Shown here piece by piece: positions 1 to 64,000 of a DNA stretch of 64,000 nt (the first letter of the stretch is position 1; each line of letters begins with the position of its first letter). Below the pieces are notes generated by a model that saw nothing but the letters and a program-made list of their open reading frames with translations, did no database searches and was not told where the DNA came from. This DNA comes from Haloarcula salinisoli (GTDB lineage: Archaea; Halobacteriota; Halobacteria; Halobacteriales; Haloarculaceae): contig NZ_RKLQ01000002.1 in the NCBI RefSeq assembly GCF_019599405.1, forward strand, positions 820,052 to 884,051, given 5' to 3'. The position numbers and the translations under genes are program-made.

Positions 1-110
1 TATCTATTCAGTGACAGGAGCACCCATCCGATTACAGGAACCGGTGGCCCTGCCGCTGCCGCGAGACGCGAACGAACAGTTTCAAGCGCGCCCTCGCTGT
101 AGCGCCAATC

Positions 111-1412
111 ATGTACGACTCTGTCAAGGGATTTCGTGACTTCTACCCCGAGGAGATGGGTTCGCGGCGCTGGGCGATGGACACTATCGAGGACACCGCC
201 CAGCGCTACGGCTTCCGGGAGATAGGGACGCCGGCTCTGGAGCCGACCGAGATGTACACCGACAAGAGTGGCGAGGAGATCGTCGAGGAACTGTACAGCT
301 TCGAGGACAAGGGCGGCCGCGAGGTGGCGCTGACCCCAGAACTCACGCCGACGGTCGCGCGCATGATGGTCGCCAAGCAACAGGAGCTCCAGAAGCCCAT
401 CAAGTGGGTGTCGACGCGGCCGTTCTGGCGCTACGAGCAGGTCCAGCAGGGCCGGTTCCGGGAGTTCTACCAGACAAACGTCGACATCTTCGGCTCCAGC
501 GAGCCCGACGCCGACGCCGAGATTCTGGCCGTCGCCGTCGATATGCTCGACGACCTCGGGCTCGACAACGACGATTTCGAGATTCGGGTCTCCCACCGGG
601 ACATTCTCTCGGGCCTGCTCGAATCGTTCGACGCCGACGTCGACACTCGCGAGGCCATCCGCGCCGTCGACAAGCGCGCGAAGGTCGACCGCGACGAGTA
701 TCTCGACGCGCTGTACGAGGCCGGGCTCAGCTACGACGACGCCGAGGCGTTCGACGACCTGCTGGAAACCGGCGAGGACGACCTCGACACGCTCGCCGAC
801 CGGTCCGAGACCGTGGCCGACGCCACCGAGAACCTCCGTGCGGTGCTCGCGGCTGCCGACGACTTCGGCGTCCGGGACCAGCTCACACTCTCGCTGTCGA
901 CCGCGCGCGGACTGGACTACTACACCGGCGTCGTCTTCGAGTGCTTCGACGCGACGGGCGAGGTCTCTCGCTCCGTCTTCGGCGGCGGTCGCTACGACGA
1001 CCTCATCGAGGGCTTCGGCGGCCAGCCGACGCCCGCCGTAGGCTTCGCCCCGGGTCACGCCACCCTGCAGCTGCTGTGTGAACGGGCCGGCGTCTGGCCC
1101 GAGGAAGCGCTCGAAACAGATTACTACGTCCTGCAGGTGGGCGACACGCGGTCCACGGCCGCCCGCATCGCCCGTGACCTGCGCGAGCAGGGCCACGTCG
1201 TCGAGACCGATATCGCCGACCGCTCCTTTGGCGCACAGATGGGCTATGCCGACAACGTCAACGCCGAGACGGTCGTCATCGTCGGCGAGCGCGACCTCGA
1301 GGACGACGAGATAACCCTGAAGGAGATGGACGACGGCGAGCAGGTTGCCGTTCCCGTCGACGAGTTCCCGGGCGACCGCGACCGGCCGACGTTCGAGGAC
1401 TTCGCCGAGTGA
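111..1412 (+). CDS. hisS: Histidine--tRNA ligase
   Basis: Charges tRNA(His) with histidine in the cytoplasm. The 433-residue protein is a full-length class II synthetase: motif 2 is visible around residues 105-125 (RPFWRYEQVQQGRFREFYQ), the histidine-specific segment GLDYYTGVVFE near residue 265, and motif 3-like GGGRYDDL followed by AVGFAPG near residues 290-315. The C-terminal 100 residues fit the anticodon-binding domain. The ATG at 111 starts directly with the conserved MYDSVKGFRDFYPEE. A short T-rich stretch (CTTTTTC) follows the stop at about 1421 and could end transcription. It is a single-gene unit on the plus strand. Identification is secure. Confidence 0.97.
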   Translation: MYDSVKGFRDFYPEEMGSRRWAMDTIEDTAQRYGFREIGTPALEPTEMYTDKSGEEIVEELYSFEDKGGREVALTPELTPTVARMMVAKQQELQKPIKWVSTRPFWRYEQVQQGRFREFYQTNVDIFGSSEPDADAEILAVAVDMLDDLGLDNDDFEIRVSHRDILSGLLESFDADVDTREAIRAVDKRAKVDRDEYLDALYEAGLSYDDAEAFDDLLETGEDDLDTLADRSETVADATENLRAVLAAADDFGVRDQLTLSLSTARGLDYYTGVVFECFDATGEVSRSVFGGGRYDDLIEGFGGQPTPAVGFAPGHATLQLLCERAGVWPEEALETDYYVLQVGDTRSTAARIARDLREQGHVVETDIADRSFGAQMGYADNVNAETVVIVGERDLEDDEITLKEMDDGEQVAVPVDEFPGDRDRPTFEDFAE

Positions 1413-1451
1413 CGGCCTAGCTTTTTCAGCCTAACGTCGCTCTATTGACAT

Positions 1452-1841
1452 ATGTTCCCGTCCCTCGGGACGTGGCGGCTCGCCGCCGCCGTCACGGTCC
1501 TCTCGTATGGACTCACTGTCCTGCTCGGGCTCTTCGGACTCCCACGGCTCGCTGGGGCGCTGTTCGTCGTCGGCTTCCTGATCGGCACGCCGCTCGTCCT
1601 GATACTCGGGACGGCGTCTTCAGCGGACGAATCGTCCGAGATGGAGTCCGCCCCGCTCGAAACAGCGGACGAGAGGGCGGCGACCACGGCCGACACGCCG
1701 ATAGCTGCCCTCCGCCGACGATACGCCCGGGGAGAACTGACCGACGAGGAGTTCGAACGACGGCTCGAACGGCTGGTCGAGACCGAACGGCTGGTCGAGA
1801 CCGAACGGCTGGCCGACCGCGAACCCGAACTGGAGTCCTAG
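1452..1841 (+). CDS. SHOCT-domain small membrane protein
   Basis: 129 residues. Two hydrophobic segments (about residues 8-28 and 33-52) are followed by a polar linker and a C-terminal SHOCT-type helix-turn-helix (IAALRRRYARGELTDEEFERR). SHOCT is a short oligomerisation domain found at the C-termini of many prokaryotic membrane proteins; the exact function is unknown. Odd detail: the segment LVETER is duplicated in tandem just before the end, matched by a repeated ctggtcgagaccgaacgg in the DNA, a recent small duplication. The stop overlaps, on the other strand, the stop of a broken acetyltransferase fragment. Confidence 0.8.
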   Translation: MFPSLGTWRLAAAVTVLSYGLTVLLGLFGLPRLAGALFVVGFLIGTPLVLILGTASSADESSEMESAPLETADERAATTADTPIAALRRRYARGELTDEEFERRLERLVETERLVETERLADREPELES

Positions 1842-1940
1842 AGGCCCCGCTGCATCTCGATTTCGACGTGTTCGCGCAGGCGGGTCTCGAAGCCCACCGA
1901 GCGGTAGACGCCCATTGCGACGTGGTTGTGCTGGGAGACG
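1838..1940 (-). pseudogene. Remnant of GNAT acetyltransferase 3' end
   Basis: About 88 nt (1853-1940) match 3956-4043, the 3' end of the intact GNAT gene, with about five mismatches by eye. Read on the minus strand in frame, the fragment encodes VSQHNHVAMGVYRSVGFE and continues to EIEM, then four new residues and a TAG at 1838-1840. Compared with the intact protein only two residues change (R to H and R to G). Nothing upstream of 1940 resembles the rest of the gene. It is either a partial duplication or the last piece of a decayed paralogue. Confidence 0.75.
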
Positions 1941-2021
1941 CTCGGATATGGCCGCCTGGCCACGGGCGGTGTGGGAACTTTTATTACGGTTCACGGGAGG
2001 TTTGTAGCAACCGCACATGTC

Positions 2022-3086
2022 ATGGGGGATGCGGACGGCGTGACGATTCCCATCGAGCAGCTCCGAGCGGCGGGACTGGGCCCACAGGTCGAACGCCTCT
2101 CGACGGCTGTCGCGGAGTATCTCGACGCGGACAAGACGCTGGACCGGGTGGACTCGAACGTCGCCGTCATCTCGGACCCGTTCGGCGGCCGGGCCGCCCT
2201 GCTGGAGTACGCCGCCGAGTTGCTCGGTGACCGGGCTCGTCGGTACTCGATATCGGGTATCGCCGACGGTGAGGACTTACCCGAAATCGAGGGCGAGCGC
2301 GCGCTCATCCTGGAGGGGTGTCACTATCTCTATCGCCGCGATATCGACGGGTTCGACCGGCTCGAGGCGTTTCTGGAGCGGCTCGCGATGACGAACACGC
2401 TCGTCATCACGGGGTGGAACCGGTACAGCTGGCAGTATCTGACCGCGGTCCAGCGCATCGACGAGGCGTTCCCGCTCTCGATTACCCTCCCCCCGCTTGA
2501 CGCCGAACAGATAGAGTCGGTCATCCGCGCCCACGACGATGGGCCCTACCCCGACTACGTCGACACCGGCGAGGCCGGCCGTATCAAGACGCTGGACCTC
2601 GTCCGCCACGACGTATCGCTGCCCGGCGACCGTGCCCTGTCGGTCCCGCTGGTGCGGCCGAACCTCTCCTGGCTGGTCTCGTGGTCCATCTGGGACGACG
2701 CCGAGAGCATCGAGGCGGTCGTCTTCGAGAAGCTCCGCCGGCTCTCGAACGGCACGCCCGGCATCGCGACGTCGCTGTGGGACCGGTGTGTCAACGAGGG
2801 GATGGACGGGCGGACCATCGCGCCGGCGTATATCGACGACCCGGTGGAGGACTGTCACCGTATCTCCGACGACGCGGCGTTCCTGCTCTGGCTCGTCGTC
2901 GCTCTGGAGGGCGTCGAGCGGGCGCAGCTGGCCGATATGCTCGACCAGGAGGCTATCGGTACCGAGATTCAGACGCTGGCCAACAAGGGTATCGTCCGCG
3001 TCGAGGGGACCGAAGTCAGGTTACAGCCGCTTGGGCTCCATCCTGCGGTCGAGGAGCTGCACCGACGGGGGTTGGTCTGGCCGTGA
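2022..3086 (+). CDS. Degenerate P-loop ATPase-like protein with winged-helix C-terminus
   Basis: 354 residues from the ATG at 2022; an upstream in-frame start at 1926 would run through the acetyltransferase remnant and is unlikely. Seen: a glycine-rich strand-loop (VISDPFGGRAALLE, residues about 45-60) where a Walker A would sit but without the GK[ST], a hydrophobic strand ending in acid (ALILEGCHYLY) resembling Walker B, then a sensor-like segment TLVITGWNRYSW. The last 80 residues (AFLLWLVVALEGVERAQLADMLDQE...) look like a winged helix. Inferred to be an inactive AAA/STAND-like protein. Its stop overlaps a GTG start of the mscS gene, so the two are probably co-translated. Confidence 0.6.
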   Translation: MGDADGVTIPIEQLRAAGLGPQVERLSTAVAEYLDADKTLDRVDSNVAVISDPFGGRAALLEYAAELLGDRARRYSISGIADGEDLPEIEGERALILEGCHYLYRRDIDGFDRLEAFLERLAMTNTLVITGWNRYSWQYLTAVQRIDEAFPLSITLPPLDAEQIESVIRAHDDGPYPDYVDTGEAGRIKTLDLVRHDVSLPGDRALSVPLVRPNLSWLVSWSIWDDAESIEAVVFEKLRRLSNGTPGIATSLWDRCVNEGMDGRTIAPAYIDDPVEDCHRISDDAAFLLWLVVALEGVERAQLADMLDQEAIGTEIQTLANKGIVRVEGTEVRLQPLGLHPAVEELHRRGLVWP

Positions 3087-3922
3087 GTCGGATGGCCCAG
3101 GTCGCGACCGAGGCGAGTGTCACCGACGGCCCGTCGCTCGACCCGGGGACGGTGGTCTCGGCACTCCTCGTGCTCGTCGTCGCCTACGCCACCGGGCGAG
3201 TCCTGAGCGCCGGTCTGACGGCGGTCGCCGACCGGCTCGCACAGCATCGCTTCCGCGTGACGCTGTTGATTCCGTTGTTGAAGTTCACGGTCTATGGCAC
3301 GGCGCTGTATATCATCGTGACGACGCTGTTCGAGCTGACGAGCGCCCAGCTCGTGGCCTTTTCGGGCCTGCTGGGTGCCGCTATCGGGCTGGGCCTGAAG
3401 GACCTGCTCGCGGACATCGTCGGCGGGCTCATCCTCGTCGTCGAACAGCCCTACCAGGTCGGCGACAAGGTCGCTATCGGGGACCACTACGGCGAGATAA
3501 CCGATATCGGGCTGCGGTCGACACAGCTGATGACACCGAACGACACCGTCGTGGTCGTGCCGAACTTCACGTTCCTGAACGACGCGGTGGCAAACGCCAA
3601 CGACAGCGCGGCCGAGATGCTCGTCGTCGTGGAGTTCTACATCGACGTCGACGCCGACGCCGACCGGGCCAGAGACATCGTCGAGGACGCGTTGTTGACC
3701 TCCCCGTACGTTCGGGTCTCGCCGGAACACCGGTACACCGTGCTGGTCGGCGACGACCACTACTACCGGACGCTGACGGGCAAGGCCTACGTCACCGACC
3801 TGCGCAACGAGTACCCGTTCAAGACCGACGTGACCGAACGGGTACTGGATGCCTTCGCCCGGGAGGGTATCGAGTCGCCGAAGGTGCCCGCGGGTGGCGG
3901 ACAGGAACTCCCCGGCGAGTGA
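3083..3922 (+). CDS. mscS: MscS-family mechanosensitive channel
   Basis: About 279 residues. Three hydrophobic segments precede the pore-lining helix rich in Gly and Ala (GLLGAAIGLGLKDLLADIVGG), followed by the beta domain (EQPYQVGDKVAIGDHYGEI, then DTVVVVPNFTFLNDAV), the hallmark order of MscS. It opens under membrane tension to release solutes during hypo-osmotic shock, relevant to a halophile. The start is either GTG 3083, overlapping the previous stop as GTGA, or ATG 3092; either makes a two-gene operon with the ATPase-like gene. Confidence 0.92.
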   Translation: MSRMAQVATEASVTDGPSLDPGTVVSALLVLVVAYATGRVLSAGLTAVADRLAQHRFRVTLLIPLLKFTVYGTALYIIVTTLFELTSAQLVAFSGLLGAAIGLGLKDLLADIVGGLILVVEQPYQVGDKVAIGDHYGEITDIGLRSTQLMTPNDTVVVVPNFTFLNDAVANANDSAAEMLVVVEFYIDVDADADRARDIVEDALLTSPYVRVSPEHRYTVLVGDDHYYRTLTGKAYVTDLRNEYPFKTDVTERVLDAFAREGIESPKVPAGGGQELPGE

Positions 3923-3940
3923 TACTGCCGGCAAGAGGAG

Positions 3941-4450
3941 CTACAGGTCCAGTTCCATCTCGATTTCCACGTGTTCACGCAGGCGGGTCTCGAAGCCCAC
4001 CGAGCGGTAGACGCGCATCGCGACGTGGTTGCGCTGGGAGACGGCCAGCCAGACGTGTTCGAGGCCTTCCTCCTGGCCGTGGCCCAGCAGTACTTTGATG
4101 AGCTCCGTCCCGATGCCCGCCGACTGGTAGTCGGGGTGGACGAAGATGGCCAGCTCCGCGCTTTCGTCCTCGACTGGCATCAACACGGCGTGGCCTACCA
4201 GCCGGTCGTCGTGCCACACGACGACGTTGAGACCCTCGTCCAGCAGGTCAGTGACCCACTCGCGGATGGCGGGCTCCTTTCGGGGCGGGACCCCCTGTGA
4301 CCGGGAGTCCGCGTCGAAGTCGGTGTACATCGACACCAGCGGCTCGGCCTCGCCGTCGTAGGCCGCCATCCGGACCGTTCGACTCTCGCCGTCGGTAAAC
4401 TCATGTGGGGGACGGGGAAACTGGCGGCTGTCCTCGGCGGATGATGCCAT
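3941..4450 (-). CDS. GNAT-family N-acetyltransferase
   Basis: 169 residues from the ATG at 4450 (MASSAEDSRQF). The acetyl-CoA-binding motif is visible: LAIFVHPDYQSAGIGTELIKVLL (motif A, with the Q-x-x-G-x-G-like QSAGIG), followed by HVWLAVSQRNHVAMRVYRSVGFE (motif B). Such enzymes transfer acetyl from acetyl-CoA to a small molecule, peptide or protein; the substrate cannot be read from sequence. The gene converges on mscS with an 18-nt gap. A near-identical copy of its last 88 nt lies at 1853-1940. Confidence 0.88.
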   Translation of the reverse strand: MASSAEDSRQFPRPPHEFTDGESRTVRMAAYDGEAEPLVSMYTDFDADSRSQGVPPRKEPAIREWVTDLLDEGLNVVVWHDDRLVGHAVLMPVEDESAELAIFVHPDYQSAGIGTELIKVLLGHGQEEGLEHVWLAVSQRNHVAMRVYRSVGFETRLREHVEIEMELDL

Positions 4451-4607
4451 TCTATTGCCAGCTACGGCCCCGAGTCCCCTAAACCCCGCTACTATCCTCG
4501 CCCCGTGAGAACCGGTCCGGTCCGCCCGGCTGTGGCCCACTCGTCGGCTCACAGCGGACGGAAACAAAGTCGGGGCTCACAAGTGCAAGCTCGTCAAATA
4601 CCGCGCC

Positions 4608-5408
4608 ATGCGCGCCTACCGGGTCGCCTACGACGGCCGGCCCTACAGCGGGTTCCAGCGCCAGCCCGACGTGCCGACCGTCGAAGGAGCGCTCCTTGCT
4701 GGCCTGGCCCGACTGAGCGTCTGTGAGCGTGATGCGATCCCCGAGGGCTACGCGGCGGCTGGTCGCACCGACGCCGGCGTCTCGGCGGTCGCACAGACGG
4801 TCGCCTTCGAGGCGCCCGACTGGCTCACGCCGTCTGCGTTCAACAGCGAACTCCCCGCCGACGTCTGCGCCTGGGCGAGCGCCGACGTGCCCGAGGACTT
4901 TCACGCGACCCACGAGGCCAGGGAGCGACGCTACACCTACTTCCTGCACGCACCGGAGGCCGACGACGACCTGGCAACCGAGACGCTCGAGGCCCTCTGT
5001 GGTCGTCACGACTACCACAACCTGACGCCCGACGACGACGGGACGGTCCGGGAGCTGCGTGGGCGTGTCGAGCGGGACGGCGATACGCTGGTCGTCCGGT
5101 TTCGGGCCGGCGGCTTCGCCCGGCAGCTGGTCCGCCGGGTCGTCGGCCTGCTCGACGAGATTCTCCGTGGCGAATCCTCACGCTCGAAAGTCGAGCGGGT
5201 CTTTGCTGCGAAGCCGTTGCCGGGTCCCGAGGGAGTCGCGCCGGCCCCGGCCTATCCGCTGGTGCTTTCGGGGGTGGACTACCCGGATGTGCTGTTCGAG
5301 ACCGACGACGAGGCGGTCGAGACCGCCCGCTCGGTGTTCGAGGACCTGCATGTCGAACGCCAGACAGCGGCGCGGGTCGCTGGGTGTGTGGTGTCGGGGC
5401 TGGAATAG
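4608..5408 (+). CDS. truA: tRNA pseudouridine synthase A
   Basis: 266 residues. Catalytic motif AAGRTDAGVSA at about residues 46-56 carries the conserved Asp; the start MRAYRVAYDGRPYSGFQRQP is the typical TruA N-terminus, and RFRAGGFARQLVRRVVGLL near residue 165 is the conserved C-terminal motif. It isomerises uridines in the anticodon arm (positions 38-40) of many tRNAs. Plus strand, probably monocistronic: the acetyltransferase diverges upstream and a separate promoter follows. Confidence 0.95.
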   Translation: MRAYRVAYDGRPYSGFQRQPDVPTVEGALLAGLARLSVCERDAIPEGYAAAGRTDAGVSAVAQTVAFEAPDWLTPSAFNSELPADVCAWASADVPEDFHATHEARERRYTYFLHAPEADDDLATETLEALCGRHDYHNLTPDDDGTVRELRGRVERDGDTLVVRFRAGGFARQLVRRVVGLLDEILRGESSRSKVERVFAAKPLPGPEGVAPAPAYPLVLSGVDYPDVLFETDDEAVETARSVFEDLHVERQTAARVAGCVVSGLE

Positions 5409-5471
5409 CCCGCCGTCGGTGGCGATGTGACACAGCGGGTCAGACGTCGATTCAAGCCGGATGATACCCGG

Positions 5472-5504
5472 TTCGCGGCCGCGAAATCCGGCCGCGTTTT
5501 TATA
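5472..5504 (+). promoter_or_regulatory. Palindromic element and TATA box of the winged-helix gene
   Basis: A perfect 14-bp palindrome TTCGCGGCCGCGAA lies at 5472-5485 and continues as ATC. TTTATA begins at 5499, exactly 27 nt after the palindrome starts, and the GTG start is at 5532, 33 nt after TTTATA. The same element with the same 27-nt spacing occurs before the gene at 6265. Position just upstream of the TATA/BRE suggests an activator or BRE-overlapping repressor site; the encoded winged-helix protein is the obvious candidate binder (inference). Confidence 0.65.
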
Positions 5505-5531
5505 CTCTCCCCATCGTTGTCCCAACCTACC

Positions 5532-6104
5532 GTGTCCGAGCTTCCGAACTGGATCGACAACCGGCTCGACCGGAATCTCGACAACGCACTCACACAGGAG
5601 CACGTCGTCGAGACGATGGTCACGTCGGAGCGTCCCTTCTTTTCGGCCAGGCAGCTCCAGGCTCGTGTCAAACCGGACGTGAGCAAAGCGACCGTCCGGA
5701 ACCGGCTGAACGAGCTACAGGAGATCGACATCGTCGCCGCAGAGACGTATCCCGATTCGGTCACCCTGTACTACATCAACTACCAGGAGTCGGACTGGCC
5801 GCTGTCCCCGGAAGGGAAAGACGCCCTCGCCGCCGAAGCCCCGCACGATCGGCTCTCCATCGGCTTTCTCACGGTCTCGGACACGGCAGGGTTCCGGGTG
5901 TTCGTGCTCACTGGGTTGTTGTTGACGGCGCTTGTCAGTAGCGTCGTGAGCATCGTCATCATCGGACTCGTCCAGGACGGCGGGGGGCTCGTGGAACCGG
6001 CCGGCAGCGTCCTGGCGGCCGGCGGAATGGCTATCGGCGTCACGGCCCTCCAGCTACTACTTGCGACGCTCCTTCTCTTCGCCGGCGAGCGTCTCGTCCG
6101 GTAG
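5532..6104 (+). CDS. Winged-helix regulator with two C-terminal membrane segments
   Basis: 190 residues from a leaderless GTG at 5532 (VSELPNWIDNRLDRN); the frame is open back to 5427 but the TATA box at about 5499 places the transcript start near 5532. N-terminal 90 residues resemble a winged helix: SARQLQARVKPDVSKATVRN as helix-turn-helix, then LQEIDIVAAETYPDSVTLYY as the wing. Two hydrophobic helices follow (about residues 118-143 and 155-188). This gives a membrane-anchored transcription regulator. It probably controls its own promoter and that of the gene at 6265, which share a palindrome. Confidence 0.72.
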   Translation: MSELPNWIDNRLDRNLDNALTQEHVVETMVTSERPFFSARQLQARVKPDVSKATVRNRLNELQEIDIVAAETYPDSVTLYYINYQESDWPLSPEGKDALAAEAPHDRLSIGFLTVSDTAGFRVFVLTGLLLTALVSSVVSIVIIGLVQDGGGLVEPAGSVLAAGGMAIGVTALQLLLATLLLFAGERLVR

Positions 6105-6206
6105 CGACGCTGGGAGCCACCAGCCGTGATTGGCCCGTCGGCCGACTGAACGCTTGCCGGGTCACCTTTGACCCCATCCGGGCCGTTTTCCGGGTGCGAA
6201 TAGCCG

Positions 6207-6240
6207 TTTCGTGGCCGCGAAATCGACTTCTATATTTATA
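6207..6240 (+). promoter_or_regulatory. Second copy of palindromic element with TATA box
   Basis: TTTCGTGGCCGCGAAA at 6207-6222 is the 5472 element with one arm changed, and GGCCGCGAAATC is shared base for base. TTTATA begins at 6235, again 27 nt from the TTCG start at 6208, and the ATG at 6265 is 30 nt further. The region between the two genes otherwise has no feature. Confidence 0.65.
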
Positions 6241-6264
6241 ATCGGCCCTGCCGAACCCGAAATT

Positions 6265-6540
6265 ATGGCGCTCCCACTACAGGCAGGAAGCCCGGTCAAC
6301 GTGGAACTGTTCATCATCCTGGGGATAATGGTCATAACGTTCGTCGTTAATCTGGGTGTCTCCGTCTGGATATACCGCGATGCGAAACGACGCGATATCA
6401 GTCACGCGTTCGCGTGGGGTGCGGGGTCGTTTCTCACCGGGTTCCTCGGGGGTATCACAGCGGTCGTCATCTGGGCGCTCTACTTTTTCGTGCGCGACGA
6501 GTATGCGTCCGGCGGCCCGTCGGTGCGGGAGGGGACCTGA
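6265..6540 (+). CDS. Small two-helix membrane protein
   Basis: 91 residues from a leaderless ATG at 6265 (MALPLQAGSPVNVELF); the in-frame start at 6211 lies upstream of the TATA box. Two hydrophobic helices (about residues 12-32 and 45-70) flank a basic loop VWIYRDAKRRDISHAF, a pattern seen in many two-helix haloarchaeal membrane proteins. Function unknown. The next gene begins 2 nt after its stop, so they form an operon, and its promoter carries the same palindrome as the preceding regulator gene. Confidence 0.65.
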   Translation: MALPLQAGSPVNVELFIILGIMVITFVVNLGVSVWIYRDAKRRDISHAFAWGAGSFLTGFLGGITAVVIWALYFFVRDEYASGGPSVREGT

Positions 6541-6542
6541 GG

Positions 6543-7400
6543 GTGCTCGCGCAGCTGAAACGCGGCATCCGCATGGTGGGCCAGGCGCTCGTAGTCCTGC
6601 GGCACAACCCGAAGCTGCTGGTATTTCCGCTGATAGCCGGAATCAGCTCGCTGCTCTTCCTCGGGCTACTACTCGGTTCGACGTTCGGCGTGCTCGTCGG
6701 CATCGAGGGACTCGAAGCCTTCGAGACCCGCTCCGGGTTCCTGGCGACGATTAGCGGGAATCCTGTCGTCACCGTCCCCGCTCTCTTCCTGGGCTATCTG
6801 GGAACGACGTTCGTCTCGGTGTTTTTCACCGGTGCGCTGGTCGCCGAATCCCGGTACGCCTTAGCCGACGAACCCGTGAACCTGAGACGCGGGATGGCGC
6901 GGGCCTGGACCGCCAAGTACGACCTGCTGGCCTGGGCAGTGATCGCCGCGACGGTCGGGATTATCATCGACGCGATAGAGAGCTCGGACAATCCAGTATC
7001 GAAGGTTTTCACGGTGGTGTTCGGGGCCGTCTGGACCGTTATGACGTTTTTCATCGTTCCGGTCGCCGTGCTGGATCCCCAGCAGTCGCTACGGGGCATG
7101 TTCAGGCGAAGTGGGCAGGTGTTCAGAGAGAACGTCGGTGAGACAGTGATCGGACTCGGTGCGCCCCGAGCGGTCGGGTTCGGCATCTTCGTCCTGGCGA
7201 ACCTGCTGGCGTTCGGACTGAGCGAAATCACGCCCAGTCCACTGGTGTACGCCCCGATTCTCGTCGCCGGAGCGGTGCTCTCGCAACTGGTCTCGACGAC
7301 GCTCCGGGGCATCCTCAAGACGGTGGTGTACGTCTACGCGACGGCGGGGCGGATGCCCGCGGAGTTCGATGCTGGGGATCTCGACCCGTTGCTGTCGTAA
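6543..7400 (+). CDS. DUF6159-like polytopic membrane protein
   Basis: 285 residues from GTG 6543, 2 nt after the previous stop. The N-terminus VLAQLKRGIRMVGQALVVLRHNPKLLVFPLIAGIS resembles DUF6159 proteins (short amphipathic stretch, then a helix after the LLVFPLI motif). About five or six hydrophobic helices follow, with a loop MARAWTAKYDLLAWAV in the middle. It is probably cytoplasmic-membrane located; no catalytic motif is visible. Cotranscription with the 91-residue protein under the palindrome-bearing promoter suggests one membrane-associated function. Confidence 0.7.
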   Translation: MLAQLKRGIRMVGQALVVLRHNPKLLVFPLIAGISSLLFLGLLLGSTFGVLVGIEGLEAFETRSGFLATISGNPVVTVPALFLGYLGTTFVSVFFTGALVAESRYALADEPVNLRRGMARAWTAKYDLLAWAVIAATVGIIIDAIESSDNPVSKVFTVVFGAVWTVMTFFIVPVAVLDPQQSLRGMFRRSGQVFRENVGETVIGLGAPRAVGFGIFVLANLLAFGLSEITPSPLVYAPILVAGAVLSQLVSTTLRGILKTVVYVYATAGRMPAEFDAGDLDPLLS

Positions 7401-7475
7401 TCGACTGCTTCCACCCGCCCGGGTCGACTACAGCCCGGAAAGGCTTACTTCGGCGGCTTTCCTACCCCGAAGCAC

Positions 7476-9266
7476 ATGAGTTCGGTACCCGCACGCGACG
7501 ACATCGACGAGGAGTACAAGTGGGCCCTCGAATCCCTCTATGCCGACGACGAGGCATGGGAAGCGGCCTACGAGGAAGCGGAGGCACTGATCGAGGACCT
7601 CGAGGCCTACGAGGGCCGTTGCACGGACGACGCCCCCACCCTCCTGGCGACGCTTGAGACGTACGAACAGCTGATGCGCAAAGCCTCGAACGTCGCCGCC
7701 TACGCCCGGATGCGCCGGGACGAGGACACGACAGACGACACCTACCAGGCGCTGACCGCGCGCACCCAGTCGCTCTCTTCGGACGCGAGTTCGGCGGCAT
7801 CGTTCCTCGAACCCGAACTGCAGGAACTCACGGAGCGCGACATCGACGAGCTGGTCGAGGCCGAGCCCGCGCTGGCCGAGTACGAGCACTATTTCGACAA
7901 CGTGTTGCGGATAAAACCCCACACCCGCTCGACGGAGGTCGAGAACCTGCTTGCGGAACTGGGTGAGGTCACGGGGGCCGCCGGCGAGGTGTACAACATG
8001 CTGGCCAACGCCGACATGGAGTTCCCGACGGTCGAGGGTCCAGACGGCGACGACCAGCCCATCACGCTGAACAACTTCACGACGCTGCAGAAACACCCGG
8101 ACCGCGAGTTCCGCCAGCGGGTGTACGAGACCTTCTACGACGAGTGGGAGGGCGTGCGAAACGCCGTCGGCACCGCGTACAAGAACTCGGTGAAGACGGA
8201 CGTGAAGCTCGCGCAGGCCCGCAACTACGACACCGCTCGCGAGGGCGCGCTGAACGGCCCCAACGTTCCCGTCGAGGTGTACGACACGCTCGTCGACACT
8301 GTCAACGACAATCTGGACAAACTCCACCGCCACGCCGAACTGAAGGCGAACACGGTCGAGGGCGACGAGCTGCGGATGTGGGACCTCTACGTCCCGCTCG
8401 TCCAGGAGGAGTCGCCCGAAGTCAGCTACGAGCAGGCCTGCGAGTACGTCACCGAGGCCGTCGCGCCGCTGGGCGAGGAGTACCAGTCCCGGCTGGCCGA
8501 GGGTCTCGATTCGCGGTGGGTCGACGTCTACGAGACCAAACACAAGCAGTCGGGCGCGTACTCGGGCGGGACCTACGACTCCCAGCCGTTCATCCTGATG
8601 AACTACCAGGACGACGTCGAATCGATGTACACGCTGGCCCACGAACTGGGCCACTCGATGCATTCGGAGTACACCAGCGAGTCCCAGCCCTACGTCTACT
8701 CGGGGTACGAAATCTTCGTCGCCGAAGTGGCCTCGACGGTCAACGAGACGCTGCTGACCCACCACCTGCTCGACACCGTGGAGGATGAACAGCTCCGGCG
8801 ACACGTCCTCAACGAGTATCTCGAACGGTTCCGCTCGACGCTCTATCGCCAGACCATGTTCGCGGAGTTCGAACACCGGACCCACGAGATGGCCGAGGCC
8901 GGCGAGCCCCTGACGCCGGACCGGCTCGACGACCTCTATGCCGACCTGAAGGGCGACTACTACGCGCCCGCCGAACTCGACGACCGCATCGCTCGCGAGT
9001 GGATGCGCATCCCACACTTCTACCGGGCGTTCTACGTCTACCAGTACGCGACCGGGATTTCGGCTGCGGTCGCGCTCGTCGACGGTATCCTCGAAGAGGG
9101 CGAGCCCGCCGCGCAGCGCTACATCGACTTCCTCGCCAGTGGCTCGCGGGAGTACCCGCTCGAACTGCTGCGGGGCGCCGGCGTCGATATGGTCTCGCCC
9201 GACCCCGTCGAGTCGGCCCTGTCGACCTACGGCGAGTATCTCGACGAGTTCGCCAGTCTGCAGTAG
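7476..9266 (+). CDS. pepF: Oligoendopeptidase F (M3 metallopeptidase)
   Basis: 596 residues, usual length for PepF. The zinc site HELGHSMH is at about residues 389-396 with a downstream Glu in FVAEVASTVNE; a conserved GGTYDSQPFILMNY segment precedes it. The enzyme cleaves short peptides (roughly 7-17 residues) in the cytoplasm and probably processes products of the proteasome, whose ATPase is the next gene. A TATA-like GGCTTACTT sits about 30 nt before the ATG, fitting a leaderless mRNA. Confidence 0.95.
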   Translation: MSSVPARDDIDEEYKWALESLYADDEAWEAAYEEAEALIEDLEAYEGRCTDDAPTLLATLETYEQLMRKASNVAAYARMRRDEDTTDDTYQALTARTQSLSSDASSAASFLEPELQELTERDIDELVEAEPALAEYEHYFDNVLRIKPHTRSTEVENLLAELGEVTGAAGEVYNMLANADMEFPTVEGPDGDDQPITLNNFTTLQKHPDREFRQRVYETFYDEWEGVRNAVGTAYKNSVKTDVKLAQARNYDTAREGALNGPNVPVEVYDTLVDTVNDNLDKLHRHAELKANTVEGDELRMWDLYVPLVQEESPEVSYEQACEYVTEAVAPLGEEYQSRLAEGLDSRWVDVYETKHKQSGAYSGGTYDSQPFILMNYQDDVESMYTLAHELGHSMHSEYTSESQPYVYSGYEIFVAEVASTVNETLLTHHLLDTVEDEQLRRHVLNEYLERFRSTLYRQTMFAEFEHRTHEMAEAGEPLTPDRLDDLYADLKGDYYAPAELDDRIAREWMRIPHFYRAFYVYQYATGISAAVALVDGILEEGEPAAQRYIDFLASGSREYPLELLRGAGVDMVSPDPVESALSTYGEYLDEFASLQ

Positions 9267-9334
9267 GGTCGGCCATCCCCCGACTCCGGTTCCGACTGTC
9301 GACCGACACAAACCGGGTGTGTGACCCAAAGGCA

Positions 9335-9343
9335 CTTTTAGTC
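9335..9343 (+). promoter_or_regulatory. TATA-like element of pan
   Basis: CTTTTAGTC at 9335-9343 lies about 30 nt before the ATG at 9369, the distance expected for a leaderless haloarchaeal transcript. No other candidate is present in the 102-nt gap after pepF. Confidence 0.5.
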
Positions 9344-9368
9344 TCAACCGGTAGTACCGGGCAGTCAA

Positions 9369-10589
9369 ATGTCGCGCAGTCCCTCGCTTCCGGAACGACC
9401 ACGCCTCGACCTCGACCCAGAGATGACGCCGGAAGAGCGTCTCGAGGCGCTCCGGGACCATTTCGAAGAGATAGTCCGTGTCAACGAACAGCTCACCGAC
9501 CAGCTCGACAGCGCCCAGGAACGCCAGGCCGACCTCTCCGAGGACGTCGACCAGCTCGAACGGGAAAACGAGACACTCAAAACGTCCTCGCTGTACATCG
9601 CGACCGCCGAGGAGCTGACCGACGACGGCGTCGTCGTCAAACAGCACGGCAACAACCAGGAGGTCCTGACCGAGGTCTCCCCGTCGATTCGGGACACGCT
9701 CGAAGCCGGGGACCGCGTCGCCATCAACGACTCCTTCAGCGTCAAGCAGATTCTGGAAGCCGAGACGGATTCGCGCGCCCAGGCGATGCAGGTCGAGTCC
9801 TCGCCCGACGTCACCTACGAGGACATCGGCGGGCTCGAGGAACAGCTAATCGAGGTCCGAGAGGCCGTCGAGGAACCGCTGCTGAACGCCCAGCAGTTCA
9901 AAGACGTCGGTATCGAGCCGCCAAGCGGCGTCCTGTTGCACGGTCCGCCCGGCACCGGCAAGACGATGCTCGCGAAAGCCGTCGCCAACGAGACCGACGC
10001 TACCTTCATCAAGATGGCCGGCTCGGAGCTCGTCCGGAAGTTCATCGGCGAGGGCGCCCGCCTCGTCCGTGACCTCTTCGAACTCGCCTCCGAGCGCCAG
10101 CCCGCCATCATCTTCATCGACGAGATAGACGCCATCGCCGCCAAGCGAACCGAATCGAAGACCTCCGGCGACGCCGAGGTCCAGCGGACGATGATGCAAC
10201 TACTCAGTGAGATGGACGGCTTCGACGACCGCGGTGAGATTCGCATCATCGCCGCCACCAACCGCTTCGACATGCTCGACCGCGCCATCCTCCGTCCGGG
10301 CCGGTTCGACCGCCTCATCGAGGTGCCCAACCCCGATGTCGAGGGGCGCGAGCGCATCCTCGAAATCCACACCGAGGAGATGAATCTGGGCGCCGACGTG
10401 GACCTGGGCGCATTCGCCGCCGAGACCGAGGGCCTCTCGGGCGCCGAGCTGGCCTCGCTCACGACGGAGGCCGGGATGTTCGCCATCCGCGACGACCGGA
10501 CCACCATCGAGCAGGCCGACTTCTACGACGCCCTGGAGAAGATCGACCAGGACGAGGAGACGGGCAGCCAGCCCGTTGCTTTCGCCTAA
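9369..10589 (+). CDS. pan: Proteasome-activating nucleotidase (PAN)
   Basis: 406 residues. Order: N-terminal coiled coil (about residues 25-75), OB-like domain (TSSLYIATAEELTDDGVVVKQ...), AAA+ ATPase with Walker A GPPGTGKT near residue 195, Walker B IIFIDEID near 250 and the pore-loop region before it, and a C-terminal helical domain. PAN forms a hexameric ring that unfolds substrates for the 20S proteasome. The C-terminus ends VAFA, so the usual hydrophobic-Tyr-X gate-opening tail appears with Phe in place of Tyr. Monocistronic, ending close to a strong hairpin at 10615-10650. Confidence 0.95.
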   Translation: MSRSPSLPERPRLDLDPEMTPEERLEALRDHFEEIVRVNEQLTDQLDSAQERQADLSEDVDQLERENETLKTSSLYIATAEELTDDGVVVKQHGNNQEVLTEVSPSIRDTLEAGDRVAINDSFSVKQILEAETDSRAQAMQVESSPDVTYEDIGGLEEQLIEVREAVEEPLLNAQQFKDVGIEPPSGVLLHGPPGTGKTMLAKAVANETDATFIKMAGSELVRKFIGEGARLVRDLFELASERQPAIIFIDEIDAIAAKRTESKTSGDAEVQRTMMQLLSEMDGFDDRGEIRIIAATNRFDMLDRAILRPGRFDRLIEVPNPDVEGRERILEIHTEEMNLGADVDLGAFAAETEGLSGAELASLTTEAGMFAIRDDRTTIEQADFYDALEKIDQDEETGSQPVAFA

Positions 10590-10614
10590 CGGGCACCCAC
10601 TTTTTACTGCGTCG

Positions 10615-10729
10615 GGTGTCCTCGGGCCGCTTCGCGGCCCTCCGGACACCATTCCTTGCAAAAACTTGGGGAAAAACTGCCGGACGCTCGCCACGCTCGC
10701 GTCCGGTGAACCGGCGGCTCCGCCGCCGG
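10615..10729. repeat. Hairpin cluster downstream of pan
   Basis: Three GC-rich inverted repeats in a 271-nt gene-free gap. 10615-10650: GGTGTCC...GGACACC enclosing GGGCCGC-ttc-GCGGCCC. 10680-10706: CCGGACGC and GCGTCCGG with an 11-nt loop. 10711-10729: CCGGCGGC-tcc-GCCGCCGG. The first could terminate pan, but two more of the same style follow, resembling the hairpin clusters at 13.07, 15.23 and 47.6 kb. No coding sequence is supported here. Confidence 0.7.
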
Positions 10730-10839
10730 ATGCTCACTCTGGACAGCCTGCCTTTCCCCGTCGGCGCGGCACGGAGGCCGCGCCCGGCCACCGCTCTGTC
10801 TCCTCATGCAACATAGAGGCCGCCGAAACTGATAGGTAC

Positions 10840-10859
10840 ACGAATTCACTACGAATTCA
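10840..10859. promoter_or_regulatory. Direct repeat before vapB, candidate autoregulatory operator
   Basis: ACGAATTCA occurs at 10840-10848 and again at 10851-10859, 11 bp apart (one helical turn), ending one base before the antitoxin ATG. VapB antitoxins usually repress their own promoter through repeated or palindromic sites, so this is a reasonable operator; binding is inferred. Confidence 0.45.
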
Positions 10860-10860
10860 T

Positions 10861-11055
10861 ATGAGTCGAACGTCAATTCCCCTCGACTCGGAGACGAAAG
10901 CCAGACTTGACGAGTCGAAACGCGACGACGAGACGTGGGACGAGTTCCTGCTCCGGATAGTCGCTGCGACTGGCGATGGGATGTCTCCGGGGACGCTATC
11001 TGAAGATGAGGCCGAGGACGCCATGGATATCGTCCGCGAGGGACGCGACCGGTAA
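10861..11055 (+). CDS. vapB: VapB-type antitoxin
   Basis: 64 residues from the ATG at 10861. The N-terminus MSRTSIPLDSETKARLDESK with a following helix (WDEFLLRIV) fits a ribbon-helix-helix DNA-binding fold, and the acidic C-terminus would bind the toxin. The frame is open far upstream through the hairpin region, but only this start leaves a sensible product. Its TAA stop overlaps the toxin ATG (TAATG), the normal antitoxin-toxin arrangement. The family assignment rests mostly on context. Confidence 0.8.
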   Translation: MSRTSIPLDSETKARLDESKRDDETWDEFLLRIVAATGDGMSPGTLSEDEAEDAMDIVREGRDR

Positions 11056-11441
11056 TGTTTCTCGACACCTCTGGCATCATCGCCTACCAGCGAGGCGACG
11101 AGCGGGCCGTAGAGTACCTCGAAAGGGGGCGTCCGTGGTACACCTCGACTATCTGTGCCTTCGAGTATATCAACGGACGGCTCGGGACCGGTGAGACCGA
11201 CGTACTCGCCGTTCGTCAGGAGATAGCGGACGTGCAGACGCTCGATTTGAACGAACCTATCGCCGTTGAGGCGGCACGGCTGCAAGACGCGTTGCTGGAG
11301 AAGGGTAACCGACTGGCGACGACGGATATGCTGATTGCCGCAACTGCGCGGTCGACAGGCGACGAGCTCGTCGTCGCGGACAGCGACTTTCAGACCGAGC
11401 TGCTTCAGGACGTGATGGATGTGACGAACCTTCGAAAATAG
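11055..11441 (+). CDS. vapC: VapC-type PIN-domain toxin
   Basis: 128 residues. PIN-domain acidic residues are in place: Asp4 in MFLDTSGIIAY, Glu in STICAFEYING near residue 37, Asp in LATTDMLIAATA near 95 and the terminal pair VVADSDF near 113. VapC toxins are Mg-dependent RNases that cut tRNA or rRNA when the labile antitoxin is lost. Translationally coupled to the antitoxin. The pair sits between a hairpin-rich gap and a convergent gene, fitting a recently inserted module. Confidence 0.9.
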   Translation: MFLDTSGIIAYQRGDERAVEYLERGRPWYTSTICAFEYINGRLGTGETDVLAVRQEIADVQTLDLNEPIAVEAARLQDALLEKGNRLATTDMLIAATARSTGDELVVADSDFQTELLQDVMDVTNLRK

Positions 11442-11452
11442 GGCAGTCCCTA

Positions 11453-12853
11453 TCAGTCCGACCCGGCCCGAGCGTGACTCGCGGTCGCTTGCACGTCGGC
11501 GCCGTCGGCGTGGAACTCGCCCAGCGCGTTGTAGAGGCCCCGTTCGTAGATGTCGGGTTCCTTGCTGATGCCGATGTGGGAGCCGATTTTGGCGTCGGCC
11601 CAGTAGGCCCGATGGGGGCCCTCGAACAGGCGCATCAACAGGCGGGGGTCGATATCCATCTTCACCCAGCCGTCGTCGTAGTCGTCCGTGTCGAGGTCAC
11701 GGGTGTAGGAAAAGCCCGACCCGTCCATCGACAGTTCCAGACAGGCGTCGGCGACGAGCGGAATCAGGACAGTGGTGTCGCTCTCGAAGCCGATGTTGGC
11801 CCGCTTGCCCTCCATGTTCTCGTAGGCCAGCGGGACGTACGCACGGAACTCCTGCAGGCTCGGCATCGGGTCGTGTTCGTAGTCGAACTCGCGGGGAGCG
11901 AGTTCGGTTTCGATGTACTCCTGTTTGGCTTCCTGGTCGATTGGTTCGAAGGGGGCCGAGCGCTCGCCGGTCGCGGTGTCGATGTGCTCGCCGGTGTTCA
12001 GGAAGACACACTCGTGTTCCGGCCCGGTGTGTTCCTCGAAGAACGCCTTGGCCTCGATGCGGGGCGGGTTGGCGGTGTACTCGTTGAGCTCGGCGAGGTC
12101 GCCGGCCAGGACGTACTCGCCGGCGAAGGGGAGGTAGTACGTCGGTTCGAACAGGTCGATGAAGTTCAGGGCGAGGTCGTGTTTCTCCTGGATGACGCGG
12201 TCGCGCTCCTCGATTTTCTCCTCGTGAGTGTAGTTGGTGACCGCCTGTGGGTAGAACTGCGCGGCGCTGTACTGGTGGGCGAGCAGGTCGATGTCGCCGT
12301 ACTCAGACTTGATTTTCTTGCAACTGGACTCGGCGATGGGGTAGGGGCAGTCGTTCGTGTTGACCACCGTCTCCTCGCTGTCGGCGATGACGGCCATCGA
12401 GTCGACCTGCGTCGAGCCGTCCTGGTCGGCCTCTTTGTCGTACCACGAGCAGCCAAAGAAGTTGCCACAGAGCTCTGGGTCACAGCCGTCGGCGGCGAGA
12501 ATCTGGATGTGGGTGTCGCTGCCGAGGTCGTATCGTTCGGCGTGGGGCAGCTCGACGGCCTCGAAGCCCAGCTCCTCGACGGCGTCTCTGAGGTAGTCCC
12601 AGCGGTAGTCGTGGATGAGGACGGGGATGTCGTCGTCCATGCGTGCCAGACTGTCCGGGTGGAAGTGGTCCGGGTGGACGTGGGAGACGTAGATGTAGTC
12701 CACGTCGTTGAAATCCTCCGGCTGGAAATCGGGTTCGGGGTAGTGGGCCCAGGAGCCGTAGTACGCGCCGTCGACGAGCCACGGGTCACAGAGGACCGAC
12801 GTGTCTTCGGTCTCGATCAGCACCGCCGCCGATTCGAGGTATGTGACTTGCAT
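11453..12853 (-). CDS. MBL-fold metallo-hydrolase
   Basis: 466 residues from ATG 12853 (GTG 12856 is also possible). The metallo-beta-lactamase metal motif SHVHPDHFH (HxHxDH) is at about residues 58-66, after a strand start VTYLESAAVLIETEDTSVLCDPW typical of UlaG/CMAH-like MBL proteins. A second part with ACLELSMDGSGFSYTRDLDTDD near residue 375 may be an SCP2-like or lipid-binding C-terminal domain, as in CMP-Neu5Ac hydroxylase-like proteins, but no Rieske motif is visible. The substrate is unknown. Transcribed alone, convergent with vapC. Confidence 0.8.
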   Translation of the reverse strand: MQVTYLESAAVLIETEDTSVLCDPWLVDGAYYGSWAHYPEPDFQPEDFNDVDYIYVSHVHPDHFHPDSLARMDDDIPVLIHDYRWDYLRDAVEELGFEAVELPHAERYDLGSDTHIQILAADGCDPELCGNFFGCSWYDKEADQDGSTQVDSMAVIADSEETVVNTNDCPYPIAESSCKKIKSEYGDIDLLAHQYSAAQFYPQAVTNYTHEEKIEERDRVIQEKHDLALNFIDLFEPTYYLPFAGEYVLAGDLAELNEYTANPPRIEAKAFFEEHTGPEHECVFLNTGEHIDTATGERSAPFEPIDQEAKQEYIETELAPREFDYEHDPMPSLQEFRAYVPLAYENMEGKRANIGFESDTTVLIPLVADACLELSMDGSGFSYTRDLDTDDYDDGWVKMDIDPRLLMRLFEGPHRAYWADAKIGSHIGISKEPDIYERGLYNALGEFHADGADVQATASHARAGSD

Positions 12854-13388
12854 CACCCGTCAGGAAGGACTACTTGTCTATTGTTATCGCCGCGTTGTCG
12901 GTCACCGGCCCCGCGGAGAGCCCCGATAAGCTCGGCTTGCCGTCGGACTGTAACGTTTACCTTAGCTTGAACCGATTTGGAGTGCCAGAAAACCCCACCC
13001 GTGCCGGCTGGTCAACCAGGGGACGGGAGGGACTGAAAGGGGCGTTCGCGGGTGGCACAGCCGCCCGCGAGCTCGGGAGACCTTTGGTCTCCCGGCGGCT
13101 GGCTGAACGAAGGCGGACGAAGTAAGCACCGGAGGCCGAAGGCCGAGGAGCGCAGCGAGGTCGTTCGAGAGAGCGAACCTCTCTCGTGATGACGAAAGAC
13201 GGCGCCGCCGTCTTTCGAACCACCTCCGAGTTCAGCCAGGGCGAGAGCATAGCTCTCGCGGGCAATCGGAAGCTTCGCTTCCGAGGACAGCCGGGGCTTT
13301 CTGGCTGTTCGAACTCGAAGACTCCTAACTAAACACAATCCGGCGTGCTGGGGAAAGGTGTTAATCCCCGGCTACCGTGGGTGGCTGT
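12854..13388. repeat. Gene-free gap with a long mini-hairpin array
   Basis: About 530 nt between a minus-strand gene and a plus-strand gene. At least five strong inverted repeats: 13075-13093 (GGGAGACC-ttt-GGTCTCCC), 13166-13186 (CGAGAGA, 7-nt loop, TCTCTCG), 13194-13216 (GAAAGACGGC-gcc-GCCGTCTTTC), 13241-13259 (GCGAGAGC-ata-GCTCTCGC) and 13266-13284 (TCGGAAGC-ttc-GCTTCCGA). Most have 8-10 nt arms and a 3-nt loop. Open frames here are compositional artefacts. The last 70 nt presumably hold the promoter of the HerA-like gene. Confidence 0.75.
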
Positions 13389-15233
13389 ATGTCCGACCTC
13401 GGGGATTTCACTGATTTCGACGGCGAGGACGACGAGAGCGACGGGTCGGCCGATGGGACAGCGGCGGCCGACAGCGACGCTGCCGACGGCGTCGCCACCA
13501 CCACAGACGCCGTCGGCGACACCGCGGACGACGACTTCGAGACCATGGACGTGACGCCGGCCGGCACCGATACCGGGCTGGGCGTCCTCTCGGCGGCCGA
13601 CGGGCTCCGCATCAGTGAGGACGACGAAGAGTGTAACCTGCAGGCCTACGTCACCGTCCAGAACCGCTCACGGGTCCGTCTGGGGAAGTACCTCCTGATT
13701 CCCTATCCCGACGGCGAGCGGCTCTTCTGTCGCATCTCCGCCCTGGAGTACGCCCAGGAGTTCCGCGCCGACGACGCCACCGAGATACACGCCCGACGGG
13801 CGATGCGCGAGGCGGAAATCGACGAGCAGGACTTCAAGTTCATGGCGGCACTGGACCCCATCGCGGTGCTGTATTCCGACGACGGCGAGCTCAAGCGCCG
13901 GATGACCGACCGCGTCCCCAAACCCGAGACCGTCGTCCGCGAGGCGACCGACAAATCCGAGATCAAGACCGGGCTGAAGATCCCCGAGGACGGCGTCTTC
14001 CTGGGCCACCTCTCCGTCGGCGGCGAGAAGGTCAAGACCAGCGCCAGCCCGCCGACCATCGACTATCGACTCAAAGACGATTACGAGTCGGGCGACCCGC
14101 TCGTCTTCCGGCACACGCTCGTGGCTGGTGGCACCGGCTCCGGGAAGACCCACAGCTCGAAGAACGTCCTCCGGCAGTATCTGGGTCGCACCTACGAGAT
14201 GGGCGACGGCCGCACGCCGGAACTCGCCGTCGTCCAGTTCGACCCCCAGGACGAGTACGCCCAGATGCACGACGACAACCCCAAGATGACGGACGACTTT
14301 GCCCGCCGCTGTGAGCGCGAGGGCGTCAAGACGGGCGGGCACGACGACACCATCGCCTTCGTTCCGAAAGTAGCAGGCGCCGAGTACAACGCCAGTCACC
14401 ACCGCGCCGAACAGGTCGAGTTCACCATCCCGTTCTCGCTGGTCCACTCGAACCCGTGGCTCATCGCCGGCTCCAGCCTCAACGACAACCAGTACACCGC
14501 GCTGACGAACACACTCTTGCCGCGGTTCAAGCGCGAATACGGGCGCAGCGCCACGTATGACCAGTTCACGACCTTCCTGAGCGACCCCGCGCTCAAGGAG
14601 GAGCTCGACGAGACCGGGGACATCCACGAGGCCACCTTCGACGCCGTGAAACGGCGGGTCCAGGGCTTCGGGAGCGTCTTCGACCAGGACGCCCGCCCCA
14701 TCACCGACCAGATTTCACAGCTGGTTCGGGACGGCGGGCTGACCGTGATTCCCACCTACCACATCACGGACTCCCGGACGGCGTCGACGATTGTGCTGGC
14801 CGTCTCCAGCCTGCTCATCGACCAGAAGCTCTCGAACGACCCCACCTACGACCGCATCAAGGAGACGCCGCTGGTGCTCGGGATGGACGAGGCCCACAAC
14901 TTCCTCACCGACGCCGACAGCGTCCAGGGCCGACAGGTCATCGGGAAGTTCACCGAAGCCGCGAAACAGGGCCGCAAGGAGCGACTGGGACTGTATCTCA
15001 TCACGCAGGACCCACAGGACATCGCCGACCCGGTATTCAAGCAAATCAACACGACGATGGTGCTGAATCTCGGCGACGAGGACGCCATCAAGGCCGTCAA
15101 CATCCCCACGAACCTCGAATCGAAGGTCCCCTACATGGAGAAGGGCCAGCGCGTGGTCTACTCACCGGACAACTCCGAGCCCGTGGAACTCATCGGGCTC
15201 TCGACGTGTGTGACACGGCACGGCAGGGAGTAG
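13389..15233 (+). CDS. HerA-like (DUF87) ATPase
   Basis: 614 residues from ATG 13389 (a GTG 12 nt upstream is in frame). About 60 acidic residues lead into a HAS-barrel-like beta region (LQAYVTVQNRSRVRLGKYLLIPYPD), then a HerA/FtsK-type ATPase: Walker A VAGGTGSGKTHSSKN near residue 245, Walker B LVLGMDEAHNFL near 495, and a late ITQDPQDIADPVFKQINT. HerA-type hexamers translocate DNA and, with NurA, resect ends in repair; no nurA lies next to it, so the partner must be elsewhere or it is a stand-alone paralogue. Confidence 0.88.
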   Translation: MSDLGDFTDFDGEDDESDGSADGTAAADSDAADGVATTTDAVGDTADDDFETMDVTPAGTDTGLGVLSAADGLRISEDDEECNLQAYVTVQNRSRVRLGKYLLIPYPDGERLFCRISALEYAQEFRADDATEIHARRAMREAEIDEQDFKFMAALDPIAVLYSDDGELKRRMTDRVPKPETVVREATDKSEIKTGLKIPEDGVFLGHLSVGGEKVKTSASPPTIDYRLKDDYESGDPLVFRHTLVAGGTGSGKTHSSKNVLRQYLGRTYEMGDGRTPELAVVQFDPQDEYAQMHDDNPKMTDDFARRCEREGVKTGGHDDTIAFVPKVAGAEYNASHHRAEQVEFTIPFSLVHSNPWLIAGSSLNDNQYTALTNTLLPRFKREYGRSATYDQFTTFLSDPALKEELDETGDIHEATFDAVKRRVQGFGSVFDQDARPITDQISQLVRDGGLTVIPTYHITDSRTASTIVLAVSSLLIDQKLSNDPTYDRIKETPLVLGMDEAHNFLTDADSVQGRQVIGKFTEAAKQGRKERLGLYLITQDPQDIADPVFKQINTTMVLNLGDEDAIKAVNIPTNLESKVPYMEKGQRVVYSPDNSEPVELIGLSTCVTRHGRE

Positions 15234-15480
15234 CGAGGTTTGAGCGAACGGAGTGAGCGAAAACCTCGGATAGCGACGCGGGGAGAGCGAGGCGCGAAGC
15301 GCCTCGAAGCGAGCGGTGGAACCGCGAGCAACGCGACCCGCGGAGCAGTAGCGAGATGTCTGGCATCGCGAGACATCTCGTAGCGGAGCGGGGAGCAACG
15401 CGACCCGCGGAGCAGTAGCGAGGAGGGTCACTGCGGTCACCACCTCGCTGCCGACGGGCCGAACATTCAAGCCGCCGACG
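15234..15480. repeat. Hairpins and a 30-bp direct repeat after the HerA-like gene
   Basis: The unit GAGCAACGCGACCCGCGGAG continuing to CAGTAGCGAG (30 nt) occurs exactly at 15326-15355 and 15393-15422. Inverted repeats: 15235-15267 (GAGGTTT...AAACCTC), 15289-15305 (GAGGCGC-gaa-GCGCCTC) and 15353-15379 (GAGATGTCT...AGACATCTC). Variants of the word AGCGAG recur throughout. No open reading frame is credible. Same style as the arrays at 10.6, 13.1 and 47.6 kb. Confidence 0.75.
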
Positions 15481-15494
15481 GTGGCATGGGAGGT

Positions 15495-15926
15495 ATGACC
15501 AAGCGCGTTCTCGTCCCGATCGACCGCTCCGAACAGGCCGAGGCGGCCGCCGCCTTCGCCGTCGAGAACTTCCCCGACGCCACGGTGGTGCTGTTCCACG
15601 TCATCAACCCCGCGGAGGCGGGCTACAGCGCGCAGGCGTCGGTCCCTTCCTTCTCCGAGGAGTGGTACGAGGAGAAACAGGCCGAGGCCAGCGACCGGTT
15701 CGACGAACTGGCGGCTATCGCCCGCGAGGGCGGCGTCGAGTCCGTCGAACGGGTCGTGGAAGTCGGCCGGCCGACCAAGGCCATCGTCGAGTACGCCGAC
15801 GAGCACGACATCGACCAGATTGTGATGGGGAGCCACGGCCGCTCGGGGATGTCCAGAATTCTGCTGGGCAGCGTCGCCGAAATCGTCGTCCGCCGAGCGA
15901 CGGTGCCGGTGACCGTCGTGCGGTAA
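15495..15926 (+). CDS. Universal stress protein (UspA family)
   Basis: 143 residues from ATG 15495 (an ATG 9 nt upstream is in frame; the AGGT just before 15495 favours the inner one). N-terminal strand KRVLVPIDRSEQAEAAAAFA and the C-terminal ATP-binding motif GSHGRSGMSRILLGSVAEIVVRRA with GxxG-x9-GS are complete, so this Usp probably binds nucleotide. Single-domain cytoplasmic stress protein. It converges on a second Usp gene across a tandem repeat. Confidence 0.93.
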   Translation: MTKRVLVPIDRSEQAEAAAAFAVENFPDATVVLFHVINPAEAGYSAQASVPSFSEEWYEEKQAEASDRFDELAAIAREGGVESVERVVEVGRPTKAIVEYADEHDIDQIVMGSHGRSGMSRILLGSVAEIVVRRATVPVTVVR

Positions 15927-15935
15927 GCGGTCTCC

Positions 15936-16010
15936 CTGCCGCTAATCCGCGTGAGAGAGCGCGGCTGCACTGCCGCTAATCCGCGTGAGAGAGCGCGGCT
16001 GCACTGCCGC
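15936..16010. repeat. 34-bp tandem repeat between the two usp genes
   Basis: The unit beginning CTGCCGCTAATCCGCGTGAG and ending GCGCGGCTGCA is present at 15936-15969 and again at 15970-16003 without mismatch, followed by a partial third copy (CTGCCGC). CGCGTGAG in each copy can pair with the CTCACGCG at the end of the minus-strand usp gene, so a stem-loop between convergent stops is possible, perhaps a bidirectional terminator. Confidence 0.85.
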
Positions 16011-16012
16011 GC

Positions 16013-16456
16013 TCACGCGTGCCGAGTTATGTAAACGTCGTATCCCGGGTCCTCGGAGACTGGGGCGCCGACACTGGAGACGGGTGAGGAGACGCGGCCG
16101 GCGTTCTCGCTACCGATGAAGACAATCGAGGCCCCGACTTCGTGGGCAACCGTACGGATGGTCCGAATCACGTCGGTCGTACAGGAGGCCATCGAGCTCA
16201 CGTCCTCCGGAATCTCGTAGCGGAAGTCGGCCCCGGGAGCGATGTCGGCGACGCGCTCGCGGAGCCGCTCGGCGATAGCGTCCGGGTCGAACGGGTCGTT
16301 GGCATCGAGCCAGTTCCGAGAGAGGGCGTATTCGGGCTCGTCGGGCACGACCGTCAGCACGAGCACGTCCTCGCCGGTAAACTCCGCGAACTCCGTGGCG
16401 CGTTCGAGGGCGGCTTCCGAGAGCGCCGAGCCGTCGAACGGGACGAGTAGCGTCAT
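16013..16456 (-). CDS. Divergent universal stress protein (UspA family)
   Basis: 147 residues. N-terminus MTLLVPFDGSALSEAALERA is Usp-like, and VAHEVGASIVFIGSENAGRV occupies the place of the ATP loop. The usual GxxG-x9-GS is replaced by GSENAGRVSSPVSS, so nucleotide binding may be altered or lost. The HalX-type or metabolic context is absent; the gene only converges on the canonical usp. It probably has a stress role like its neighbour, by family resemblance. Confidence 0.85.
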   Translation of the reverse strand: MTLLVPFDGSALSEAALERATEFAEFTGEDVLVLTVVPDEPEYALSRNWLDANDPFDPDAIAERLRERVADIAPGADFRYEIPEDVSSMASCTTDVIRTIRTVAHEVGASIVFIGSENAGRVSSPVSSVGAPVSEDPGYDVYITRHA

Positions 16457-16549
16457 GCCCGACGGTTCGCCGGTGGGACGGATAAAAGGTGGTTGCCGGT
16501 CGGCTCTCCGTTGGCCGTCACCTGGTGAACACTGGCACGGCGTGGCCCG

Positions 16550-17638
16550 TCAGAAGATATTGGCCTGCTGGTAGACGCTGATGCCGTCCATCGTTATCTC
16601 GTAGGGCTTGGTCTCACGGGAGTGGTTGGCGTTGCGTATCTTCTGAATCTCCACGGCGAGGCGGGTCTCTCTGGTCTCCGAGCGGACGTACTGGAGGACG
16701 AAGACGGCGTCGGTCAGGTACTCGATGATGCCGTGGCGGGAGGCGTAGGGGTTGTCCTCGCTGGCCTCGGAGGTCAGCATCGTCGTCACCCCGGCGGCCT
16801 TCAGCGACCGCGTGAAATCGAACACTTCGGTGCGGCGCTTGGCGGGGTTGTCGTACATCATCTCCAGCAGAGAAACCGAGTCCAGCACGAGCCGGTCGGC
16901 GTCGAAGTCCTCGATGAGTCCCGGGAGTTCGCCGCGGATGTTGTCGAGGCTGTTGGCCATCTCCACCGGGTCGAGGTCGACGACGGCCAGCTGGTCGTTG
17001 GCCTCGTACTCGTCGAACCCCCAGTCGCGGTCGTCGGCCGTGTCCATGATGTCGTCGTGGGACTGTTCGAGCGTGATGAACACGCAGTTCTCGCCGTTCT
17101 CGAGCCCGTGATGGAGGAACTGCAGCCCGAACGTGGTCTTGCCGGTCCCCGCAGAGCCGATGCTGACAATCAGGTGCCGCCGTGGAATCCCGCCCTGTAT
17201 CATCCGGTCGAGGCCTTCGATGCCGATATCGATACGCGGGATATCCGAGTCGAAGTCCTCGTCCTCGAACTCGGTGCCCGAGCCGCCACCGCCGCCGCCC
17301 GGCGAACCCGCTGACTCGAACGCTGTCGCGAAGTCGTCGCCGAAAAGGCTCCCGCCGTCGTTCCCGTCGGGTTCGCCGTCGTCCTCGAACGGACTGGCAT
17401 CATCGTCCTCAAACGGACTGCCGCCATCGTCGTCGAATGGACTACCGCTATCGTCCTCGAACGGACTGCCGCCGTCGTCGCCGGCAAACGGACTCTCGCT
17501 CCCCGCGTCGCTATCGGCGTCGGGTTCGTCGCCGGACTCGTCGGTCGCGTCGGTCGCGTCGGTCGCGTCGCTCTCGTCTTCGTCGTCGAACGCGCTCTCG
17601 AACCAGTCGTCGTCGCGGTCCTCCGGGCCCTCGCTCAT
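16550..17638 (-). CDS. KaiC-like RecA-superfamily ATPase with acidic repeat N-terminus
   Basis: 362 residues from ATG 17638; 13 further residues are in frame upstream but less likely. The first 130 residues are an acidic low-complexity tail with five SPF-type repeats (GSPFEDD and variants) ending in a Gly run. Then a single KaiC/RecA core: RIDIGIEGLDRMIQGGIPRR, Walker A GSAGTGKTT near residue 165, Walker B RLVLDSVSLL near 255. Homologues act in signalling and circadian-type or motility assemblies (ArlH, GvpD, KaiC); the specific role is unknown. Divergent from nadK, with a TATA (AGCTTATATT on its strand, 17691-17700). Confidence 0.82.
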   Translation of the reverse strand: MSEGPEDRDDDWFESAFDDEDESDATDATDATDESGDEPDADSDAGSESPFAGDDGGSPFEDDSGSPFDDDGGSPFEDDDASPFEDDGEPDGNDGGSLFGDDFATAFESAGSPGGGGGGSGTEFEDEDFDSDIPRIDIGIEGLDRMIQGGIPRRHLIVSIGSAGTGKTTFGLQFLHHGLENGENCVFITLEQSHDDIMDTADDRDWGFDEYEANDQLAVVDLDPVEMANSLDNIRGELPGLIEDFDADRLVLDSVSLLEMMYDNPAKRRTEVFDFTRSLKAAGVTTMLTSEASEDNPYASRHGIIEYLTDAVFVLQYVRSETRETRLAVEIQKIRNANHSRETKPYEITMDGISVYQQANIF

Positions 17639-17689
17639 TCGCGCGACCACCGGCCACAGACAGCCATGGATGCACACTGTCGTGCAGAC

Positions 17690-17724
17690 AAATATAAGCT
17701 TGCCGTCGTGGAGGGTTTATAATC
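17690..17724. promoter_or_regulatory. Divergent promoter region, KaiC-like gene and nadK
   Basis: On the minus strand AGCTTATATT (17691-17700) lies about 55 nt before the KaiC-like ATG, giving a leader of some 25 nt. On the plus strand TTTATAATC (17716-17724) lies 21-29 nt before the nadK ATG, giving an almost leaderless mRNA. The two TATA boxes are within 30 nt of one another, so transcription of one may affect the other. Confidence 0.6.
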
Positions 17725-17744
17725 ACCCGGCGGGAACGGCCACC

Positions 17745-18596
17745 ATGACCGTCGGCATCGTCGCACAGCGGGATAACGACCGGGCGATGGCGCTCGCGAG
17801 TACGCTGACTGATCGGCTCCAGGAGGTCTCGGCGACCGTCGTCGTCGACGAGACCACCGGCGGGGCGCTGCAGGACCACGACGCGTGGAACGCCACGACC
17901 CCGTCGACCCGACCGGTCGAGGAGATGAGCGAGTGTACCCTGGTCGTCTCCATTGGGGGCGACGGAACCTTCCTCTATGCCGCCCGTGGCGCCGGGTCGA
18001 CGCCTATCATGGGCGTCAACCTCGGCGAGGTGGGCTTTCTGAACGCGCTGGCGCCCGAGGAGGCCGTCGAGACGGTCGTCGCCGAGGTCGAGCACATCCA
18101 GAAGACCGGGAGCGCACGGACCAGAGCGATGCCGCGACTCCGGGCGACCGGCGACGGCTGGGAGCTCTCGCCCGCGCTCAACGAGGTCGTGGTGCAGGGC
18201 GCACACCGTGGCAGCGGCGGGGGAGGGGAGTTCGAGGTCCGCGTCGACGGCTCGCTGTACACGAGCGGCCACGCCGACGGGGTACTGGTGGCGACACCGA
18301 CCGGCTCGACGGCCTACAACCTGAGCGAGGGCGGGCCGCTGGTCCACCCCGCCGTCGGAGGGCTGGTCATCACCGGGATGGCACAGACCGACGGGATGCC
18401 CCCGCTCGTGGCCGACGTCGACAGCGACGTGACGGTGTCGGTCACCGCCGCCGACGAGGGTGTCGTCGTCAGTGACGGTCGGGTGCGCGAGAAGCTCTCA
18501 CCACCGGAGAAAGTGACGATAACGCGGGCGAGCGAACCGATTCGGCTGGCTGGCCCACCGCTGGATTTCTTCACCGCACTGAGAAAACTGGGGTAG
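17745..18596 (+). CDS. nadK: NAD kinase
   Basis: 283 residues from ATG 17745; the frame is open upstream across the KaiC-like gene but the TATA at 17716 fixes the start. The catalytic GGDGT motif (VSIGGDGTFLYAARGA) is at about residue 73, followed by GVNLGEVGFLNAL and the second conserved region ATPTGSTAYNLSEGGP near residue 185. It phosphorylates NAD to NADP. The stop directly abuts the stop of the convergent small membrane gene (18596/18597). Confidence 0.95.
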   Translation: MTVGIVAQRDNDRAMALASTLTDRLQEVSATVVVDETTGGALQDHDAWNATTPSTRPVEEMSECTLVVSIGGDGTFLYAARGAGSTPIMGVNLGEVGFLNALAPEEAVETVVAEVEHIQKTGSARTRAMPRLRATGDGWELSPALNEVVVQGAHRGSGGGGEFEVRVDGSLYTSGHADGVLVATPTGSTAYNLSEGGPLVHPAVGGLVITGMAQTDGMPPLVADVDSDVTVSVTAADEGVVVSDGRVREKLSPPEKVTITRASEPIRLAGPPLDFFTALRKLG

Positions 18597-18884
18597 TTAT
18601 TTCCGGCCGACGGAGTACAGGACGGGCGCGAGCGCGAGGAGGACGAGCCCGACGAGTTTGTACGCGAAGGATGACGAGAGCAAGCTGCCGGCGTTCGGTG
18701 CCATCATAGAGGCGGGTATCAACAGCAACAACACACCGATGGAGACGGTGTGGACACCCAGCATCTTCAGCGAGCGCGTCGGCAGGATGCCGACGGCACC
18801 GAGGACGAACCCGAGCAACAGGACGTCACCGATGGTGTAGTTCAGCAGAAAGCTGTCGATGACTTGCAGCGGTGGCGCGAGCAT
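18597..18884 (-). CDS. Small three-helix membrane protein
   Basis: 95 residues with three hydrophobic helices (about residues 14-32, 40-62 and 72-90) and almost no charge between them. The C-terminus is VGRK. Not recognised; resembles small haloarchaeal membrane proteins of unknown function. Its stop touches the nadK stop on the other strand. Codon use looks normal for the region. Confidence 0.7.
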   Translation of the reverse strand: MLAPPLQVIDSFLLNYTIGDVLLLGFVLGAVGILPTRSLKMLGVHTVSIGVLLLLIPASMMAPNAGSLLSSSFAYKLVGLVLLALAPVLYSVGRK

Positions 18885-18982
18885 TCCTATGCTGAAACTG
18901 GCCGTGACGCAATCTTTAAAGTTCCGTTCCGCGCTTCGACGGGACTCTGACAGGGGCCGACACTACGTGGCTCACAAATAGT

Positions 18983-18988
18983 TATATG
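18983..18988 (+). promoter_or_regulatory. TATA box of the HalX response regulator gene
   Basis: TATATG at 18983-18988 (in GTTATATGCC) lies about 28 nt before the GTG at 19014, fitting leaderless initiation. Confidence 0.55.
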
Positions 18989-19013
18989 CCATCCCCCGAC
19001 AGTATAGGCTACT

Positions 19014-19589
19014 GTGTCAGAGTCTACTGCGGACGCAACCGTCCTCGTCGTCGACGACGAGGCGGAAGTGGCTGACGTCTACGCGCTGCGTCTCCGCAAC
19101 CGGTACGAGACAGAGACCGCCTACGGGGGGGCGGCCGCGCTCGATCGGCTGGACGACGATGTCGACGTGGTGTTGCTCGACCGGCGGATGCCCGACGTGG
19201 GCGGCGACGAGGTTCTCGAAGAGATTCGCGACCGGGATATCTCGACGCGAGTCATCATGATAACGGCTGTCGACCCCGATTTCGACATCATCGATATGCC
19301 CTTCGACGACTATCTCTGCAAACCCGTCGAAAAGGATGACCTGGTGGCGGCCATCGACCAGCAGCTGGCCGCCCGGCGGTACGACGACCGGCTCGCGGAG
19401 TATCTGGAAGTCACGTCGAAACTCGCCCTGCTGAAAGGGGAGAAGACGCCCCAGACGCTGGACGGCAACGAGGAGGTCGAATCGCTCGAGCAGCGGGCCG
19501 AGACGCTGCAGGCGGAGATGGACGACGCGCTCTCGGATTTCGAGGATATCGACACCGCGTTCCGTGATATCACACGGCGGCCGAGCTGA
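19014..19589 (+). CDS. HalX-domain response regulator
   Basis: 191 residues from GTG 19014. Receiver domain: acidic pair DDEAEVADVYALRLR at residues 14-28, phospho-acceptor Asp in VVLLDRRMPDVGGDEVL near residue 58, Thr in MITAVDPDFDIIDMPFDDYLCKPV near 85 and Lys near 105. The C-terminal 70 residues form the HalX helical domain (YLEVTSKLALLKGEKTPQTL), typical of haloarchaeal regulators and lacking a DNA-binding fold. No kinase gene is adjacent; a PAS protein converges on it with a 1-nt gap, a possible but unproven functional link. Confidence 0.92.
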   Translation: MSESTADATVLVVDDEAEVADVYALRLRNRYETETAYGGAAALDRLDDDVDVVLLDRRMPDVGGDEVLEEIRDRDISTRVIMITAVDPDFDIIDMPFDDYLCKPVEKDDLVAAIDQQLAARRYDDRLAEYLEVTSKLALLKGEKTPQTLDGNEEVESLEQRAETLQAEMDDALSDFEDIDTAFRDITRRPS

Positions 19590-19590
19590 C

Positions 19591-20190
19591 CTAGGTCTGT
19601 GGCGTGTACAGCAGGTAGCCGGTCTCGCCGTCGCCGATCGTTCTGAGCTGGAACCGTTCGGTCCCGGCCGTCGTCTCACAGTCGACGATACGGTCGAGCC
19701 CGCCCGCAGTGACCGCGTCGGCGTCGACTGTCTCCTCGCCGGCGACCAGGAGCGCCTCGGAGAGCGGCGTTCCCTCGATGCGCTCGACGGGCACGTCGAA
19801 CGTCTCGCCGAACGCGTCGTTGGCCGCCCGGACGATGGGCCCGTGGCCCTCGGCGGCGTAGTACAGCACTGGGTCGGGATGGCCGTCGAAGAGGTCCGCC
19901 GGCTCCGGCGCCGTCGGCTCGGCGGTGTCGACGCCGACTGTCATCGTCTGATCGGGCGATTCGACTCCCTCGGACGCCCGGAAGAGGCGGACGACGCCGC
20001 CGATACCGCCCCCGAGTGCGAGCCCGAGGCCGATGGCGACTTCCCGGGAGAACGGAAGCACGACGATGGTTCCGAGGACGACCAGAACGGTGGCGAGCGA
20101 CACCGCACCTATCGCGATCCACCCCACGACCGTGAGGAGGTTCCCCAGCTGTGGCCCCCCGCTGGTCCCCCTGTTCGGTTGCTCGCTCAT
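19591..20190 (-). CDS. Two-helix membrane protein with PAS-like domain
   Basis: 199 residues from ATG 20190 (MSEQPNRGTSGG). Two hydrophobic helices (about residues 15-40 and 42-68) are followed by a single PAS-like sensor fold (DLFDGHPDPVLYYAAEGHGPIVRAANDAFGETF, residues about 90-125, then FQLRTIGDGETGYLLYT at the end). No histidine kinase or output domain. The neighbouring HalX regulator suggests a signalling role, but the phosphate source would have to be elsewhere. Confidence 0.65.
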   Translation of the reverse strand: MSEQPNRGTSGGPQLGNLLTVVGWIAIGAVSLATVLVVLGTIVVLPFSREVAIGLGLALGGGIGGVVRLFRASEGVESPDQTMTVGVDTAEPTAPEPADLFDGHPDPVLYYAAEGHGPIVRAANDAFGETFDVPVERIEGTPLSEALLVAGEETVDADAVTAGGLDRIVDCETTAGTERFQLRTIGDGETGYLLYTPQT

Positions 20191-20328
20191 TCGAGTGGCA
20201 ATCGTCGGTCCATCTGTTAACCTCTTTCGGCACACGGCAGCCACTCGTCGTGATTCGTGTAGCGATTTGCCGGTACGCGCCGACCCCGGGGGTCGGCACT
20301 ATCCGGAAATGATATACAATAATCACTA

Positions 20329-21144
20329 TCAAAGCCCGGTCGCGCCGTCAGCGAGGAGCTTCAGGCCGATGAGCGTGAGCAAAAGGAGCGCACCCGCGGT
20401 CACCGTACCGTCTGCCAGCCGTCGCCGGAGGCGCTGGCCGGCGGCGACGCCCGCGAGGCCGGGGACGGCGGCGACAGCCGAGAGCGCGAGGAGGGTGACA
20501 GGGGCCGCGTCGCCGGCGGCGAACAGCCCCAGTCCCCACGCCGCCCCGAGCCGGAGCAGTGAGATACCGACGAGTATCATGGCCAGGACCCCGACGAACG
20601 TCGAGCGGTCCAGGTCGAGGCTGTCGAGGTAGGCGACGACCTGGACGGCGGCGTTCGTCGCACCGAAGACGACACCGGAGACCAGTCCGACGCCGACCTT
20701 CGCTGCGGTGCCGGGTCGGAAACACCGCTCGCGCGTCCACGCTTCGCCCGGGAGGACGACCCAGGGCTGCGTGGCGGCGACGTAGGCAAGCGTGAACAGC
20801 CCGAGTCCGAGCGCCAGCACCGGTCGGGGAATCCGGCCGAGCATGGCCATCCCAGCCAGCGTCCCGACGGCGGCGCCGAGGACGTAGGGCCAGAACCGAG
20901 CGACACACTGGGGAATCTCGGCCCGGTCGAGTTCGCCGAGCAGTCGGAGGTTACCCACGAGCATCGGGAGTATCATCACGACGACGGCGACGGTCGGCGA
21001 GAACAGCGTCGCCAGCACAGCGGTAGAGACGATGGCGTAGCCGAAGCCGGCGGTCCCCTTCACCAGACCGCCCAGGAAGACGACGGCCGCGACGGTCAGA
21101 AGCGTCGCTGGCCCGAACCCGCCGACAGCGAGTGCCTGGAGCAT
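20329..21144 (-). CDS. TauE/SafE-family membrane permease
   Basis: 271 residues from ATG 21144. About eight hydrophobic helices; the TauE/SafE signature starts with VVFLGGLVKGTAGFGYAIVSTAVL and has a matching second half GLVSGVVFGATNAAVQVVAYL, the internal duplication of this family. Members export sulfite, sulfonates or other organic anions. Substrate here unknown. Same strand as glpK1 with a 100-nt gap downstream of it; no operon evidence. Confidence 0.88.
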   Translation of the reverse strand: MLQALAVGGFGPATLLTVAAVVFLGGLVKGTAGFGYAIVSTAVLATLFSPTVAVVVMILPMLVGNLRLLGELDRAEIPQCVARFWPYVLGAAVGTLAGMAMLGRIPRPVLALGLGLFTLAYVAATQPWVVLPGEAWTRERCFRPGTAAKVGVGLVSGVVFGATNAAVQVVAYLDSLDLDRSTFVGVLAMILVGISLLRLGAAWGLGLFAAGDAAPVTLLALSAVAAVPGLAGVAAGQRLRRRLADGTVTAGALLLLTLIGLKLLADGATGL

Positions 21145-21244
21145 CTCTCTCCAGGAACGGACGCGTGCTTGTAAAATAAGGTTGTGTCGGGAGTGTGCGG
21201 CCCCTACACCACGGCGGACCGCGTATGCAGTGCTCCGTCGGCAG

Positions 21245-22777
21245 TTACTCCTCCTGTGCCCAGTCGAGAGACCGCTCGACAGCGTCGTCCCACCGGTCGT
21301 AGAGCTTGTCGACTTCCTCGGAGCTCTTCTCTGGGCTGAACTCGCGGTCGATTCGCCAGTTGTCCCGCAGCTCGTCGACGGTGTCCCAGTAGCCGACGGC
21401 GAGGCCGGCGGCGTAGGCGCTCCCCAGGGCCGTGGTCTCGTCGACCTCGGGTCGCGCGATGTCCGTCTGGATGATGTCGGACTGGAGCTGACAGAGGAAG
21501 TTGTTCTTGACCGCACCACCGTCGACCCGGAGTTTGTCCGTCTGGACGCCCGAATCGGCTTCCATCGCCTCCGCGAGGTCACGGGTCTGATAGGCGATAG
21601 ATTCGAGTGTCGCACGCACGATATGCTCTTTGCGCGTCCCACGGGTCATTCCGACGATAGTCCCGCGAGCGCGCCCGTCCCAGTGGGGCGCGCCCAGGCC
21701 GGTGAAAGCCGGGACCATGTAGACGCCGTCGGTCGAGTCGACCGAACGAGACAGTTCTGCGGTCTGGGCGGCGTTGTTGATGAGGTCGACGTCCTCCAAC
21801 CATTCGATGGCCGCCCCGGCCATGAAGATGGACCCCTCCAGCGCGTACTGAACCGGCTCGTCGGACATCTGGAAGGCGACGGTGGTCAGCAGGCCGTGGT
21901 CCGATTCGACCGCCTCGTTGCCGGTGTTCATCAGGTAGAACGCACCGGTCCCGTAGGTGTTTTTGGCCTCACCCTTGTCGAAACAGGTCTGGCCGAACAT
22001 CGCGGCCTGCTGGTCACCCAGCGCGCCGGCGACCGGCACTTCCGCGCCGAGGAAGCCGTCGGCGTCCGTGGAGCCGTAGGTTTGCTCGTCCGAAGAGGGA
22101 CGGACTTCCGGTAGCATGGACGCTGGCACGCCGAACTCCTCTAAGAGTTCGTCGTCCCACTCCATCTCGTGGATGTTGTACAGCATCGTCCGCGACGCGT
22201 TGGAGACGTCCGTGATGTGGTTGCCGGTGAGGTTGTATATTATCCACGTGTCGGGGGTCCCCATGAGGAGTTCCCCCTGCTCGGCTCGCTTGCGAACGTC
22301 CTCGCCGCGGGCGGCTTCCAGCTTCAGGGGCTCGGCGTTGTCGAGAATCCACTCGGCCTTCGTCGCCGAGAAGTACGCGTCACACTCCAGCCCCGTCTTC
22401 TCGCGAATCCACTCGACTTTCCCCTCCGCTTGAATCTCTTCGACCCGGTCCGTCGTCCGGCGGTCCTGCCAGACCAGCGCGTTGTGGACTGGCTTGCCGG
22501 TCTCCTTGTCCCACACGATCGTGGTCTCGCGCTGGTTGGTGATACCGATGGCTTCGAGCTGCCCGGGGTCGAGGTCTGCCTCGTCGAGACCCGTGGTCAC
22601 GACGTCCTTGGTGTTTTCCCAGATCTCCACTGGGTCGTGCTCGACCCAGCCGGGTTCCGGGTAAATCTGTTCGTGTTTCTCGTAGGCGCTGGTGACGACC
22701 CGTCCGCTGTGGTCGAACACCATGAACCGCGTACCTGTCGTTCCCTGGTCTATCGCACCGACGTATGTGTCTGTCAT
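21245..22777 (-). CDS. glpK: Glycerol kinase, copy 1
   Basis: 510 residues from ATG 22777 (MTDTYVGAIDQGTTGTRFMV). FGGY-family N-terminus DQGTTGTR binds phosphate, and the C-terminal GGAVKNNFLCQLQSDI with ALGSAYAAGLAVG completes the ATP site. It makes glycerol-3-phosphate from glycerol, an abundant carbon source where halotolerant algae grow. It is roughly 85-90 percent identical by eye to the second kinase at 26123. Its promoter carries CCTAACATTAATATG at 22820-22834 but no TetR-type palindromes, unlike copy 2. Confidence 0.95.
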   Translation of the reverse strand: MTDTYVGAIDQGTTGTRFMVFDHSGRVVTSAYEKHEQIYPEPGWVEHDPVEIWENTKDVVTTGLDEADLDPGQLEAIGITNQRETTIVWDKETGKPVHNALVWQDRRTTDRVEEIQAEGKVEWIREKTGLECDAYFSATKAEWILDNAEPLKLEAARGEDVRKRAEQGELLMGTPDTWIIYNLTGNHITDVSNASRTMLYNIHEMEWDDELLEEFGVPASMLPEVRPSSDEQTYGSTDADGFLGAEVPVAGALGDQQAAMFGQTCFDKGEAKNTYGTGAFYLMNTGNEAVESDHGLLTTVAFQMSDEPVQYALEGSIFMAGAAIEWLEDVDLINNAAQTAELSRSVDSTDGVYMVPAFTGLGAPHWDGRARGTIVGMTRGTRKEHIVRATLESIAYQTRDLAEAMEADSGVQTDKLRVDGGAVKNNFLCQLQSDIIQTDIARPEVDETTALGSAYAAGLAVGYWDTVDELRDNWRIDREFSPEKSSEEVDKLYDRWDDAVERSLDWAQEE

Positions 22778-22819
22778 TGTGTCTCTCAACTCCGCGTATT
22801 TGAGAAGACACTTGGTTGA

Positions 22820-22834
22820 CATATTAATGTTAGG
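22820..22834 (-). promoter_or_regulatory. Core promoter of glpK copy 1
   Basis: On the minus strand CCTAACATTAATATG lies 43-57 nt before the ATG. The core differs by one base from CCTAACTTTAATATG before copy 2, so the two promoters share ancestry. Here the sequence between core and start has no CGAACG palindromes. Confidence 0.6.
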
Positions 22835-22920
22835 CAACGACAATTATATCAAATTCGTTTGCGTTCTTTCGGGCCGAAATACGGGCACGTCGGGAGCGCG
22901 GGTCGCTCGCGCCCGACGTG

Positions 22921-23712
22921 TTACTCCTCAGTCTCGTCGTCGGGGTCACGCAGGTCCTTTTTCAGGGGTCTCGACGGGAAGAAGGGGTGGTCGCCCGGGC
23001 TCCCGGTCGTCAGCCGCGGGTCGGCGTTGTTCTGCGTGCCGCCGGTCGTCAGCCGGCCCGGTCGCTGGCGCCAGCTGGCGATGTCGGTGTCTGTCCGCCG
23101 ACGGACGACGTTGTCCTCGATGTACTCGCTCAACGACTCCCAGAGGTCCTCTCGCGGGTCGTCGGTCCGCGTCGTGGCTTCGACGATGATGCCGTCGACG
23201 ATAGTCAGCAGGAAGGTTGCGGTCCGTTCGGCGTCGACATCGTGGAACACGCCCTGCTCGATGCCGTCCTCGATGATCTCGGTCAGGTGGGCGACGTAGC
23301 GGTCCGGGTTCTCTGTGAACTTCTGGCGGAACTCGGGGTCGTTGATGGCCTGGCAGCGCACTTCGAGGAACGCGCCCAGGCGCTCGACCTGGTCCGGGGC
23401 GGCCCGCTCGGTCGGATAGACTCCGAGAATGAGGTTGAGGAACGTGTAGAGGTCCTCGACCGGGTCGCCGGTGGACTCGATTCCCATGGCTCGCTCGAAG
23501 TCCTCCAGCATGTAGTCGGCAAAGGCGAGCAGGATATCGTGTTTGCCGTCGAAGTGGTGATAGAACGACGACTTCGAGAGGTCGGCTTCCTCGGCGATAC
23601 GCGAGATGGAGATGCCCGCGTAGCCGTGCTTCTGGAGGGCGGCGTACGTGGCGTGCATTATCTCTTCGCGCGTGTCGGTGGCTTCGCCCCCGAACGCAGC
23701 GTCACCGGCCAT
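22921..23712 (-). CDS. TetR-family transcription regulator
   Basis: 263 residues. N-terminal helix-turn-helix TDTREEIMHATYAALQKHGYAGISISRIAEEADLSKSSFYHHFDGKHDILL is classic TetR. The ligand domain (about residues 65-190) is followed by a disordered Arg/Pro-rich tail ending DDETEE, longer than the usual 190-210 residues. Located between two glycerol kinases; palindromes resembling TetR operators lie before glpK copy 2 and not before its own start, so control of that promoter is a plausible inference. Confidence 0.92.
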   Translation of the reverse strand: MAGDAAFGGEATDTREEIMHATYAALQKHGYAGISISRIAEEADLSKSSFYHHFDGKHDILLAFADYMLEDFERAMGIESTGDPVEDLYTFLNLILGVYPTERAAPDQVERLGAFLEVRCQAINDPEFRQKFTENPDRYVAHLTEIIEDGIEQGVFHDVDAERTATFLLTIVDGIIVEATTRTDDPREDLWESLSEYIEDNVVRRRTDTDIASWRQRPGRLTTGGTQNNADPRLTTGSPGDHPFFPSRPLKKDLRDPDDETEE

Positions 23713-23796
23713 ACACCGCCTTACGCCACTGGCGGTGAAATACTTTCGTCAGCGACTCACAGCAACGGCGTTGTACCCGTCGGGGCCGACAGCACC

Positions 23797-24972
23797 TCAC
23801 ACGGTATCGGGCCCGCCCCGTTCGTGGAGCCGCCGGAACACCCGCGTCGGGAACCGTGGCTCGACGCGACTCGGGGGCCGACCGCTCGTCGACCCGTCCG
23901 TCCGGACGCGGTCGACGATGCCGTCGTCGGCGAACTCGTACAGGTAGCGTTTGACCGTCCCGGCCGAGAGGTCGACGTCGCCGGCGATGGCGGCAGCCGT
24001 GTCCTCGACCGACGAGCGGTCGCCCGCATCGACGTCCAGCAACGCGGACAGCACTCGCTGGCGGTTGGGGGCGAGCGTGAGCACCTGCGCGAGCGGGACA
24101 CAGGGGCGCTGAATCGCTTCGCGTGCGTGAGCGATGTCTTCGTCGTCGATACGGGACCGGCCACACTCGTTCGCCCGGTCGGCGGCGGCAAAGAGCGCGG
24201 CCAGCGCGTCGTGTGCGTTCCCGTTCGCCCACGCGGCGATAGCGCGGGACTGCTGGTACGTGAGCGCGTGGGCGTCGAGGCCCGACATCGCCCGGCTGGT
24301 GACGATATCGGCGAGGGTCCCGGTGTCGTAGGCCGGCACTTCGATGCGCTTTGTTGGGGGGAGCGATTCGAGGTCGGCCGGCGGTGTGCGGCCGATAGCC
24401 AGCCAGGCGAGTGCGTCCCCGAGTCCGTCGAGGCGCTCGGCGAACGCCGACAGGGCATCGGTCTCGGACTCGCCGACGTGGTCCACGGCGACGACGGCGC
24501 GGCAGGACGGCGAGGCCAGCGTCTCGCGGAGCTGGTCCAGCAGCGTCTCGGTGCGGACCCCCTGTGTCGGGACCGACTCCTCGACGATGCCGTCGAGGAC
24601 GGTGTGGTAGAGACCGAAATCGGTGGTGGCTGCCCGGGCGTCGACGTAGACGAACGACGGGGCAGAACGGCGGCCGGGGCCGTCGTGGGTCGCCGTGTGG
24701 ACGATGGAGCCGAGCCTGGAGCGGCGGGGCCGGAGGTGGGCGAAAAGGGCGGTGACGACGGCGGATTTGCCGGCCCCGGTGGGCCCCCAGACGTATGCGT
24801 CCGGCGGGAGGTCGCCGTCGAGCACCGGGTCGAGGTAGTCGAGCAGCGTCTCGAACACCGGACCACGACCGATGGGCTCTGCGACGTGGGCGACCGGGCT
24901 GATGGCCTCGTCGTCGATGACGAGCCCGGTCTCGTCGCGCTGGCGTCGCGTGATTCGGGTGTCGAGATCCAT
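23797..24972 (-). CDS. orc: Orc1/Cdc6-family AAA+ protein
   Basis: 391 residues. A Cdc6 layout: basic N-terminus, Walker A VWGPTGAGKSAVVTAL near residue 66, Walker B AVVAVDHVGESE near 165, sensor-like WLAIGRTPP, and a winged-helix C-terminus with DTAAAIAGDVDLSAGTVKRYLYEFADDGIVDRV. Walker B has DHV rather than the usual D-E. Haloarchaea carry many such paralogues, most of which do not serve an active origin. No origin-recognition-box repeats were seen around the gene, so it is probably an orphan paralogue. Confidence 0.82.
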   Translation of the reverse strand: MDLDTRITRRQRDETGLVIDDEAISPVAHVAEPIGRGPVFETLLDYLDPVLDGDLPPDAYVWGPTGAGKSAVVTALFAHLRPRRSRLGSIVHTATHDGPGRRSAPSFVYVDARAATTDFGLYHTVLDGIVEESVPTQGVRTETLLDQLRETLASPSCRAVVAVDHVGESETDALSAFAERLDGLGDALAWLAIGRTPPADLESLPPTKRIEVPAYDTGTLADIVTSRAMSGLDAHALTYQQSRAIAAWANGNAHDALAALFAAADRANECGRSRIDDEDIAHAREAIQRPCVPLAQVLTLAPNRQRVLSALLDVDAGDRSSVEDTAAAIAGDVDLSAGTVKRYLYEFADDGIVDRVRTDGSTSGRPPSRVEPRFPTRVFRRLHERGGPDTV

Positions 24973-25036
24973 TGTGACTGAGGTTTCAGGCTGCGGGGTT
25001 CGTACAAAAATGGATATCCGAGGGTGGTCGGATTAG

Positions 25037-26119
25037 TTAGAACGGGACGTAGACGCCTCGCACGGTGACACCGGCGACCGTCAGCACGCCGATGAGAAGC
25101 GTGACTACGAGGAGCGCGAACGCTGGCGGGTCGACGTGCGTGTCCCCGTGTGCGTAGAAGACGCGCTGGCCGGCCTCACCGACCAGTGCGCCGAGGACGC
25201 CGAAGACACCGCCCAGGAGCAGCGCGACGAGCTGGGACGAGCCGGTCGGGTCAGCGACGAACGCCGCCGCACCAGCGCTGCCGTTCAGCGTTATGTGGTG
25301 GGTCACCGGAATCTTCTCGACGCCCAGGTTGAGGAAGGTCAGGGACGCCGCGGAGATACCGAAGCTCAGGAACATACTCCCCGTCGTGATGACGAGGAAG
25401 CCACCGAGCAGCCCACCGACGAGGCCGATCATGGTCACACCGCTCCACTTGTACTGGTGGGGGAGCCACGGTTCGACGGCCGGCCGCATCACCTCGCTCC
25501 CACCGTCAGCGGCGACTTCCTCGCCGTTCTCGAACGGCGTCATGTCGAAGTAGCCGCTGCCGCCGGGCGAGCCGAACAGCGAGTAGCCGAAGACGATGCG
25601 GTGGACGAGCGCGGAGGTGAAGACGGTAAAGGCGATGGTGTCGAACCCGACAATCGGGCTCACCAGACTGGCGGCCAGAGTGTTCAGTGTCGCGCCGAAC
25701 ACACCGAAGAGGCCACCGACGGCCAGGACGTCGGGACGCGTCCCGAGCGCGTAGGCGATGTCCTTACCGGGGTGGTAGCCACCGTCCTCCTGGGGCGGCA
25801 TGGCACCCTCTTTCTTCGCGGCGTAGGCGGCCGCGGCCGCACCGCCGGCGAAGGCGATGTGGGGGCCAAAGACCGGACCGAAGCCGACGAGCCCGGTCAG
25901 CCCGGACGCGCCGAGTTCGGCACCGGAGCCTGCGCCGGTGATGCCGATCGCGTTGGCCGCTTCGCCGGCGATAACGGCGAAGCCGGTGAAACAGAACGCC
26001 GGGAGCGCACCGATAGCGGCACCGAACGCACCGCCGGCGAACGCGGCGATGAGCCAGTAGGTAAACTCCACAGCGGTTCGACCGCCCAGCGCGTCGATCT
26101 GAAGGAGTACTGGATCCAT
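25037..26119 (-). CDS. Putative glycerol facilitator-like membrane protein
   Basis: 360 residues with about nine hydrophobic helices, many Gly/Ala-rich (GGAFGAAIGALPAFCFTGF, GFGPVFGPHIAFAGG). No aquaporin NPA motif and no ABC or MFS signature. It begins 3 nt after the stop of glpK copy 2, so both are one operon. From memory, proteins of this kind follow glpK in other haloarchaeal glycerol operons and have been proposed as glycerol uptake facilitators; this is inference from context. Two internal halves (before and after the loop near residue 195) may be related. Confidence 0.6.
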   Translation of the reverse strand: MDPVLLQIDALGGRTAVEFTYWLIAAFAGGAFGAAIGALPAFCFTGFAVIAGEAANAIGITGAGSGAELGASGLTGLVGFGPVFGPHIAFAGGAAAAAYAAKKEGAMPPQEDGGYHPGKDIAYALGTRPDVLAVGGLFGVFGATLNTLAASLVSPIVGFDTIAFTVFTSALVHRIVFGYSLFGSPGGSGYFDMTPFENGEEVAADGGSEVMRPAVEPWLPHQYKWSGVTMIGLVGGLLGGFLVITTGSMFLSFGISAASLTFLNLGVEKIPVTHHITLNGSAGAAAFVADPTGSSQLVALLLGGVFGVLGALVGEAGQRVFYAHGDTHVDPPAFALLVVTLLIGVLTVAGVTVRGVYVPF

Positions 26120-26122
26120 GTT

Positions 26123-27658
26123 TTATTCCTCCTGTGCCCAGTCGAGGGACTTCTCGACGGCGTCGTCCCAGCGACTGTATAGCTTGTCTGCTTCGTCTGC
26201 ACTCATCTCCGGTTCGAACTCCTGGTCGATCTGCCAGTTGTCCCGTAGCTCGTCGACGGTGTCCCAGTAGCCGACGGCGAGGCCGGCGGCGTAGGCGGAA
26301 CCGAGCGCCGTGGTCTCGTCGACCTCCGGACGCGCGATATCGGTGCCGATGATGTCAGCCTGGAGCTGACAGAGGAAGCTGTTCTTGACCGCGCCACCGT
26401 CGACACGGAGCGTCGTCGTCTCGACGCCCGAGTCGGCTTCCATCGCTTCCGCGACGTCGCGGGTCTGGTACGCGATGGATTCCAGCGTCGCACGGACGAT
26501 GTGTTCCTTGCGGGTGCCACGGGTCATCCCGACGATGGTCCCGCGGGCGCGCCCGTCCCAGTGGGGCGCGCCCAGGCCGGTGAAGGCCGGGACCATGTAG
26601 ACGCCGTCGGTCGAGTCGACCGAGCTCGCGAGCTCGGCGGTCTGGGCGGCGTTGTTGATGAGGTCGACGTCCTCGAGCCACTCGATGGCAGCGCCGGTGA
26701 TGAATATCGCCCCTTCCAGCGCGTACTGGACCGGCTCACCGGACATCTGGAAGCCGATGGTTGTCAGCAGACCGTGGTCTGATTCGACCGCCTCGTTGCC
26801 GGTGTTCATCAGGTAGAACGACCCAGTGCCGTAGGTGTTCTTCGCGTCGCCGGCGTCGAAACAGGTCTGGCCGAACATCGCGGCCTGCTGGTCACCCAGC
26901 GCACCGGCGACGGGAACTTCGGCACCGAGGAAGCCGTCGGCGTCGGTGTGGCCATAGAGGTTCTCGTCCGACGACGGTCGAACTTCCGGCACCATCGATT
27001 TGGGCACGTTGAACTCCTTGAGGAGTTCGTCGTCCCACTCCAGCTCGCGGACGTTGTACAGCATCGTCCGCGACGCGTTGGAGACGTCCGTGATGTGGTT
27101 GCCGGTGAGGTTGTATATCATCCACGTGTCGATAGTCCCCATCAGCAGCTCGCCGTTCTCGGCCCGGTCGCGGACGTCCTCGCCGCGGGAGGCGTCCATC
27201 TTCAGCGGCTCTGCGTTGTCGAGAATCCACTCGGTCTTGGTCGCCGAGAAGTACGCGTCACACTCCAGTCCGGTCTTCTCGCGGATCCACTCGACCTTGC
27301 CCTCGTCCTGAATCTCCTCGACCCGGTCCGTCGTCCGACGGTCCTGCCAGACCAGGGCGTTGTGGACTGGCTTGCCGGTCTCGGCGTCCCAGACGATAGT
27401 CGTCTCACGCTGGTTCGTAATGCCGAGCGCCGCCAGCTGCTCGGCGTCGAGGTCGCTCTGGGAGAGGCCCCGCTGAACGACTTCTTTGGTGTTCTCCCAG
27501 ATCTCCATCGGGTCGTGCTCGACCCAGCCTGGCTCCGGGTAAATCTGTTCGTGCTTCTCGTAGGCGTTGGCGACGACCTGACCAGCGTGGTCGAACACCA
27601 TGAACCGCGTGCCCGTGGTCCCCTGGTCGATCGCGCCAACGTATGTGTCTGCTGTCAT
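26123..27658 (-). CDS. glpK: Glycerol kinase, copy 2
   Basis: 511 residues from ATG 27658 (MTADTYVGAIDQGTTGTRFM). Contains the same FGGY motifs as copy 1: N-terminal DQGTTGTR, central GDQQAAMFGQTCFDAGDAKNTYG and C-terminal GGAVKNSFLCQLQADI. It starts an operon with the putative facilitator. Its promoter differs from copy 1 by 23 extra nucleotides that hold two TetR-like palindromes, suggesting that this copy is inducible and copy 1 is controlled otherwise. Confidence 0.95.
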   Translation of the reverse strand: MTADTYVGAIDQGTTGTRFMVFDHAGQVVANAYEKHEQIYPEPGWVEHDPMEIWENTKEVVQRGLSQSDLDAEQLAALGITNQRETTIVWDAETGKPVHNALVWQDRRTTDRVEEIQDEGKVEWIREKTGLECDAYFSATKTEWILDNAEPLKMDASRGEDVRDRAENGELLMGTIDTWMIYNLTGNHITDVSNASRTMLYNVRELEWDDELLKEFNVPKSMVPEVRPSSDENLYGHTDADGFLGAEVPVAGALGDQQAAMFGQTCFDAGDAKNTYGTGSFYLMNTGNEAVESDHGLLTTIGFQMSGEPVQYALEGAIFITGAAIEWLEDVDLINNAAQTAELASSVDSTDGVYMVPAFTGLGAPHWDGRARGTIVGMTRGTRKEHIVRATLESIAYQTRDVAEAMEADSGVETTTLRVDGGAVKNSFLCQLQADIIGTDIARPEVDETTALGSAYAAGLAVGYWDTVDELRDNWQIDQEFEPEMSADEADKLYSRWDDAVEKSLDWAQEE

Positions 27659-27964
27659 TGTGTCTTCGACTCCCCGTAGCCGAACGTTCGTTCGGCCACG
27701 TAGACGAACGAACGTTCGTTTATCATATTAAAGTTAGGGTAGAATCGAATTGATACCAGCCTCAGGGCCATCACGGGGACGGCAGCCGGCAGGACCGCTG
27801 CAACGCGAGTCGTCGGCAGGTGAAAATCACAAGGCTAATTAACGAATTGTGTCTCAGTTACACCTGACTGAGTATGCGCTCAAAACCGGAGCGCCGATAC
27901 ACCACGGGGGTGTGGTCGGTCGCTGCGGAGCTGAAAACCCCCGAAAACGCCCTACCCGCCATCA
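27659..27964. promoter_or_regulatory. glpK copy 2 promoter with two TetR-like operators; CARDB gene upstream
   Basis: Minus-strand core CCTAACTTTAATATG is at 27724-27738. Downstream of it on that strand are a perfect palindrome AACGAACGTTCGTT (27707-27720) and CGAACGTTCG (27681-27690) flanked by GCCGAA...TTCGGC; their centres are 28 bp apart. Operators between TATA and start are expected for repression. The remaining 220 nt to 27964 hold CTAATTAACG at about 27836, a TATA-like element, and an inverted repeat CTCAG...CTGAG at 27853-27872; the CARDB gene presumably starts from here. Confidence 0.7.
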
Positions 27965-29548
27965 ATGCATAAACGCACCATCCCTCTGTTGCTGGCCATC
28001 GCCGCGCTCGTGATAGCTACCGGAACCGCTGCCGCCGCCGTCAGAGGCAGTCCCGATATCACCGCCTCGCTTCAGGACGACACCGTCGCCGCCGGCGATG
28101 AGACGACACTCGAGGTCGTGCTCGTCAACAGCGGCGACATCGACTTCAGCAGCGGGCAGAACCCTCCGAACAGCGAAGTGACGACCGCCCGCGGGCTGAC
28201 CGTCGAGATGGAAGATAGCAGTGCCCCGATATCCATCACCACCGGCACCCGGTCGCTTGGCTCGCTTGGGACCGATGCCCCGACCACAGCCGCCTTCGAT
28301 ATTAGCGTCGACGAAGACGCCGAACCCGGCACGTACCGCGTCCCGGTGGAGCTAAGCTACAGATACTACGACTCCATCGCCGACAGCGGCGCGCGAAGTG
28401 AGAGCAGTGTCACGCGGACCCGAACTGTCACCGTCACCGTCAGCGACGACGCCACCTTCGACGTGACGAACGTCGACTCCAACGCACAGGTCGGCTCCAC
28501 TGGCACCGTCGCCGTCACCGTCGAGAACACCGGCCAGACGGCCGCGAACAACAGCGACGTCACGCTGACGAGCCAGAACGGGGACCTGACCTTCGGCGAG
28601 CGAACCGAGAGCACTCGCTCGGTCGACTCGTGGGCGCCGGGCGAGAGCCGGACGTTCCGGTACGACGTCACCGCGACCGACGACGCCCAGGTGGACTCGT
28701 ATCCCTTCCAGCTCAACGTCGCGTTCGACGACCCCGACGGCGTCCGCAAGGAGTCTACCGGCACCTCGGTGAGCGTCACGCCTGACCCCGAACAGACGTT
28801 CACGCTCTCGGACGTCGAGAGCACGCTCAGAGCCGGCGAAGAGGGAACTATCACCGCGACAGTGACCAACGACGGCCCGCGCGACGTCGACAACGTCGTC
28901 ATCAACTGGGCGAGCGACAAGAACGACCTCTCGCCACAGGAGACCCAGGAGGCGGTCGGGAACCTGGCGTCCGGCGACTCGACCGAGGTGACGTTCACCG
29001 TCGATGCGACCGATAGCGCCCAGGCGGGGTCGAAGCAGTTCGACTTCGTCGCGAGCTACCGCAACACCGACGGCGACCGCGAGGAGAGCGACACCCTCGA
29101 AGCCCAGGCAGCGGTCGCGCCCAGTCAGGACGAGTTCAGCATCGAATCGGCCAACACCTCCATCGGCGTCGGCCAGTCCGGCAACATCGAGGTCACGGTG
29201 ACGAACACGCGCAACCAGACCTTCTCGGACATCACGGCGAAGCTGTTTACCTCCTCGCCCATCAACGCCGACGACGATGAGTCCTACATCGATTCGCTCG
29301 CGCCCGGCGAGTCCAAGACCATCACCTTCAGCGTCAGTGCCGATGGCAGCGCCCTCCAGAAGGCCTACCCCGTCTCGATTGACTTCCGCTACGAGGAGCC
29401 CGACGGCGACTCGTCCATCTCCGACACCTACCGGGTCCCCATCGAAGTCACCGACCCGAACGGTGGCGGCGGGCTGCCCCTGACGGCCATCGGCGGCGTC
29501 GCGCTGGTCCTGGTACTGGCTGTCGGCGGATACATGCGGTTCCGATAG
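27965..29548 (+). CDS. CARDB-repeat surface protein partner of RND exporters
   Basis: 527 residues. An N-terminal signal peptide (TIPLLLAIAALVIATGTAAAA) is followed by four repeated Ig-like CARDB/NEW3 domains of about 110 residues, each with a pattern such as VGSTGTVAVTVENTGQTAANN or VGQSGNIEVTVTNTRNQTFSD, and a C-terminal membrane helix (LPLTAIGGVALVLVLAVGGYMRFR). It is anchored outside the cell. The next gene begins 7 nt after its stop: COG1361-type proteins next to MMPL/RND transporters are a recurrent haloarchaeal pairing, so it probably serves export. Confidence 0.85.
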   Translation: MHKRTIPLLLAIAALVIATGTAAAAVRGSPDITASLQDDTVAAGDETTLEVVLVNSGDIDFSSGQNPPNSEVTTARGLTVEMEDSSAPISITTGTRSLGSLGTDAPTTAAFDISVDEDAEPGTYRVPVELSYRYYDSIADSGARSESSVTRTRTVTVTVSDDATFDVTNVDSNAQVGSTGTVAVTVENTGQTAANNSDVTLTSQNGDLTFGERTESTRSVDSWAPGESRTFRYDVTATDDAQVDSYPFQLNVAFDDPDGVRKESTGTSVSVTPDPEQTFTLSDVESTLRAGEEGTITATVTNDGPRDVDNVVINWASDKNDLSPQETQEAVGNLASGDSTEVTFTVDATDSAQAGSKQFDFVASYRNTDGDREESDTLEAQAAVAPSQDEFSIESANTSIGVGQSGNIEVTVTNTRNQTFSDITAKLFTSSPINADDDESYIDSLAPGESKTITFSVSADGSALQKAYPVSIDFRYEEPDGDSSISDTYRVPIEVTDPNGGGGLPLTAIGGVALVLVLAVGGYMRFR

Positions 29549-29554
29549 TCACGG

Positions 29555-32038
29555 ATGGGTCACCAGCGCTACATCGACTGGGTGAACGAGCGTATCACCG
29601 CGAACCCAGGTCGCATCGTCCTGCTGTTTCTGGTCGTCACGGTCGCCTTCGCCAGCGGGCTGGGCGCGATAGAGACCGAAGCGGGCCAGGAGCAGTTCAT
29701 CGAGGACCTGGAGTCCTACGAGACGTTCCAGGATATCCAGCGGGACTTCGGTGCCTCCTTCGGCGAGTCGACGACCACCACGACGCTGCTGCAGAAGGAC
29801 GACAACGCGCTGTCGAAACAGTCGCTACTCCGGTCCTTGCGGGCACAGGAACGCATCGCCGACAGCGACGAGATGCGCGTCGGCGATACGAGTTCGCCGG
29901 CCCGGCAGGTCGCACGCACCCTCGATTCCAACGCCACGACGCTCGAAGCGCAGATAGACGTCCTCGAGGGCGCGACCGAACGCGAGATAGACCAGGCCGT
30001 CCGGACGACCGCGGAGACGAACCCCACGTTCACGTCGTCGGTCAGCGAGGATTTCAACCGGGAGGCAGCGTCGGCCTCGGTGACCGAATCCACTGTCACA
30101 CACGACGCCGCCGACATCGACAACCGAGAGGAGCGAGTCAGGGACATCGTCGGCACCGTCGGCGGTGATATCCGCGTGCTCGGGGAGGTCCCCAACAACA
30201 TCGCGACGTCGCTCGGCATCGTGCTCCCGGCGGCCTTTGTTCTCATCGTGACGTTCCTGGTCGTGGCCTACCGGGACCTCGTGGACCTCCTGCTGGGTAT
30301 CGGTGCTATCGTGATGGCGCTCATCTGGACCTTCGGGTTCATCGGACTGGCTGACATCCCGTTCAATCCCCTGCTGATATCCGTGCCGCCGCTGCTGATA
30401 GCCGTGGGTATCGACTTCGGTATCCACGTCATCAACCGCTACCGCGAGGAGCGCGAGACGGGCAGTGACATCGGCGCGGCGATGGGCGTGACGAACAGAC
30501 AGGTGCTGGTCGCCTTCTTCATCGTCACCGGGACGACGGTCATCGGCTTCCTCTCGAACCTCGTCAGCGCGTTCCCGCCCAACCGCGACTTCGGCCTCGT
30601 CGCCGCCATCGGCATCGTCTTTACGTTCCTCATCTTCGGCATCTTCCTGCCGGCCGCAAAGGTGTACGTCGACCGCCTGAGCGAGCGGTACCCCATCCCC
30701 GTCTTCAGCCAGTCCCCGGTCAGCTCCGAGGAGTCCGTCGTCGGCCGGCTGCTTTCTGGCGGCGTCACCGTTGCCCAGCGCGCCCCGGTCATCTTCCTGA
30801 TCGTCGCGCTGGTGGCCACGACCGTCGCGGGCGGGTACGCCACCGGCGTCAGCACCGAGTTCGACAGCGAGGACTTCCGCCCCGCGGAGGAGCCCCCCGA
30901 CTTCCTCCAGTATCTGGGCCCGCTCGCGCCGCCCGAAGAGTTCCAGTCCGTCAAGAACCGGAACCTCCGTGACCGTCATTTCGACCAGGAGGAACAGGTG
31001 ATCGTCTACGTCGAGGGGAACATGCGCCGTGACAGCGCCCTCGAGTCACTCCACCGCGCCAGCCAGAACCCGCCCGAGACAATCGACGGCGAGGGGCGGG
31101 AGGCGGAGGTGACGAGCCTCGTGACGGTGATACGCGACCGCGCCGAACGTGACCCGCAGTTCCGGGCGCTCGTTTCCCGCAACGACCGCAACGACAACGG
31201 GATTCCGGACGACAATCTCCCCGTCATCTACGACGCGTTGGCTGCGGACAGCCCCGGCCAGCTGGAGCAGTTCCTCAGCGAGGACCGCCGGAGCACGCAG
31301 GTCATCTACACGGCCGACGGCACCGCGACGAACGCCCAGATAGCGGGGGCCGGTGACCAGGTCGCCGCCGACTACCAGGCCGACGCCTCGCCGACCGGCA
31401 TCGCCATCGTCTTCAAGGATGCTGGGGCGCTCATCCTCGATACGGTCCTCCAGAGCTTGCTGATAACGCTCGTCGGGTCGTCGCTGTTCCTGGTGGGCAT
31501 CTACTGGCTGCTCGAAGGGAAGCCGAGCCTCGGTGTCGTGAACGTCATCCCCATCCTGATGGCCGTCGTCGCCATCGTCGCGACGATGCGGTACCTGGGC
31601 ATCGATTTCAACGCCCTCAACGGCGGTATCCTCGCCATCACCGTCGGCCTGGGGACCGACTACGCCGTCCACATCGTTCACCGCTTTGCCGACGAGCGCG
31701 AAGAGCGGGCGCTGGAACCCGCACTGCGCCGGACCGTGGTCGGCACCGGCGGCGCGCTGACCGGGAGTATGCTCACGACAGTCGGCGGCATCGGGGTGCT
31801 GGTGCTCGCGCTGAATCCGATTCTCGGGGCCTTCGGGCTACTGACGGCGCTGTCGGTCATCTACGCATACCTGGCGTCGATGTTCATCCTCCCGTCGGTG
31901 CTGGTCATCTGGGACCGTCTCCAGCGGTACGACGGCTCCAGCGGGACCGTCGCCGACTCCATCTTCCCGTGGACCGACGAGCCGGGCGTGACCACGGACC
32001 AGGGGCTCAGGACTGCAGCGCCGGAGCACGACGAGTGA
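29555..32038 (+). CDS. RND/MMPL-family exporter, copy 1
   Basis: 827 residues. First helix at residues 20-42, a long external loop, then a block of helices with sterol-sensing-like residues (VPPLLIAVGIDFGIHVINRYREERE near 280), a second external loop, and a second block with GLGTDYAVHIVHRFADEREE near 705. The aspartates in GIDFGIH and GTDYAVH fit proton-relay positions. Substrate unknown; MMPL members export lipids or hydrophobic compounds. It overlaps nothing but sits 7 nt after the CARDB gene and directly before a paralogue. Confidence 0.9.
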   Translation: MGHQRYIDWVNERITANPGRIVLLFLVVTVAFASGLGAIETEAGQEQFIEDLESYETFQDIQRDFGASFGESTTTTTLLQKDDNALSKQSLLRSLRAQERIADSDEMRVGDTSSPARQVARTLDSNATTLEAQIDVLEGATEREIDQAVRTTAETNPTFTSSVSEDFNREAASASVTESTVTHDAADIDNREERVRDIVGTVGGDIRVLGEVPNNIATSLGIVLPAAFVLIVTFLVVAYRDLVDLLLGIGAIVMALIWTFGFIGLADIPFNPLLISVPPLLIAVGIDFGIHVINRYREERETGSDIGAAMGVTNRQVLVAFFIVTGTTVIGFLSNLVSAFPPNRDFGLVAAIGIVFTFLIFGIFLPAAKVYVDRLSERYPIPVFSQSPVSSEESVVGRLLSGGVTVAQRAPVIFLIVALVATTVAGGYATGVSTEFDSEDFRPAEEPPDFLQYLGPLAPPEEFQSVKNRNLRDRHFDQEEQVIVYVEGNMRRDSALESLHRASQNPPETIDGEGREAEVTSLVTVIRDRAERDPQFRALVSRNDRNDNGIPDDNLPVIYDALAADSPGQLEQFLSEDRRSTQVIYTADGTATNAQIAGAGDQVAADYQADASPTGIAIVFKDAGALILDTVLQSLLITLVGSSLFLVGIYWLLEGKPSLGVVNVIPILMAVVAIVATMRYLGIDFNALNGGILAITVGLGTDYAVHIVHRFADEREERALEPALRRTVVGTGGALTGSMLTTVGGIGVLVLALNPILGAFGLLTALSVIYAYLASMFILPSVLVIWDRLQRYDGSSGTVADSIFPWTDEPGVTTDQGLRTAAPEHDE

Positions 32039-32054
32039 CCGGCGTGATGAAGCG

Positions 32055-32060
32055 TTTATC
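32055..32060 (+). promoter_or_regulatory. Possible TATA box before the second RND gene
   Basis: TTTATC at 32055-32060 lies about 76 nt before ATG 32136 and just after the stop of the first RND gene (32038). It could give the second copy its own mRNA with a leader of roughly 50 nt; equally the operon may read through. Confidence 0.4.
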
Positions 32061-32135
32061 CAGTTGCGGTCCCTACGTGTCGACTACCGACTGGCCGCCG
32101 GCCGACCGCCGCGCGGCCCGGAGCGCACCGACCCG

Positions 32136-34640
32136 ATGAACTACCAGCGCTACATCGACTGGGCCGACGACCGCATCGTCGAGGACTCCCGCAAGGTAAT
32201 CCTGGCCTTTCTCGTCGTGACGGTGCTCTTTGGCGCCGGACTGGGTAACATCTCGACGAACGCCGGCACCCAGCAGTTCACGACCGGACTGCCGGCCGAG
32301 GAGGCCTTCGAAGAGGTCAACACGAAGTTCTCGCCGGCGTTCTCGGCAGATACCGGGAGCACACAGCTCATCCAGTCGGAGACGAACGTCCTCGCCAAAC
32401 CCGCGATGTTGCGGATGCTCCGGACCCAGGAGTCCCTGGAGCAAAACGACGACCTCCGGGTGACCTCGACGTCGTCCGCGGCCGCGATCGTCGCCCGCGA
32501 ACTGAACCCGTCGGCGACGACGACCGAGGCCCAGATTCGGACGCTCGAACGGTCGACCGACAGCGAAATCGACGCCGCCGTTCGTAATGTCGCCGACAAC
32601 CCGCAGTTCACGGGCCTGCTCAGCAACGACTTCAACCGCAAGTCCGCCGCCGCGTCGGCCACCATCGGCGTCGTCACCCACGAGCTGCCGGCCGGGCTCT
32701 CGTCTGGGTCGGGCCAGGGCGGGGATAGCCCCCTGACCGACATCCAGCGACAGACCGAGTTCACCGTCGACACGACGGGGGCGGGGTCGTTAACCGTCTT
32801 CGGCGCGGGCATCCTCGCCGAGGAGTTCTCCAACGTCGTCGCCGACTCCCTGATTCTGACGGTGCCCGCGGCGCTCATCTTCATCCTCCTCTTTCTCTCT
32901 ATCGCCTATCGGGACCTCGCCGACATGGCGCTGGGCCTGGGCGCCCTGTTCATGGCCATCGTCTGGACCTTTGGGTTCATGGGGCTTGCCGGCATCCCCT
33001 TCTCGCAGATGCTCATCGCGGTGCCGCCGCTCCTGCTCGCGGTCGGCATCGACTTCGGCATCCACGCGGTCAACCGCTACCGCGAGGAACGCGAGAACGG
33101 GACTGATATCGGCCGGTCGATGCGTATCACGACCGACCAGCTGCTGGTCGCCTTTGGCATCGTCACCGGGACGACGGTCATCGGCTTCCTCTCGAATCTC
33201 TCCAGTGACCTCCCGCCCATCCAGGACTTTGGCTACGTTGCCGCCGTCGGCATCGTCTTTACCTTCCTCATCTTCGGCGTCTTCCTCCCCGCCGCGAAGG
33301 TCGAACTGGACCGCCTGCGCGAGCGCTACCCCATCCCCACGTTCAGCCAGCGGCCGCTGGGCTCGGAGGGGTCGCGACTCGGTGGCGTGTTGCGGGGCGG
33401 CGTCGTCATCGCCGAGCGCGCCCCCGTTGTCTTCCTGCTGGTGATACTCGTCGTCACCGGCGGGGCCGGGATGTACGCGACCGGCATCTCGACCTCGTTC
33501 TCCCAGGACGACTTCCTCCCGCCCGAGGACAACCCCGACTGGATAGAGTCACTGCCCGAGCCTTTCGCCCCGAACGACTACACCGTCACCGAGACGACGA
33601 ACTTCCTGGACGAGAAATTCACCTCGAGCCAGGGCGGTGACGTGACGATATACGTCGAGGGGCCGATGCGGAGCGACGACGCCCTCGAACAGATACATCG
33701 GGCGGGCGAGGACCCGCCCGACTCGTTCGTCCGCGAAGACGGCCGCGCCGACTCGACCTCCATCGTCACTGTCATCATGGACCGCGCGGAACGGGACCCC
33801 GATTTCCGGGCGCTCGTTTCCCGCAACGACCACAACGACAACGGCGTCCCGGACGACAACTTAGAGGAGATATACGAGTATCTCCTGTCCTCGTCGTCGC
33901 GGTCGCAGGCGCTCAACTACATCACCGAGGACTACCGGGCGACCCGGATTACCTACCAGGTCGAAGGCGACGCCAGCGACAGTGCGGTGACCGAGGACGC
34001 CCAGACGGTCGCCGACGAGTTCCGGTTCGAGGCGACGGCGACGGGTGGCACCGTCGTCTTCCAGGCCGTCTCCGACGTCATCTTCGAGTCCGCCATCGTC
34101 TCGCTGGCCATCGCGCTTTCCGGGACCGCCATCTTCCTCGTGTTCATCTACTGGGTCATCGAGGGCCGCCCCTCGCTCGGTATCGTCAACGTCGTGCCGG
34201 TCATCGTCACTGTGGCCCTGCTGGCCGGGACCATGCGCTATCTGGGTATCCCGCTGAACGCCATCACGGGGACGATGCTGGCGTTGACTATCGGCCTTGG
34301 CGTGGACTACTCTGTCCACGTCGTCCATCGCTTCGCCGACGAGTACCACACGGCCGACCTCGTGACCGCGCTCGACCGCACGGTGCGTGGCACCGGCGGT
34401 GCGCTGTTTGGCAGCATGCTCACCACCGTCTTCGGCATCGGCGTTCTCGCGCTCGCCGTCTTCCCCGCTATCGGCCAGTTCGGCATCCTGACGGCGCTCT
34501 CTATCGTCTATGCCTTCCTCACCTCCCTGCTGGTCCTCCCGTCGGTGCTGGTCGTCTGGTCCCGTGTGACGAACGTCTGGCCCGGCGATTTCCGGAGCCT
34601 CAGCCGCCGCCGATCGGTTCTCCCGGGCGACGACGATTAA
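32136..34640 (+). CDS. RND/MMPL-family exporter, copy 2
   Basis: 834 residues from ATG 32136 (MNYQRYIDWADDRIVED); the frame is open to 32064 but that stretch does not match copy 1. It matches copy 1 throughout: AVPPLLLAVGIDFGIHAVNRYREEREN near residue 300 and GLGVDYSVHVVHRFADEYHT near 720, and both share RNDxNDNGxPDDNL in the second external loop. A tandem duplication with later divergence in the external loops; the two may form a heteromer or handle different substrates. Confidence 0.9.
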   Translation: MNYQRYIDWADDRIVEDSRKVILAFLVVTVLFGAGLGNISTNAGTQQFTTGLPAEEAFEEVNTKFSPAFSADTGSTQLIQSETNVLAKPAMLRMLRTQESLEQNDDLRVTSTSSAAAIVARELNPSATTTEAQIRTLERSTDSEIDAAVRNVADNPQFTGLLSNDFNRKSAAASATIGVVTHELPAGLSSGSGQGGDSPLTDIQRQTEFTVDTTGAGSLTVFGAGILAEEFSNVVADSLILTVPAALIFILLFLSIAYRDLADMALGLGALFMAIVWTFGFMGLAGIPFSQMLIAVPPLLLAVGIDFGIHAVNRYREERENGTDIGRSMRITTDQLLVAFGIVTGTTVIGFLSNLSSDLPPIQDFGYVAAVGIVFTFLIFGVFLPAAKVELDRLRERYPIPTFSQRPLGSEGSRLGGVLRGGVVIAERAPVVFLLVILVVTGGAGMYATGISTSFSQDDFLPPEDNPDWIESLPEPFAPNDYTVTETTNFLDEKFTSSQGGDVTIYVEGPMRSDDALEQIHRAGEDPPDSFVREDGRADSTSIVTVIMDRAERDPDFRALVSRNDHNDNGVPDDNLEEIYEYLLSSSSRSQALNYITEDYRATRITYQVEGDASDSAVTEDAQTVADEFRFEATATGGTVVFQAVSDVIFESAIVSLAIALSGTAIFLVFIYWVIEGRPSLGIVNVVPVIVTVALLAGTMRYLGIPLNAITGTMLALTIGLGVDYSVHVVHRFADEYHTADLVTALDRTVRGTGGALFGSMLTTVFGIGVLALAVFPAIGQFGILTALSIVYAFLTSLLVLPSVLVVWSRVTNVWPGDFRSLSRRRSVLPGDDD

Positions 34641-34681
34641 GGGTGAGCGGTCGTGCTCGAACCGGACACGCCGCGGGTGCC

Positions 34682-34687
34682 TTTATC
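34682..34687 (+). promoter_or_regulatory. TATA box before the disulfide oxidoreductase gene
   Basis: TTTATC at 34682-34687 lies 25-30 nt before ATG 34712, fitting leaderless initiation. Confidence 0.5.
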
Positions 34688-34711
34688 AGACCGGATAGCT
34701 AGTGGCCAGGT

Positions 34712-36118
34712 ATGACCCACGTCGTCATCATCGGTGCGTACGGCAGCGCCGGCGCGGCCGTCGCCGGTGAACTCGCCCCCGTAGACGGAATCGACCTCAC
34801 GCTCGTCGACGACGGGGACCCCGGCGGTGGGCTCTGCATCCTCAAGGGGTGTATGCCGTCGAAGGAAGTGCTGTCGGCCGGCGCCCACCGGTTCCAGGCG
34901 CGCCACGACGAACGGCTCGTCGGTGACCCGCCCGAGGTCGACCTCGAAGCGACCGTCGAACGGAAGGACGACCACGTGCTGGGCTGGGCCCAGCACCGCC
35001 GCGAGGGGATACACGAACTCGCCGAGTACGAGGGCGTCGACTTTGTCCACGCCACCGCCGAGTTCGTCGACGACTATACCGTCCGCGCGGGCGGGCGAAC
35101 CTTCGAGGCCGACTACGTCGTCGTCGCCACTGGTTCGACCGTCTACGTCCCCGACACACCCGGTATTGAGACCGTCGACTACATGACCAGCGCCGACGTG
35201 CTCGACGCGACGGAACTGCCCGACTCGGGAATCGTGATGGGCTTTGGCTACATCGGGATGGAACTCGTGCCGTACCTGGCAGAGGCCGGCGGGATGGAGC
35301 TCACGGTGATAGAACACGACGCCCGGCCCATCGACGAGGCCGACCCCGCCTTCGGCGACGCCGCCCGCGACATCTACGAGGCCAACTGGGACGTCGAGAT
35401 ACCGACGAACTGCTACGAGTGCGAGCTGGAACCGACCGACGACGGCGGTGTCCGGCTGTACGTGGAGTTCGAGGATGGGAGCGAAAAGCAGTACGAGGCC
35501 GACCAGCTGTTCTGTTTCACGGGCCGCAAACCGACACTCGACGGCCTGGGTCTGGCGGAGACGTCAATCTCGACCGAGGGCGAGTGGGTCAGCGACACCA
35601 TGCAGACCGTCGACGCCGACCACGTCTACGCCGTCGGCGACGTCAACGGCAAGGAACCGATTCTCCACGTCGCCAAGGAGCAAGGGTTCAGGGCCGCACA
35701 GAACATCCTGCGCCAGGAGTCGGGCCAGCAACCCCTGCCCTACGAGAACGTCCACCACCACGTCATCTTCTCGGGGCTGGGCGTCTATCCGTTCGCCCGC
35801 GTCGGCCACAGCGAACAGAGCGCCCGCGAGGCGGGGTACGATGTGGTGTCGGCGACCCGGCAGGCCAGCGACGACGGCGTCTTCAAATCCAAGGACGTGT
35901 CCGAGGGACTCGCAAAGCTCGTGGTCGACGCCACGGACGGCACGGTACTGGGGTGGCAGGGACTGCACTACCACGCCGATAGTTTCGCGAAGACGCTCCA
36001 GGTCGTCGTCGAACTCGGACTCGACGTGCGAGCGATTCCGGACCGCGCATACCACCCGACGCTCCCCGAAAATCTCGACGGGCTGGTCCGGGACTGTGTG
36101 GCCCAGCTGGAGGGGTAA
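34712..36118 (+). CDS. FAD-dependent pyridine nucleotide-disulfide oxidoreductase
   Basis: 468 residues. N-terminal Rossmann GAYGSAGAAVAGEL binds FAD; GLCILKGCMPSKEV at about residues 45-58 carries the redox Cys pair with the C-x4-C spacing of the dihydrolipoamide dehydrogenase and mercuric reductase family; NAD(P) site GFGYIGMELVPYLAEAGG near 180; FAD site VYAVGDVNGKEPIL near 308; and C-terminal AYHPTLPENLDGLV with the His-x4-Glu catalytic dyad. No lipoyl or mercury-binding domain is fused and no 2-oxoacid dehydrogenase genes are adjacent, so its substrate is undetermined. Confidence 0.88.
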   Translation: MTHVVIIGAYGSAGAAVAGELAPVDGIDLTLVDDGDPGGGLCILKGCMPSKEVLSAGAHRFQARHDERLVGDPPEVDLEATVERKDDHVLGWAQHRREGIHELAEYEGVDFVHATAEFVDDYTVRAGGRTFEADYVVVATGSTVYVPDTPGIETVDYMTSADVLDATELPDSGIVMGFGYIGMELVPYLAEAGGMELTVIEHDARPIDEADPAFGDAARDIYEANWDVEIPTNCYECELEPTDDGGVRLYVEFEDGSEKQYEADQLFCFTGRKPTLDGLGLAETSISTEGEWVSDTMQTVDADHVYAVGDVNGKEPILHVAKEQGFRAAQNILRQESGQQPLPYENVHHHVIFSGLGVYPFARVGHSEQSAREAGYDVVSATRQASDDGVFKSKDVSEGLAKLVVDATDGTVLGWQGLHYHADSFAKTLQVVVELGLDVRAIPDRAYHPTLPENLDGLVRDCVAQLEG

Positions 36119-36120
36119 CG

Positions 36121-36300
36121 TTACTGCTGGGGCGTCGACGGATAGCGGTCCAGTTCGACGAACTCGGAGTTGCCACAGGCCCGGCAATCTCTGGGCGGCT
36201 GGTACGTATGGTCCGGCGGTTCCCCGTCGACGACGCCCGCGACGATGTTGTTACAGTTCTCGCAGACGTACTCCTTCGGACGCTCTGGCTGGTGTGCCAT
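36121..36300 (-). CDS. Small zinc-ribbon protein
   Basis: 59 residues, shorter than usual annotation cut-offs. Translation from ATG 36300 begins MAHQPERPKEYVCENCNNIV, has a second knuckle DCRACGNSEFVEL near residue 41 and ends in TAA at 36121. Two Cys-x2-Cys pairs 20 residues apart make a rubredoxin-like or zinc-ribbon fold. Codon use is normal for the region and the frame has no internal stop. It converges on the oxidoreductase with 2 nt between stops; role unknown. Confidence 0.7.
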   Translation of the reverse strand: MAHQPERPKEYVCENCNNIVAGVVDGEPPDHTYQPPRDCRACGNSEFVELDRYPSTPQQ

Positions 36301-36488
36301 ATCGTGTTATAGAAATCACACGTCCATAAACGTAGGTCCCGGCCGCCCTGCAGTGGCACTATCGCCGCGGCCGACATCGGTGCGCAGGCGGGTCGACGCC
36401 GCCATCACCCGCGACGCCCGAGCGAGTCGCCGAGTGTGCGTCTGTCCGAGCCCGCTCGATACGTCCCACGAGCTGCCTGGCCCGACAG

Positions 36489-38582
36489 CTACTTGATGGC
36501 TGTGAGACCGAAGCCCCCGACGTAGAGTTTCTCATCGACGATAGCCGGCGACGTCTCGACACCGCTCTGGGTCGAGACCGACCACTGCTCCTCGCCGTCG
36601 TCCGTGCCGAGCGCGCGAAGCTCACCGTCGCCGGTACCCACGTAGACGGTGTCGACAGTAACGAGCGGCGAACTGACATTGATTCGCTGACCCATTTCGG
36701 TGGACCACTCGACGTCGCCGTCGTCCGCCTCCAGGGCGTAGAGCGTGCCGTCGTTGTCGCCGACGTACACCATCTCGTCGGTTATGGCGGGTGCGGTCCT
36801 GAGGATGTGGAGCTCGTCGCTCTCCCATGCCTCGTCGCCGCTCTCCAGGTCGTAGGCTTTGACCGTCTCGTCGATGGGGACGTAGAGGTGGTCCGCACCG
36901 ACGGCAGGGGTGTACTCGAGATATGCCTCGTCGATGGACGCGGTCCACTGTTCCGACCCGTCGCCGGCGGCGACGGCCGCCACGTTGCCGTCCGTATCGC
37001 AAACGTATACGGTACCGTCGACGACAGCCGGGGCAGCGAGGATTCCGTCGCCGGGCTCGTAGCGCCACTGTTCGGAGCCGTCACCGGTGTCGAGGGCGAC
37101 CAGATGGCCGGCGTCGCTGGGGGCGTACACCGTCCCGTCGACCACCGCGGGCGACCCCAGCACGCGGTGTTCGATGTCGACGCTCCACTGTTTCTTCCCG
37201 TTTGCCGCGTTCAGCGCGTGTATCATCCCCTCGCTGTCCCCGACGTAGACCGTCCCGTCTCGGACTGTCGGCGGACACTTGACCGCCGCATCGACGGACT
37301 TTACCCACTGTTCGGAGCCGTCGGCGGCGTCGACGGCCCTGACCGCGCGGTCGTTGTCCCCGAAGTAGACGGTCCCGTCGACGACAGCCGGTGCCGACTC
37401 GACCCGCATATACGTCTGGACGACCCACTGTTTGGTCCCTGAGCCCCTGTCGAAGGCGAAGATGCGTCCGGTCCCGCCGGTCGCGACGACGGTGTCACCG
37501 ACGACGACCGGTTTGTGCATCCGGAGGTTGTCCTCGTAGGTCCATTGCTGAGACCCGTCGGACAGCGAGACGACGTGTAACGTCCCGCCCGCGTCCCCGG
37601 CGTAAACCGTCCCGTCGGCGACGGTTACCGACGCCTCCAGTCCGAACGCCTCGTCGTAGCGCCACTTTTCGCTGCCGTCCGCGGCCGACAGGGCGACTAT
37701 CCTGTCCCCGAACAGACCGACTATCACCGTCCCGTCCGCCACAGTCGGTGGGACGGCTATGTTGTCGCCGAGCTCGTGGCGCCACTGTCTACTGCCGTCG
37801 TCCCTGGTCAGTGCCGTGACGAACGCTCCCTCGGTGAAGTACACGTTGTCGGCGTCGACGTCGACGCCCTCCGCTGTCGAACCGTCGAAGGCCGTCCACT
37901 GCTGGGTACCGTCCGCGACCGATACCGCGGCAACACCCCTGTCGCTGCCCACGTAGACGACACCGTCCCGGACGGCGGGGGCGGCGTTGGCCGAAATGTC
38001 CGTCGACCAGAGAACCGTGCCGTCGTCGGTGTCTAGCGCCGCCAGGTTGTAGTCGACGGAGTACAGGATGCGCCCGTCGACGACTGTCGGACTGAACGAC
38101 TTCCCGTCGCCGGTGTCGACCTGCCAGCGTTCGCTCCCGTCGCCCGTGGCCAGCGCGTAGAGCGTGTTGCCACTGGGTACGTACACCGTATCGTCCGCGA
38201 CGGCCGGCGCGACCCCGAGACCGGAGTCGAATCGGACCTCCCACTCGATGTCACCGCTCCCGAGGTCGATGGCTGTCAGAACACCGGCCTCGCTCCCGAC
38301 GTAGGCAGTCCCGTCACCGACGGCCGCCCCAGTCGGTTCGTAGCCGGCTGCACGCGTCTCGTAGGTCCACTGCTTCGTGCCGTCACTCGGCCCCGATTCG
38401 GGCACCGGAGTCCCCTCGCCATCGGGCACTGTCAGCGAGCCCGTCCGCGCCAGGTCGCCGCCAAACGTCCAGTAGCCCGCCGACTCGGACCCCCCAAACG
38501 GGAGGAACCCACAGCCCGCCAGTCCAGCGGCCCCACTGGCCGCGACAATACCGAGATACTCCCGTCGACTTACCCCAGTCAT
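36489..38582 (-). CDS. Tat-exported lipoprotein with 16 PQQ-type propeller repeats
   Basis: 697 residues from ATG 38582. The signal SRREYLGIVAASGAAGLAGC has the twin arginine and a lipobox, so it is a folded lipoprotein on the outer face of the membrane. After the linker, sixteen repeats of about 40 residues follow, each of the form 'hydrophobic-P-A-V-x-D-G-T-V-Y-V-G ... A-L-x-x-x-D-G-x-x-x-W'. Sixteen repeats match two eight-bladed beta-propellers (inference). Similar to BamB/PQQ-binding-like proteins, though no quinone-binding enzyme residues are evident. It is probably a binding or scaffold protein. Monocistronic. Confidence 0.88.
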   Translation of the reverse strand: MTGVSRREYLGIVAASGAAGLAGCGFLPFGGSESAGYWTFGGDLARTGSLTVPDGEGTPVPESGPSDGTKQWTYETRAAGYEPTGAAVGDGTAYVGSEAGVLTAIDLGSGDIEWEVRFDSGLGVAPAVADDTVYVPSGNTLYALATGDGSERWQVDTGDGKSFSPTVVDGRILYSVDYNLAALDTDDGTVLWSTDISANAAPAVRDGVVYVGSDRGVAAVSVADGTQQWTAFDGSTAEGVDVDADNVYFTEGAFVTALTRDDGSRQWRHELGDNIAVPPTVADGTVIVGLFGDRIVALSAADGSEKWRYDEAFGLEASVTVADGTVYAGDAGGTLHVVSLSDGSQQWTYEDNLRMHKPVVVGDTVVATGGTGRIFAFDRGSGTKQWVVQTYMRVESAPAVVDGTVYFGDNDRAVRAVDAADGSEQWVKSVDAAVKCPPTVRDGTVYVGDSEGMIHALNAANGKKQWSVDIEHRVLGSPAVVDGTVYAPSDAGHLVALDTGDGSEQWRYEPGDGILAAPAVVDGTVYVCDTDGNVAAVAAGDGSEQWTASIDEAYLEYTPAVGADHLYVPIDETVKAYDLESGDEAWESDELHILRTAPAITDEMVYVGDNDGTLYALEADDGDVEWSTEMGQRINVSSPLVTVDTVYVGTGDGELRALGTDDGEEQWSVSTQSGVETSPAIVDEKLYVGGFGLTAIK

Positions 38583-38686
38583 AACCACGCACCCATAGCT
38601 TGTTTTTACGACAGCAGGGCCTACATTAAGCCTTATCAATCACCGTCAGGAGTGGCCGGAGTCGACCTACCGGGGGCGGGAGCCAC

Positions 38687-39418
38687 TCACTCCGGCGCGC
38701 GGTCGGCCAGTACCGGAATCTCGGCGAGTCGGTCGGCGTCGAGGGCGGCCCAGTCGACGCCGTCGGAGCGCGGATACGGGGTGTCGGTCTCGACGGTTCG
38801 TTCGGGCGTGACGACGTAGTCCATCGGCACGTCGTGGGCGTCGACGGGGACGGTGGCGTCGGGAACGGCACTGTCGGGGCCGTCGAGGACCTGGAGTTCG
38901 TGGACGGTCGTCAGCGTCGGCGTGGAGTCGTCGACCAGTCCGAGTTCGGCGAGCACGGCGTACTCGAGGTCGCTGTACCCCTCGCCCTTGCCGATACGGG
39001 CGCCGTCTTCGGTCACCCCGACCGACCCCGAGACCACGAGGTCGAGGCTCTCGACGGCTTCGGGGCCGACCTGCCTGGCGTTGTCGGCGACGTTCGAGAC
39101 GGCCGGGGCCGCCTCGATATCGTCGAGTTCGGTCGGGTCCAGCTCGTAGAAACAGCGCCGGTCCCGAAGCCGCGGGACCGCCATGTACACCGTCTTGCCC
39201 GCCCGGAGCGCGGCCCGGCGAAGCGGGAGCTGGGGGGAGTCGGGATTGGCTTTCACCGTCTCGGCGCGCTCCCAGACGGCCGTCTCGGTCACCCGTTCGG
39301 CGGCCGTGGCGGCCCCCTCGTAGTTCGGTATCCGGTCGTGTGGCGGGAACGGGAACCGGGCGACCCCGTCGGCCTCCAGCCGGTCCCACACCCGCTCGCG
39401 GATGGCCTGCTTGTCCAT
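38687..39418 (-). CDS. 5-formyltetrahydrofolate cyclo-ligase family protein
   Basis: 243 residues from ATG 39418 (MDKQAIRERVWDRLEADG). Family features: basic start with KQAIRERVW, ETVKANPDSPQLPLRRAALRAGKTVYMAVPRL, and the conserved phosphate loop GARIGKGEGYSDLEYAVLAELG near residue 150. The enzyme converts 5-formyl-THF to 5,10-methenyl-THF using ATP. Archaeal members may serve other cofactors, so the exact substrate is unsure. Downstream gene is the PQQ lipoprotein, same strand, about 100 nt away. Confidence 0.85.
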   Translation of the reverse strand: MDKQAIRERVWDRLEADGVARFPFPPHDRIPNYEGAATAAERVTETAVWERAETVKANPDSPQLPLRRAALRAGKTVYMAVPRLRDRRCFYELDPTELDDIEAAPAVSNVADNARQVGPEAVESLDLVVSGSVGVTEDGARIGKGEGYSDLEYAVLAELGLVDDSTPTLTTVHELQVLDGPDSAVPDATVPVDAHDVPMDYVVTPERTVETDTPYPRSDGVDWAALDADRLAEIPVLADRAPE

Positions 39419-39626
39419 ACCGCGTCCTCGAAGGCCAGCCACACGGCTCTCACGGTTCTGCCAGAGCCAAAAGTATTCTCTATATGAGATATCTGCGCGA
39501 CGAGTGAGTCCCGAACCGGGACGCGCGGAGCCAGCACTCTATGGGCGCCCGCTCGGGGGCGATGGCGGGCGGGCTGGAGAGCCGGACCATCGTCGCCCAC
39601 CTGACACTGTTCCGGGACCGTCCCGC

Positions 39627-40118
39627 TCAGTCGCTGGCTATCTGCTGCTCGTCGAACTGCTCGCTGGCCTCCGTCAGCTCCTCGAGGGCGTCCTGTTCCT
39701 CCCGGAGCGTCTCGACCAGTAGTTCGGCGGCCTCGTCGTGGCCGGTCTTCTCCGCCAGCGAGACGAGGTTGCCGTAGGCCGCTATCTCGTAGTGTTCGGT
39801 CTTCTGTCCCATTCCCATGTTGTACCGGTCCAGTACTTCGCCGTCGTTTGCCCCGGCGAACTTGTCGTGTTCGTCTAGCATCGCGGTTACCACGATGTCT
39901 TCTCTGGCTTCAGGCTCCTCGCCCATCGCCTCAAACACCTGCTCCAGCCGCTGGACCTGCGCCTCGGTCTCCTCGCGGTGGCTGGCAAAGGCGTGACTGA
40001 CCGCCTGGATGCCCGTCTCTTCGGCGAGGGCATCCAGCGCGTCGACCTGCTGCTGTTCGGTGTAGTACAGTTCCTGGACGCCTTCGACGAGCAGTTGCTC
40101 AATCGAGTCAGTTGTCAT
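39627..40118 (-). CDS. DUF892 ferritin-like (YciF/YciE type) stress protein
   Basis: 163 residues from ATG 40118 (MTTDSIEQLLVEGVQELYYTEQQ). DUF892 signature: VEGVQELYYTEQQQVDALDAL, then SHREETEAQVQRLEQVFEAMG and GQKTEHYEIAAYGNLVSLAEKTGHDEAAELL. The acid and His positions of a four-helix ferritin-like bundle are retained. Homologues are induced by osmotic or oxidative stress; whether metal is bound is unproven. Head-to-head with the F420-type oxidoreductase, 279 nt apart. Confidence 0.88.
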   Translation of the reverse strand: MTTDSIEQLLVEGVQELYYTEQQQVDALDALAEETGIQAVSHAFASHREETEAQVQRLEQVFEAMGEEPEAREDIVVTAMLDEHDKFAGANDGEVLDRYNMGMGQKTEHYEIAAYGNLVSLAEKTGHDEAAELLVETLREEQDALEELTEASEQFDEQQIASD

Positions 40119-40397
40119 GGCCACGTTCGGGTTCGGGCGAGCGAGCAATGAGCCGCTGGGTTGCAACTGCGCGCCACCCCGAGCGGTCGGCGCTGGCCAC
40201 CGACGTGTTCCGGCGAGGACTGTCGTGGTGTCGGTGGGCACGGCCGCCCGAAACAGTCGGGGCCGGCGACGCGAGGACCACTTCGAGGGGCCGAGCAGGG
40301 CGGACGGTTCACCTGGTGTCGCGACTACCCAAAACCGCCTTTCGACTGCCGGCAGTGGGCTCACTCCCGGAACGGGTGAGGCTAGGTCCCGAGAACG
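40119..40397. other. Intergenic gap, DUF892 to F420-type oxidoreductase
   Basis: About 280 nt between divergent starts. It must hold both promoters, but no clear TATA box stands out; open frames in it are compositional. A GAGAACGATG stretch precedes the downstream ATG. Confidence 0.4.
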
Positions 40398-41354
40398 ATG
40401 ACAGAGATAGGCTACACAGTATCCAGCGAGGAGCACAGCCCGACCGACCTGGTCGAGCACGCGCGGCGAGCGGAGGCCGCCGGCTTCGACTTCCTCTCGG
40501 TTTCGGACCACTACCACCCGTGGGTCAGCGAGCAGGGTGAGGCCCCGTTCGTCTGGTCGACGCTGGGCGGGATAGCGACCGCGACCGACGACATCGACGT
40601 CGGCGTCGGCGTCTCGGCGCCCATCATCCGCATCCATCCGGCCGTCTACGCCCAGGCCGTCGCCACCGTCGCCGCGATGTTCGACGGCCGCGAGTTCTAC
40701 GCCGGGGTCGGCACCGGCGAGAACCTGAACGAGCACGTCCTGGGCGACCGCTGGCCCGAACACGCCGTCCGCATCGAGATGCTCGAGGAGGCCGTCGATA
40801 TCTGCAAGCGCCTCTGGACGGGCCGGGAGGTCAGCCACCACGGGGAACACTACACCGTCGAGAACGCCCGACTGTTCACGCTGCCCGAGGAGCCACCGCC
40901 CGTCTGCGTCTCCGCCTACGGCGAGCGAGCCGCGACCGCCGCGGCCGACTTCGGTGACGGGTTCTGGTCGGTCGGCCCACAGGAGACCGTCGAGACCTGG
41001 GACGACCACGGTGGCGAGGGGCCCCGCTTCTGTCAGCTCCAGGCCTGTGTCGCCGAGACCGAGGCCGAGGCCGTCGCGACCGCCTACGAGAGGTGGCCCA
41101 ACTCGGCGCTCCCGGGCGAACTGAGCACCGAGCTGGCGACGCCGGCGCTGTTCGAACAGGCCGTCGAGATGGTCTCCGAGGACGATATCGCCGAGGGGAG
41201 CATCATTACCGACCCCGACCCACAGGCCCACATCGACAGCATCCAGGAAGCTATCGACGCCGGCTACGACCACGTCTACACGATGCAGATTGGCGACGAC
41301 CAGCAGGCGATGGTCGAGCTGTACGAGGAAGAGGTGTTGCCGTCGTTCGCGTAA
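40398..41354 (+). CDS. F420-dependent LLM-class oxidoreductase (TIGR03557-type)
   Basis: 318 residues. A luciferase-like (LLM) barrel: TEIGYTVSSEEHSPTDLVEHARRAEAAGFDFLSVSDHYHPWV, then FVWSTLGGIATATDDIDVGVGVSAPIIRIHPAVYAQAVATVAAMF and YAGVGTGENLNEHVLGDRWP, which match the family of archaeal F420-dependent glucose-6-phosphate dehydrogenase-like enzymes. It transfers hydride to or from coenzyme F420; substrate cannot be read. Monocistronic. Confidence 0.88.
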   Translation: MTEIGYTVSSEEHSPTDLVEHARRAEAAGFDFLSVSDHYHPWVSEQGEAPFVWSTLGGIATATDDIDVGVGVSAPIIRIHPAVYAQAVATVAAMFDGREFYAGVGTGENLNEHVLGDRWPEHAVRIEMLEEAVDICKRLWTGREVSHHGEHYTVENARLFTLPEEPPPVCVSAYGERAATAAADFGDGFWSVGPQETVETWDDHGGEGPRFCQLQACVAETEAEAVATAYERWPNSALPGELSTELATPALFEQAVEMVSEDDIAEGSIITDPDPQAHIDSIQEAIDAGYDHVYTMQIGDDQQAMVELYEEEVLPSFA

Positions 41355-41389
41355 CCGAACGGGAACAGTGAGCGGACTGTCGCCGTCGG

Positions 41390-42400
41390 TCAGCCGCCGC
41401 CTGGCTCGGCCGGCCAGGTGACGAACGTCTGGTTCCCGATTGCGAGCTGGAGCGTGAGGCTCGACGCGGCGTCGGGCACGTCGAACAGGAACACGCCCGC
41501 CTGGCTCTCCCCGGGCGGGTACGGGTCGACCTGTCCCTCGTAGCGCTCGGCGGCGTCCTTGTACTGGCCCCCTCGGTAGACCGAGCCGTCGGCCGCCAGC
41601 CGAACGTCGTACGGGTTCGGCAGCTTCACGGGCTCGCTGCCGACGTTCTCCGAACGGGCCTCGACGAGGACGAACGTCGAGCCGGACGGGGCGGTGTGTT
41701 CGTTCCCGTCACCGTCCGTGTAGGCGGTCGTCACCCGCACGGCGGTCGGCGTGAACTCGTAGGCGTGGTTGCCTGCGCGGACGGTGGCGGTCTCGCCCAG
41801 CCCCTCTTTCTCGAGGTCGGCCGTCTCGCGAGGCACGTCGGCGAAGTCGAACGTCCACCGCGCCGGCGGGGACTCGAGCAGGACCTGGAACTTGAGCGAG
41901 ACCGTCCCGGCCCCGTCGCCGTCGGGGGCGGGGAAGGCGATAGTCCCCTCGGCGCCCTCGCCGGGCGCCAATTCGCCGATGTCGCGGTACCGCTGGCCCT
42001 GGGTGCGGATGGCGGCACCGTCGACCTCCCGGCCCTCTGCCTCGAAGAACAGCCCGCGCGGAGGGTCGATTGCCGAGCTCCCCTCGTTTGCCACCCGGAC
42101 CGTGACGAACAGGAAGTAGGGCCTGGACTCGGGCGAATCGACGTATATCTCCCCGTCTCGGACGACGGAGACGGTCTCCAGCAGTCGGGGGTTCGACAGC
42201 TCGACGGAGAGGGCCACGCCGCTGTCGTTCGAGAACCGCGCTCCCTCGCCGAAGTCGAGCTCCAGGGGCTCACCCGCCGTCGACGACTGCCCGCCGTTGC
42301 CGGCTGACCGCCCGTCGTCACTGTCGAGGTCGGCACACCCCGCCAGTCCGGCAAGTGCGACTCCGCTCGCCTCCAACAGCCGTCGTCGCTGAAAATTCAT
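41390..42400 (-). CDS. Tat-type lipoprotein with two DUF4352-like domains
   Basis: 336 residues from ATG 42400. Signal MNFQRRRLLEASGVALAGLAGC has RRR and the lipobox. Two Ig-like DUF4352-type segments follow, each built around 'YFLFVTVRVANEGSSAID' and 'STFVLVEARSENVGSEPV' with a PxGESQ or APGEGAEG turn and a final hydrophobic strand. Function unknown, probably an envelope protein. Converges on the LLM gene, 35 nt apart. Confidence 0.75.
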   Translation of the reverse strand: MNFQRRRLLEASGVALAGLAGCADLDSDDGRSAGNGGQSSTAGEPLELDFGEGARFSNDSGVALSVELSNPRLLETVSVVRDGEIYVDSPESRPYFLFVTVRVANEGSSAIDPPRGLFFEAEGREVDGAAIRTQGQRYRDIGELAPGEGAEGTIAFPAPDGDGAGTVSLKFQVLLESPPARWTFDFADVPRETADLEKEGLGETATVRAGNHAYEFTPTAVRVTTAYTDGDGNEHTAPSGSTFVLVEARSENVGSEPVKLPNPYDVRLAADGSVYRGGQYKDAAERYEGQVDPYPPGESQAGVFLFDVPDAASSLTLQLAIGNQTFVTWPAEPGGG

Positions 42401-42673
42401 GGCTGGTATCGGGAGAGGTGTCACTAATTTCTTCCGCCCGCGAACCGCAGGAATCAGCCGACAGAGCGAGCGGGCGACGGTCGTCCGTGTGGCCGTGCTC
42501 GGTGGCTGCGTGGTGGGCCTCGGCACTCATAGGGTTCGTCACCGCCGGGGAGTCACCCCGGCTCGGAACACTGGCTCGTCATCGGCCGGCCGCACCTACC
42601 GGTCGCTGGCGGTTGTCCCTTTCGGGTGCAAATTGGAACAAGGGCTAAAGGACCCCAGAACCTCGGAGTAGCC
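42401..42673. other. Intergenic gap between divergent lipoprotein genes
   Basis: 273 nt upstream of both the DUF4352 gene and the DsbA-like gene. I see no clear operator; an open frame at 42399-42671 is arginine-rich and has no family features, so it was not called. The final 70 nt include GCAAATTGGAACAAGGGC, an A/T-richer stretch near the DsbA-like promoter. Confidence 0.4.
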
Positions 42674-43345
42674 ATGAACAGGCGACGATATCTGACACTC
42701 GCCGGCGCGGGTGTCGTCGGCTCGCTCGCGGGCTGTGGCGGCAGCAGCGGCAGCGGACCCAACGGGAGCAACGGCGGCCAGTCCATCGACGACCACCCGG
42801 CGGCGGCGAACCTCGAGGCCCAGCCCCGACAGGGCGACCTCGGCGGGAACGTCGTGCTCGCCTTCGAGGACCCCTCGTGTACGCAGTGTCGGCGGTTCCA
42901 CGAGAACGCGGTCCCGAAAATCGAGGAAAACATCGTCGACGCGGGCGAGGGGGCCTACGTCGTTCGGACCTACCCAATCATCTATCCCTGGGGGAAGCCG
43001 GCGACGCAGGCCTTGGAGTCGGCCTTTGCCCGCAGCGAGGGGGCGTTCTGGGCGCTGTTTAACCACTACTTTGCCGAGCAGGGACAGTTCAACGACGACA
43101 ACGTCCTCGACCGCACGGAACAGTTCCTCACGAACTCGACGGATATAGACGGGTCGTCGGTGGTCGCAGACGCCAGAAACGAGGCCCACGACGACGCGGT
43201 GCAGGCGGACATCACGGCCGCCGAGGACGCCGAGTTGCCACAGCAGACGCCCATCGTCCTGCTCTTTCGCGACGGCCAGTTCGCCACGCGGGCCAACGGG
43301 AGCGTGAGCTACGACCTCATCGCCAACGCGCTGGAGGTCAACTGA
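42674..43345 (+). CDS. DsbA/thioredoxin-fold lipoprotein
   Basis: 223 residues from ATG 42674. Signal NRRRYLTLAGAGVVGSLAGC is twin-arginine with lipobox, then a Gly/Ser/Asn linker. The thioredoxin core has the active site DPSCTQCRRFHENAVPKIEE (C-x2-C) near residue 82 and ends with ELPQQTPIVLLFRDGQFATRANG, containing the cis-Pro. It is a DsbA/DSBA-like protein that could oxidise or reduce protein thiols outside the cell. The next gene overlaps its stop by one base, so the two are co-translated. Confidence 0.88.
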   Translation: MNRRRYLTLAGAGVVGSLAGCGGSSGSGPNGSNGGQSIDDHPAAANLEAQPRQGDLGGNVVLAFEDPSCTQCRRFHENAVPKIEENIVDAGEGAYVVRTYPIIYPWGKPATQALESAFARSEGAFWALFNHYFAEQGQFNDDNVLDRTEQFLTNSTDIDGSSVVADARNEAHDDAVQADITAAEDAELPQQTPIVLLFRDGQFATRANGSVSYDLIANALEVN

Positions 43346-43956
43346 TGGGCGCCGTGGGGCGGTCGCTGCGGGGCGTGCGACTCCCCACTCGGCCCCGGGA
43401 CTGGCAGCTGATGGGCCGGACCGTGCGGCTCGTGCTCACGGTGCCGACCTACGCGGTCATCGCCGTCCTCGCCAGCGCCCTCTCGCTGACCGCGTTCGTC
43501 GTCTCGCTGAACGTGCCCATCGTGCTGGACCTCGTGGTCGGTGGCTCGCTCCCGCTCTCGAGCCGGCTGACCATCCTCGGGGAGCTGTACCCCTTCGTCG
43601 GCGCCAACTTCACCGCAACGCAGGGGCTCCTGCTGGTGGCGGTCGCGCTGCTGACCGGCGTCGACGTCGCGATGGCGGCGTACCACTTCCGCGAGCACGG
43701 GCTCGACCTCCAGCAGGGCGGTGCGGGGGCGGCGGGACTCGTCCTCGGGACGCTCGGTGCGGGCTGTGCGGCCTGTGGGTCCGCGGTTCTGGTCGGGCTG
43801 TTGTCGCTGCTGGGCGTGACTGGCGGCCTGCTCTTTCTCCCGTTAGAGGGCCTCGAGTTCGCGCTCGGCGCGCTGGTCGTCCTGACGCTGTCGATTTACT
43901 GGCTGGCCGACGGGATGCGCGGCGGCGAGATAAACGGCTGTCCGGTCGACATCTGA
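43345..43956 (+). CDS. Membrane partner of the DsbA-like protein with cysteine pair
   Basis: 203 residues; ATG shares the A of the upstream TGA (TGATG). Four or five hydrophobic helices; the fourth begins GTLGAGCAACGSAVLVGLLSLLGVTGG, putting a Cys-x2-Cys at its membrane entrance, and a further Cys sits near the C-terminus (EINGCPVDI). It resembles haloarchaeal DUF-type proteins found after DsbA-like genes. A redox relay like DsbB/VKOR or CcdA is suggested by the position of the cysteines, but no quinone or heme motif is visible. Confidence 0.7.
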   Translation: MGAVGRSLRGVRLPTRPRDWQLMGRTVRLVLTVPTYAVIAVLASALSLTAFVVSLNVPIVLDLVVGGSLPLSSRLTILGELYPFVGANFTATQGLLLVAVALLTGVDVAMAAYHFREHGLDLQQGGAGAAGLVLGTLGAGCAACGSAVLVGLLSLLGVTGGLLFLPLEGLEFALGALVVLTLSIYWLADGMRGGEINGCPVDI

Positions 43957-44007
43957 CATCCAAGCGAACAGTTTTCAGGCGGCCAACCGAACCACGGTGT
44001 ACCGAGT

Positions 44008-44538
44008 ATGTCAGAGGTGACGACCACCGAGGACGGGTCTGCGAGCGACTACGAGCATCTGCGCCGAAAGCGCAAGGAGACGGAGGGAACGGCCGAACTG
44101 GCCGAGGTGGTCGACGTGTGGATCGGAGAGCACGAGGTCGTCTGTCGGTTCGGCTTCGACTGGACCAGCGAGCGCGTCTGCCGGCGCTACGACCTCGACA
44201 GCGACCGCGACGTGGCGCGCCTCGAATCGCTGTGTGAGACCAACGGGTTCGACTTCGAGCAGGCCGCCCACCTCGAGGGAACGCTGGTCGAACTCGCCTA
44301 CACCGGCGACGAGTGGGTCCCCACGGCGGAGGCCGCCTACACCGACGGCGAGGGCGGTGCCGTCGAGACCTTCCGGGCCGAATCCCGACTGCTCGTCCGG
44401 GAACTCGCGACCGCACCCGCCGTCCTCCGGCGCGGCATCGAGCGTGTTCGGGGACTGACGATGACACAGACCATCATCGGCGTCGTCCTCGTGAAGAAGG
44501 TCGCTATCGTGGCCCTGCTCGCGTATCTCCTGCTGTAG
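44008..44538 (+). CDS. Tail-anchored hypothetical protein
   Basis: 176 residues. A soluble part (about residues 1-150) with DVWIGEHEVVCRFGFDWTSERVCRRYDL, then a C-terminal hydrophobic helix TMTQTIIGVVLVKKVAIVALLAYLLL, typical of a tail anchor. Not recognised. Converges closely on the chemotaxis transducer (6 nt between stops). Codon use normal. Confidence 0.65.
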   Translation: MSEVTTTEDGSASDYEHLRRKRKETEGTAELAEVVDVWIGEHEVVCRFGFDWTSERVCRRYDLDSDRDVARLESLCETNGFDFEQAAHLEGTLVELAYTGDEWVPTAEAAYTDGEGGAVETFRAESRLLVRELATAPAVLRRGIERVRGLTMTQTIIGVVLVKKVAIVALLAYLLL

Positions 44539-44543
44539 CCGGC

Positions 44544-46181
44544 TCAGTCGGTCGAGACCGGCTGCCCACCGGGGGAGTACCCCGCCGTCTCGTCGGCCGC
44601 CGTCTCGAACTGCGAGAGCTCCTCGCGCATCGTCCCCGCGTCAGTGGCAAACGACGAGACGTCGTCGACCATCTCGCCGAGCGTGGCGTCTTGCTGGGCG
44701 GCGGCAGAGGCGACGTCGTCGGCGACCGAGGCGGTCTCAGTCGCTATCTCACCGACGTCGTCGACGAGCCCGACGACCTCCTGTGTGGTCTCGGCCTGCC
44801 GGTCGGTCGCGCGGTCGACCTCCTGGATGCTGTCGTTTATCTCGACGGTGGCGTCGACCACGTCCTCGAGCGTGGTTATCGTCTCGGAGACGGTGTCACT
44901 CCCCTGGTCGACCGCGGACTCCATCTCGCTCATGGCGTCGACGGAGTCGCCAACCTGCGAGCGCATAGAGTCGATGAGCGCCTCCACGTCGCCGGTGGCC
45001 TCCTGTGTCTCGCTGGCGAGTTGCTTGATCTCGTCGGCGACGACCGCGAACCCCTCGCCGGCCGCACCGGCGCGGGCGGCCTCGATAGAGGCGTTCAGCG
45101 CCAGCATGTTCGTCTCCTCGGCGATACGGTCGATGACGTCGACGATCTCGGCCATGTCCTCGGCGATGGTGTCGAGCTGTCGGACCTCCCCGGCGGCGCT
45201 CATCGACTGGTGTCGAATCTCGTCGACGGCGCTCTGTGCCGCCGACGAGGTGCGCTGTGCGTCCCGTCCCAGTTCGGCGGCGGTGCCGCTGTGCTCGGCT
45301 ATCTCGGTGACCGACGAGGCCATCTCCTCGACGGTCGCGGAGAGGTCGCTCAGTTCGTCGGCTGCCTCGTCGAGCTGCCGTCGTTGGGTCTCCGTGTTGT
45401 CCGATATCGACCCGACCCGCTCGGTGACCGTCCGCGTCTCGGTCCGGAGCTGTGCCCCCTGGTCGGCGACGCGGTCGCTCTCGTCGGCGATGCGCCGCGA
45501 GACCGACTGTCCGCGGCCGATAGTTCGTTCGAGCGCGTCGAGGGTCTCGTTTATCGCCGCGCCGACCGCCGCCATCGCCTCGCTCGTGCTGTCGGCGTCG
45601 ACGCGGGCCGTCAGGTCGCCGTCGGCGGCCGCCGATAAAGCGTCCCGGTAGTCCGTGGCCTTCTGTTCGAGGTGGTCCGAGAGCGCTTCCAACTCGGTGC
45701 GCTCGCGCTCGGCGTCTCGCTGGGCCGCCTCGGCGTCCTTTCGCGCCGCGTCCGAGTCGGACTGTGCGCGGTTCGCCTCGGCGAGGGACTCGCCCAGCGA
45801 ACGGGCCGTCCGTTCGAGCGTGTCGTAGGTCTCGCCGATTTCGTCGACCCGGTCGACGCCGAAGTCGATGTCGTAGTCGCCGCCGTCGACGGCGGTAGCT
45901 TTCTCGTTGATCTCGATTATCGCGCGGTACAGCTCGCAGTACCCCAGGAATCCGGTACAGAGCACGATGAAGGCAGCGAACGTGACGGCAGGGAGCGCGT
46001 CGGTAAACAGCACGGCAGCGATAGCGGGACCGACGAACACGGAGACGAACGCCAGGAGGAACAGCCGGACGCCGAAGTCCCTGCGGAGCGGTTCGGGGAG
46101 GTACGGCTCTGTAGCCATGGGAATCGCGCCGATACTGACGAGCAAGCGACCGACGAGCCGGTCATCGGCCGTTCCGGTCAT
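44544..46181 (-). CDS. Methyl-accepting chemotaxis transducer (Htr type)
   Basis: 545 residues. A GGAGG lies seven bases before ATG 46181, which favours this start over ATG 46118. Two hydrophobic helices near residues 38-78 are followed by a HAMP-like region ([36 protein letters not shown]), a second coiled segment with [15 protein letters not shown], and the signalling hairpin [37 protein letters not shown] near residue 380. The external sensor between the helices is nearly absent, so it probably senses cytoplasmic or membrane signals. No che genes are nearby. Confidence 0.9.
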
Positions 46182-46313
46182 CTTGGCCCTCCAATGTAAT
46201 TCACGGCGAACGACGACAAGCGCTGCCAGGGTGACAGGTCAGACATACCCGAACGGACGGAATCGGGCGTGAAAAGCTACCAGACCCGGTTATCAGGAGT
46301 GAAATTGTCCGGC

Positions 46314-47501
46314 TCAGTTCGTCGTCGTAATCTCGACCACGTCGCGGTGGTCCAGTTCGGTGTCCGCGCCGATCTGGCGCTGGGAGCGCACGTCGTGGGC
46401 GTGGAGGAACCCGTCGCCGATGTCGGTGTGGAGGAAGTAGGCGAAATCCTCGGCCGTCGACCCGTCGGGGAGGACGAAACAGTCCTGCAGGAAGGTACCG
46501 TCCTCCTGTGGCTTGCGCGCGCCGGGGAAGACGGCAATCGCGTCGAGTTCCTCGAACAGCGCGGTCTCTAAGGCCTGCTGGACGCCGGTGCCGTCGAAGG
46601 ACGTGACGAAGTCGCGAATCTGTTCGAGCCCTGCGGCCTTTGCCTCGGGGAGGTCCGCCGTCACCTCGAAGTCGGTGTCGCCGGGGCGGTAGTCGAGCAC
46701 GTCCTGCTCGGCGCCGTTCTTGAGGGCTTTCTCGGCGTGAGCCGAGACGGGGACGAAGGTCAGGTGTTCGTAGTCGGGGTCCTCGGTCACGGTCTCCCAG
46801 TTGTCCTGTGCGGCCTCGGTGTCCATCTTGTTGGCCGCGATGACCATCGGCTTGGTGCGGATGCGAATCTCGCGGGCGAGCTCGAAGCGGTCGTCGTCGT
46901 CCCACGCGTCGGGGTCCAGTTCGAGGTCGAGCGAGAGGATGACCTGCTTGATCTCGTCCTCGTTTATTTTGAACGCCGAGAGCTGTTCCGCGAGGTCGAC
47001 CTCGATATCGCCGTCCTCCCCGTGGTAGCCCGAGCGGTACCGCTCGATACCCTTCTCTAAGACGTCCAGATACCACATGTCGAGTTCGTTCTCCAGGAAG
47101 TCGATGTCCTCGCGTGGGTCGTGGTCCTCGGTCGGCTCGCCTTCCAGGTCCGTCTCGCCGGTGAAGTCGACGACGTGGATGAGCACGTCGGCCTCGTTGA
47201 GGTCCGAGAGGAACTGGTTGCCCAGTCCTTTCCCTTCGTGGGCACCGGGAACCAGCCCGGCAACGTCGACCAGTTTCGTCGGGACGAACCGCACCCCGTC
47301 CTCGCAGTAGCCGTGGTTGGGGGTACAGCTGTGCTCGAACTCCGGGGCCGCACAGTCGACACGGACGTAGGCCTCGCCCATCGACGGGTCGATAGTCGTG
47401 AACGGATACGCGCCCTCCGGCACGTCGTTCATCGTCGCCGCGTTGAAGAAGGTGGACTTGCCGACAGAGGGCTTGCCGACGAGTCCGATCTTGTAGCTCA
47501 T
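46314..47501 (-). CDS. ychF: Obg-family GTP-binding protein YchF
   Basis: 395 residues. G1 [16 protein letters not shown]2 region [17 protein letters not shown]3 [21 protein letters not shown] and a C-terminal TGS-like region ([17 protein letters not shown]). The archaeal YchF/OLA1 group; it binds ribosomes and hydrolyses ATP or GTP. Codon 1 is at 47501. Part of this gene and its upstream sequence exists again at 47597-47842 as a broken copy. Confidence 0.93.
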
Positions 47502-47596
47502 TGGGGGATAGAACGCGAAGAGGGGCTAAAGGATTGTCAAATGGAGCGAGAGCGCGTGAGAGTCGCAACCACACCAACTCTGCTACGGGTAAAACG
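47502..47596. promoter_or_regulatory. Promoter region of intact ychF
   Basis: Minus-strand promoter. CCTTTAGCC at 47525-47533 lies about 24-32 nt before the start at 47501. The first 65 nt of this region are repeated, with a few changes, upstream of the broken copy at 47781-47842, so promoter and 5' end were duplicated together. Confidence 0.5.
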
Positions 47597-47842
47597 CGTC
47601 GTTCATCGTCGCCGTCGCAAAATCGTTATGCGATTTTGCGGCTCGTCAGAGCGCTGCTCTGACGGCAGCGTTGAAGAAGGTGGACTTGCCGACAGAGGGT
47701 GAGCGAACCGGAGGTTCGCGATCCTCGTCGGACCGCAGGTCCGACGGCGGCTTGCCGACGAGTCCGATCTTGTAGCTCATTGGGGGATAGAACGCGAAGA
47801 GAGGCGAAAGGATTGCCAAACCGAGCGAGAGCGCGTGAAAGT
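47597..47842 (-). pseudogene. Broken copy of ychF promoter and 5' end, interrupted by hairpin inserts
   Basis: The copy starts with ATG 47780 ([11 protein letters not shown]) and lacks everything past residue 27. It is interrupted twice relative to the intact gene: after 47750 on this strand by 51 nt (47699-47749) inside the Walker A region, and at 47615-47668 by 54 nt after NAA. Both inserts are multiples of three; the second contains a stop near 47646. Each insert holds two hairpins: GCGAACC-gga-GGTTCGC (47703-47719) and GTCGGACC-gca-GGTCCGAC (47728-47746); CGCAAAATCG...CGATTTTGCG (47616-47640) and CGTCAGAGC-gct-GCTCTGACG (47644-47664). Not functional as a GTPase. Confidence 0.8.
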
Positions 47843-47903
47843 GCCACACACGGCAGTTGCTGGTCGGACCATCTCCGCCCGTAGCGCCCCGCCGTTTAGC
47901 CAT

Positions 47904-47912
47904 TATAAATAA
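47904..47912 (+). promoter_or_regulatory. TATA box of the small membrane gene
   Basis: TATAAATAA at 47904-47912 lies about 35-42 nt before ATG 47946. No other candidate is present in the gap. Confidence 0.5.
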
Positions 47913-47945
47913 GGTGCATTGGCACATATACCATCATTACCCACT

Positions 47946-48194
47946 ATGGACCAACAGCTGTTCGACGAGACGGAGACCGGTGCCCGCCGGAGCGTCCTCT
48001 TCGCTATCACCGTCGCGACCGGGGCGCTCTGTTTCGTGTCGGCGACCTCGGTCGTCGTCAGCGGCGCCAGCACGGTCTGGGCGCTGCCGCTGGCTGCCCT
48101 CGGCATCGGCGTGCTCGTCTTCGGCGGCTATCTCCAGCAGGGCCACTTCGAGGAACTGGTCGAGGACGACGAGTTCCTCTGGCAGCAAAACTGA
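47946..48194 (+). CDS. Small two-helix membrane protein
   Basis: 82 residues from ATG 47946 (MDQQLFDETETGARRSVLFA); a start 27 nt upstream is in frame but closer to the TATA box. Two hydrophobic helices, residues about 18-40 and 46-66, then a charged tail HFEELVEDDEFLWQQN. Not recognised. A promoter of its own makes it a monocistronic gene. Confidence 0.65.
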   Translation: MDQQLFDETETGARRSVLFAITVATGALCFVSATSVVVSGASTVWALPLAALGIGVLVFGGYLQQGHFEELVEDDEFLWQQN

Positions 48195-48424
48195 GGCCGA
48201 ACCCGGCCGTCGCCGGCCATCGAACCCGAGTAGTCCGCGAACCGACAAGCGACCACTTGGTGGGTCCGATACCAGCTCCCGATAGTGGCGGGACTCTGCT
48301 CACGGCCCGTGAGCTATCGCGACGAGGGCCAACTCGTCGACGCAGTCCGTCGCCGTCACACTCGAGGTGGGGAGGGAAGTATTGAAACGTTCCGACCGAG
48401 TTGTTTATCTCAGAGAGCGACAGG
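48195..48424. other. Intergenic gap before FG-GAP lipoprotein
   Basis: 230 nt with no credible gene. GTTGTTTATCTCAG at about 48399-48412 is a TATA-like element 15-20 nt before the ATG at 48425, close but not convincing. Confidence 0.35.
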
Positions 48425-49702
48425 ATGGAACGAACGAGGCGCCAGCTCCTCGGCGCCGTCGGCCTCTCGAGTATCGGGCTGCTGGCGGGCTGTGTGGGCG
48501 GGCAGGGACGGACAGCGTGTGAGCCAGCCACCGATACGGACGGGGCCCCACCGAAGAACAAACTGTTTGGCCCCGACGGTAACACCGACGACAACTTCGG
48601 GAACGCCCTCGCGATGTCGGCGGACGGTTCGACCGCAATCGTCGGTGCCGAGCGGCGCGACCGCACGCCCACGGTCGAGGCCGGCGTCGCGTACGTGTTC
48701 GAGGTCGACGGCGAGACCGGAAGCGTGGCGGCCGAACTCACACCGGACGACAGAGAGTCGAGCATGGACTTCGGCGAGGCAGTCGCGGTTTCGGCGGACG
48801 GTTCGACCGCCGTCGTCGGTGCGAGCGGGGCGGGGAAGGCCTACGTCTTCGGTCGCTCAGGCGACGGCTGGAGTCAGGAAGCCGAACTCGGTCCGAGCGA
48901 CAGCGACGATGACAGTCTGGGGATGGCAGTCGGGATAGCGTCGGACGGTTCCACCGTCCTCGTGGGCGGGTTCTCTTCGACGGTCCCCGTGTTCCGACGA
49001 ACAGCGGCGGGGTGGACCCGGGAGCACAGTCTCAGCCCGCCAGCTGACGCGACGGGGAGCTGGTTCGGCGCGGAACTGGCCATCGACGGTGACGGCACCA
49101 GGGCACTCATCGCGAACAGCGAGGCACCGGGACCCGAGGGTCGTCGCGAGGGGGAAGTGTACGACTACAGGCTGACTGACGGGGCCCCGACACGTGGCGA
49201 GACACTACAGATGCCGCCCGCCGAATCCAGCGACCACTTCGGCATCAGCGTCGCGCTGTCGGACGACGGGACGACCGCGGTGATCGGCTCCGATCGAAAA
49301 ACCGACACGGGACCCCTTGTCGACCCGACAGCGCACGTGTTCGAGCACCGTCCCGACGGCTGGCGGCGTCTCGATAGCTTCGCCGCCGACGGGGATACCG
49401 CGTCGGGCTTCGCGACAGCAGTGGCCGTGTCCGCGGACGGCGACACGGCGTTGGTCGGTGGGCGGCTCCCGGACTCGGCGGACGGGACCCCGACGGCTGG
49501 CCCACAGCTGTTACACAGAACGGCCGATGGCTGGAGCGCAGTGAAAACGTTCACCCCGGACGACGAATCGCGGAGTTTCGGCACCCCGGTCGCCCTGGCT
49601 GGTGACGGGCGCACCGCGCTGGTCGGCGCCCGGGTGGACGACGGAGCCGACTGTCGGAGAGTCGGCGCAGCCTACGTGTTCGCCGTCCCGGCAGGACCGT
49701 AG
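48425..49702 (+). CDS. Tat-type lipoprotein with seven FG-GAP repeats
   Basis: 425 residues from ATG 48425. Signal RRQLLGAVGLSSIGLLAGC, then seven repeats with the pattern FGxxVAxSxDGxTAVVGA (for example FGEAVAVSADGSTAVVGA and FGTPVALAGDGRTALVGA). Seven repeats match a seven-bladed integrin-alpha-like beta-propeller (inference). An outer-surface binding protein. Its spacing to neighbours gives no operon. Confidence 0.82.
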   Translation: MERTRRQLLGAVGLSSIGLLAGCVGGQGRTACEPATDTDGAPPKNKLFGPDGNTDDNFGNALAMSADGSTAIVGAERRDRTPTVEAGVAYVFEVDGETGSVAAELTPDDRESSMDFGEAVAVSADGSTAVVGASGAGKAYVFGRSGDGWSQEAELGPSDSDDDSLGMAVGIASDGSTVLVGGFSSTVPVFRRTAAGWTREHSLSPPADATGSWFGAELAIDGDGTRALIANSEAPGPEGRREGEVYDYRLTDGAPTRGETLQMPPAESSDHFGISVALSDDGTTAVIGSDRKTDTGPLVDPTAHVFEHRPDGWRRLDSFAADGDTASGFATAVAVSADGDTALVGGRLPDSADGTPTAGPQLLHRTADGWSAVKTFTPDDESRSFGTPVALAGDGRTALVGARVDDGADCRRVGAAYVFAVPAGP

Positions 49703-49726
49703 GTCGGCCAGCGTGCCAGGGGCGGG

Positions 49727-50731
49727 TTACTCGCCGACACGCTCGCGAGCAGCGGCCACGACCAGCGGGAGCGTGATGGTCGCGTCGGCGTAGACTGAGA
49801 CGTTGCGGGCGTCCTTCTCCAGTTTCCCCCACGAGCGGGCCTCGTCCAGGGTCGCCCCGGAGAGCCCGCCGGTGTTGGCGGGGTCCATCGTCAACTGGAC
49901 GGCGTAGTCGTAGGCGTCGGGCGAGACGAGCATCGTCTGGAGGACGTAGTTCTTCGGGACACCGCCGCCGACGACCAGCGCCCCGGCGCTGTCGGCCTCG
50001 TAGGCGACGTCCGTAATCGAGGTCATGTCCGCGAGCGCGTCGACAGTGAAGTCGCTCGTCTGTGAATACATCCAGGCCTGCAGGCCCAGCACGGAGTCCT
50101 GGAAAGCGGGGCAGTAGACGGGGACGTCGTGCTCGTAGGCGGCGGCCAACACCCCGGCGTCCTCGTGGACGTCCTTTGCCTCGTTGACCTCGCTGTTGGC
50201 CCGACCGAGCTCCTCGGTCATCCGCTGGATAGAGACCGCGCCTTCGTCTTCGAGGACAGTGAAGACCTCCTCGCGGAGGTGGTTCTCGAACAGCGCGAAG
50301 TGTTCCTGCGGGAGATAGACGTTGTAGATGCGGTCCACGCCCTCGTCGCGCAGGTTCTCGTCGTGTTCGCGCTCGGTGTGACCCTCGGCGGTCACCTCGC
50401 CGTGGTGGTGCTTGCCGCCGATAGCCTCGATGGTGTCGTGGGTGCAGTTGGCCCCGGTCGTCACCAGCACGTCGACGTGGCCGTCCCGGATGAGTTCCGA
50501 AACGATGGCTCGCATCCCCGTGGGTACCATCGCGCCCGCCAGGCCGACGAAGGTAGTCACGTCGTCGTCTAGCATCTCGGCGTAGATGTCGACGGCCTCG
50601 TGGATGTCGGCGGCGCCGATACCGGCCTCGCCGTAGCTGTCGGCCAGTTCACCGACGGTCATGCCCGCGCGGGCCTCGGCGTGGCCGATGGGGTCGTGAC
50701 AGAACGTCTCTCGGTCCTCGTGGTCGCTCAT
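49727..50731 (-). CDS. dys: Deoxyhypusine synthase
   Basis: 334 residues from ATG 50731. Family features: AMVPTGMRAIVSELIRDGHVDVLVTTGANCTHDTIEAIGG (NAD site), the middle VPVYCPAFQDSVLGLQAWMYSQTSDFTVD and the C-terminal GGLSGATLDEARSWGKLEKDA containing the catalytic Lys of the SWGK motif. It transfers the aminobutyl group of spermidine, or a related amine in archaea, to a Lys of translation factor aIF5A. Its 5' region lies head-to-head with the aldehyde dehydrogenase, 103 nt apart. Confidence 0.95.
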   Translation of the reverse strand: MSDHEDRETFCHDPIGHAEARAGMTVGELADSYGEAGIGAADIHEAVDIYAEMLDDDVTTFVGLAGAMVPTGMRAIVSELIRDGHVDVLVTTGANCTHDTIEAIGGKHHHGEVTAEGHTEREHDENLRDEGVDRIYNVYLPQEHFALFENHLREEVFTVLEDEGAVSIQRMTEELGRANSEVNEAKDVHEDAGVLAAAYEHDVPVYCPAFQDSVLGLQAWMYSQTSDFTVDALADMTSITDVAYEADSAGALVVGGGVPKNYVLQTMLVSPDAYDYAVQLTMDPANTGGLSGATLDEARSWGKLEKDARNVSVYADATITLPLVVAAARERVGE

Positions 50732-50834
50732 TGGTCCCCAGTGGTCGGCCAGCGGGCTAAAACGGCGTGGTTCGCGCCAGCCCTCTTGGAGTACCGACAA
50801 AAGAAGGATAAGTCGTCCGCCTGTTCGAGAAACA

Positions 50835-52415
50835 ATGACCGGGTTGAACGTTTCGTCGTCGCTGTCCGAGCAGACAGTCGAGCGGTTGCAAGAGCAGATA
50901 CCGCGGGTCACGGACCGTGACTCGCTGGTCGTTCGGTGCCCCTTCACCGACAGCGAACTGGGAACGGTCCCGGCCTGCCAGCCCGCCGACGTCACCGAGG
51001 CCGTCTCCCGGGCGCGAGCGGCCCAGTCCGAGTGGGCCGGGCGCCCGGTGGCGGAACGAGCGGAGATACTGCAATCGGTCGGCGACGAGATGCTCGCAAA
51101 CGACTCCGAGTTGCTGGATATCGTCCAGCTGGAGGGTGGAAAATCACGTCTCGACGCCCACGCCGAACTGCTCGATATCGTCCTCACCGCCGACTACTAC
51201 GCCCGGCAGGGGCCGGACCACATCGCCCCGACCCGCAAGAACGGCGCCTTTCCGCTGGTGACGACGGCTGTCGAGCACCACGACCCCGTCGGCGTCGTCG
51301 GCCTCATCGAACCGTGGAACTACCCGCTGACGCTGGCCATCTCCGATATGCTCCCGGCGTTGCTGGCCGGCAACGGCGCCGTGCTCAAACCGGCCGAAGA
51401 TACGCCCTTCTCCGCGCTCAGGGCCGTCGAGTTGCTCGTCGAGGCGGGGGTTCCCGAAGACCTCGTCCAGGTCGTCACCGGCTACGGCGAACCGCTCGGT
51501 GAGCCCCTGATTTCGGCCGTCGACTACGTCACCTTCACCGGGAGCACGGGGACCGGACGGACGGTGGCGTCGCTGGCCGGCGAGCACCTCATCGACGCCT
51601 CGCTGGAACTGGGTGGGAAAAACGCCGCTATCGTCCTCGACGACGCGGATATCCCGACGGCGGTCCGGGGGCTCGTCCACGGCAGTTACGCCAACGCCGG
51701 ACAGCTGTGTATCTCCTTCGAGCGGATTTTCGTCGACGAAACGGTGTACGACGAGTTCTGTGCCCAGTTCGTCGAGGCCGCCGAGGCCCTGGAACTCGGA
51801 GCGTCGCTGGATTTCGGGCCCGACGTCGGCTCGCTCATCGGAAAGCACCAGCTGGAGACGGTCGAGGCACACGTCGCCGACGCCCGCGAACGGGGAGCCA
51901 CCGTCGAGACCGGCGGCCGTCGCCGGACGGACGTGGGCCCGCTGTTCTACGAACCCACTGTGCTCACCGACCTCCCAGGCGACGCCACGGCGGCCTGTGA
52001 AGAGACGTTCGGCCCGGTCGTCTCGATAACGCCGGTCGCCGACGCCGACGAGGCGGTCGAGCGCGCAAACGACACCGACTACGGGCTCCACGCGAGCGTC
52101 TGGACCGGCGACACCGCTCGCGGGAAGACCGTGGCCCGCCGAATCGAGACGGGGACGGCGTGTGTCAACGACGCGTACCTCAGTATGTGGGCGTCGACGG
52201 ACGCGCCGATGGGCGGCGTCGGTGACTCGGGTATCGGTCGACGCCACGGGGCCGAGGGGCTCCTGAAATACACCGAGAGCCAGACGGTGTCGACGGCGCG
52301 GGACCCGCTCGTCCCGATGCCGAGCGTCCCGAACCGACTGTGGGCTGCCGGGTCGACGCTCACGGTCAGGGCGCTCCGGCGACTCCGGGGCCTCTCACCG
52401 CTGAGCGAGCGCTGA
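50835..52415 (+). CDS. NAD(P)-dependent aldehyde dehydrogenase
   Basis: 526 residues. ALDH superfamily features: VGLIEPWNYPLTLAI (substrate and cofactor entry), FTGSTGTGRTVASLAGEHLIDASLELGGKNAAIVLD with catalytic Glu, HGSYANAGQLCISFERIFV with catalytic Cys, and EETFGPVVSITPVADADEAV. It oxidises an aldehyde to the acid; a succinate-semialdehyde or betaine-aldehyde type is possible but not decidable. The C-terminal 60 residues extend beyond the common length and contain LRALRRLRGLSPL. Monocistronic. Confidence 0.92.
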   Translation: MTGLNVSSSLSEQTVERLQEQIPRVTDRDSLVVRCPFTDSELGTVPACQPADVTEAVSRARAAQSEWAGRPVAERAEILQSVGDEMLANDSELLDIVQLEGGKSRLDAHAELLDIVLTADYYARQGPDHIAPTRKNGAFPLVTTAVEHHDPVGVVGLIEPWNYPLTLAISDMLPALLAGNGAVLKPAEDTPFSALRAVELLVEAGVPEDLVQVVTGYGEPLGEPLISAVDYVTFTGSTGTGRTVASLAGEHLIDASLELGGKNAAIVLDDADIPTAVRGLVHGSYANAGQLCISFERIFVDETVYDEFCAQFVEAAEALELGASLDFGPDVGSLIGKHQLETVEAHVADARERGATVETGGRRRTDVGPLFYEPTVLTDLPGDATAACEETFGPVVSITPVADADEAVERANDTDYGLHASVWTGDTARGKTVARRIETGTACVNDAYLSMWASTDAPMGGVGDSGIGRRHGAEGLLKYTESQTVSTARDPLVPMPSVPNRLWAAGSTLTVRALRRLRGLSPLSER

Positions 52416-52463
52416 TAGATATCCTAGATACGGAGACAGGGCAAACACGTCTCAGATACCCTC

Positions 52464-53024
52464 TCAGGCGAGTTCCAGCGCGGCCCCACAGCAGTCCGAC
52501 CGGTACCGCTCGCGCTCGCGGACCAGCGGGCAGTCCCGGTACCGACGGGCCACGAGCCCGCCACAGCGCTCACACGTCAGGACGTACGTCGCCTCGGCGA
52601 AGGCCTGGCAGTGGACGTCGGTGTCCAGCGCCGACGCCCGCTCGCGAAACGCCTCGCCGTGGTCAGTCGTCCCGTCCCGCTGGTACTGCTCGACGTGGAT
52701 GAGCTCGTGGCGCAGCGTCGCCTCCCACTCGGCCCGGTCGAACGTCTCGAAGGCCTCGCGGGTGAGCGAGAGCGTACACGGCAGCGGCCGGCCGTCGGCC
52801 CCCTCGACGGTGGTCCAATCGTACGGTTCACCGACGGTCGCATCGGGCAGTTTCGGACGCTTGACCGCCGCAGCACGGCGCTTGGCCCGGTGGGATATCT
52901 CCCACTCCACGAGGTCGAACCGTACGTCGACGCCCCACCGGCGACGGACCTCGCGGCAGTAGCTCCGGGACCACTCGAGGAGGTCCGCGTCACTCTCGAC
53001 GGCCGCGTAGTCGACCCCGCACAT
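52464..53024 (-). CDS. SprT-like zinc protease/DUF45-type protein
   Basis: 186 residues from ATG 53024; a GTG 3 nt upstream is also possible. The metal motif EWEATLRHELIHVEQYQRDG (HELIH) is near residue 105, with a downstream Glu/His (DHGEAFRERASALD), and a C-terminal zinc ribbon TCERCGGLVARRYRDCP...DCCGAAL. SprT-like proteins repair DNA-protein cross-links in eukaryotes (Spartan); the archaeal role is not established. Overlaps the Nif3-type gene's stop (TGATG), one operon. Confidence 0.88.
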   Translation of the reverse strand: MCGVDYAAVESDADLLEWSRSYCREVRRRWGVDVRFDLVEWEISHRAKRRAAAVKRPKLPDATVGEPYDWTTVEGADGRPLPCTLSLTREAFETFDRAEWEATLRHELIHVEQYQRDGTTDHGEAFRERASALDTDVHCQAFAEATYVLTCERCGGLVARRYRDCPLVRERERYRSDCCGAALELA

Positions 53025-53791
53025 CACAGCCCGGTGGGACAGTCGATAAACGTCGTCTCAAGCCCCCAGGAGTCGAGCCTGGCGGACAGGGCCCGGACAC
53101 CGAAGGTCTCGGTGGCGTAGTGGCCCGCGAGCACGACGTTGATGCCGGCCTCCCGGGCCTCGTGGTAGGCCTGCTGTTTCCCCTCGCCGGTGATGAGCAC
53201 GTCAGCACCGACGTCGACGGCCTCCTCTAGCCAGTCGGCGCCGCTGCCCGTGACGATAGCCACGTCCTCGACGGTCTCGGGGCCGAAATCGAGCGTCTGG
53301 ACGGGCTGGCCGCCGGTGTCGAGATTCGCTTCGAGGGCCTCGACGAGCGCCTCGAGCGAACGCCCCTCGACCAGTCGGCCGCGCTGGCCGACCCACTCAC
53401 CGCCCATCGCCCCGAACGGCGCGCGGTTGTCGAGGTCCAGCTGGTCGGCCAGCCCGGCGGCGTTGCCCAGCTGCTGGTGGCCATCGAGCGGGAGGTGAGC
53501 GACGTACAGCGCGAGGTCGTTCTCGAGCAGCGGCGCGATACGCCGGTAGTTGCTGTCCGTGACCCGCTCGATGGAGCCCCAGACGATGCCGTGGTGGGTC
53601 ACGAGCAGGTCGGCGCCGGCCTCGCTCGCCCGCTCGATGGTCTCGACGGCGGCGTCGACGGCCACCGCGACGGTCTCGACCTCGCGGTCGGCGGGCCCGA
53701 CCTGGAGGCCGTTGGGGCTGGCGTCGACGTCGGCGTAGGCGTCGGTGTCGAGTTCGTCGTCGAGTCGACTGGCGATGTCGCCTGTGTGCAT
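53024..53791 (-). CDS. Nif3-like dinuclear metal-centre protein
   Basis: 255 residues. Conserved metal ligands: LLVTHHGIVWG near residue 62 with the His pair, VYVAHLPLDGH with the following His near 95, and VLAGHYATETFG near 225 with another His. The family forms hexameric toroids and its members (YbgI, DUF34, GTP cyclohydrolase 1 type 2) are of uncertain activity. Upstream in a two-gene operon with the SprT-like gene. Confidence 0.9.
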   Translation of the reverse strand: MHTGDIASRLDDELDTDAYADVDASPNGLQVGPADREVETVAVAVDAAVETIERASEAGADLLVTHHGIVWGSIERVTDSNYRRIAPLLENDLALYVAHLPLDGHQQLGNAAGLADQLDLDNRAPFGAMGGEWVGQRGRLVEGRSLEALVEALEANLDTGGQPVQTLDFGPETVEDVAIVTGSGADWLEEAVDVGADVLITGEGKQQAYHEAREAGINVVLAGHYATETFGVRALSARLDSWGLETTFIDCPTGL

Positions 53792-53893
53792 TGGCGGCCA
53801 TTCGGCGCCGGGGATGGTAGGTTTTCGGCCCGATATGAGAACGTATCACATCCGTTCCCAAAGGTTACCTCGCTCGTCGGGAAAGCCGTCCGT

Positions 53894-54169
53894 ATGCACT
53901 CGAACGACGACGGAGATGGTGACATCGGGTGGGACCGGGAGTCGCCGGGCGAACGAACGCCGCCGGAGTACGACCACGACCGCGGCTGTCCGAAGTGTGG
54001 CTCCCAGCGCACAGAGACCGGGACCGTCCAGACTGCGGGCGGGAACCTGTCGATGATGTCCGACGTGGCGACAAACGAGTTCCGCGTCGTCAGCTGTTCG
54101 ATGTGTGGCTACTCGGAGTTCTACCGGGAACGGGGCGACGACGATATCGTCGACCTGTTCTTCGAGTGA
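53894..54169 (+). CDS. Zinc-ribbon protein
   Basis: 91 residues from ATG 53894 (MHSNDDGDGDIGWDRESPGE). Two zinc knuckles: GCPKCGSQRTETGTVQTAGGN and SCSMCGYSEFYRERGDDD, spaced about 40 residues with an intervening Ser/Met-rich stretch, a pattern shared with RNA polymerase TFIIS-like zinc ribbons or YpzJ-like zinc ribbons. Probably binds nucleic acid or protein. Divergent from the Nif3-type gene, monocistronic. Confidence 0.8.
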   Translation: MHSNDDGDGDIGWDRESPGERTPPEYDHDRGCPKCGSQRTETGTVQTAGGNLSMMSDVATNEFRVVSCSMCGYSEFYRERGDDDIVDLFFE

Positions 54170-54319
54170 CGGCGCCGCTACGCGTCGAAGACGCTCTACC
54201 CTCGGTATCGGTGGTAGGCCCCGATTCCGCTGCCCGCACGGGTCACCACCTGAGTTGTGTCTCAGGGGCCACGGGGCCCGACAACAGCGCTTATCAATTC
54301 GCCTCCGGTGTACCCGCAC

Positions 54320-54565
54320 ATGACCCTGTACGACGCACACTGTGAGGAGCACAAAGCAGTCAACGGACGACATTACCTCTCGTTCACAATCGAGGGAGCG
54401 GCCGACCTACCGGACGAGTTCGAGCTCCAGCCCTCACCGCTGGAGTACGAGCGGCTCAAGGAACACTCCACTGGCGCCGAAGACGGCGTCGGGCAGGTCC
54501 CCGCGATGTACGACGACGGCTGGGCAATCGACTGGGACGCCCTGGAGACGGCGGCCGAGGACTGA
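54320..54565 (+). CDS. Small conserved haloarchaeal protein, function unknown
   Basis: 81 residues from ATG 54320 (MTLYDAHCEEHKAVNGRHYL), with TTATCA about 30 nt upstream as a TATA-like element. A single compact domain, acidic at the end (YDDGWAIDWDALETAAED). No known motif. Convergent with the GT-C-type gene downstream. Confidence 0.65.
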   Translation: MTLYDAHCEEHKAVNGRHYLSFTIEGAADLPDEFELQPSPLEYERLKEHSTGAEDGVGQVPAMYDDGWAIDWDALETAAED

Positions 54566-54601
54566 CCGTCCTGTTCGGGAGTCCTCACCCGGGGCAGACG
54601 G

Positions 54602-56272
54602 TCACGCGTCGAGGGCTCGCTGTTGGGATTCGCTCACCGCTGCGGTCCGGTTGTACTCGTAGACGCCGACACCGCTGTTCCGGTAGACCTCGGTGAACTG
54701 CTCGCTGGAACGCAGCGACTCGTGCAGGGCCGGCGAGATGCTCGCCCCACCGCGCCCGGACATGAACCCGCCGTAGGGCACGTAGACGTAGTCGACCTCG
54801 GACGCGAACTCGTGGTCGACGAGCGTGGCGTTCACACACGAGGCGTTCCAGCAGTTCCGCAGCTCGTACTGGGCCGACTCGTGTCTGGTGAACGTCTCCT
54901 GGCCCGACCACTCGGTCCCGTACTTCACGATGACCGACGTGCGGTTGGCCAGATGCGGGAACCACTCGCTGGCGCCGCCGACGACGGCGACCTGTGCGTC
55001 GGCGGCCGTCTCGTCTTCGATCCAGTCCATCGCCGTCCGGTCCTCGGCGTCGACATACACCGGCAGCGGACTATAGGGGCTCGTCCCCGACGCAGCGGCC
55101 ATGTTCTGGCCCACGAACGGGCCGACGAGGACGAGGAAAAAGACGATAGCGACCACCTGCCGCGTGGACAGGTCCGGGAGGTCGACGCGGGAGAGGGGGG
55201 CCGGCAGGCTGAAGCGAGACGGGAGGGACAGACGGGAGAGACGCCCCGTCGAGCGGTCGGGCAGGTCGATGTCCAGCTCGGTCAGCACCGACAGCGCGAG
55301 CATGAATCCCACAGCGCCCAGCGGCGCGACGACCAGAATCCCGAGCCGGCCGTGGGGCGGCACCAGCAAAACAATCGGAGCGGCCAGCCAGGCGGGCTGG
55401 TGCCACTCCCCACGGGCGACCAGCGACGCGGTGCCCACGACCGCGAACGCGGCCGGCCAGTTCAGCACGTAGCTCGTTCCCCAGAACCAGTCGACCAGCT
55501 CCCCAAGGTCCGAGAGGCTGTTGTTGAACGAGCCCTGGGAACCCGCGCCGGCGAAGAAGATGTCCGCGCCGTGGTTCGAGACGACGGTTAGCCACCACGG
55601 GCTGGCGATGACGAGCCCGCCGACGGCGATTCCGGCCCCGGTCGCCAGCCCCCGCGGCGAGCGGTCCCAGACGAGCCACGCGGCAGCGACGCCGGCCCCG
55701 GCTGCCGCGGCGTGGACGGGGTGGGTCAACACGACGAGCCCCCAGCCGATTGTCGCGGTGGCCAGCGCCCGCCGGTCCCCGTCGTTCGCGAAGTACTGGT
55801 AGGCCCCGAACATCGCGACCAGCATGAACAGAAAGCCCAGCCCGCGGATGAAGCCGCTCGCCCCCAGTAGATAGACGTTCAGCGAGACGTGCGTGCCCGT
55901 GATGATGCCAGCGACGAGTGCCGTCTCGGGACGGTCGGTCAGCACCCACGTGAGGTGATAGACGAGCGCGACGATGCCCAGCAGGACGACCGGTGCACCG
56001 AAGCGAAGCAGCGCTACGCCGTCGACGCCGAGCTCCAGGAAAACGGCCATAACGTAGAACCCCAGCGGCGGATACGCGAAGGGGACGCCCTCCGGGGTGA
56101 ACCCGTCGATAGTCGTCGGCAGCGTGCCCGATTCGGCGACCGTCGCCGCCATTTCGAGGAAAAGTCCGCCCAGCAGCGCCGGGAACTCGTGGGTACGGAG
56201 GTAGGCGACCTGAACGAGCGCCGAGAGCCCGAGTGCCAGCAGCAAGAACCCCCTGTACCGGTTCAGACGCAT
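54602..56272 (-). CDS. GT-C-type polytopic glycosyltransferase-like protein
   Basis: 556 residues from ATG 56272 (MRLNRYRGFLLLALGLSALV). About eleven hydrophobic helices, the first loop holding GTLPTTIDGFTPEGVPFAYPPLGFYV, and a soluble C-terminal domain of 150 residues (TAMDWIEDETAADAQVAVVGGASEWFPHLANRTSVIVKYG...). It resembles ArnT/dolichyl-phosphate-dependent glycosyltransferases of unknown specificity. Possibly active in haloarchaeal envelope glycosylation; no DxD or EL5 motif is decisive. Confidence 0.7.
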   Translation of the reverse strand: MRLNRYRGFLLLALGLSALVQVAYLRTHEFPALLGGLFLEMAATVAESGTLPTTIDGFTPEGVPFAYPPLGFYVMAVFLELGVDGVALLRFGAPVVLLGIVALVYHLTWVLTDRPETALVAGIITGTHVSLNVYLLGASGFIRGLGFLFMLVAMFGAYQYFANDGDRRALATATIGWGLVVLTHPVHAAAAGAGVAAAWLVWDRSPRGLATGAGIAVGGLVIASPWWLTVVSNHGADIFFAGAGSQGSFNNSLSDLGELVDWFWGTSYVLNWPAAFAVVGTASLVARGEWHQPAWLAAPIVLLVPPHGRLGILVVAPLGAVGFMLALSVLTELDIDLPDRSTGRLSRLSLPSRFSLPAPLSRVDLPDLSTRQVVAIVFFLVLVGPFVGQNMAAASGTSPYSPLPVYVDAEDRTAMDWIEDETAADAQVAVVGGASEWFPHLANRTSVIVKYGTEWSGQETFTRHESAQYELRNCWNASCVNATLVDHEFASEVDYVYVPYGGFMSGRGGASISPALHESLRSSEQFTEVYRNSGVGVYEYNRTAAVSESQQRALDA

Positions 56273-56592
56273 ATACTTCCGGCAGTGTAAGGACGAGCAT
56301 AATATTGTTGGTACAGGGTAGGTCGCCGCGAGCAAATCGGGCACAGCCTACTGGTACCAGTCCCACGGCCGCTGGAGCGGGCCTGTCAGTCACCGGGACC
56401 ACAGGCGCCGTGGCCCGGTAAATTTGAGGCCCAGCAAGAGTGCAGCGAGGACAGGAAGCACACTGCCAGCCTGTCCGATTGAGAGGGCGATTTCCAAACA
56501 TCGTCCACAATCTCAGCGACTCCCGAAATCCCTTCATCGAATTTAGGTTAATAATACAACATATTCAAGAGACGAGCGGTCGGTGGATATGT
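56273..56592. other. Intergenic gap with possible remnant of a membrane gene
   Basis: About 320 nt. On the minus strand, 56400-56480 reads ALSIGQAGSVLPVLAALLL before GLKFTGP and a stop, a plausible membrane-protein C-terminus, and immediately upstream in another frame GISGVAEIVDDVWK: it looks like a short gene broken by a frameshift. On the plus strand TTAATAATA (56549-56557) could be the TATA of the zinc-ribbon gene at 56593. Neither is certain. Confidence 0.35.
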
Positions 56593-56751
56593 GTGGTCGC
56601 TAACACTATTCCGCGAGATGCCAAACTGGAGTGTCGAAGCTGTGGGTACAGCAAACGGGCGAGCCTGCTGGTCAAACCCGCCCAGATTGCCGTGACGATG
56701 TCGTGTCAACAGTGTGGGTCCCCACTGGCACTGGCCGAGTCCGCTCGATAG
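56593..56751 (+). CDS. Tiny zinc-ribbon protein
   Basis: 52 residues from GTG 56593 (VANTIPRDAKLECRSCGYSK). Knuckles CRSC and CQQC are 28 residues apart with hydrophobic spacing, a compact zinc-ribbon. The TATA-like element about 40 nt upstream supports a start in this region. Family not recognised. Confidence 0.6.
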   Translation: MVANTIPRDAKLECRSCGYSKRASLLVKPAQIAVTMSCQQCGSPLALAESAR

Positions 56752-57056
56752 CCCGACTGGTCGGGTTTTGCGGACAGCGCACCGGACCTGCCGGATGAGT
56801 CTGTGTCGCTCACAGCGACCGGGGTCTGCCCCGAGCAATACTTTTCAGCTGTCGCGTCGGCGTAGCGACGTGAAATACATTTACGCGCACCGAAGAGAGA
56901 ACTAACGTTCCATCTCATAGCGGCGAAGTCGTTGCCGACCACTGTAGTATGCCGTCAACGGTGGTTTGTTCGGGTCGCAGAATTTCCATAGGTACGAACG
57001 CATGCGGTCCGTTCGAATGATTGGATTTTATCCCGCGACCCCGACTACCAGGCGAC
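56752..57056. other. Intergenic gap before DUF4870 gene
   Basis: 305 nt. No credible gene. TTTTATCC at 57025-57032 lies 25-32 nt before ATG 57057 and is a good TATA box. The preceding 250 nt contain no repeat, hairpin or operator that I can support. Confidence 0.4.
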
Positions 57057-57383
57057 ATGGCAACACGCACTGAGGGAGATACGACGCTGGCCGCGCTCGC
57101 ACACGCCTCCTCGCTGTTTGCGCCCTTCGTCGGACCACTGCTCGTTTTGCTAATCGCAGACGACGGCGATACGCTCGTCGAGGAAAACGCGAAGAGTTCG
57201 CTCAACTTCGAAATCGTATTTTTCATTGCGACACTGATTTCCTTCCTGTTGGCGTTTGTTCTCATCGGGTTTCTGTTCTTGCTGATACTCCTCCCGGCCG
57301 GGCTCGTGATTCGAATCATCGGGACGCTACGGGCGAGCGAAGGCGAAATCTACCACTACCCGCTCACGCCGAATCTCATCTGA
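57057..57383 (+). CDS. DUF4870 membrane protein
   Basis: 108 residues from ATG 57057 (MATRTEGDTTLAALAHASSL). DUF4870 pattern: N-terminal ALAHASSLFAPFVGPLLVLLI, then DDGDTLVEENAKSSLNFEI (the conserved NAxxALNFxI motif, here NAKSSLNFEI), two further helices and a short tail. Three to four membrane helices. Possibly involved in envelope or Tic20-like functions; unknown in archaea. Its TATA box is at 57025. Confidence 0.85.
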   Translation: MATRTEGDTTLAALAHASSLFAPFVGPLLVLLIADDGDTLVEENAKSSLNFEIVFFIATLISFLLAFVLIGFLFLLILLPAGLVIRIIGTLRASEGEIYHYPLTPNLI

Positions 57384-57587
57384 CGGGGACAGATACCCAT
57401 CGACCGACTGACCACACAACACTCTCGGGCTGGTCGTGGGCTATGGCATACTGACCGACCATCTGGAGTGATAACCCTCTCAAAGAATGTGTTTCGAATT
57501 AGATTTACTGAACTAACTGCTCAGTAGGTTTGGAAAATGATAATTCAGATAGATATAATTTATGTATGTGAGCAATAGTTTTATTGC

Positions 57588-58223
57588 ATGGTTCGGTTAC
57601 TAGACCGGCGGTCGTTCCTCGCAGCGGGAGCCACAGCAGGTGTCGTTACGATTGCGGGATGCGGGCAAGATAGCGGGGCACCCGAAACTGAAAATACTGA
57701 AGCGGGGACCGACGAGCCAGGGACGACGTGCGAAGAATCGAACGGCGGTAGCGCCTCGTTCGACCTGGATATAACTGCTGACCAACTCCCTGACGCGTTC
57801 GAGTCGATCAGCGTCGAGTTCACCGGATTTGAGCTCTCCGATGTCGACGGGTGCACCGTCACCCGCGAGAGTGACCCGGTGCAGTTCGACCTCGACCAGT
57901 TCGAGGCCGGATTTGACTGGAGCGAAGGATCGATAGATCTCATGGAGACAAACGTTCCGCCGGGGGAGTACGACAGCATCACGTACTTCATCACTGTTAC
58001 CGATACCACTCTGTCCAGCGGTGACGGCGAACAGACGTTCCAGACCAACGAAGATGGCAGGGTACCGGGTATCCTTTGGGATTCGGGAGGGAATTCGCTC
58101 CGTATTGAAGCCGGCGAGTCGATAACAATTACCCCGCAACTGACCGTTCAGGAGGGCTTCAGTTACGACTGGAGGATGGGGAGCAAATTCGATACCCAGG
58201 AAAGCTTAGACCGACAGTCTTAG
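57588..58223 (+). CDS. DUF4382-type Tat lipoprotein
   Basis: 211 residues. Signal LDRRSFLAAGATAGVVTIAGC with lipobox, then an acidic linker and a DUF4382-like beta domain (FDLDITADQLPDAFESISVEFTGFELSD, MELSDVDG... and ETNVPPGEYDSITYFITVTDTTLSSGDGE). Binding protein of unknown function on the outer face. TATA-like TATAATTTATG at 57556-57566 lies about 25-30 nt before the ATG. It is the last gene before the mobile region. Confidence 0.8.
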   Translation: MVRLLDRRSFLAAGATAGVVTIAGCGQDSGAPETENTEAGTDEPGTTCEESNGGSASFDLDITADQLPDAFESISVEFTGFELSDVDGCTVTRESDPVQFDLDQFEAGFDWSEGSIDLMETNVPPGEYDSITYFITVTDTTLSSGDGEQTFQTNEDGRVPGILWDSGGNSLRIEAGESITITPQLTVQEGFSYDWRMGSKFDTQESLDRQS

Positions 58224-58373
58224 TCCTTCGCTCGACAGCTCTTTGCTGTACTGAACGATCAAGAGAGTATCCGGACTGCTACCCACATTAAGAATCACTA
58301 TGAACTAATGAACTGAGCAGAAGCGAGTGAACTCGTCTCCGTTATTACAGTATATATAACCGCCCCTCTGACA
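58224..58373. other. Left flank of the mobile region
   Basis: 150 nt, AT-rich, without a gene. TATATATAA at about 58350-58358 is a strong TATA box, 15-25 nt before the left direct repeat, with no credible open frame behind it on the plus strand. The preceding gene is chromosomal in style, so the transition to accessory DNA lies here. Confidence 0.45.
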
Positions 58374-58433
58374 ACCTCACTTTTACCGAATCACCCGAGA
58401 CCGCCGGGCATGGCCGTACGCGCGGCCTGTCCA
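58374..58433 (+). repeat. Left copy of the 60-bp imperfect direct repeat
   Basis: 53 of 60 bases match 63822-63881. The first 17 bases ACCTCACTTTTACCGAA are identical. Differences are spread over the remaining 43 bases, and four of the seven are third-base changes if read as LTFTE... on the plus strand. Either an attachment site (att core = the 17-bp block) or a duplicated leader of two paralogous genes. Confidence 0.65.
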
Positions 58434-58579
58434 CTCATTCGAATTCCCGCGGCGGCAGACGACACGCGGCGCTCGAAAGTGAGCGCCGCGAGAAGTATGG
58501 GCCGGCGCGATTTTGATACATCCCGTTTCATAGGGGCCTCAATGCACTCTCTGGTCGGTTTCTGAATCGTGTTAGTCAT
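58391..58579 (-). CDS. Possible small protein coupled to integrase
   Basis: 62 residues. ATG 58579 overlaps the integrase stop as ATGACTAA, an arrangement typical of co-translated genes. MTNTIQKPTRECIEAPMKRD, then a basic stretch and a Gly-rich end. Codon bias unusual. Virus-type integrases of this family have small accessory genes downstream, so it may be one; it could also be a chance open frame. Its 3' end lies inside the left direct repeat. Confidence 0.35.
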   Translation of the reverse strand: MTNTIQKPTRECIEAPMKRDVSKSRRPILLAALTFERRVSSAAAGIRMSGQAARTAMPGGLG

Positions 58580-59642
58580 CGGTATCGAAGTCCAAACTCT
58601 CGACGAGCGAGCGGCGCCGGTCCTCCATGCGCTCACGGAGACGTTCGCGCCGCTGCTCGGGCGTCGCTTTGTCGTAGTGCTGTTCGATGGTCTTCCGGGT
58701 CGCGTTCACCCGCTCGGCAACGTCCTGGGGCGGCCAGCCGAGGTTCAACAGCCAGGTAATCGTCCCCGTCCGGATGTGGTGGGGCGCCCGTGAGGATGGG
58801 CACTTACTCGCCTGGTCCCGCGCGGTCCACTCGCAGGCCTCGATCTCCTTGTCGTGTGGGCAGTAGCCGTAGGAACACGGCAGGGTCGCCAGATAACACC
58901 AGATCCGGATGGTGTTGCTCGTCGGTCGGCCCCGAGCGCTGGCGATGAGCGGCTGGCGCCCGTGCTCGTCGCGGCTGTCGTAGCGATAGTTCGCGATGTA
59001 GGTCCGGAGTACGTCGCCGACCGGCTCCGGGAGCGCCACCGGGCGCTCGCCTTCGAGCTTGTTCTTCAGCGGGGTACCGGTATCCGGTCGGTGCCGGAAC
59101 ATCACGTAAGGCGACCCGTCGAGATGGGCGTCCCGAACGTCCAGGCCGCGGATGCTCCCCTGGCGGGCGCCGGTGAACCACGCCAGTTCGAGGAACGCGT
59201 GCTGTCGGGTGCCATAATCGCTCTCGGAGTTGCGGTAATGGGACAGGAGCGAGCGGGCGGCGTCGACGCTGAGCTTCGTGTCGCTGGAGCGGTCGCCGGG
59301 GTCGAGGTCCGGAATCCGGACCGACTCGGCGAGACCGTCCTCCACGGCGCCGATGTCCTCCAGGAACTCCGTGAACACGCGGAGGGTCCACATCTCGCCC
59401 TCCAGCGTGACGGCCTTGATGTCCGCACTCCGGTACTCGTAGTACTCGTCGAGGTCGTAGCGACGGAGCTGGCCGACGGTCTCGATGCCGACCGACTCGC
59501 ACCACTCGACGAACAGCTTCAGCCGGTAGCTCCAGCCCTCGACGCTCTCTTTCGTGGCATCGGAGCGCCGTCGGCGGAGATACCGCTCTACGGCGTCACC
59601 TGGGGACAGGTCTTCAGGGTCGGGACGACGGCGACCGCTCAC
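58572..59642 (-). CDS. int: Tyrosine integrase, haloarchaeal SNJ2-like type
   Basis: 356 residues from GTG 59642. N-terminal SAM-like core-binding domain (ESVEGWSYRLKLFVEWCESVGIETVGQLRRYDLDEYYEYRSADIKAVTLEGEMWTLRVFTEFLEDIG); catalytic: Arg in WFTGARQGSIRGLD near residue 165, His-x2-Arg in APHHIRTGTITWLL near 295, and nucleophile Tyr in TIEQHYDKATPEQRR near 325. A Cys/His cluster CSYGYCPHDKEIEACEW lies before HxxR. From memory this Cys-rich insertion marks integrases of the pleolipovirus SNJ2 group. It integrates and excises the element. Confidence 0.88.
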   Translation of the reverse strand: MSGRRRPDPEDLSPGDAVERYLRRRRSDATKESVEGWSYRLKLFVEWCESVGIETVGQLRRYDLDEYYEYRSADIKAVTLEGEMWTLRVFTEFLEDIGAVEDGLAESVRIPDLDPGDRSSDTKLSVDAARSLLSHYRNSESDYGTRQHAFLELAWFTGARQGSIRGLDVRDAHLDGSPYVMFRHRPDTGTPLKNKLEGERPVALPEPVGDVLRTYIANYRYDSRDEHGRQPLIASARGRPTSNTIRIWCYLATLPCSYGYCPHDKEIEACEWTARDQASKCPSSRAPHHIRTGTITWLLNLGWPPQDVAERVNATRKTIEQHYDKATPEQRRERLRERMEDRRRSLVESLDFDTDD

Positions 59643-59830
59643 GCACCGATCACCCCGGCGGGACCACCGACAGTTTGAGTATGGTAATCTGTGTGGATTA
59701 GCATGGGTCTCACCAGTGACGGCGAGCGCGCCGAGGGTTCCAATCTGGACGCGCCCGCCGTCGAGGGACCCCTTCGGAATCGAACCGAAGCGCCGCCAGT
59801 GGGTCCAACCACGTCGCTGTTCTCAGTCAC
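59639..59830 (-). CDS. Possible small protein linking zinc-finger and integrase genes
   Basis: 63 residues. The frame starts with GTG directly after the stop of the zinc-finger gene and ends in a GTGA overlap with the integrase GTG. The exact fit between two genes is suggestive, but the sequence has no recognisable domain and includes a tRNA-like hairpin. It might be a frame left open by pressure on the other strand. Confidence 0.35.
   Translation of the reverse strand: MTENSDVVGPTGGASVRFRRGPSTAGASRLEPSARSPSLVRPMLIHTDYHTQTVGGPAGVIGA
59766..59806 (-). other. tRNA T-arm-like mini-helix upstream of integrase
   Basis: Minus strand reads GGACCC, ten bases, CTTCGG, TTCGATT, CCGAAG, GGGTCC. CTTCGG/CCGAAG is a six-base stem closing a canonical tRNA T-loop (TTCRANN), and GGACCC/GGGTCC pairs like the outer acceptor. 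It looks like a tRNA whose D- and anticodon arms are replaced by ten bases. Integrases of this type use tRNA genes, so this may be an attachment-site relic. No full tRNA was seen. Confidence 0.5.
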
Positions 59831-60112
59831 TCACCGCTCAATCGAACGACCGTCACCCGTCGCTTCCTGGTCGAGGTCACGGTCGTAGGGGCCGGCCGGC
59901 GTCAGCAGTCGCACCTGCTCGCGCTCCAGCAGCCCACCGTCGCGGCGGTCGCGCAGCTCGTGGAAGACGCCATCAACACCATCCTGGCGGGCGCACTTCG
60001 CACACCAGAAGTGGTGATTCGTGGGCTCCCACGACCGGTGCCCCCGCGGGCAGACGAATCGCCAGCGGTCCGTTCGGTTCTCGATCTCCACCGTCGCTTT
60101 CGTCTCCGACAT
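59831..60112 (-). CDS. Small zinc-finger protein of the element
   Basis: 93 residues from ATG 60112 (MSETKATVEIENRTDRWRFV). Zinc motif C-P-R-G-H with C-A-K-C 23 residues on (FVCPRGHRSWEPTNHHFWCAKCARQD), then a basic/acidic tail. The fold resembles small haloviral proteins that may bind nucleic acid. It starts a likely minus-strand operon with the 63-residue frame and integrase. Its promoter region has GTGAAAGT-type repeats. Confidence 0.65.
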   Translation of the reverse strand: MSETKATVEIENRTDRWRFVCPRGHRSWEPTNHHFWCAKCARQDGVDGVFHELRDRRDGGLLEREQVRLLTPAGPYDRDLDQEATGDGRSIER

Positions 60113-60517
60113 GAGCGGTCGGAACTGACGGGATGGGGTACAAAAATGAAAGCCCACACGCGGGTAGTGAAAGTGAAAGTAGTCGGTTCGCCACCCCGTC
60201 CAGTAGATATTGGCTCTTTCACCGGTGAAAGTAAAACCGGGGCGCGGGCAGTCTGTCGTGCCACCTGTCTTTTGGCGGCGTGCATCCGTCGTGGTCATGT
60301 GTTCGCTCTATAGAGCGGCACTCCGGCCGGCGCAGGGTCGTCGGCCACCTGCTCTTTCTCACCCTTACTGCACCCGTCGAGCCCGACTGCCGCGCTATAT
60401 TGCTCACATACGCCCACCTTACTTATTTGTTGCGCAGAATTGCTCACGAACACAGATGATTGCCCAAATCTGCCGAATGACCGGTGCAACTAACACGTTC
60501 TGCTCAGATTTGCGGGT
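60113..60517. promoter_or_regulatory. Divergent control region with repeats
   Basis: 405 nt between the zinc-finger gene (minus) and the winged-helix gene (plus). GTGAAAGT occurs at 60167, 60173 and 60225, and a perfect palindrome TTTCACCGGTGAAA lies at 60217-60230. TGCTCA-type words: TGCTCA at 60401, 60441 and 60501 and TGCCCA at 60461, at intervals of 40, 20 and 40 bp, multiples of one helical turn, three of them in the context ATTGCTCA or ATTGCCCA. This looks like the switch region of a provirus, with the winged-helix protein as a candidate binder. Confidence 0.55.
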
Positions 60518-60817
60518 ATGCGCCCGCGTGTCGAAGGCATGAACGAAGTAGACGACGCTGTCCTCGAATTCTTCGAGGCGCAGGACGAGGGGGTTGCTCT
60601 TCCCCCAACTGTTGTCTGGTATAATCTCCATGACCTGCTCGAAGTCATTGACAAGAGCCGGGATACTGTCGCTCGACGCATGCGGAAGCTCACTAACCGG
60701 GGACTCTTGACAAAGGCTTCTGAGGAGAGAGGTTATTACCAGATTACTCAGAAGGGGAGAGATTATCTTACAGGAGACATTGATGCAGAAGAGCTTCGAA
60801 TTGAGAGCGAGAACTGA
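60518..60817 (+). CDS. Winged-helix transcription regulator of the element
   Basis: 99 residues from ATG 60518 (the inner ATG 60539, MNEVDDAVLEFFE, is possible). A compact winged-helix: NEVDDAVLEFFEAQDEG, HDLLEVIDKSRDTVARRMRKLTNRGLLTKAS as helix-turn-helix, and GYYQITQKGRDYLTGD as wing. Common in haloarchaeal proviruses and plasmids. It faces the divergent control region. Confidence 0.85.
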   Translation: MRPRVEGMNEVDDAVLEFFEAQDEGVALPPTVVWYNLHDLLEVIDKSRDTVARRMRKLTNRGLLTKASEERGYYQITQKGRDYLTGDIDAEELRIESEN

Positions 60818-60824
60818 GGCCGTA

Positions 60825-61199
60825 TCAACCCCACTCTGCAGGGGAGAAAATTGCTTGTCTATCTTTTTTGCTAATTGGTAGCGCTGCCGCAAATGACGGT
60901 AGTGCAATAGCCGCTGCCAGCAATAGGTTGCCCGACTGACCGAGAGGAATTAAAACTCTCCAGGTGAGAGCGATCGAGGGCAAAAGTAGCAAAAGAGGTG
61001 CTGCTCCCGTAATTCGAATTCCCATCGGAGGAAGATTGCACGCAGAGAAGTCAACAGAACGAGGCACGATGTAATACCGAATAATTAGTTTCTGCTGGTT
61101 AGTCCAAATAAAGCCTGTAAAATAGTGGGCTGCTTCGTGCATCCACCACCCGAAATAACCGACAAGAGCCATTACCAGCAACTGATACCCTAAAATCAT
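60825..61199 (-). CDS. Small HExxH membrane protein (M50-like)
   Basis: 124 residues. Starts with a hydrophobic helix ending in WWMHEAAHYFTGF, where HEAAH is a zinc-protease-like motif at the membrane surface, then three further hydrophobic helices. Resembles a minimal site-2-protease (M50-like) fold but lacks a visible NPDG-type motif, so activity is uncertain. Convergent with the winged-helix gene; AT-rich. Confidence 0.6.
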   Translation of the reverse strand: MILGYQLLVMALVGYFGWWMHEAAHYFTGFIWTNQQKLIIRYYIVPRSVDFSACNLPPMGIRITGAAPLLLLLPSIALTWRVLIPLGQSGNLLLAAAIALPSFAAALPISKKDRQAIFSPAEWG

Positions 61200-61297
61200 A
61201 TACGCTGAAAGTAGGTGCCTATATTTAAAAATTCTATCAGGGAGGTTGAGGTTTCACAAGCCTCTGATAAAAGTTGCAATTAAGAGACCATTATAGT

Positions 61298-61480
61298 CTA
61301 TTTCCCCACCACAGCGTAGCTTTCCGTCTCCTCCTTGTCAATCAAATCCTCATACCGATAGGCGTGCCCACACGTCTGACAGTACACCGTCGGCCCGTCC
61401 TGGTCGACGAGATCGTGATGATGCTGTGGGCACATCACCCGCCACGGGTCCGCCAACTTCTCGCTCATAGACTCACTCAT
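61298..61480 (-). CDS. Tiny zinc-knuckle protein of the element
   Basis: 60 residues from MSESMSEKLADPWRVMCPQH. Zinc pair VMCPQHHHDLVDQDGP and YCQTCGHAYRYED (Cys/His then C-x2-C). The start overlaps the end of the upstream 67-residue gene by about 8 nt, so both are one operon. Similar to other small halovirus-type zinc proteins. Coordinates may be off by one base. Confidence 0.6.
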   Translation of the reverse strand: MSESMSEKLADPWRVMCPQHHHDLVDQDGPTVYCQTCGHAYRYEDLIDKEETESYAVVGK

Positions 61481-61676
61481 CGCCCGCCTCCGAAATCTTC
61501 CGGCAGTACTCGGCCGCCGCGTCCGCCGCGGTCTCGCCGTGGCCCTGGACAGACACGCCGCCCTGCGTCGCCAGCCAGCGGCCGTCGTCCAACTCGTCGA
61601 GGACGATGGTGGTCCAGCCTTTCGGGCTCGTGTGCAATTCGTCCTGTACTTCCTTGTCGTCGTAGGTTGCACCCAT
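61473..61676 (-). CDS. Small HicB-like acidic protein of the element
   Basis: 67 residues (MGATYDDKEVQDELHTSPKG). The segment WTTIVLDELDDGRWLATQGGVSVQGHGETAADAAAEYCRK resembles the HicB-type/UPF0150 fold (strand-helix with GxGxT pattern), but no HicA partner is visible. Upstream of it (about 55-65 nt) is ACTTTCAC, also present before the 93-residue zinc-finger gene. Co-transcribed with the zinc-knuckle gene. Confidence 0.6.
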   Translation of the reverse strand: MGATYDDKEVQDELHTSPKGWTTIVLDELDDGRWLATQGGVSVQGHGETAADAAAEYCRKISEAGDE

Positions 61677-61766
61677 GCGAGGGACTGTGTACTGGTTGCT
61701 AAAGGGGGTGAGCCATGGGGGGAGAGTGGAAGTGAAAGTAGTCAGTATCGAGAGATTACCTTCAGA

Positions 61767-62666
61767 CTATGAGATATCTAATTTCACATCTAATCCTTCT
61801 AACTGAGCTAATTCTTCCAAATCGCCCTCAAGCAACTCAACCTCCTCCTTAAGTTTCTGTCTTTGATCGCGATTGAATTTTTGTTCTGTTTGGGGGTAAT
61901 CATCTATGACACCGCCATAATATCGCCCAACAAATACTTCTCTACTTTCAATGTCACGAATCCTGTCAAAAATGCGGTCAACTACATCCTTAGTACTCTG
62001 TTTAGAATACAGATGGGTATTATCTCTCAGAACTTGTTTTAGCGATTCAATGTTGAGTTCATGGAAGTCGGGTGGTGTGTCACTGTGAACCCTTAGAGCT
62101 GTACTTGTCCCGTTAATTGAATCATAGAGTCGGTTTATCTCCATTTCAAGCTGTCTAACCGATTGTTGTCGTCTATCCCTCTCCACAAATAGAGATTCAA
62201 TTTGCTCTCTGCTCATCGGCTCTTTACTATCGTTGATTCGCATGTAGATAGCTGAATCAGAAGTTAGAACCGGTTTCCGGGATGCTTCGTAAATTCGGAC
62301 AGGCAAGATAACTCGACTACTGCTGGTATCGGGGTATGCGATAGGATTGGGAACAGCTATATCCGGTACAGGATTTGAGTTCTGTATAATCCGAGTAATC
62401 GAGAGAGAAATGTCATGTTCAGGCGGTTCGAACGGGGCAGGTTCCCCATCATCAGTTACTCCAAACACGATAATTCCGCCGTTGGCATTCGCAAATGCTG
62501 TGATTTCTCGCTCTATTTTGTCGTGCCAGTCCTGCTTCGACTGGTTCTCGTCGGTAGAAAAAAGGGAGAATTTGTATTCGAGTTTCTGACTCTCCGGCTG
62601 CTCATTCAAGGAATCGACTGTTTCAGTATCCCAGTCGTCTACATCTATGGGAAATGGTTGCGTCAT
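61767..62666 (-). CDS. Schlafen AlbA_2-domain protein of the element
   Basis: 299 residues. The N-terminal 130 residues match the AlbA_2 (Schlafen) pattern: ESQKLEYKFSLFSTDENQ, EREITAFANANGGIIVFGVTDDGEP and AIYMRINDSKEPMSREQIESL. The C-terminal half is a long coiled-coil region (RQQSVRQLEMEINRLYDS, then FNRDQRQKLKEEVELLEGDLEELAQL). AlbA_2 proteins bind nucleic acid and occur in transcription regulators and in antiviral systems; no partner enzyme is adjacent, so both roles remain open. AT-rich compared with the chromosome. Confidence 0.8.
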   Translation of the reverse strand: MTQPFPIDVDDWDTETVDSLNEQPESQKLEYKFSLFSTDENQSKQDWHDKIEREITAFANANGGIIVFGVTDDGEPAPFEPPEHDISLSITRIIQNSNPVPDIAVPNPIAYPDTSSSRVILPVRIYEASRKPVLTSDSAIYMRINDSKEPMSREQIESLFVERDRRQQSVRQLEMEINRLYDSINGTSTALRVHSDTPPDFHELNIESLKQVLRDNTHLYSKQSTKDVVDRIFDRIRDIESREVFVGRYYGGVIDDYPQTEQKFNRDQRQKLKEEVELLEGDLEELAQLEGLDVKLDIS

Positions 62667-62719
62667 ATTCGGTCAAAGGGTCGCAAGGCTCAAATCAGCG
62701 TGGGTGGGGGTGGAAAGAG

Positions 62720-63022
62720 CTATAACTTGATCTCGACGGTCTCTGCGATTTCAATCTCATATGTTCCTGGAACCCGAAGCGTCTCGGCAATCTCTCGCTT
62801 CTGCTGAACGGTCAAATCATCCCGAGCCAACACTTCCCGGATTCGCTCGTCGATTCTCCAGGAGAACTCAGCTGACCGCATGAGCGCCTTCGTCTTGTTG
62901 CAGCTCCAGAACTCGGCGGCCTGCTCAATGGTATCGGTTCGGTGCGCGTGTTTCCCGTCTTCGCGGATTCGCATACGCTCGCTCGTGAACACGACGGCAA
63001 AAACGTGGTATTCTCGACTCAC
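62720..63022 (-). CDS. Hypothetical protein of the element
   Basis: 100 residues from GTG 63022 (VSREYHVFAVVFTSERMRIR). Charged, with EQAAEFWSCNKTKALMRSAEFSWRIDERIREVLARDDLT in the middle. No known family. A TATA-like CTTTATGAG (minus strand) lies about 20-25 nt upstream. It lies 53 nt upstream of the AlbA_2 gene on the same strand and may be in the same operon. Confidence 0.55.
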   Translation of the reverse strand: MSREYHVFAVVFTSERMRIREDGKHAHRTDTIEQAAEFWSCNKTKALMRSAEFSWRIDERIREVLARDDLTVQQKREIAETLRVPGTYEIEIAETVEIKL

Positions 63023-63108
63023 TGGAACCGGTCTAACTCATAAAGGTCCCCGCAGCCCATGCCCATCGCTCGTCGACGTCTTCCACTGAGCCAGTGATTC
63101 GGGTCGGA

Positions 63109-63183
63109 ATATGCACACGGCCAGTTTCCGCTCGTGTGCATATCGCGTCGAAGGCAATCTTAGAGCTGTGACCCCATGGGGTC
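63109..63183. promoter_or_regulatory. Inverted repeat and palindrome upstream of the 100-residue gene
   Basis: ATATGCACAC (63109-63118) and GTGTGCATAT (63134-63143) are perfect 10-base arms with a 15-base loop, and GACCCCATGGGGTC at 63170-63183 is a 14-bp palindrome. They lie in the 181-nt gap between the membrane gene stop and the 100-residue gene start, so either may be an operator or, for the long-loop repeat, a terminator of the membrane gene. Confidence 0.55.
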
Positions 63184-63203
63184 CAAAGAGATGGTATGTG
63201 AGG

Positions 63204-63746
63204 TCACTCGTTGTCTTCTACAGAATCTTCTTTAGTATTAGATTTTAGAATATACATATTTGATATAATATGGTCTTTGAAAATCCCAACCGACCGTCTT
63301 ATTCCGAGTGAATCTTGCAATGCTCTCTGGTGAATAGCGATACTCCCAACAAAGAAAATCAGTGATATCAGTAGTAACACTACAGAGACATACACAAACA
63401 GTGTTGATAATGTAGTAGCAGTTGATGAGATTAGTTCTTGGGAGAAAGAAGGTGGAAGTTCAATTAGAAGGGATATTAATAGCAATATCCCAGCCATGCC
63501 CAATCCCAATACGGTAACTCTTGCTAGATGATACGAATGGCCGAGCTCACTATCAAACGCCAATTTCTGGCTTTCGGGATTAATATTAATTTCCAAGGCC
63601 TGCCTTCTGGGATCGTTCCACGCTGCGCGCTCCATTTTCTCTCTCCATCGTTGCCTGATATTATATACAATTTCCATATAAATTCCTACAGCAGGTAATG
63701 CTAGAGCAACGAACTGTACCAACATCATAACGATATTTAGCTCCAT
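63204..63746 (-). CDS. Low-GC membrane protein of the element
   Basis: 180 residues from ATG 63746 (MELNIVMMLVQFVALALPAV). Three hydrophobic helices (about residues 4-26, 80-101 and 112-140), a charged middle with WREKMERAAWNDPRRQALEI, and a polar end. Visibly AT-rich compared with surrounding DNA, the clearest mark of foreign origin. No known family. Confidence 0.65.
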   Translation of the reverse strand: MELNIVMMLVQFVALALPAVGIYMEIVYNIRQRWREKMERAAWNDPRRQALEININPESQKLAFDSELGHSYHLARVTVLGLGMAGILLLISLLIELPPSFSQELISSTATTLSTLFVYVSVVLLLISLIFFVGSIAIHQRALQDSLGIRRSVGIFKDHIISNMYILKSNTKEDSVEDNE

Positions 63747-63767
63747 GTGTAGCAATAAGGTTGATAA

Positions 63768-64000
<233 letters not shown>

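Follow-up and report, generated by a model that had tools for sequence, protein, structure and literature searches.

Double-hairpin inserts in a tandem ychF fragment of Haloarcula salinisoli as probable copies of a dispersed, apparently undescribed palindromic element of haloarchaea

Protein-coding palindromic elements have been reported in Rickettsia (RPE), Wolbachia, and Methanocaldococcus jannaschii (Ogata 2000, 2002, and 2005 and Suyama 2005, as cited in PMC2229807, PMC2996958, and PMC6649704). RPE are 105 to 146 nt long (PMC2229807) and have been described as losing their repeat identity over time (PMC6649704). The haloarchaeal elements analyzed here are similar to RPE in that they are short, dispersed palindromes without an enzyme of their own, found in intergenic DNA as well as in unrelated housekeeping genes, where they are inserted in frame. 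In contrast to RPE, they are 51 to 54 nt long and consist of two separate small hairpins, their triloops are hypervariable while the stems are kept by compensation, and the family extends across an archaeal order. We claim no sequence relation to RPE; by its dispersal and in-frame insertion the family is of the RPE-like kind, but by its length and plan it is not RPE proper.

Several other classes of short repeat have features in common with this family. PARCEL is also a palindromic coding repeat found across unrelated genomes and often in tandem, but it encodes a DUF285-type amphipathic repeat, which differs from the haloarchaeal product as judged from the peptide, and it has been reported as absent from archaeal genomes (PMC2996958). 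CGTC-tagged REPs, which are listed in five bacterial phyla, are small palindromes that contain CGTC, are often dimers of unlike hairpins, sometimes lie within open reading frames, and have no dedicated transposase (PMC3733652). However, CGTC is an unpaired end tag in those repeats, while in the haloarchaeal element it is base-paired with GACG in the stem of helix 2, so we rejected membership in this class. The nearest haloarchaeal elements are the PATEs and SMRs of Haloquadratum (PMC3119063). Like our family, PATEs encode no enzyme, have near-terminal palindromes, and produce no target duplication, and a 52-bp terminal-only form of PATE has been mentioned; PATEs resemble the ends of IS605-type elements, no member of our family was found beside the Y1 transposase gene of this genome, and most members are in coding genes. 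SMR-A elements are likewise short, with an enigmatic mobilization and no target duplication, but they are ~110 bp long, have terminal inverted repeats, and target PATE/IS605 palindromes. The inserts are also not MITEs, as their hairpins are internal rather than terminal inverted repeats and ≤2 bp are common to the junctions.

The stretch of DNA that we analyzed (the window) comprises 64,000 nt of H. salinisoli contig NZ_RKLQ01000002.1 (positions 820,052 to 884,051). It contains an intact ychF-type GTPase gene whose 5' end is present a second time, in diverged form, immediately upstream (Table 1). An earlier note on this DNA, made from the letters alone, had reported that the fragment differs from the intact gene by inserts of 51 and 54 nt, each made of two hairpins, with flanks that are contiguous in the intact gene. 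This description was confirmed, and the flanks are contiguous in relatives of the same genus as well. In four of these relatives (G002, which is Haloarcula rara, and G008, G010, and G025), a single ychF gene directly adjoins sequence orthologous to the right flank; there is no duplication and no insert, so that these loci carry the empty sequence at both insert places; the ychF bases are also contiguous at both places in the remaining same-genus loci that could be aligned. Contiguity of the P-loop, both in the intact copy and in the aligned relatives of the genus, supports the view that the hairpin pairs are insertions rather than losses from the intact gene.

Table 1. Features of the ychF locus (window coordinates)
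Feature	Coordinates	Strand	Details or basis
Intact ychF-type GTPase gene (Obg-like, YGR210-like subgroup, 395 aa)	46314..47501	-	Pfam YGR210-like_G4, MMR_HSR1, TGS
Promoter-side segment upstream of intact ychF, part of duplicated unit	47502..47579	-	Resembles ychF upstream DNA of relatives and the segment right of the fragment
Tandem ychF 5' fragment bearing both inserts (codons 1 to ~25 plus upstream DNA)	47597..47850	-	Alignments
Remnant ORF of ychF fragment (44 codons)	47646..47780	-	Stopped by TGA within insert 1; also found in this form in H. katesii
Insert 1 (54 nt, two perfect hairpins, related type)	47614..47667	+	R1 28.9 bits, R2 35.2 bits; six-genome comparison
Insert 1 hairpin a (10-bp stem), CGCAAAATCG-TTATG-CGATTTTGCG	47616..47640	+	Compensated changes in other species
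Insert 1 hairpin b (9-bp stem), CGTCAGAGC-GCT-GCTCTGACG	47644..47664	+	
Insert 2 (51 nt, two perfect hairpins, typical coding-type member, directly before GG)	47698..47748	+	R1 72.9 bits, R2 73 bits; junction
Insert 2 hairpin a (7-bp stem), GCGAACC-GGA-GGTTCGC	47703..47719	+	
Insert 2 hairpin b (9-bp stem), CGTCGGACC-GCA-GGTCCGACG	47726..47746	+	

The nearest relative of the intact gene is that of H. rara, with 92.2% identity over the full gene and a uniform level of identity along its length. The upstream side of the fragment is ancestral and orthologous to the same genome (88.9% over 90 bp). The DNA upstream of the intact copy scores slightly higher against G010 than against H. rara. An origin of the intact ychF in another species was considered, but the native character of the gene body led us to drop it.

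The two inserts differ in sequence from one another, as the earlier note had stated, though they have in common the two-hairpin plan and a second-hairpin motif, CGTCnGAnC nnn GnTCnGACG. Their boundaries are ambiguous by 1 nt for insert 1 and 2 nt for insert 2, and a search for target-site duplications found ≤2 bp (at most GG) common to the junction ends. The proposal that both inserts keep the reading frame was borne out in part. Both lengths are multiples of three, and insert 2 is open, although it splits the P-loop codons of the fragment; insert 1, in contrast, carries a TGA in the ychF frame, so the ychF frame is not kept open through it. A call that placed insert 1 (window position 47614) in a coding frame was an artifact of an antisense open reading frame over ychF. 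The fragment has lost its start codon in G442 and is decaying in G553, which weakens the case for a conserved regulatory upstream open reading frame.

We counted pairs of adjacent hairpins (stems of ≥7 bp, separated by ≤15 nt) in 400-kb stretches of two genomes. In 400 kb of this genome we found 34 such pairs, compared to 3 in one dinucleotide shuffle, and 400 kb of H. rara contained 25, compared to 2; thus, the pairs are not due to chance. The modal gap within a pair is 6 nt. BLAST searches with the inserts using short words returned mostly noise and one real homologue, and covariance models were used instead: a first model built from five sequences that include insert 2 and exclude insert 1 (R1), and a second built from 79 members (R2). 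R1 detected members in 50 of the 60 relatives, at most 36 in any one genome, and tandem arrays with a period of exactly 51 bp were frequent. R2 gave 45 matches at an E value of ≤0.01 in this genome (~27 of them at <1e-6), a count that includes opposite-strand echoes of the same palindrome. R2 was also run on 246 genomes from across the phylum: matches were present in 40 of the 56 listed haloarchaeal (Halobacteriales) genomes and in none of the ~190 others. The E values of both models are rough, the genome counts are lower bounds, and the samples are partly nonindependent.

When the exact second-hairpin pattern was sought across 84,980 species (257 Gb), 86 stretches were returned, almost all of them from named haloarchaea; the exceptions were two stretches from a metagenome-assembled genome labeled only Euryarchaeota and one from Nocardioides, which is probably a chance match. 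Viral contigs gave no match to the exact pattern, and a ychF search there gave none either. We found no description of this family in haloarchaea in the open-licence literature, which is weak evidence of novelty and allows for a description elsewhere. The suggestion in the earlier note of an undescribed class of mini-element stands in the form of a large family of ~51-letter double-hairpin inserts across salt-loving archaea that is, apparently, previously undescribed.

The same note had offered replication slippage as another possible source. Generation of the hairpins in place, by slippage or template switching within ychF, would suit their perfection and their position within a tandem duplication. 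However, ychF contains no source for the inserts, and the same modules occur in many genera, in unrelated genes and at dozens of sites that are not linked, a recurrence that deprives the slippage origin of support and makes it hardly credible.

Some members of the family lie in tandem. Two 51-nt homologues of insert 2 occur in tandem at the 3' end of one gene (G000:C2:940902-941005), and others are found at the 5' end; all are in frame, with the forms GGERPEGSRASSDQRSDGG, GGEPSETRRASSEPRSDGG, and GGESSGARRASSEPRSDGG. The host (G000:C2:940359-941015; L049, 359-1015) is a small membrane-protein gene, DUF4212-like as judged from its sequence, with tandem copies at its N- and C-terminal coding ends. 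Its H. rara ortholog has fewer family copies. Noncoding members are also present, including uncalled or intergenic members in this genome and the ychF fragment itself. In addition, R2 scored double hairpins that lie between genes at six loci of this genome (L237 to L239, L242, L243, and L246) and belong to other subtypes (such as AGTGAGCGAATC nnn GATTCGCGATCTGTGCAAGACC nnn GGTCTTGCA), which suggests a larger clan of haloarchaeal hairpin pairs. A separate cluster at window positions 13040 to 13300 contains five perfect hairpins and a tgatga spacer, and composite repeats of this kind (~250 bp, with a limited stem vocabulary and variable triloops) are present at G000:C2 696563-696708, 816897-817026, and 962552-962829 and also in H. 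rara.

The earlier note's claim that the hairpin pairs insert as modules is proven more cleanly at another site than at ychF. In a cysteine-desulfurase-like gene, 51 bp are present in H. rara only, while 15 other aligned loci are exactly empty and, in the rest of the genus, the match lengths equal that of the empty site. In the cysteine desulfurase alignment, the segment that holds this insert precedes the 'lvDavQs' motif. A site in TmcA is filled in G000 and G008 and empty in the other aligned genomes, apart from 18 extra bases in G001. These 18 bases (locus L150) fold into just one hairpin, which is of the second type; it may be a remnant, or a single hairpin may have been inserted. The TmcA locus occurs twice in two assemblies, near both contig ends (G002:C1 19573-20172 and 3004568-3005167; G014:C1 24565 and 3288380), and this looks like uncut terminal overlap.

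The junction of typical copies can be written N|GGTGAG...GACGGY|GG; insert 2 obeys this form and insert 1 does not, and the target rule (before GG) is weak. The nearest nonorthologous copy was in the same genus at a fraction of 0.35, compared to 0.11 after permutation (maximum of 0.275 in 300), in agreement with copying within lineages. We saw no two copies so nearly identical as to mark a recent donor and its recipient. A mobilizing enzyme was not found: the sole Y1_Tnp gene (G000:C2:385885) has no R2 match in its 3.4-kb locus, which includes ~1.5 kb on each side.

Within host genes, the family has a strong preference for one strand and frame. With a heuristic frame caller that uses only the codon usage of the flanks, 51 of 60 callable sites among R1 members, in 26 of 33 distinct host clusters, were in this orientation, as were 67 of 75 sites, in 35 of 39 host clusters, in an independent sample selected by pattern. 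Host genes are open through the insert in the favored frame, and each copy adds 17 residues (GGE-PSxARRxSSE-x-RSDGG). Two reverse-strand frames of the element are equally stop-free, yet they are almost unused. A null expectation from GACGGYGG target frequencies places ~36% of copies in the favored frame, giving P values of ~6e-7 and ~4e-12 for the observed bias. Selection against the other frames is the likely cause, and target choice could contribute as well. Ten hosts with diverse Pfam assignments encode a major facilitator superfamily (MFS) protein, a P-type ATPase, TmcA, a class-V aminotransferase, SdhA, a Cys/Met PLP enzyme, an argininosuccinate-type lyase, an Amt/P-II protein, a member of the TrpRS/TyrRS family, and an ABC ATPase.

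The coding-type consensus is near GGTGAGCCGAGCGAAGCGAGGCGAGCCTCGTCGGAnCnnnGnTCCGACGGY. Among 79 aligned members, changes on both sides were found in 15 of 16 pairs, with 212 double-change cells compared to 61 in shuffles, and pairing reached 96% in helix 2 and 76% in helix 1; these figures lean towards the structure, since the model that defines it was also used to make the alignment. The two most variable pairs of helix 2 join wobble positions of two codons, and in the 52 indel-free members tested these were Watson-Crick in 47, compared to 27 and 17 expected if the positions were independent. TCA and TCT, which are rare serine codons here (9 to 10%), are nevertheless found as matched partners. 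The highest entropies are at loop positions, so that the triloops are hypervariable while the stems covary.

These observations bear on two further explanations. If a hydrophilic linker were tolerated or favored in halophilic proteins, the peptide could be what is selected, with the palindrome as a by-product of its codons. A single frame, a single peptide, and tandem expansion at N- and C-terminal tails are in keeping with this proposal, but synonymous wobble pairs covary, stems are conserved in the noncoding ychF fragment, and other frames are open too, and we regard selection of the peptide as very improbable. Alternatively, the hairpin pairs might be kept as regulatory structures in RNA or DNA (terminators, attenuators, or processing sites), with their spread being secondary. 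The strong compensatory pairing, which extends to synonymous positions and to the pseudogene fragment, and the intergenic location of some members of the same model agree with a role of this type. However, most high-scoring copies are in coding regions of unrelated genes, some in tandem, and have no consistent regulatory position, and a scan of the ychF region (46000 to 49000) against Rfam gave no match at the gathering score. A regulatory function is thus an unlikely reason for the persistence of these hairpins. The concatenated insert peptide had no match in PHROGs.

A pattern scan revealed that Halomicrobium katesii has both inserts at the same two ychF nucleotides, in a 5' fragment that adjoins an intact gene. 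When 392 genomes of the order were searched, most lacked insert 1, but four more (G553, G442, G430, and G572) had it at the identical ychF nucleotide, so that with H. katesii five haloarchaeal genomes other than this one carry it there. In G553 and G442 (family f7), the fragment bearing insert 1 adjoins an intact ychF; in G430 there is a fragment only; and in G572 the ychF gene that carries the insert is a frame-broken pseudogene. The window-type ychF therefore seems dispensable in G430, where it is absent, and in G572, where it is broken. A second ychF-family paralog, 46 to 47% identical, is found in G389, G553, G430, G442, and G572.

Between Haloarcula and Halomicrobium, only 2 of 70 stem letters of the ychF inserts differ (a single compensated pair), compared to 15 of 35 other letters (P = 5e-7). 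In five aligned copies of insert 1, two of them in decaying fragments, 1 of 95 pairs is non-Watson-Crick and three pairs have changed in a compensated way. Since the stems stay paired even in decaying fragments, the palindromes are kept without coding selection. The loops of insert 1 in G572 (TTC) and G430 (GAA) are reverse complements, as if the loop had been flipped.

As both inserts are common to another genus, the locus gives no direct evidence of recent insertion here: in this respect the earlier reading of ychF as direct evidence needs qualification, in that the inserts are insertions but not fresh ones in this strain. Either they are older than this strain or a ychF allele brought them along, and they were probably gained by descent or transfer of such an allele rather than made anew. 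For the local history we lean slightly towards the view that the inserts never entered this fragment and that an insert-bearing ychF allele moved between haloarchaea by recombination, so that an intact ychF now sits beside its 5' remnant. The identical insertion nucleotides in the genomes named above point this way, as do the loss or breakage of the window-type gene in G430 and G572 and the confinement of the insert 1 hairpin pair to ychF in 2.3 Mb of examined sequence. Because G430 and G572 belong to different families and nevertheless have nearly the same insert 1, transfer of one allele is favored over recurrent site-specific insertion. Against such a transfer, the start region of the fragment matches the own ychF of each genome, a match that only concerted evolution or separate duplications would explain; the insert is absent from most of the sampled genomes of the order; and the body of the intact gene in the window is closest to that of H. 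rara throughout. Movement of an allele is compatible with a real family and alters only the origin of these two copies.

A more tentative reading, which we consider possible but doubtful, is that an active haloarchaeal system copies the double hairpins and keeps the palindromes perfect at the DNA level, through a folding-dependent enzyme or palindrome correction, whatever they encode. On this reading, triloops would be free to drift, and stems would change only pair by pair, in decaying pseudogenes as well. Codon 20/21 of ychF would then be a recurrent, site-specific target in several lineages, with a tandem 5' duplication leaving an intact gene.

Taken as a whole, we put at roughly 77% the probability that the inserts are copies of a dispersed, nonautonomous haloarchaeal double-hairpin element, marked by modular insertion, use of one coding frame, and retention of its stems, and presumed to spread in trans. 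We propose that a trans-acting enzyme copies the element to new sites, with a folded single strand as its simplest form in transit, and that selection would mostly purge copies that lie in another frame or disrupt the protein. Surviving genic copies would encode the hydrophilic GGE...RSDGG peptide because the others are mostly removed, and the stop-bearing insert 1 and the P-loop-splitting insert 2 could persist because this filter is off in a redundant ychF fragment. The perfection of the stems may result from a folding requirement of mobility or from palindrome correction by intrastrand template switching.

If this explanation is true, an archaeal order has its own widespread in-frame coding palindromes. 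Such palindromes, known mostly in bacteria that live within cells and in a single methanogen, would thereby extend to free-living and partly genetically tractable archaea. Genes for TmcA, succinate dehydrogenase, an argininosuccinate-lyase-like protein, and aminoacyl-tRNA synthetases would have gained a standard 17-residue insert. For annotation, such inserts resemble lineage-specific indels in alignments. The different behavior of stems and loops makes the upkeep of perfect mobile palindromes directly testable, and the family would offer a natural test of how palindromes spread.
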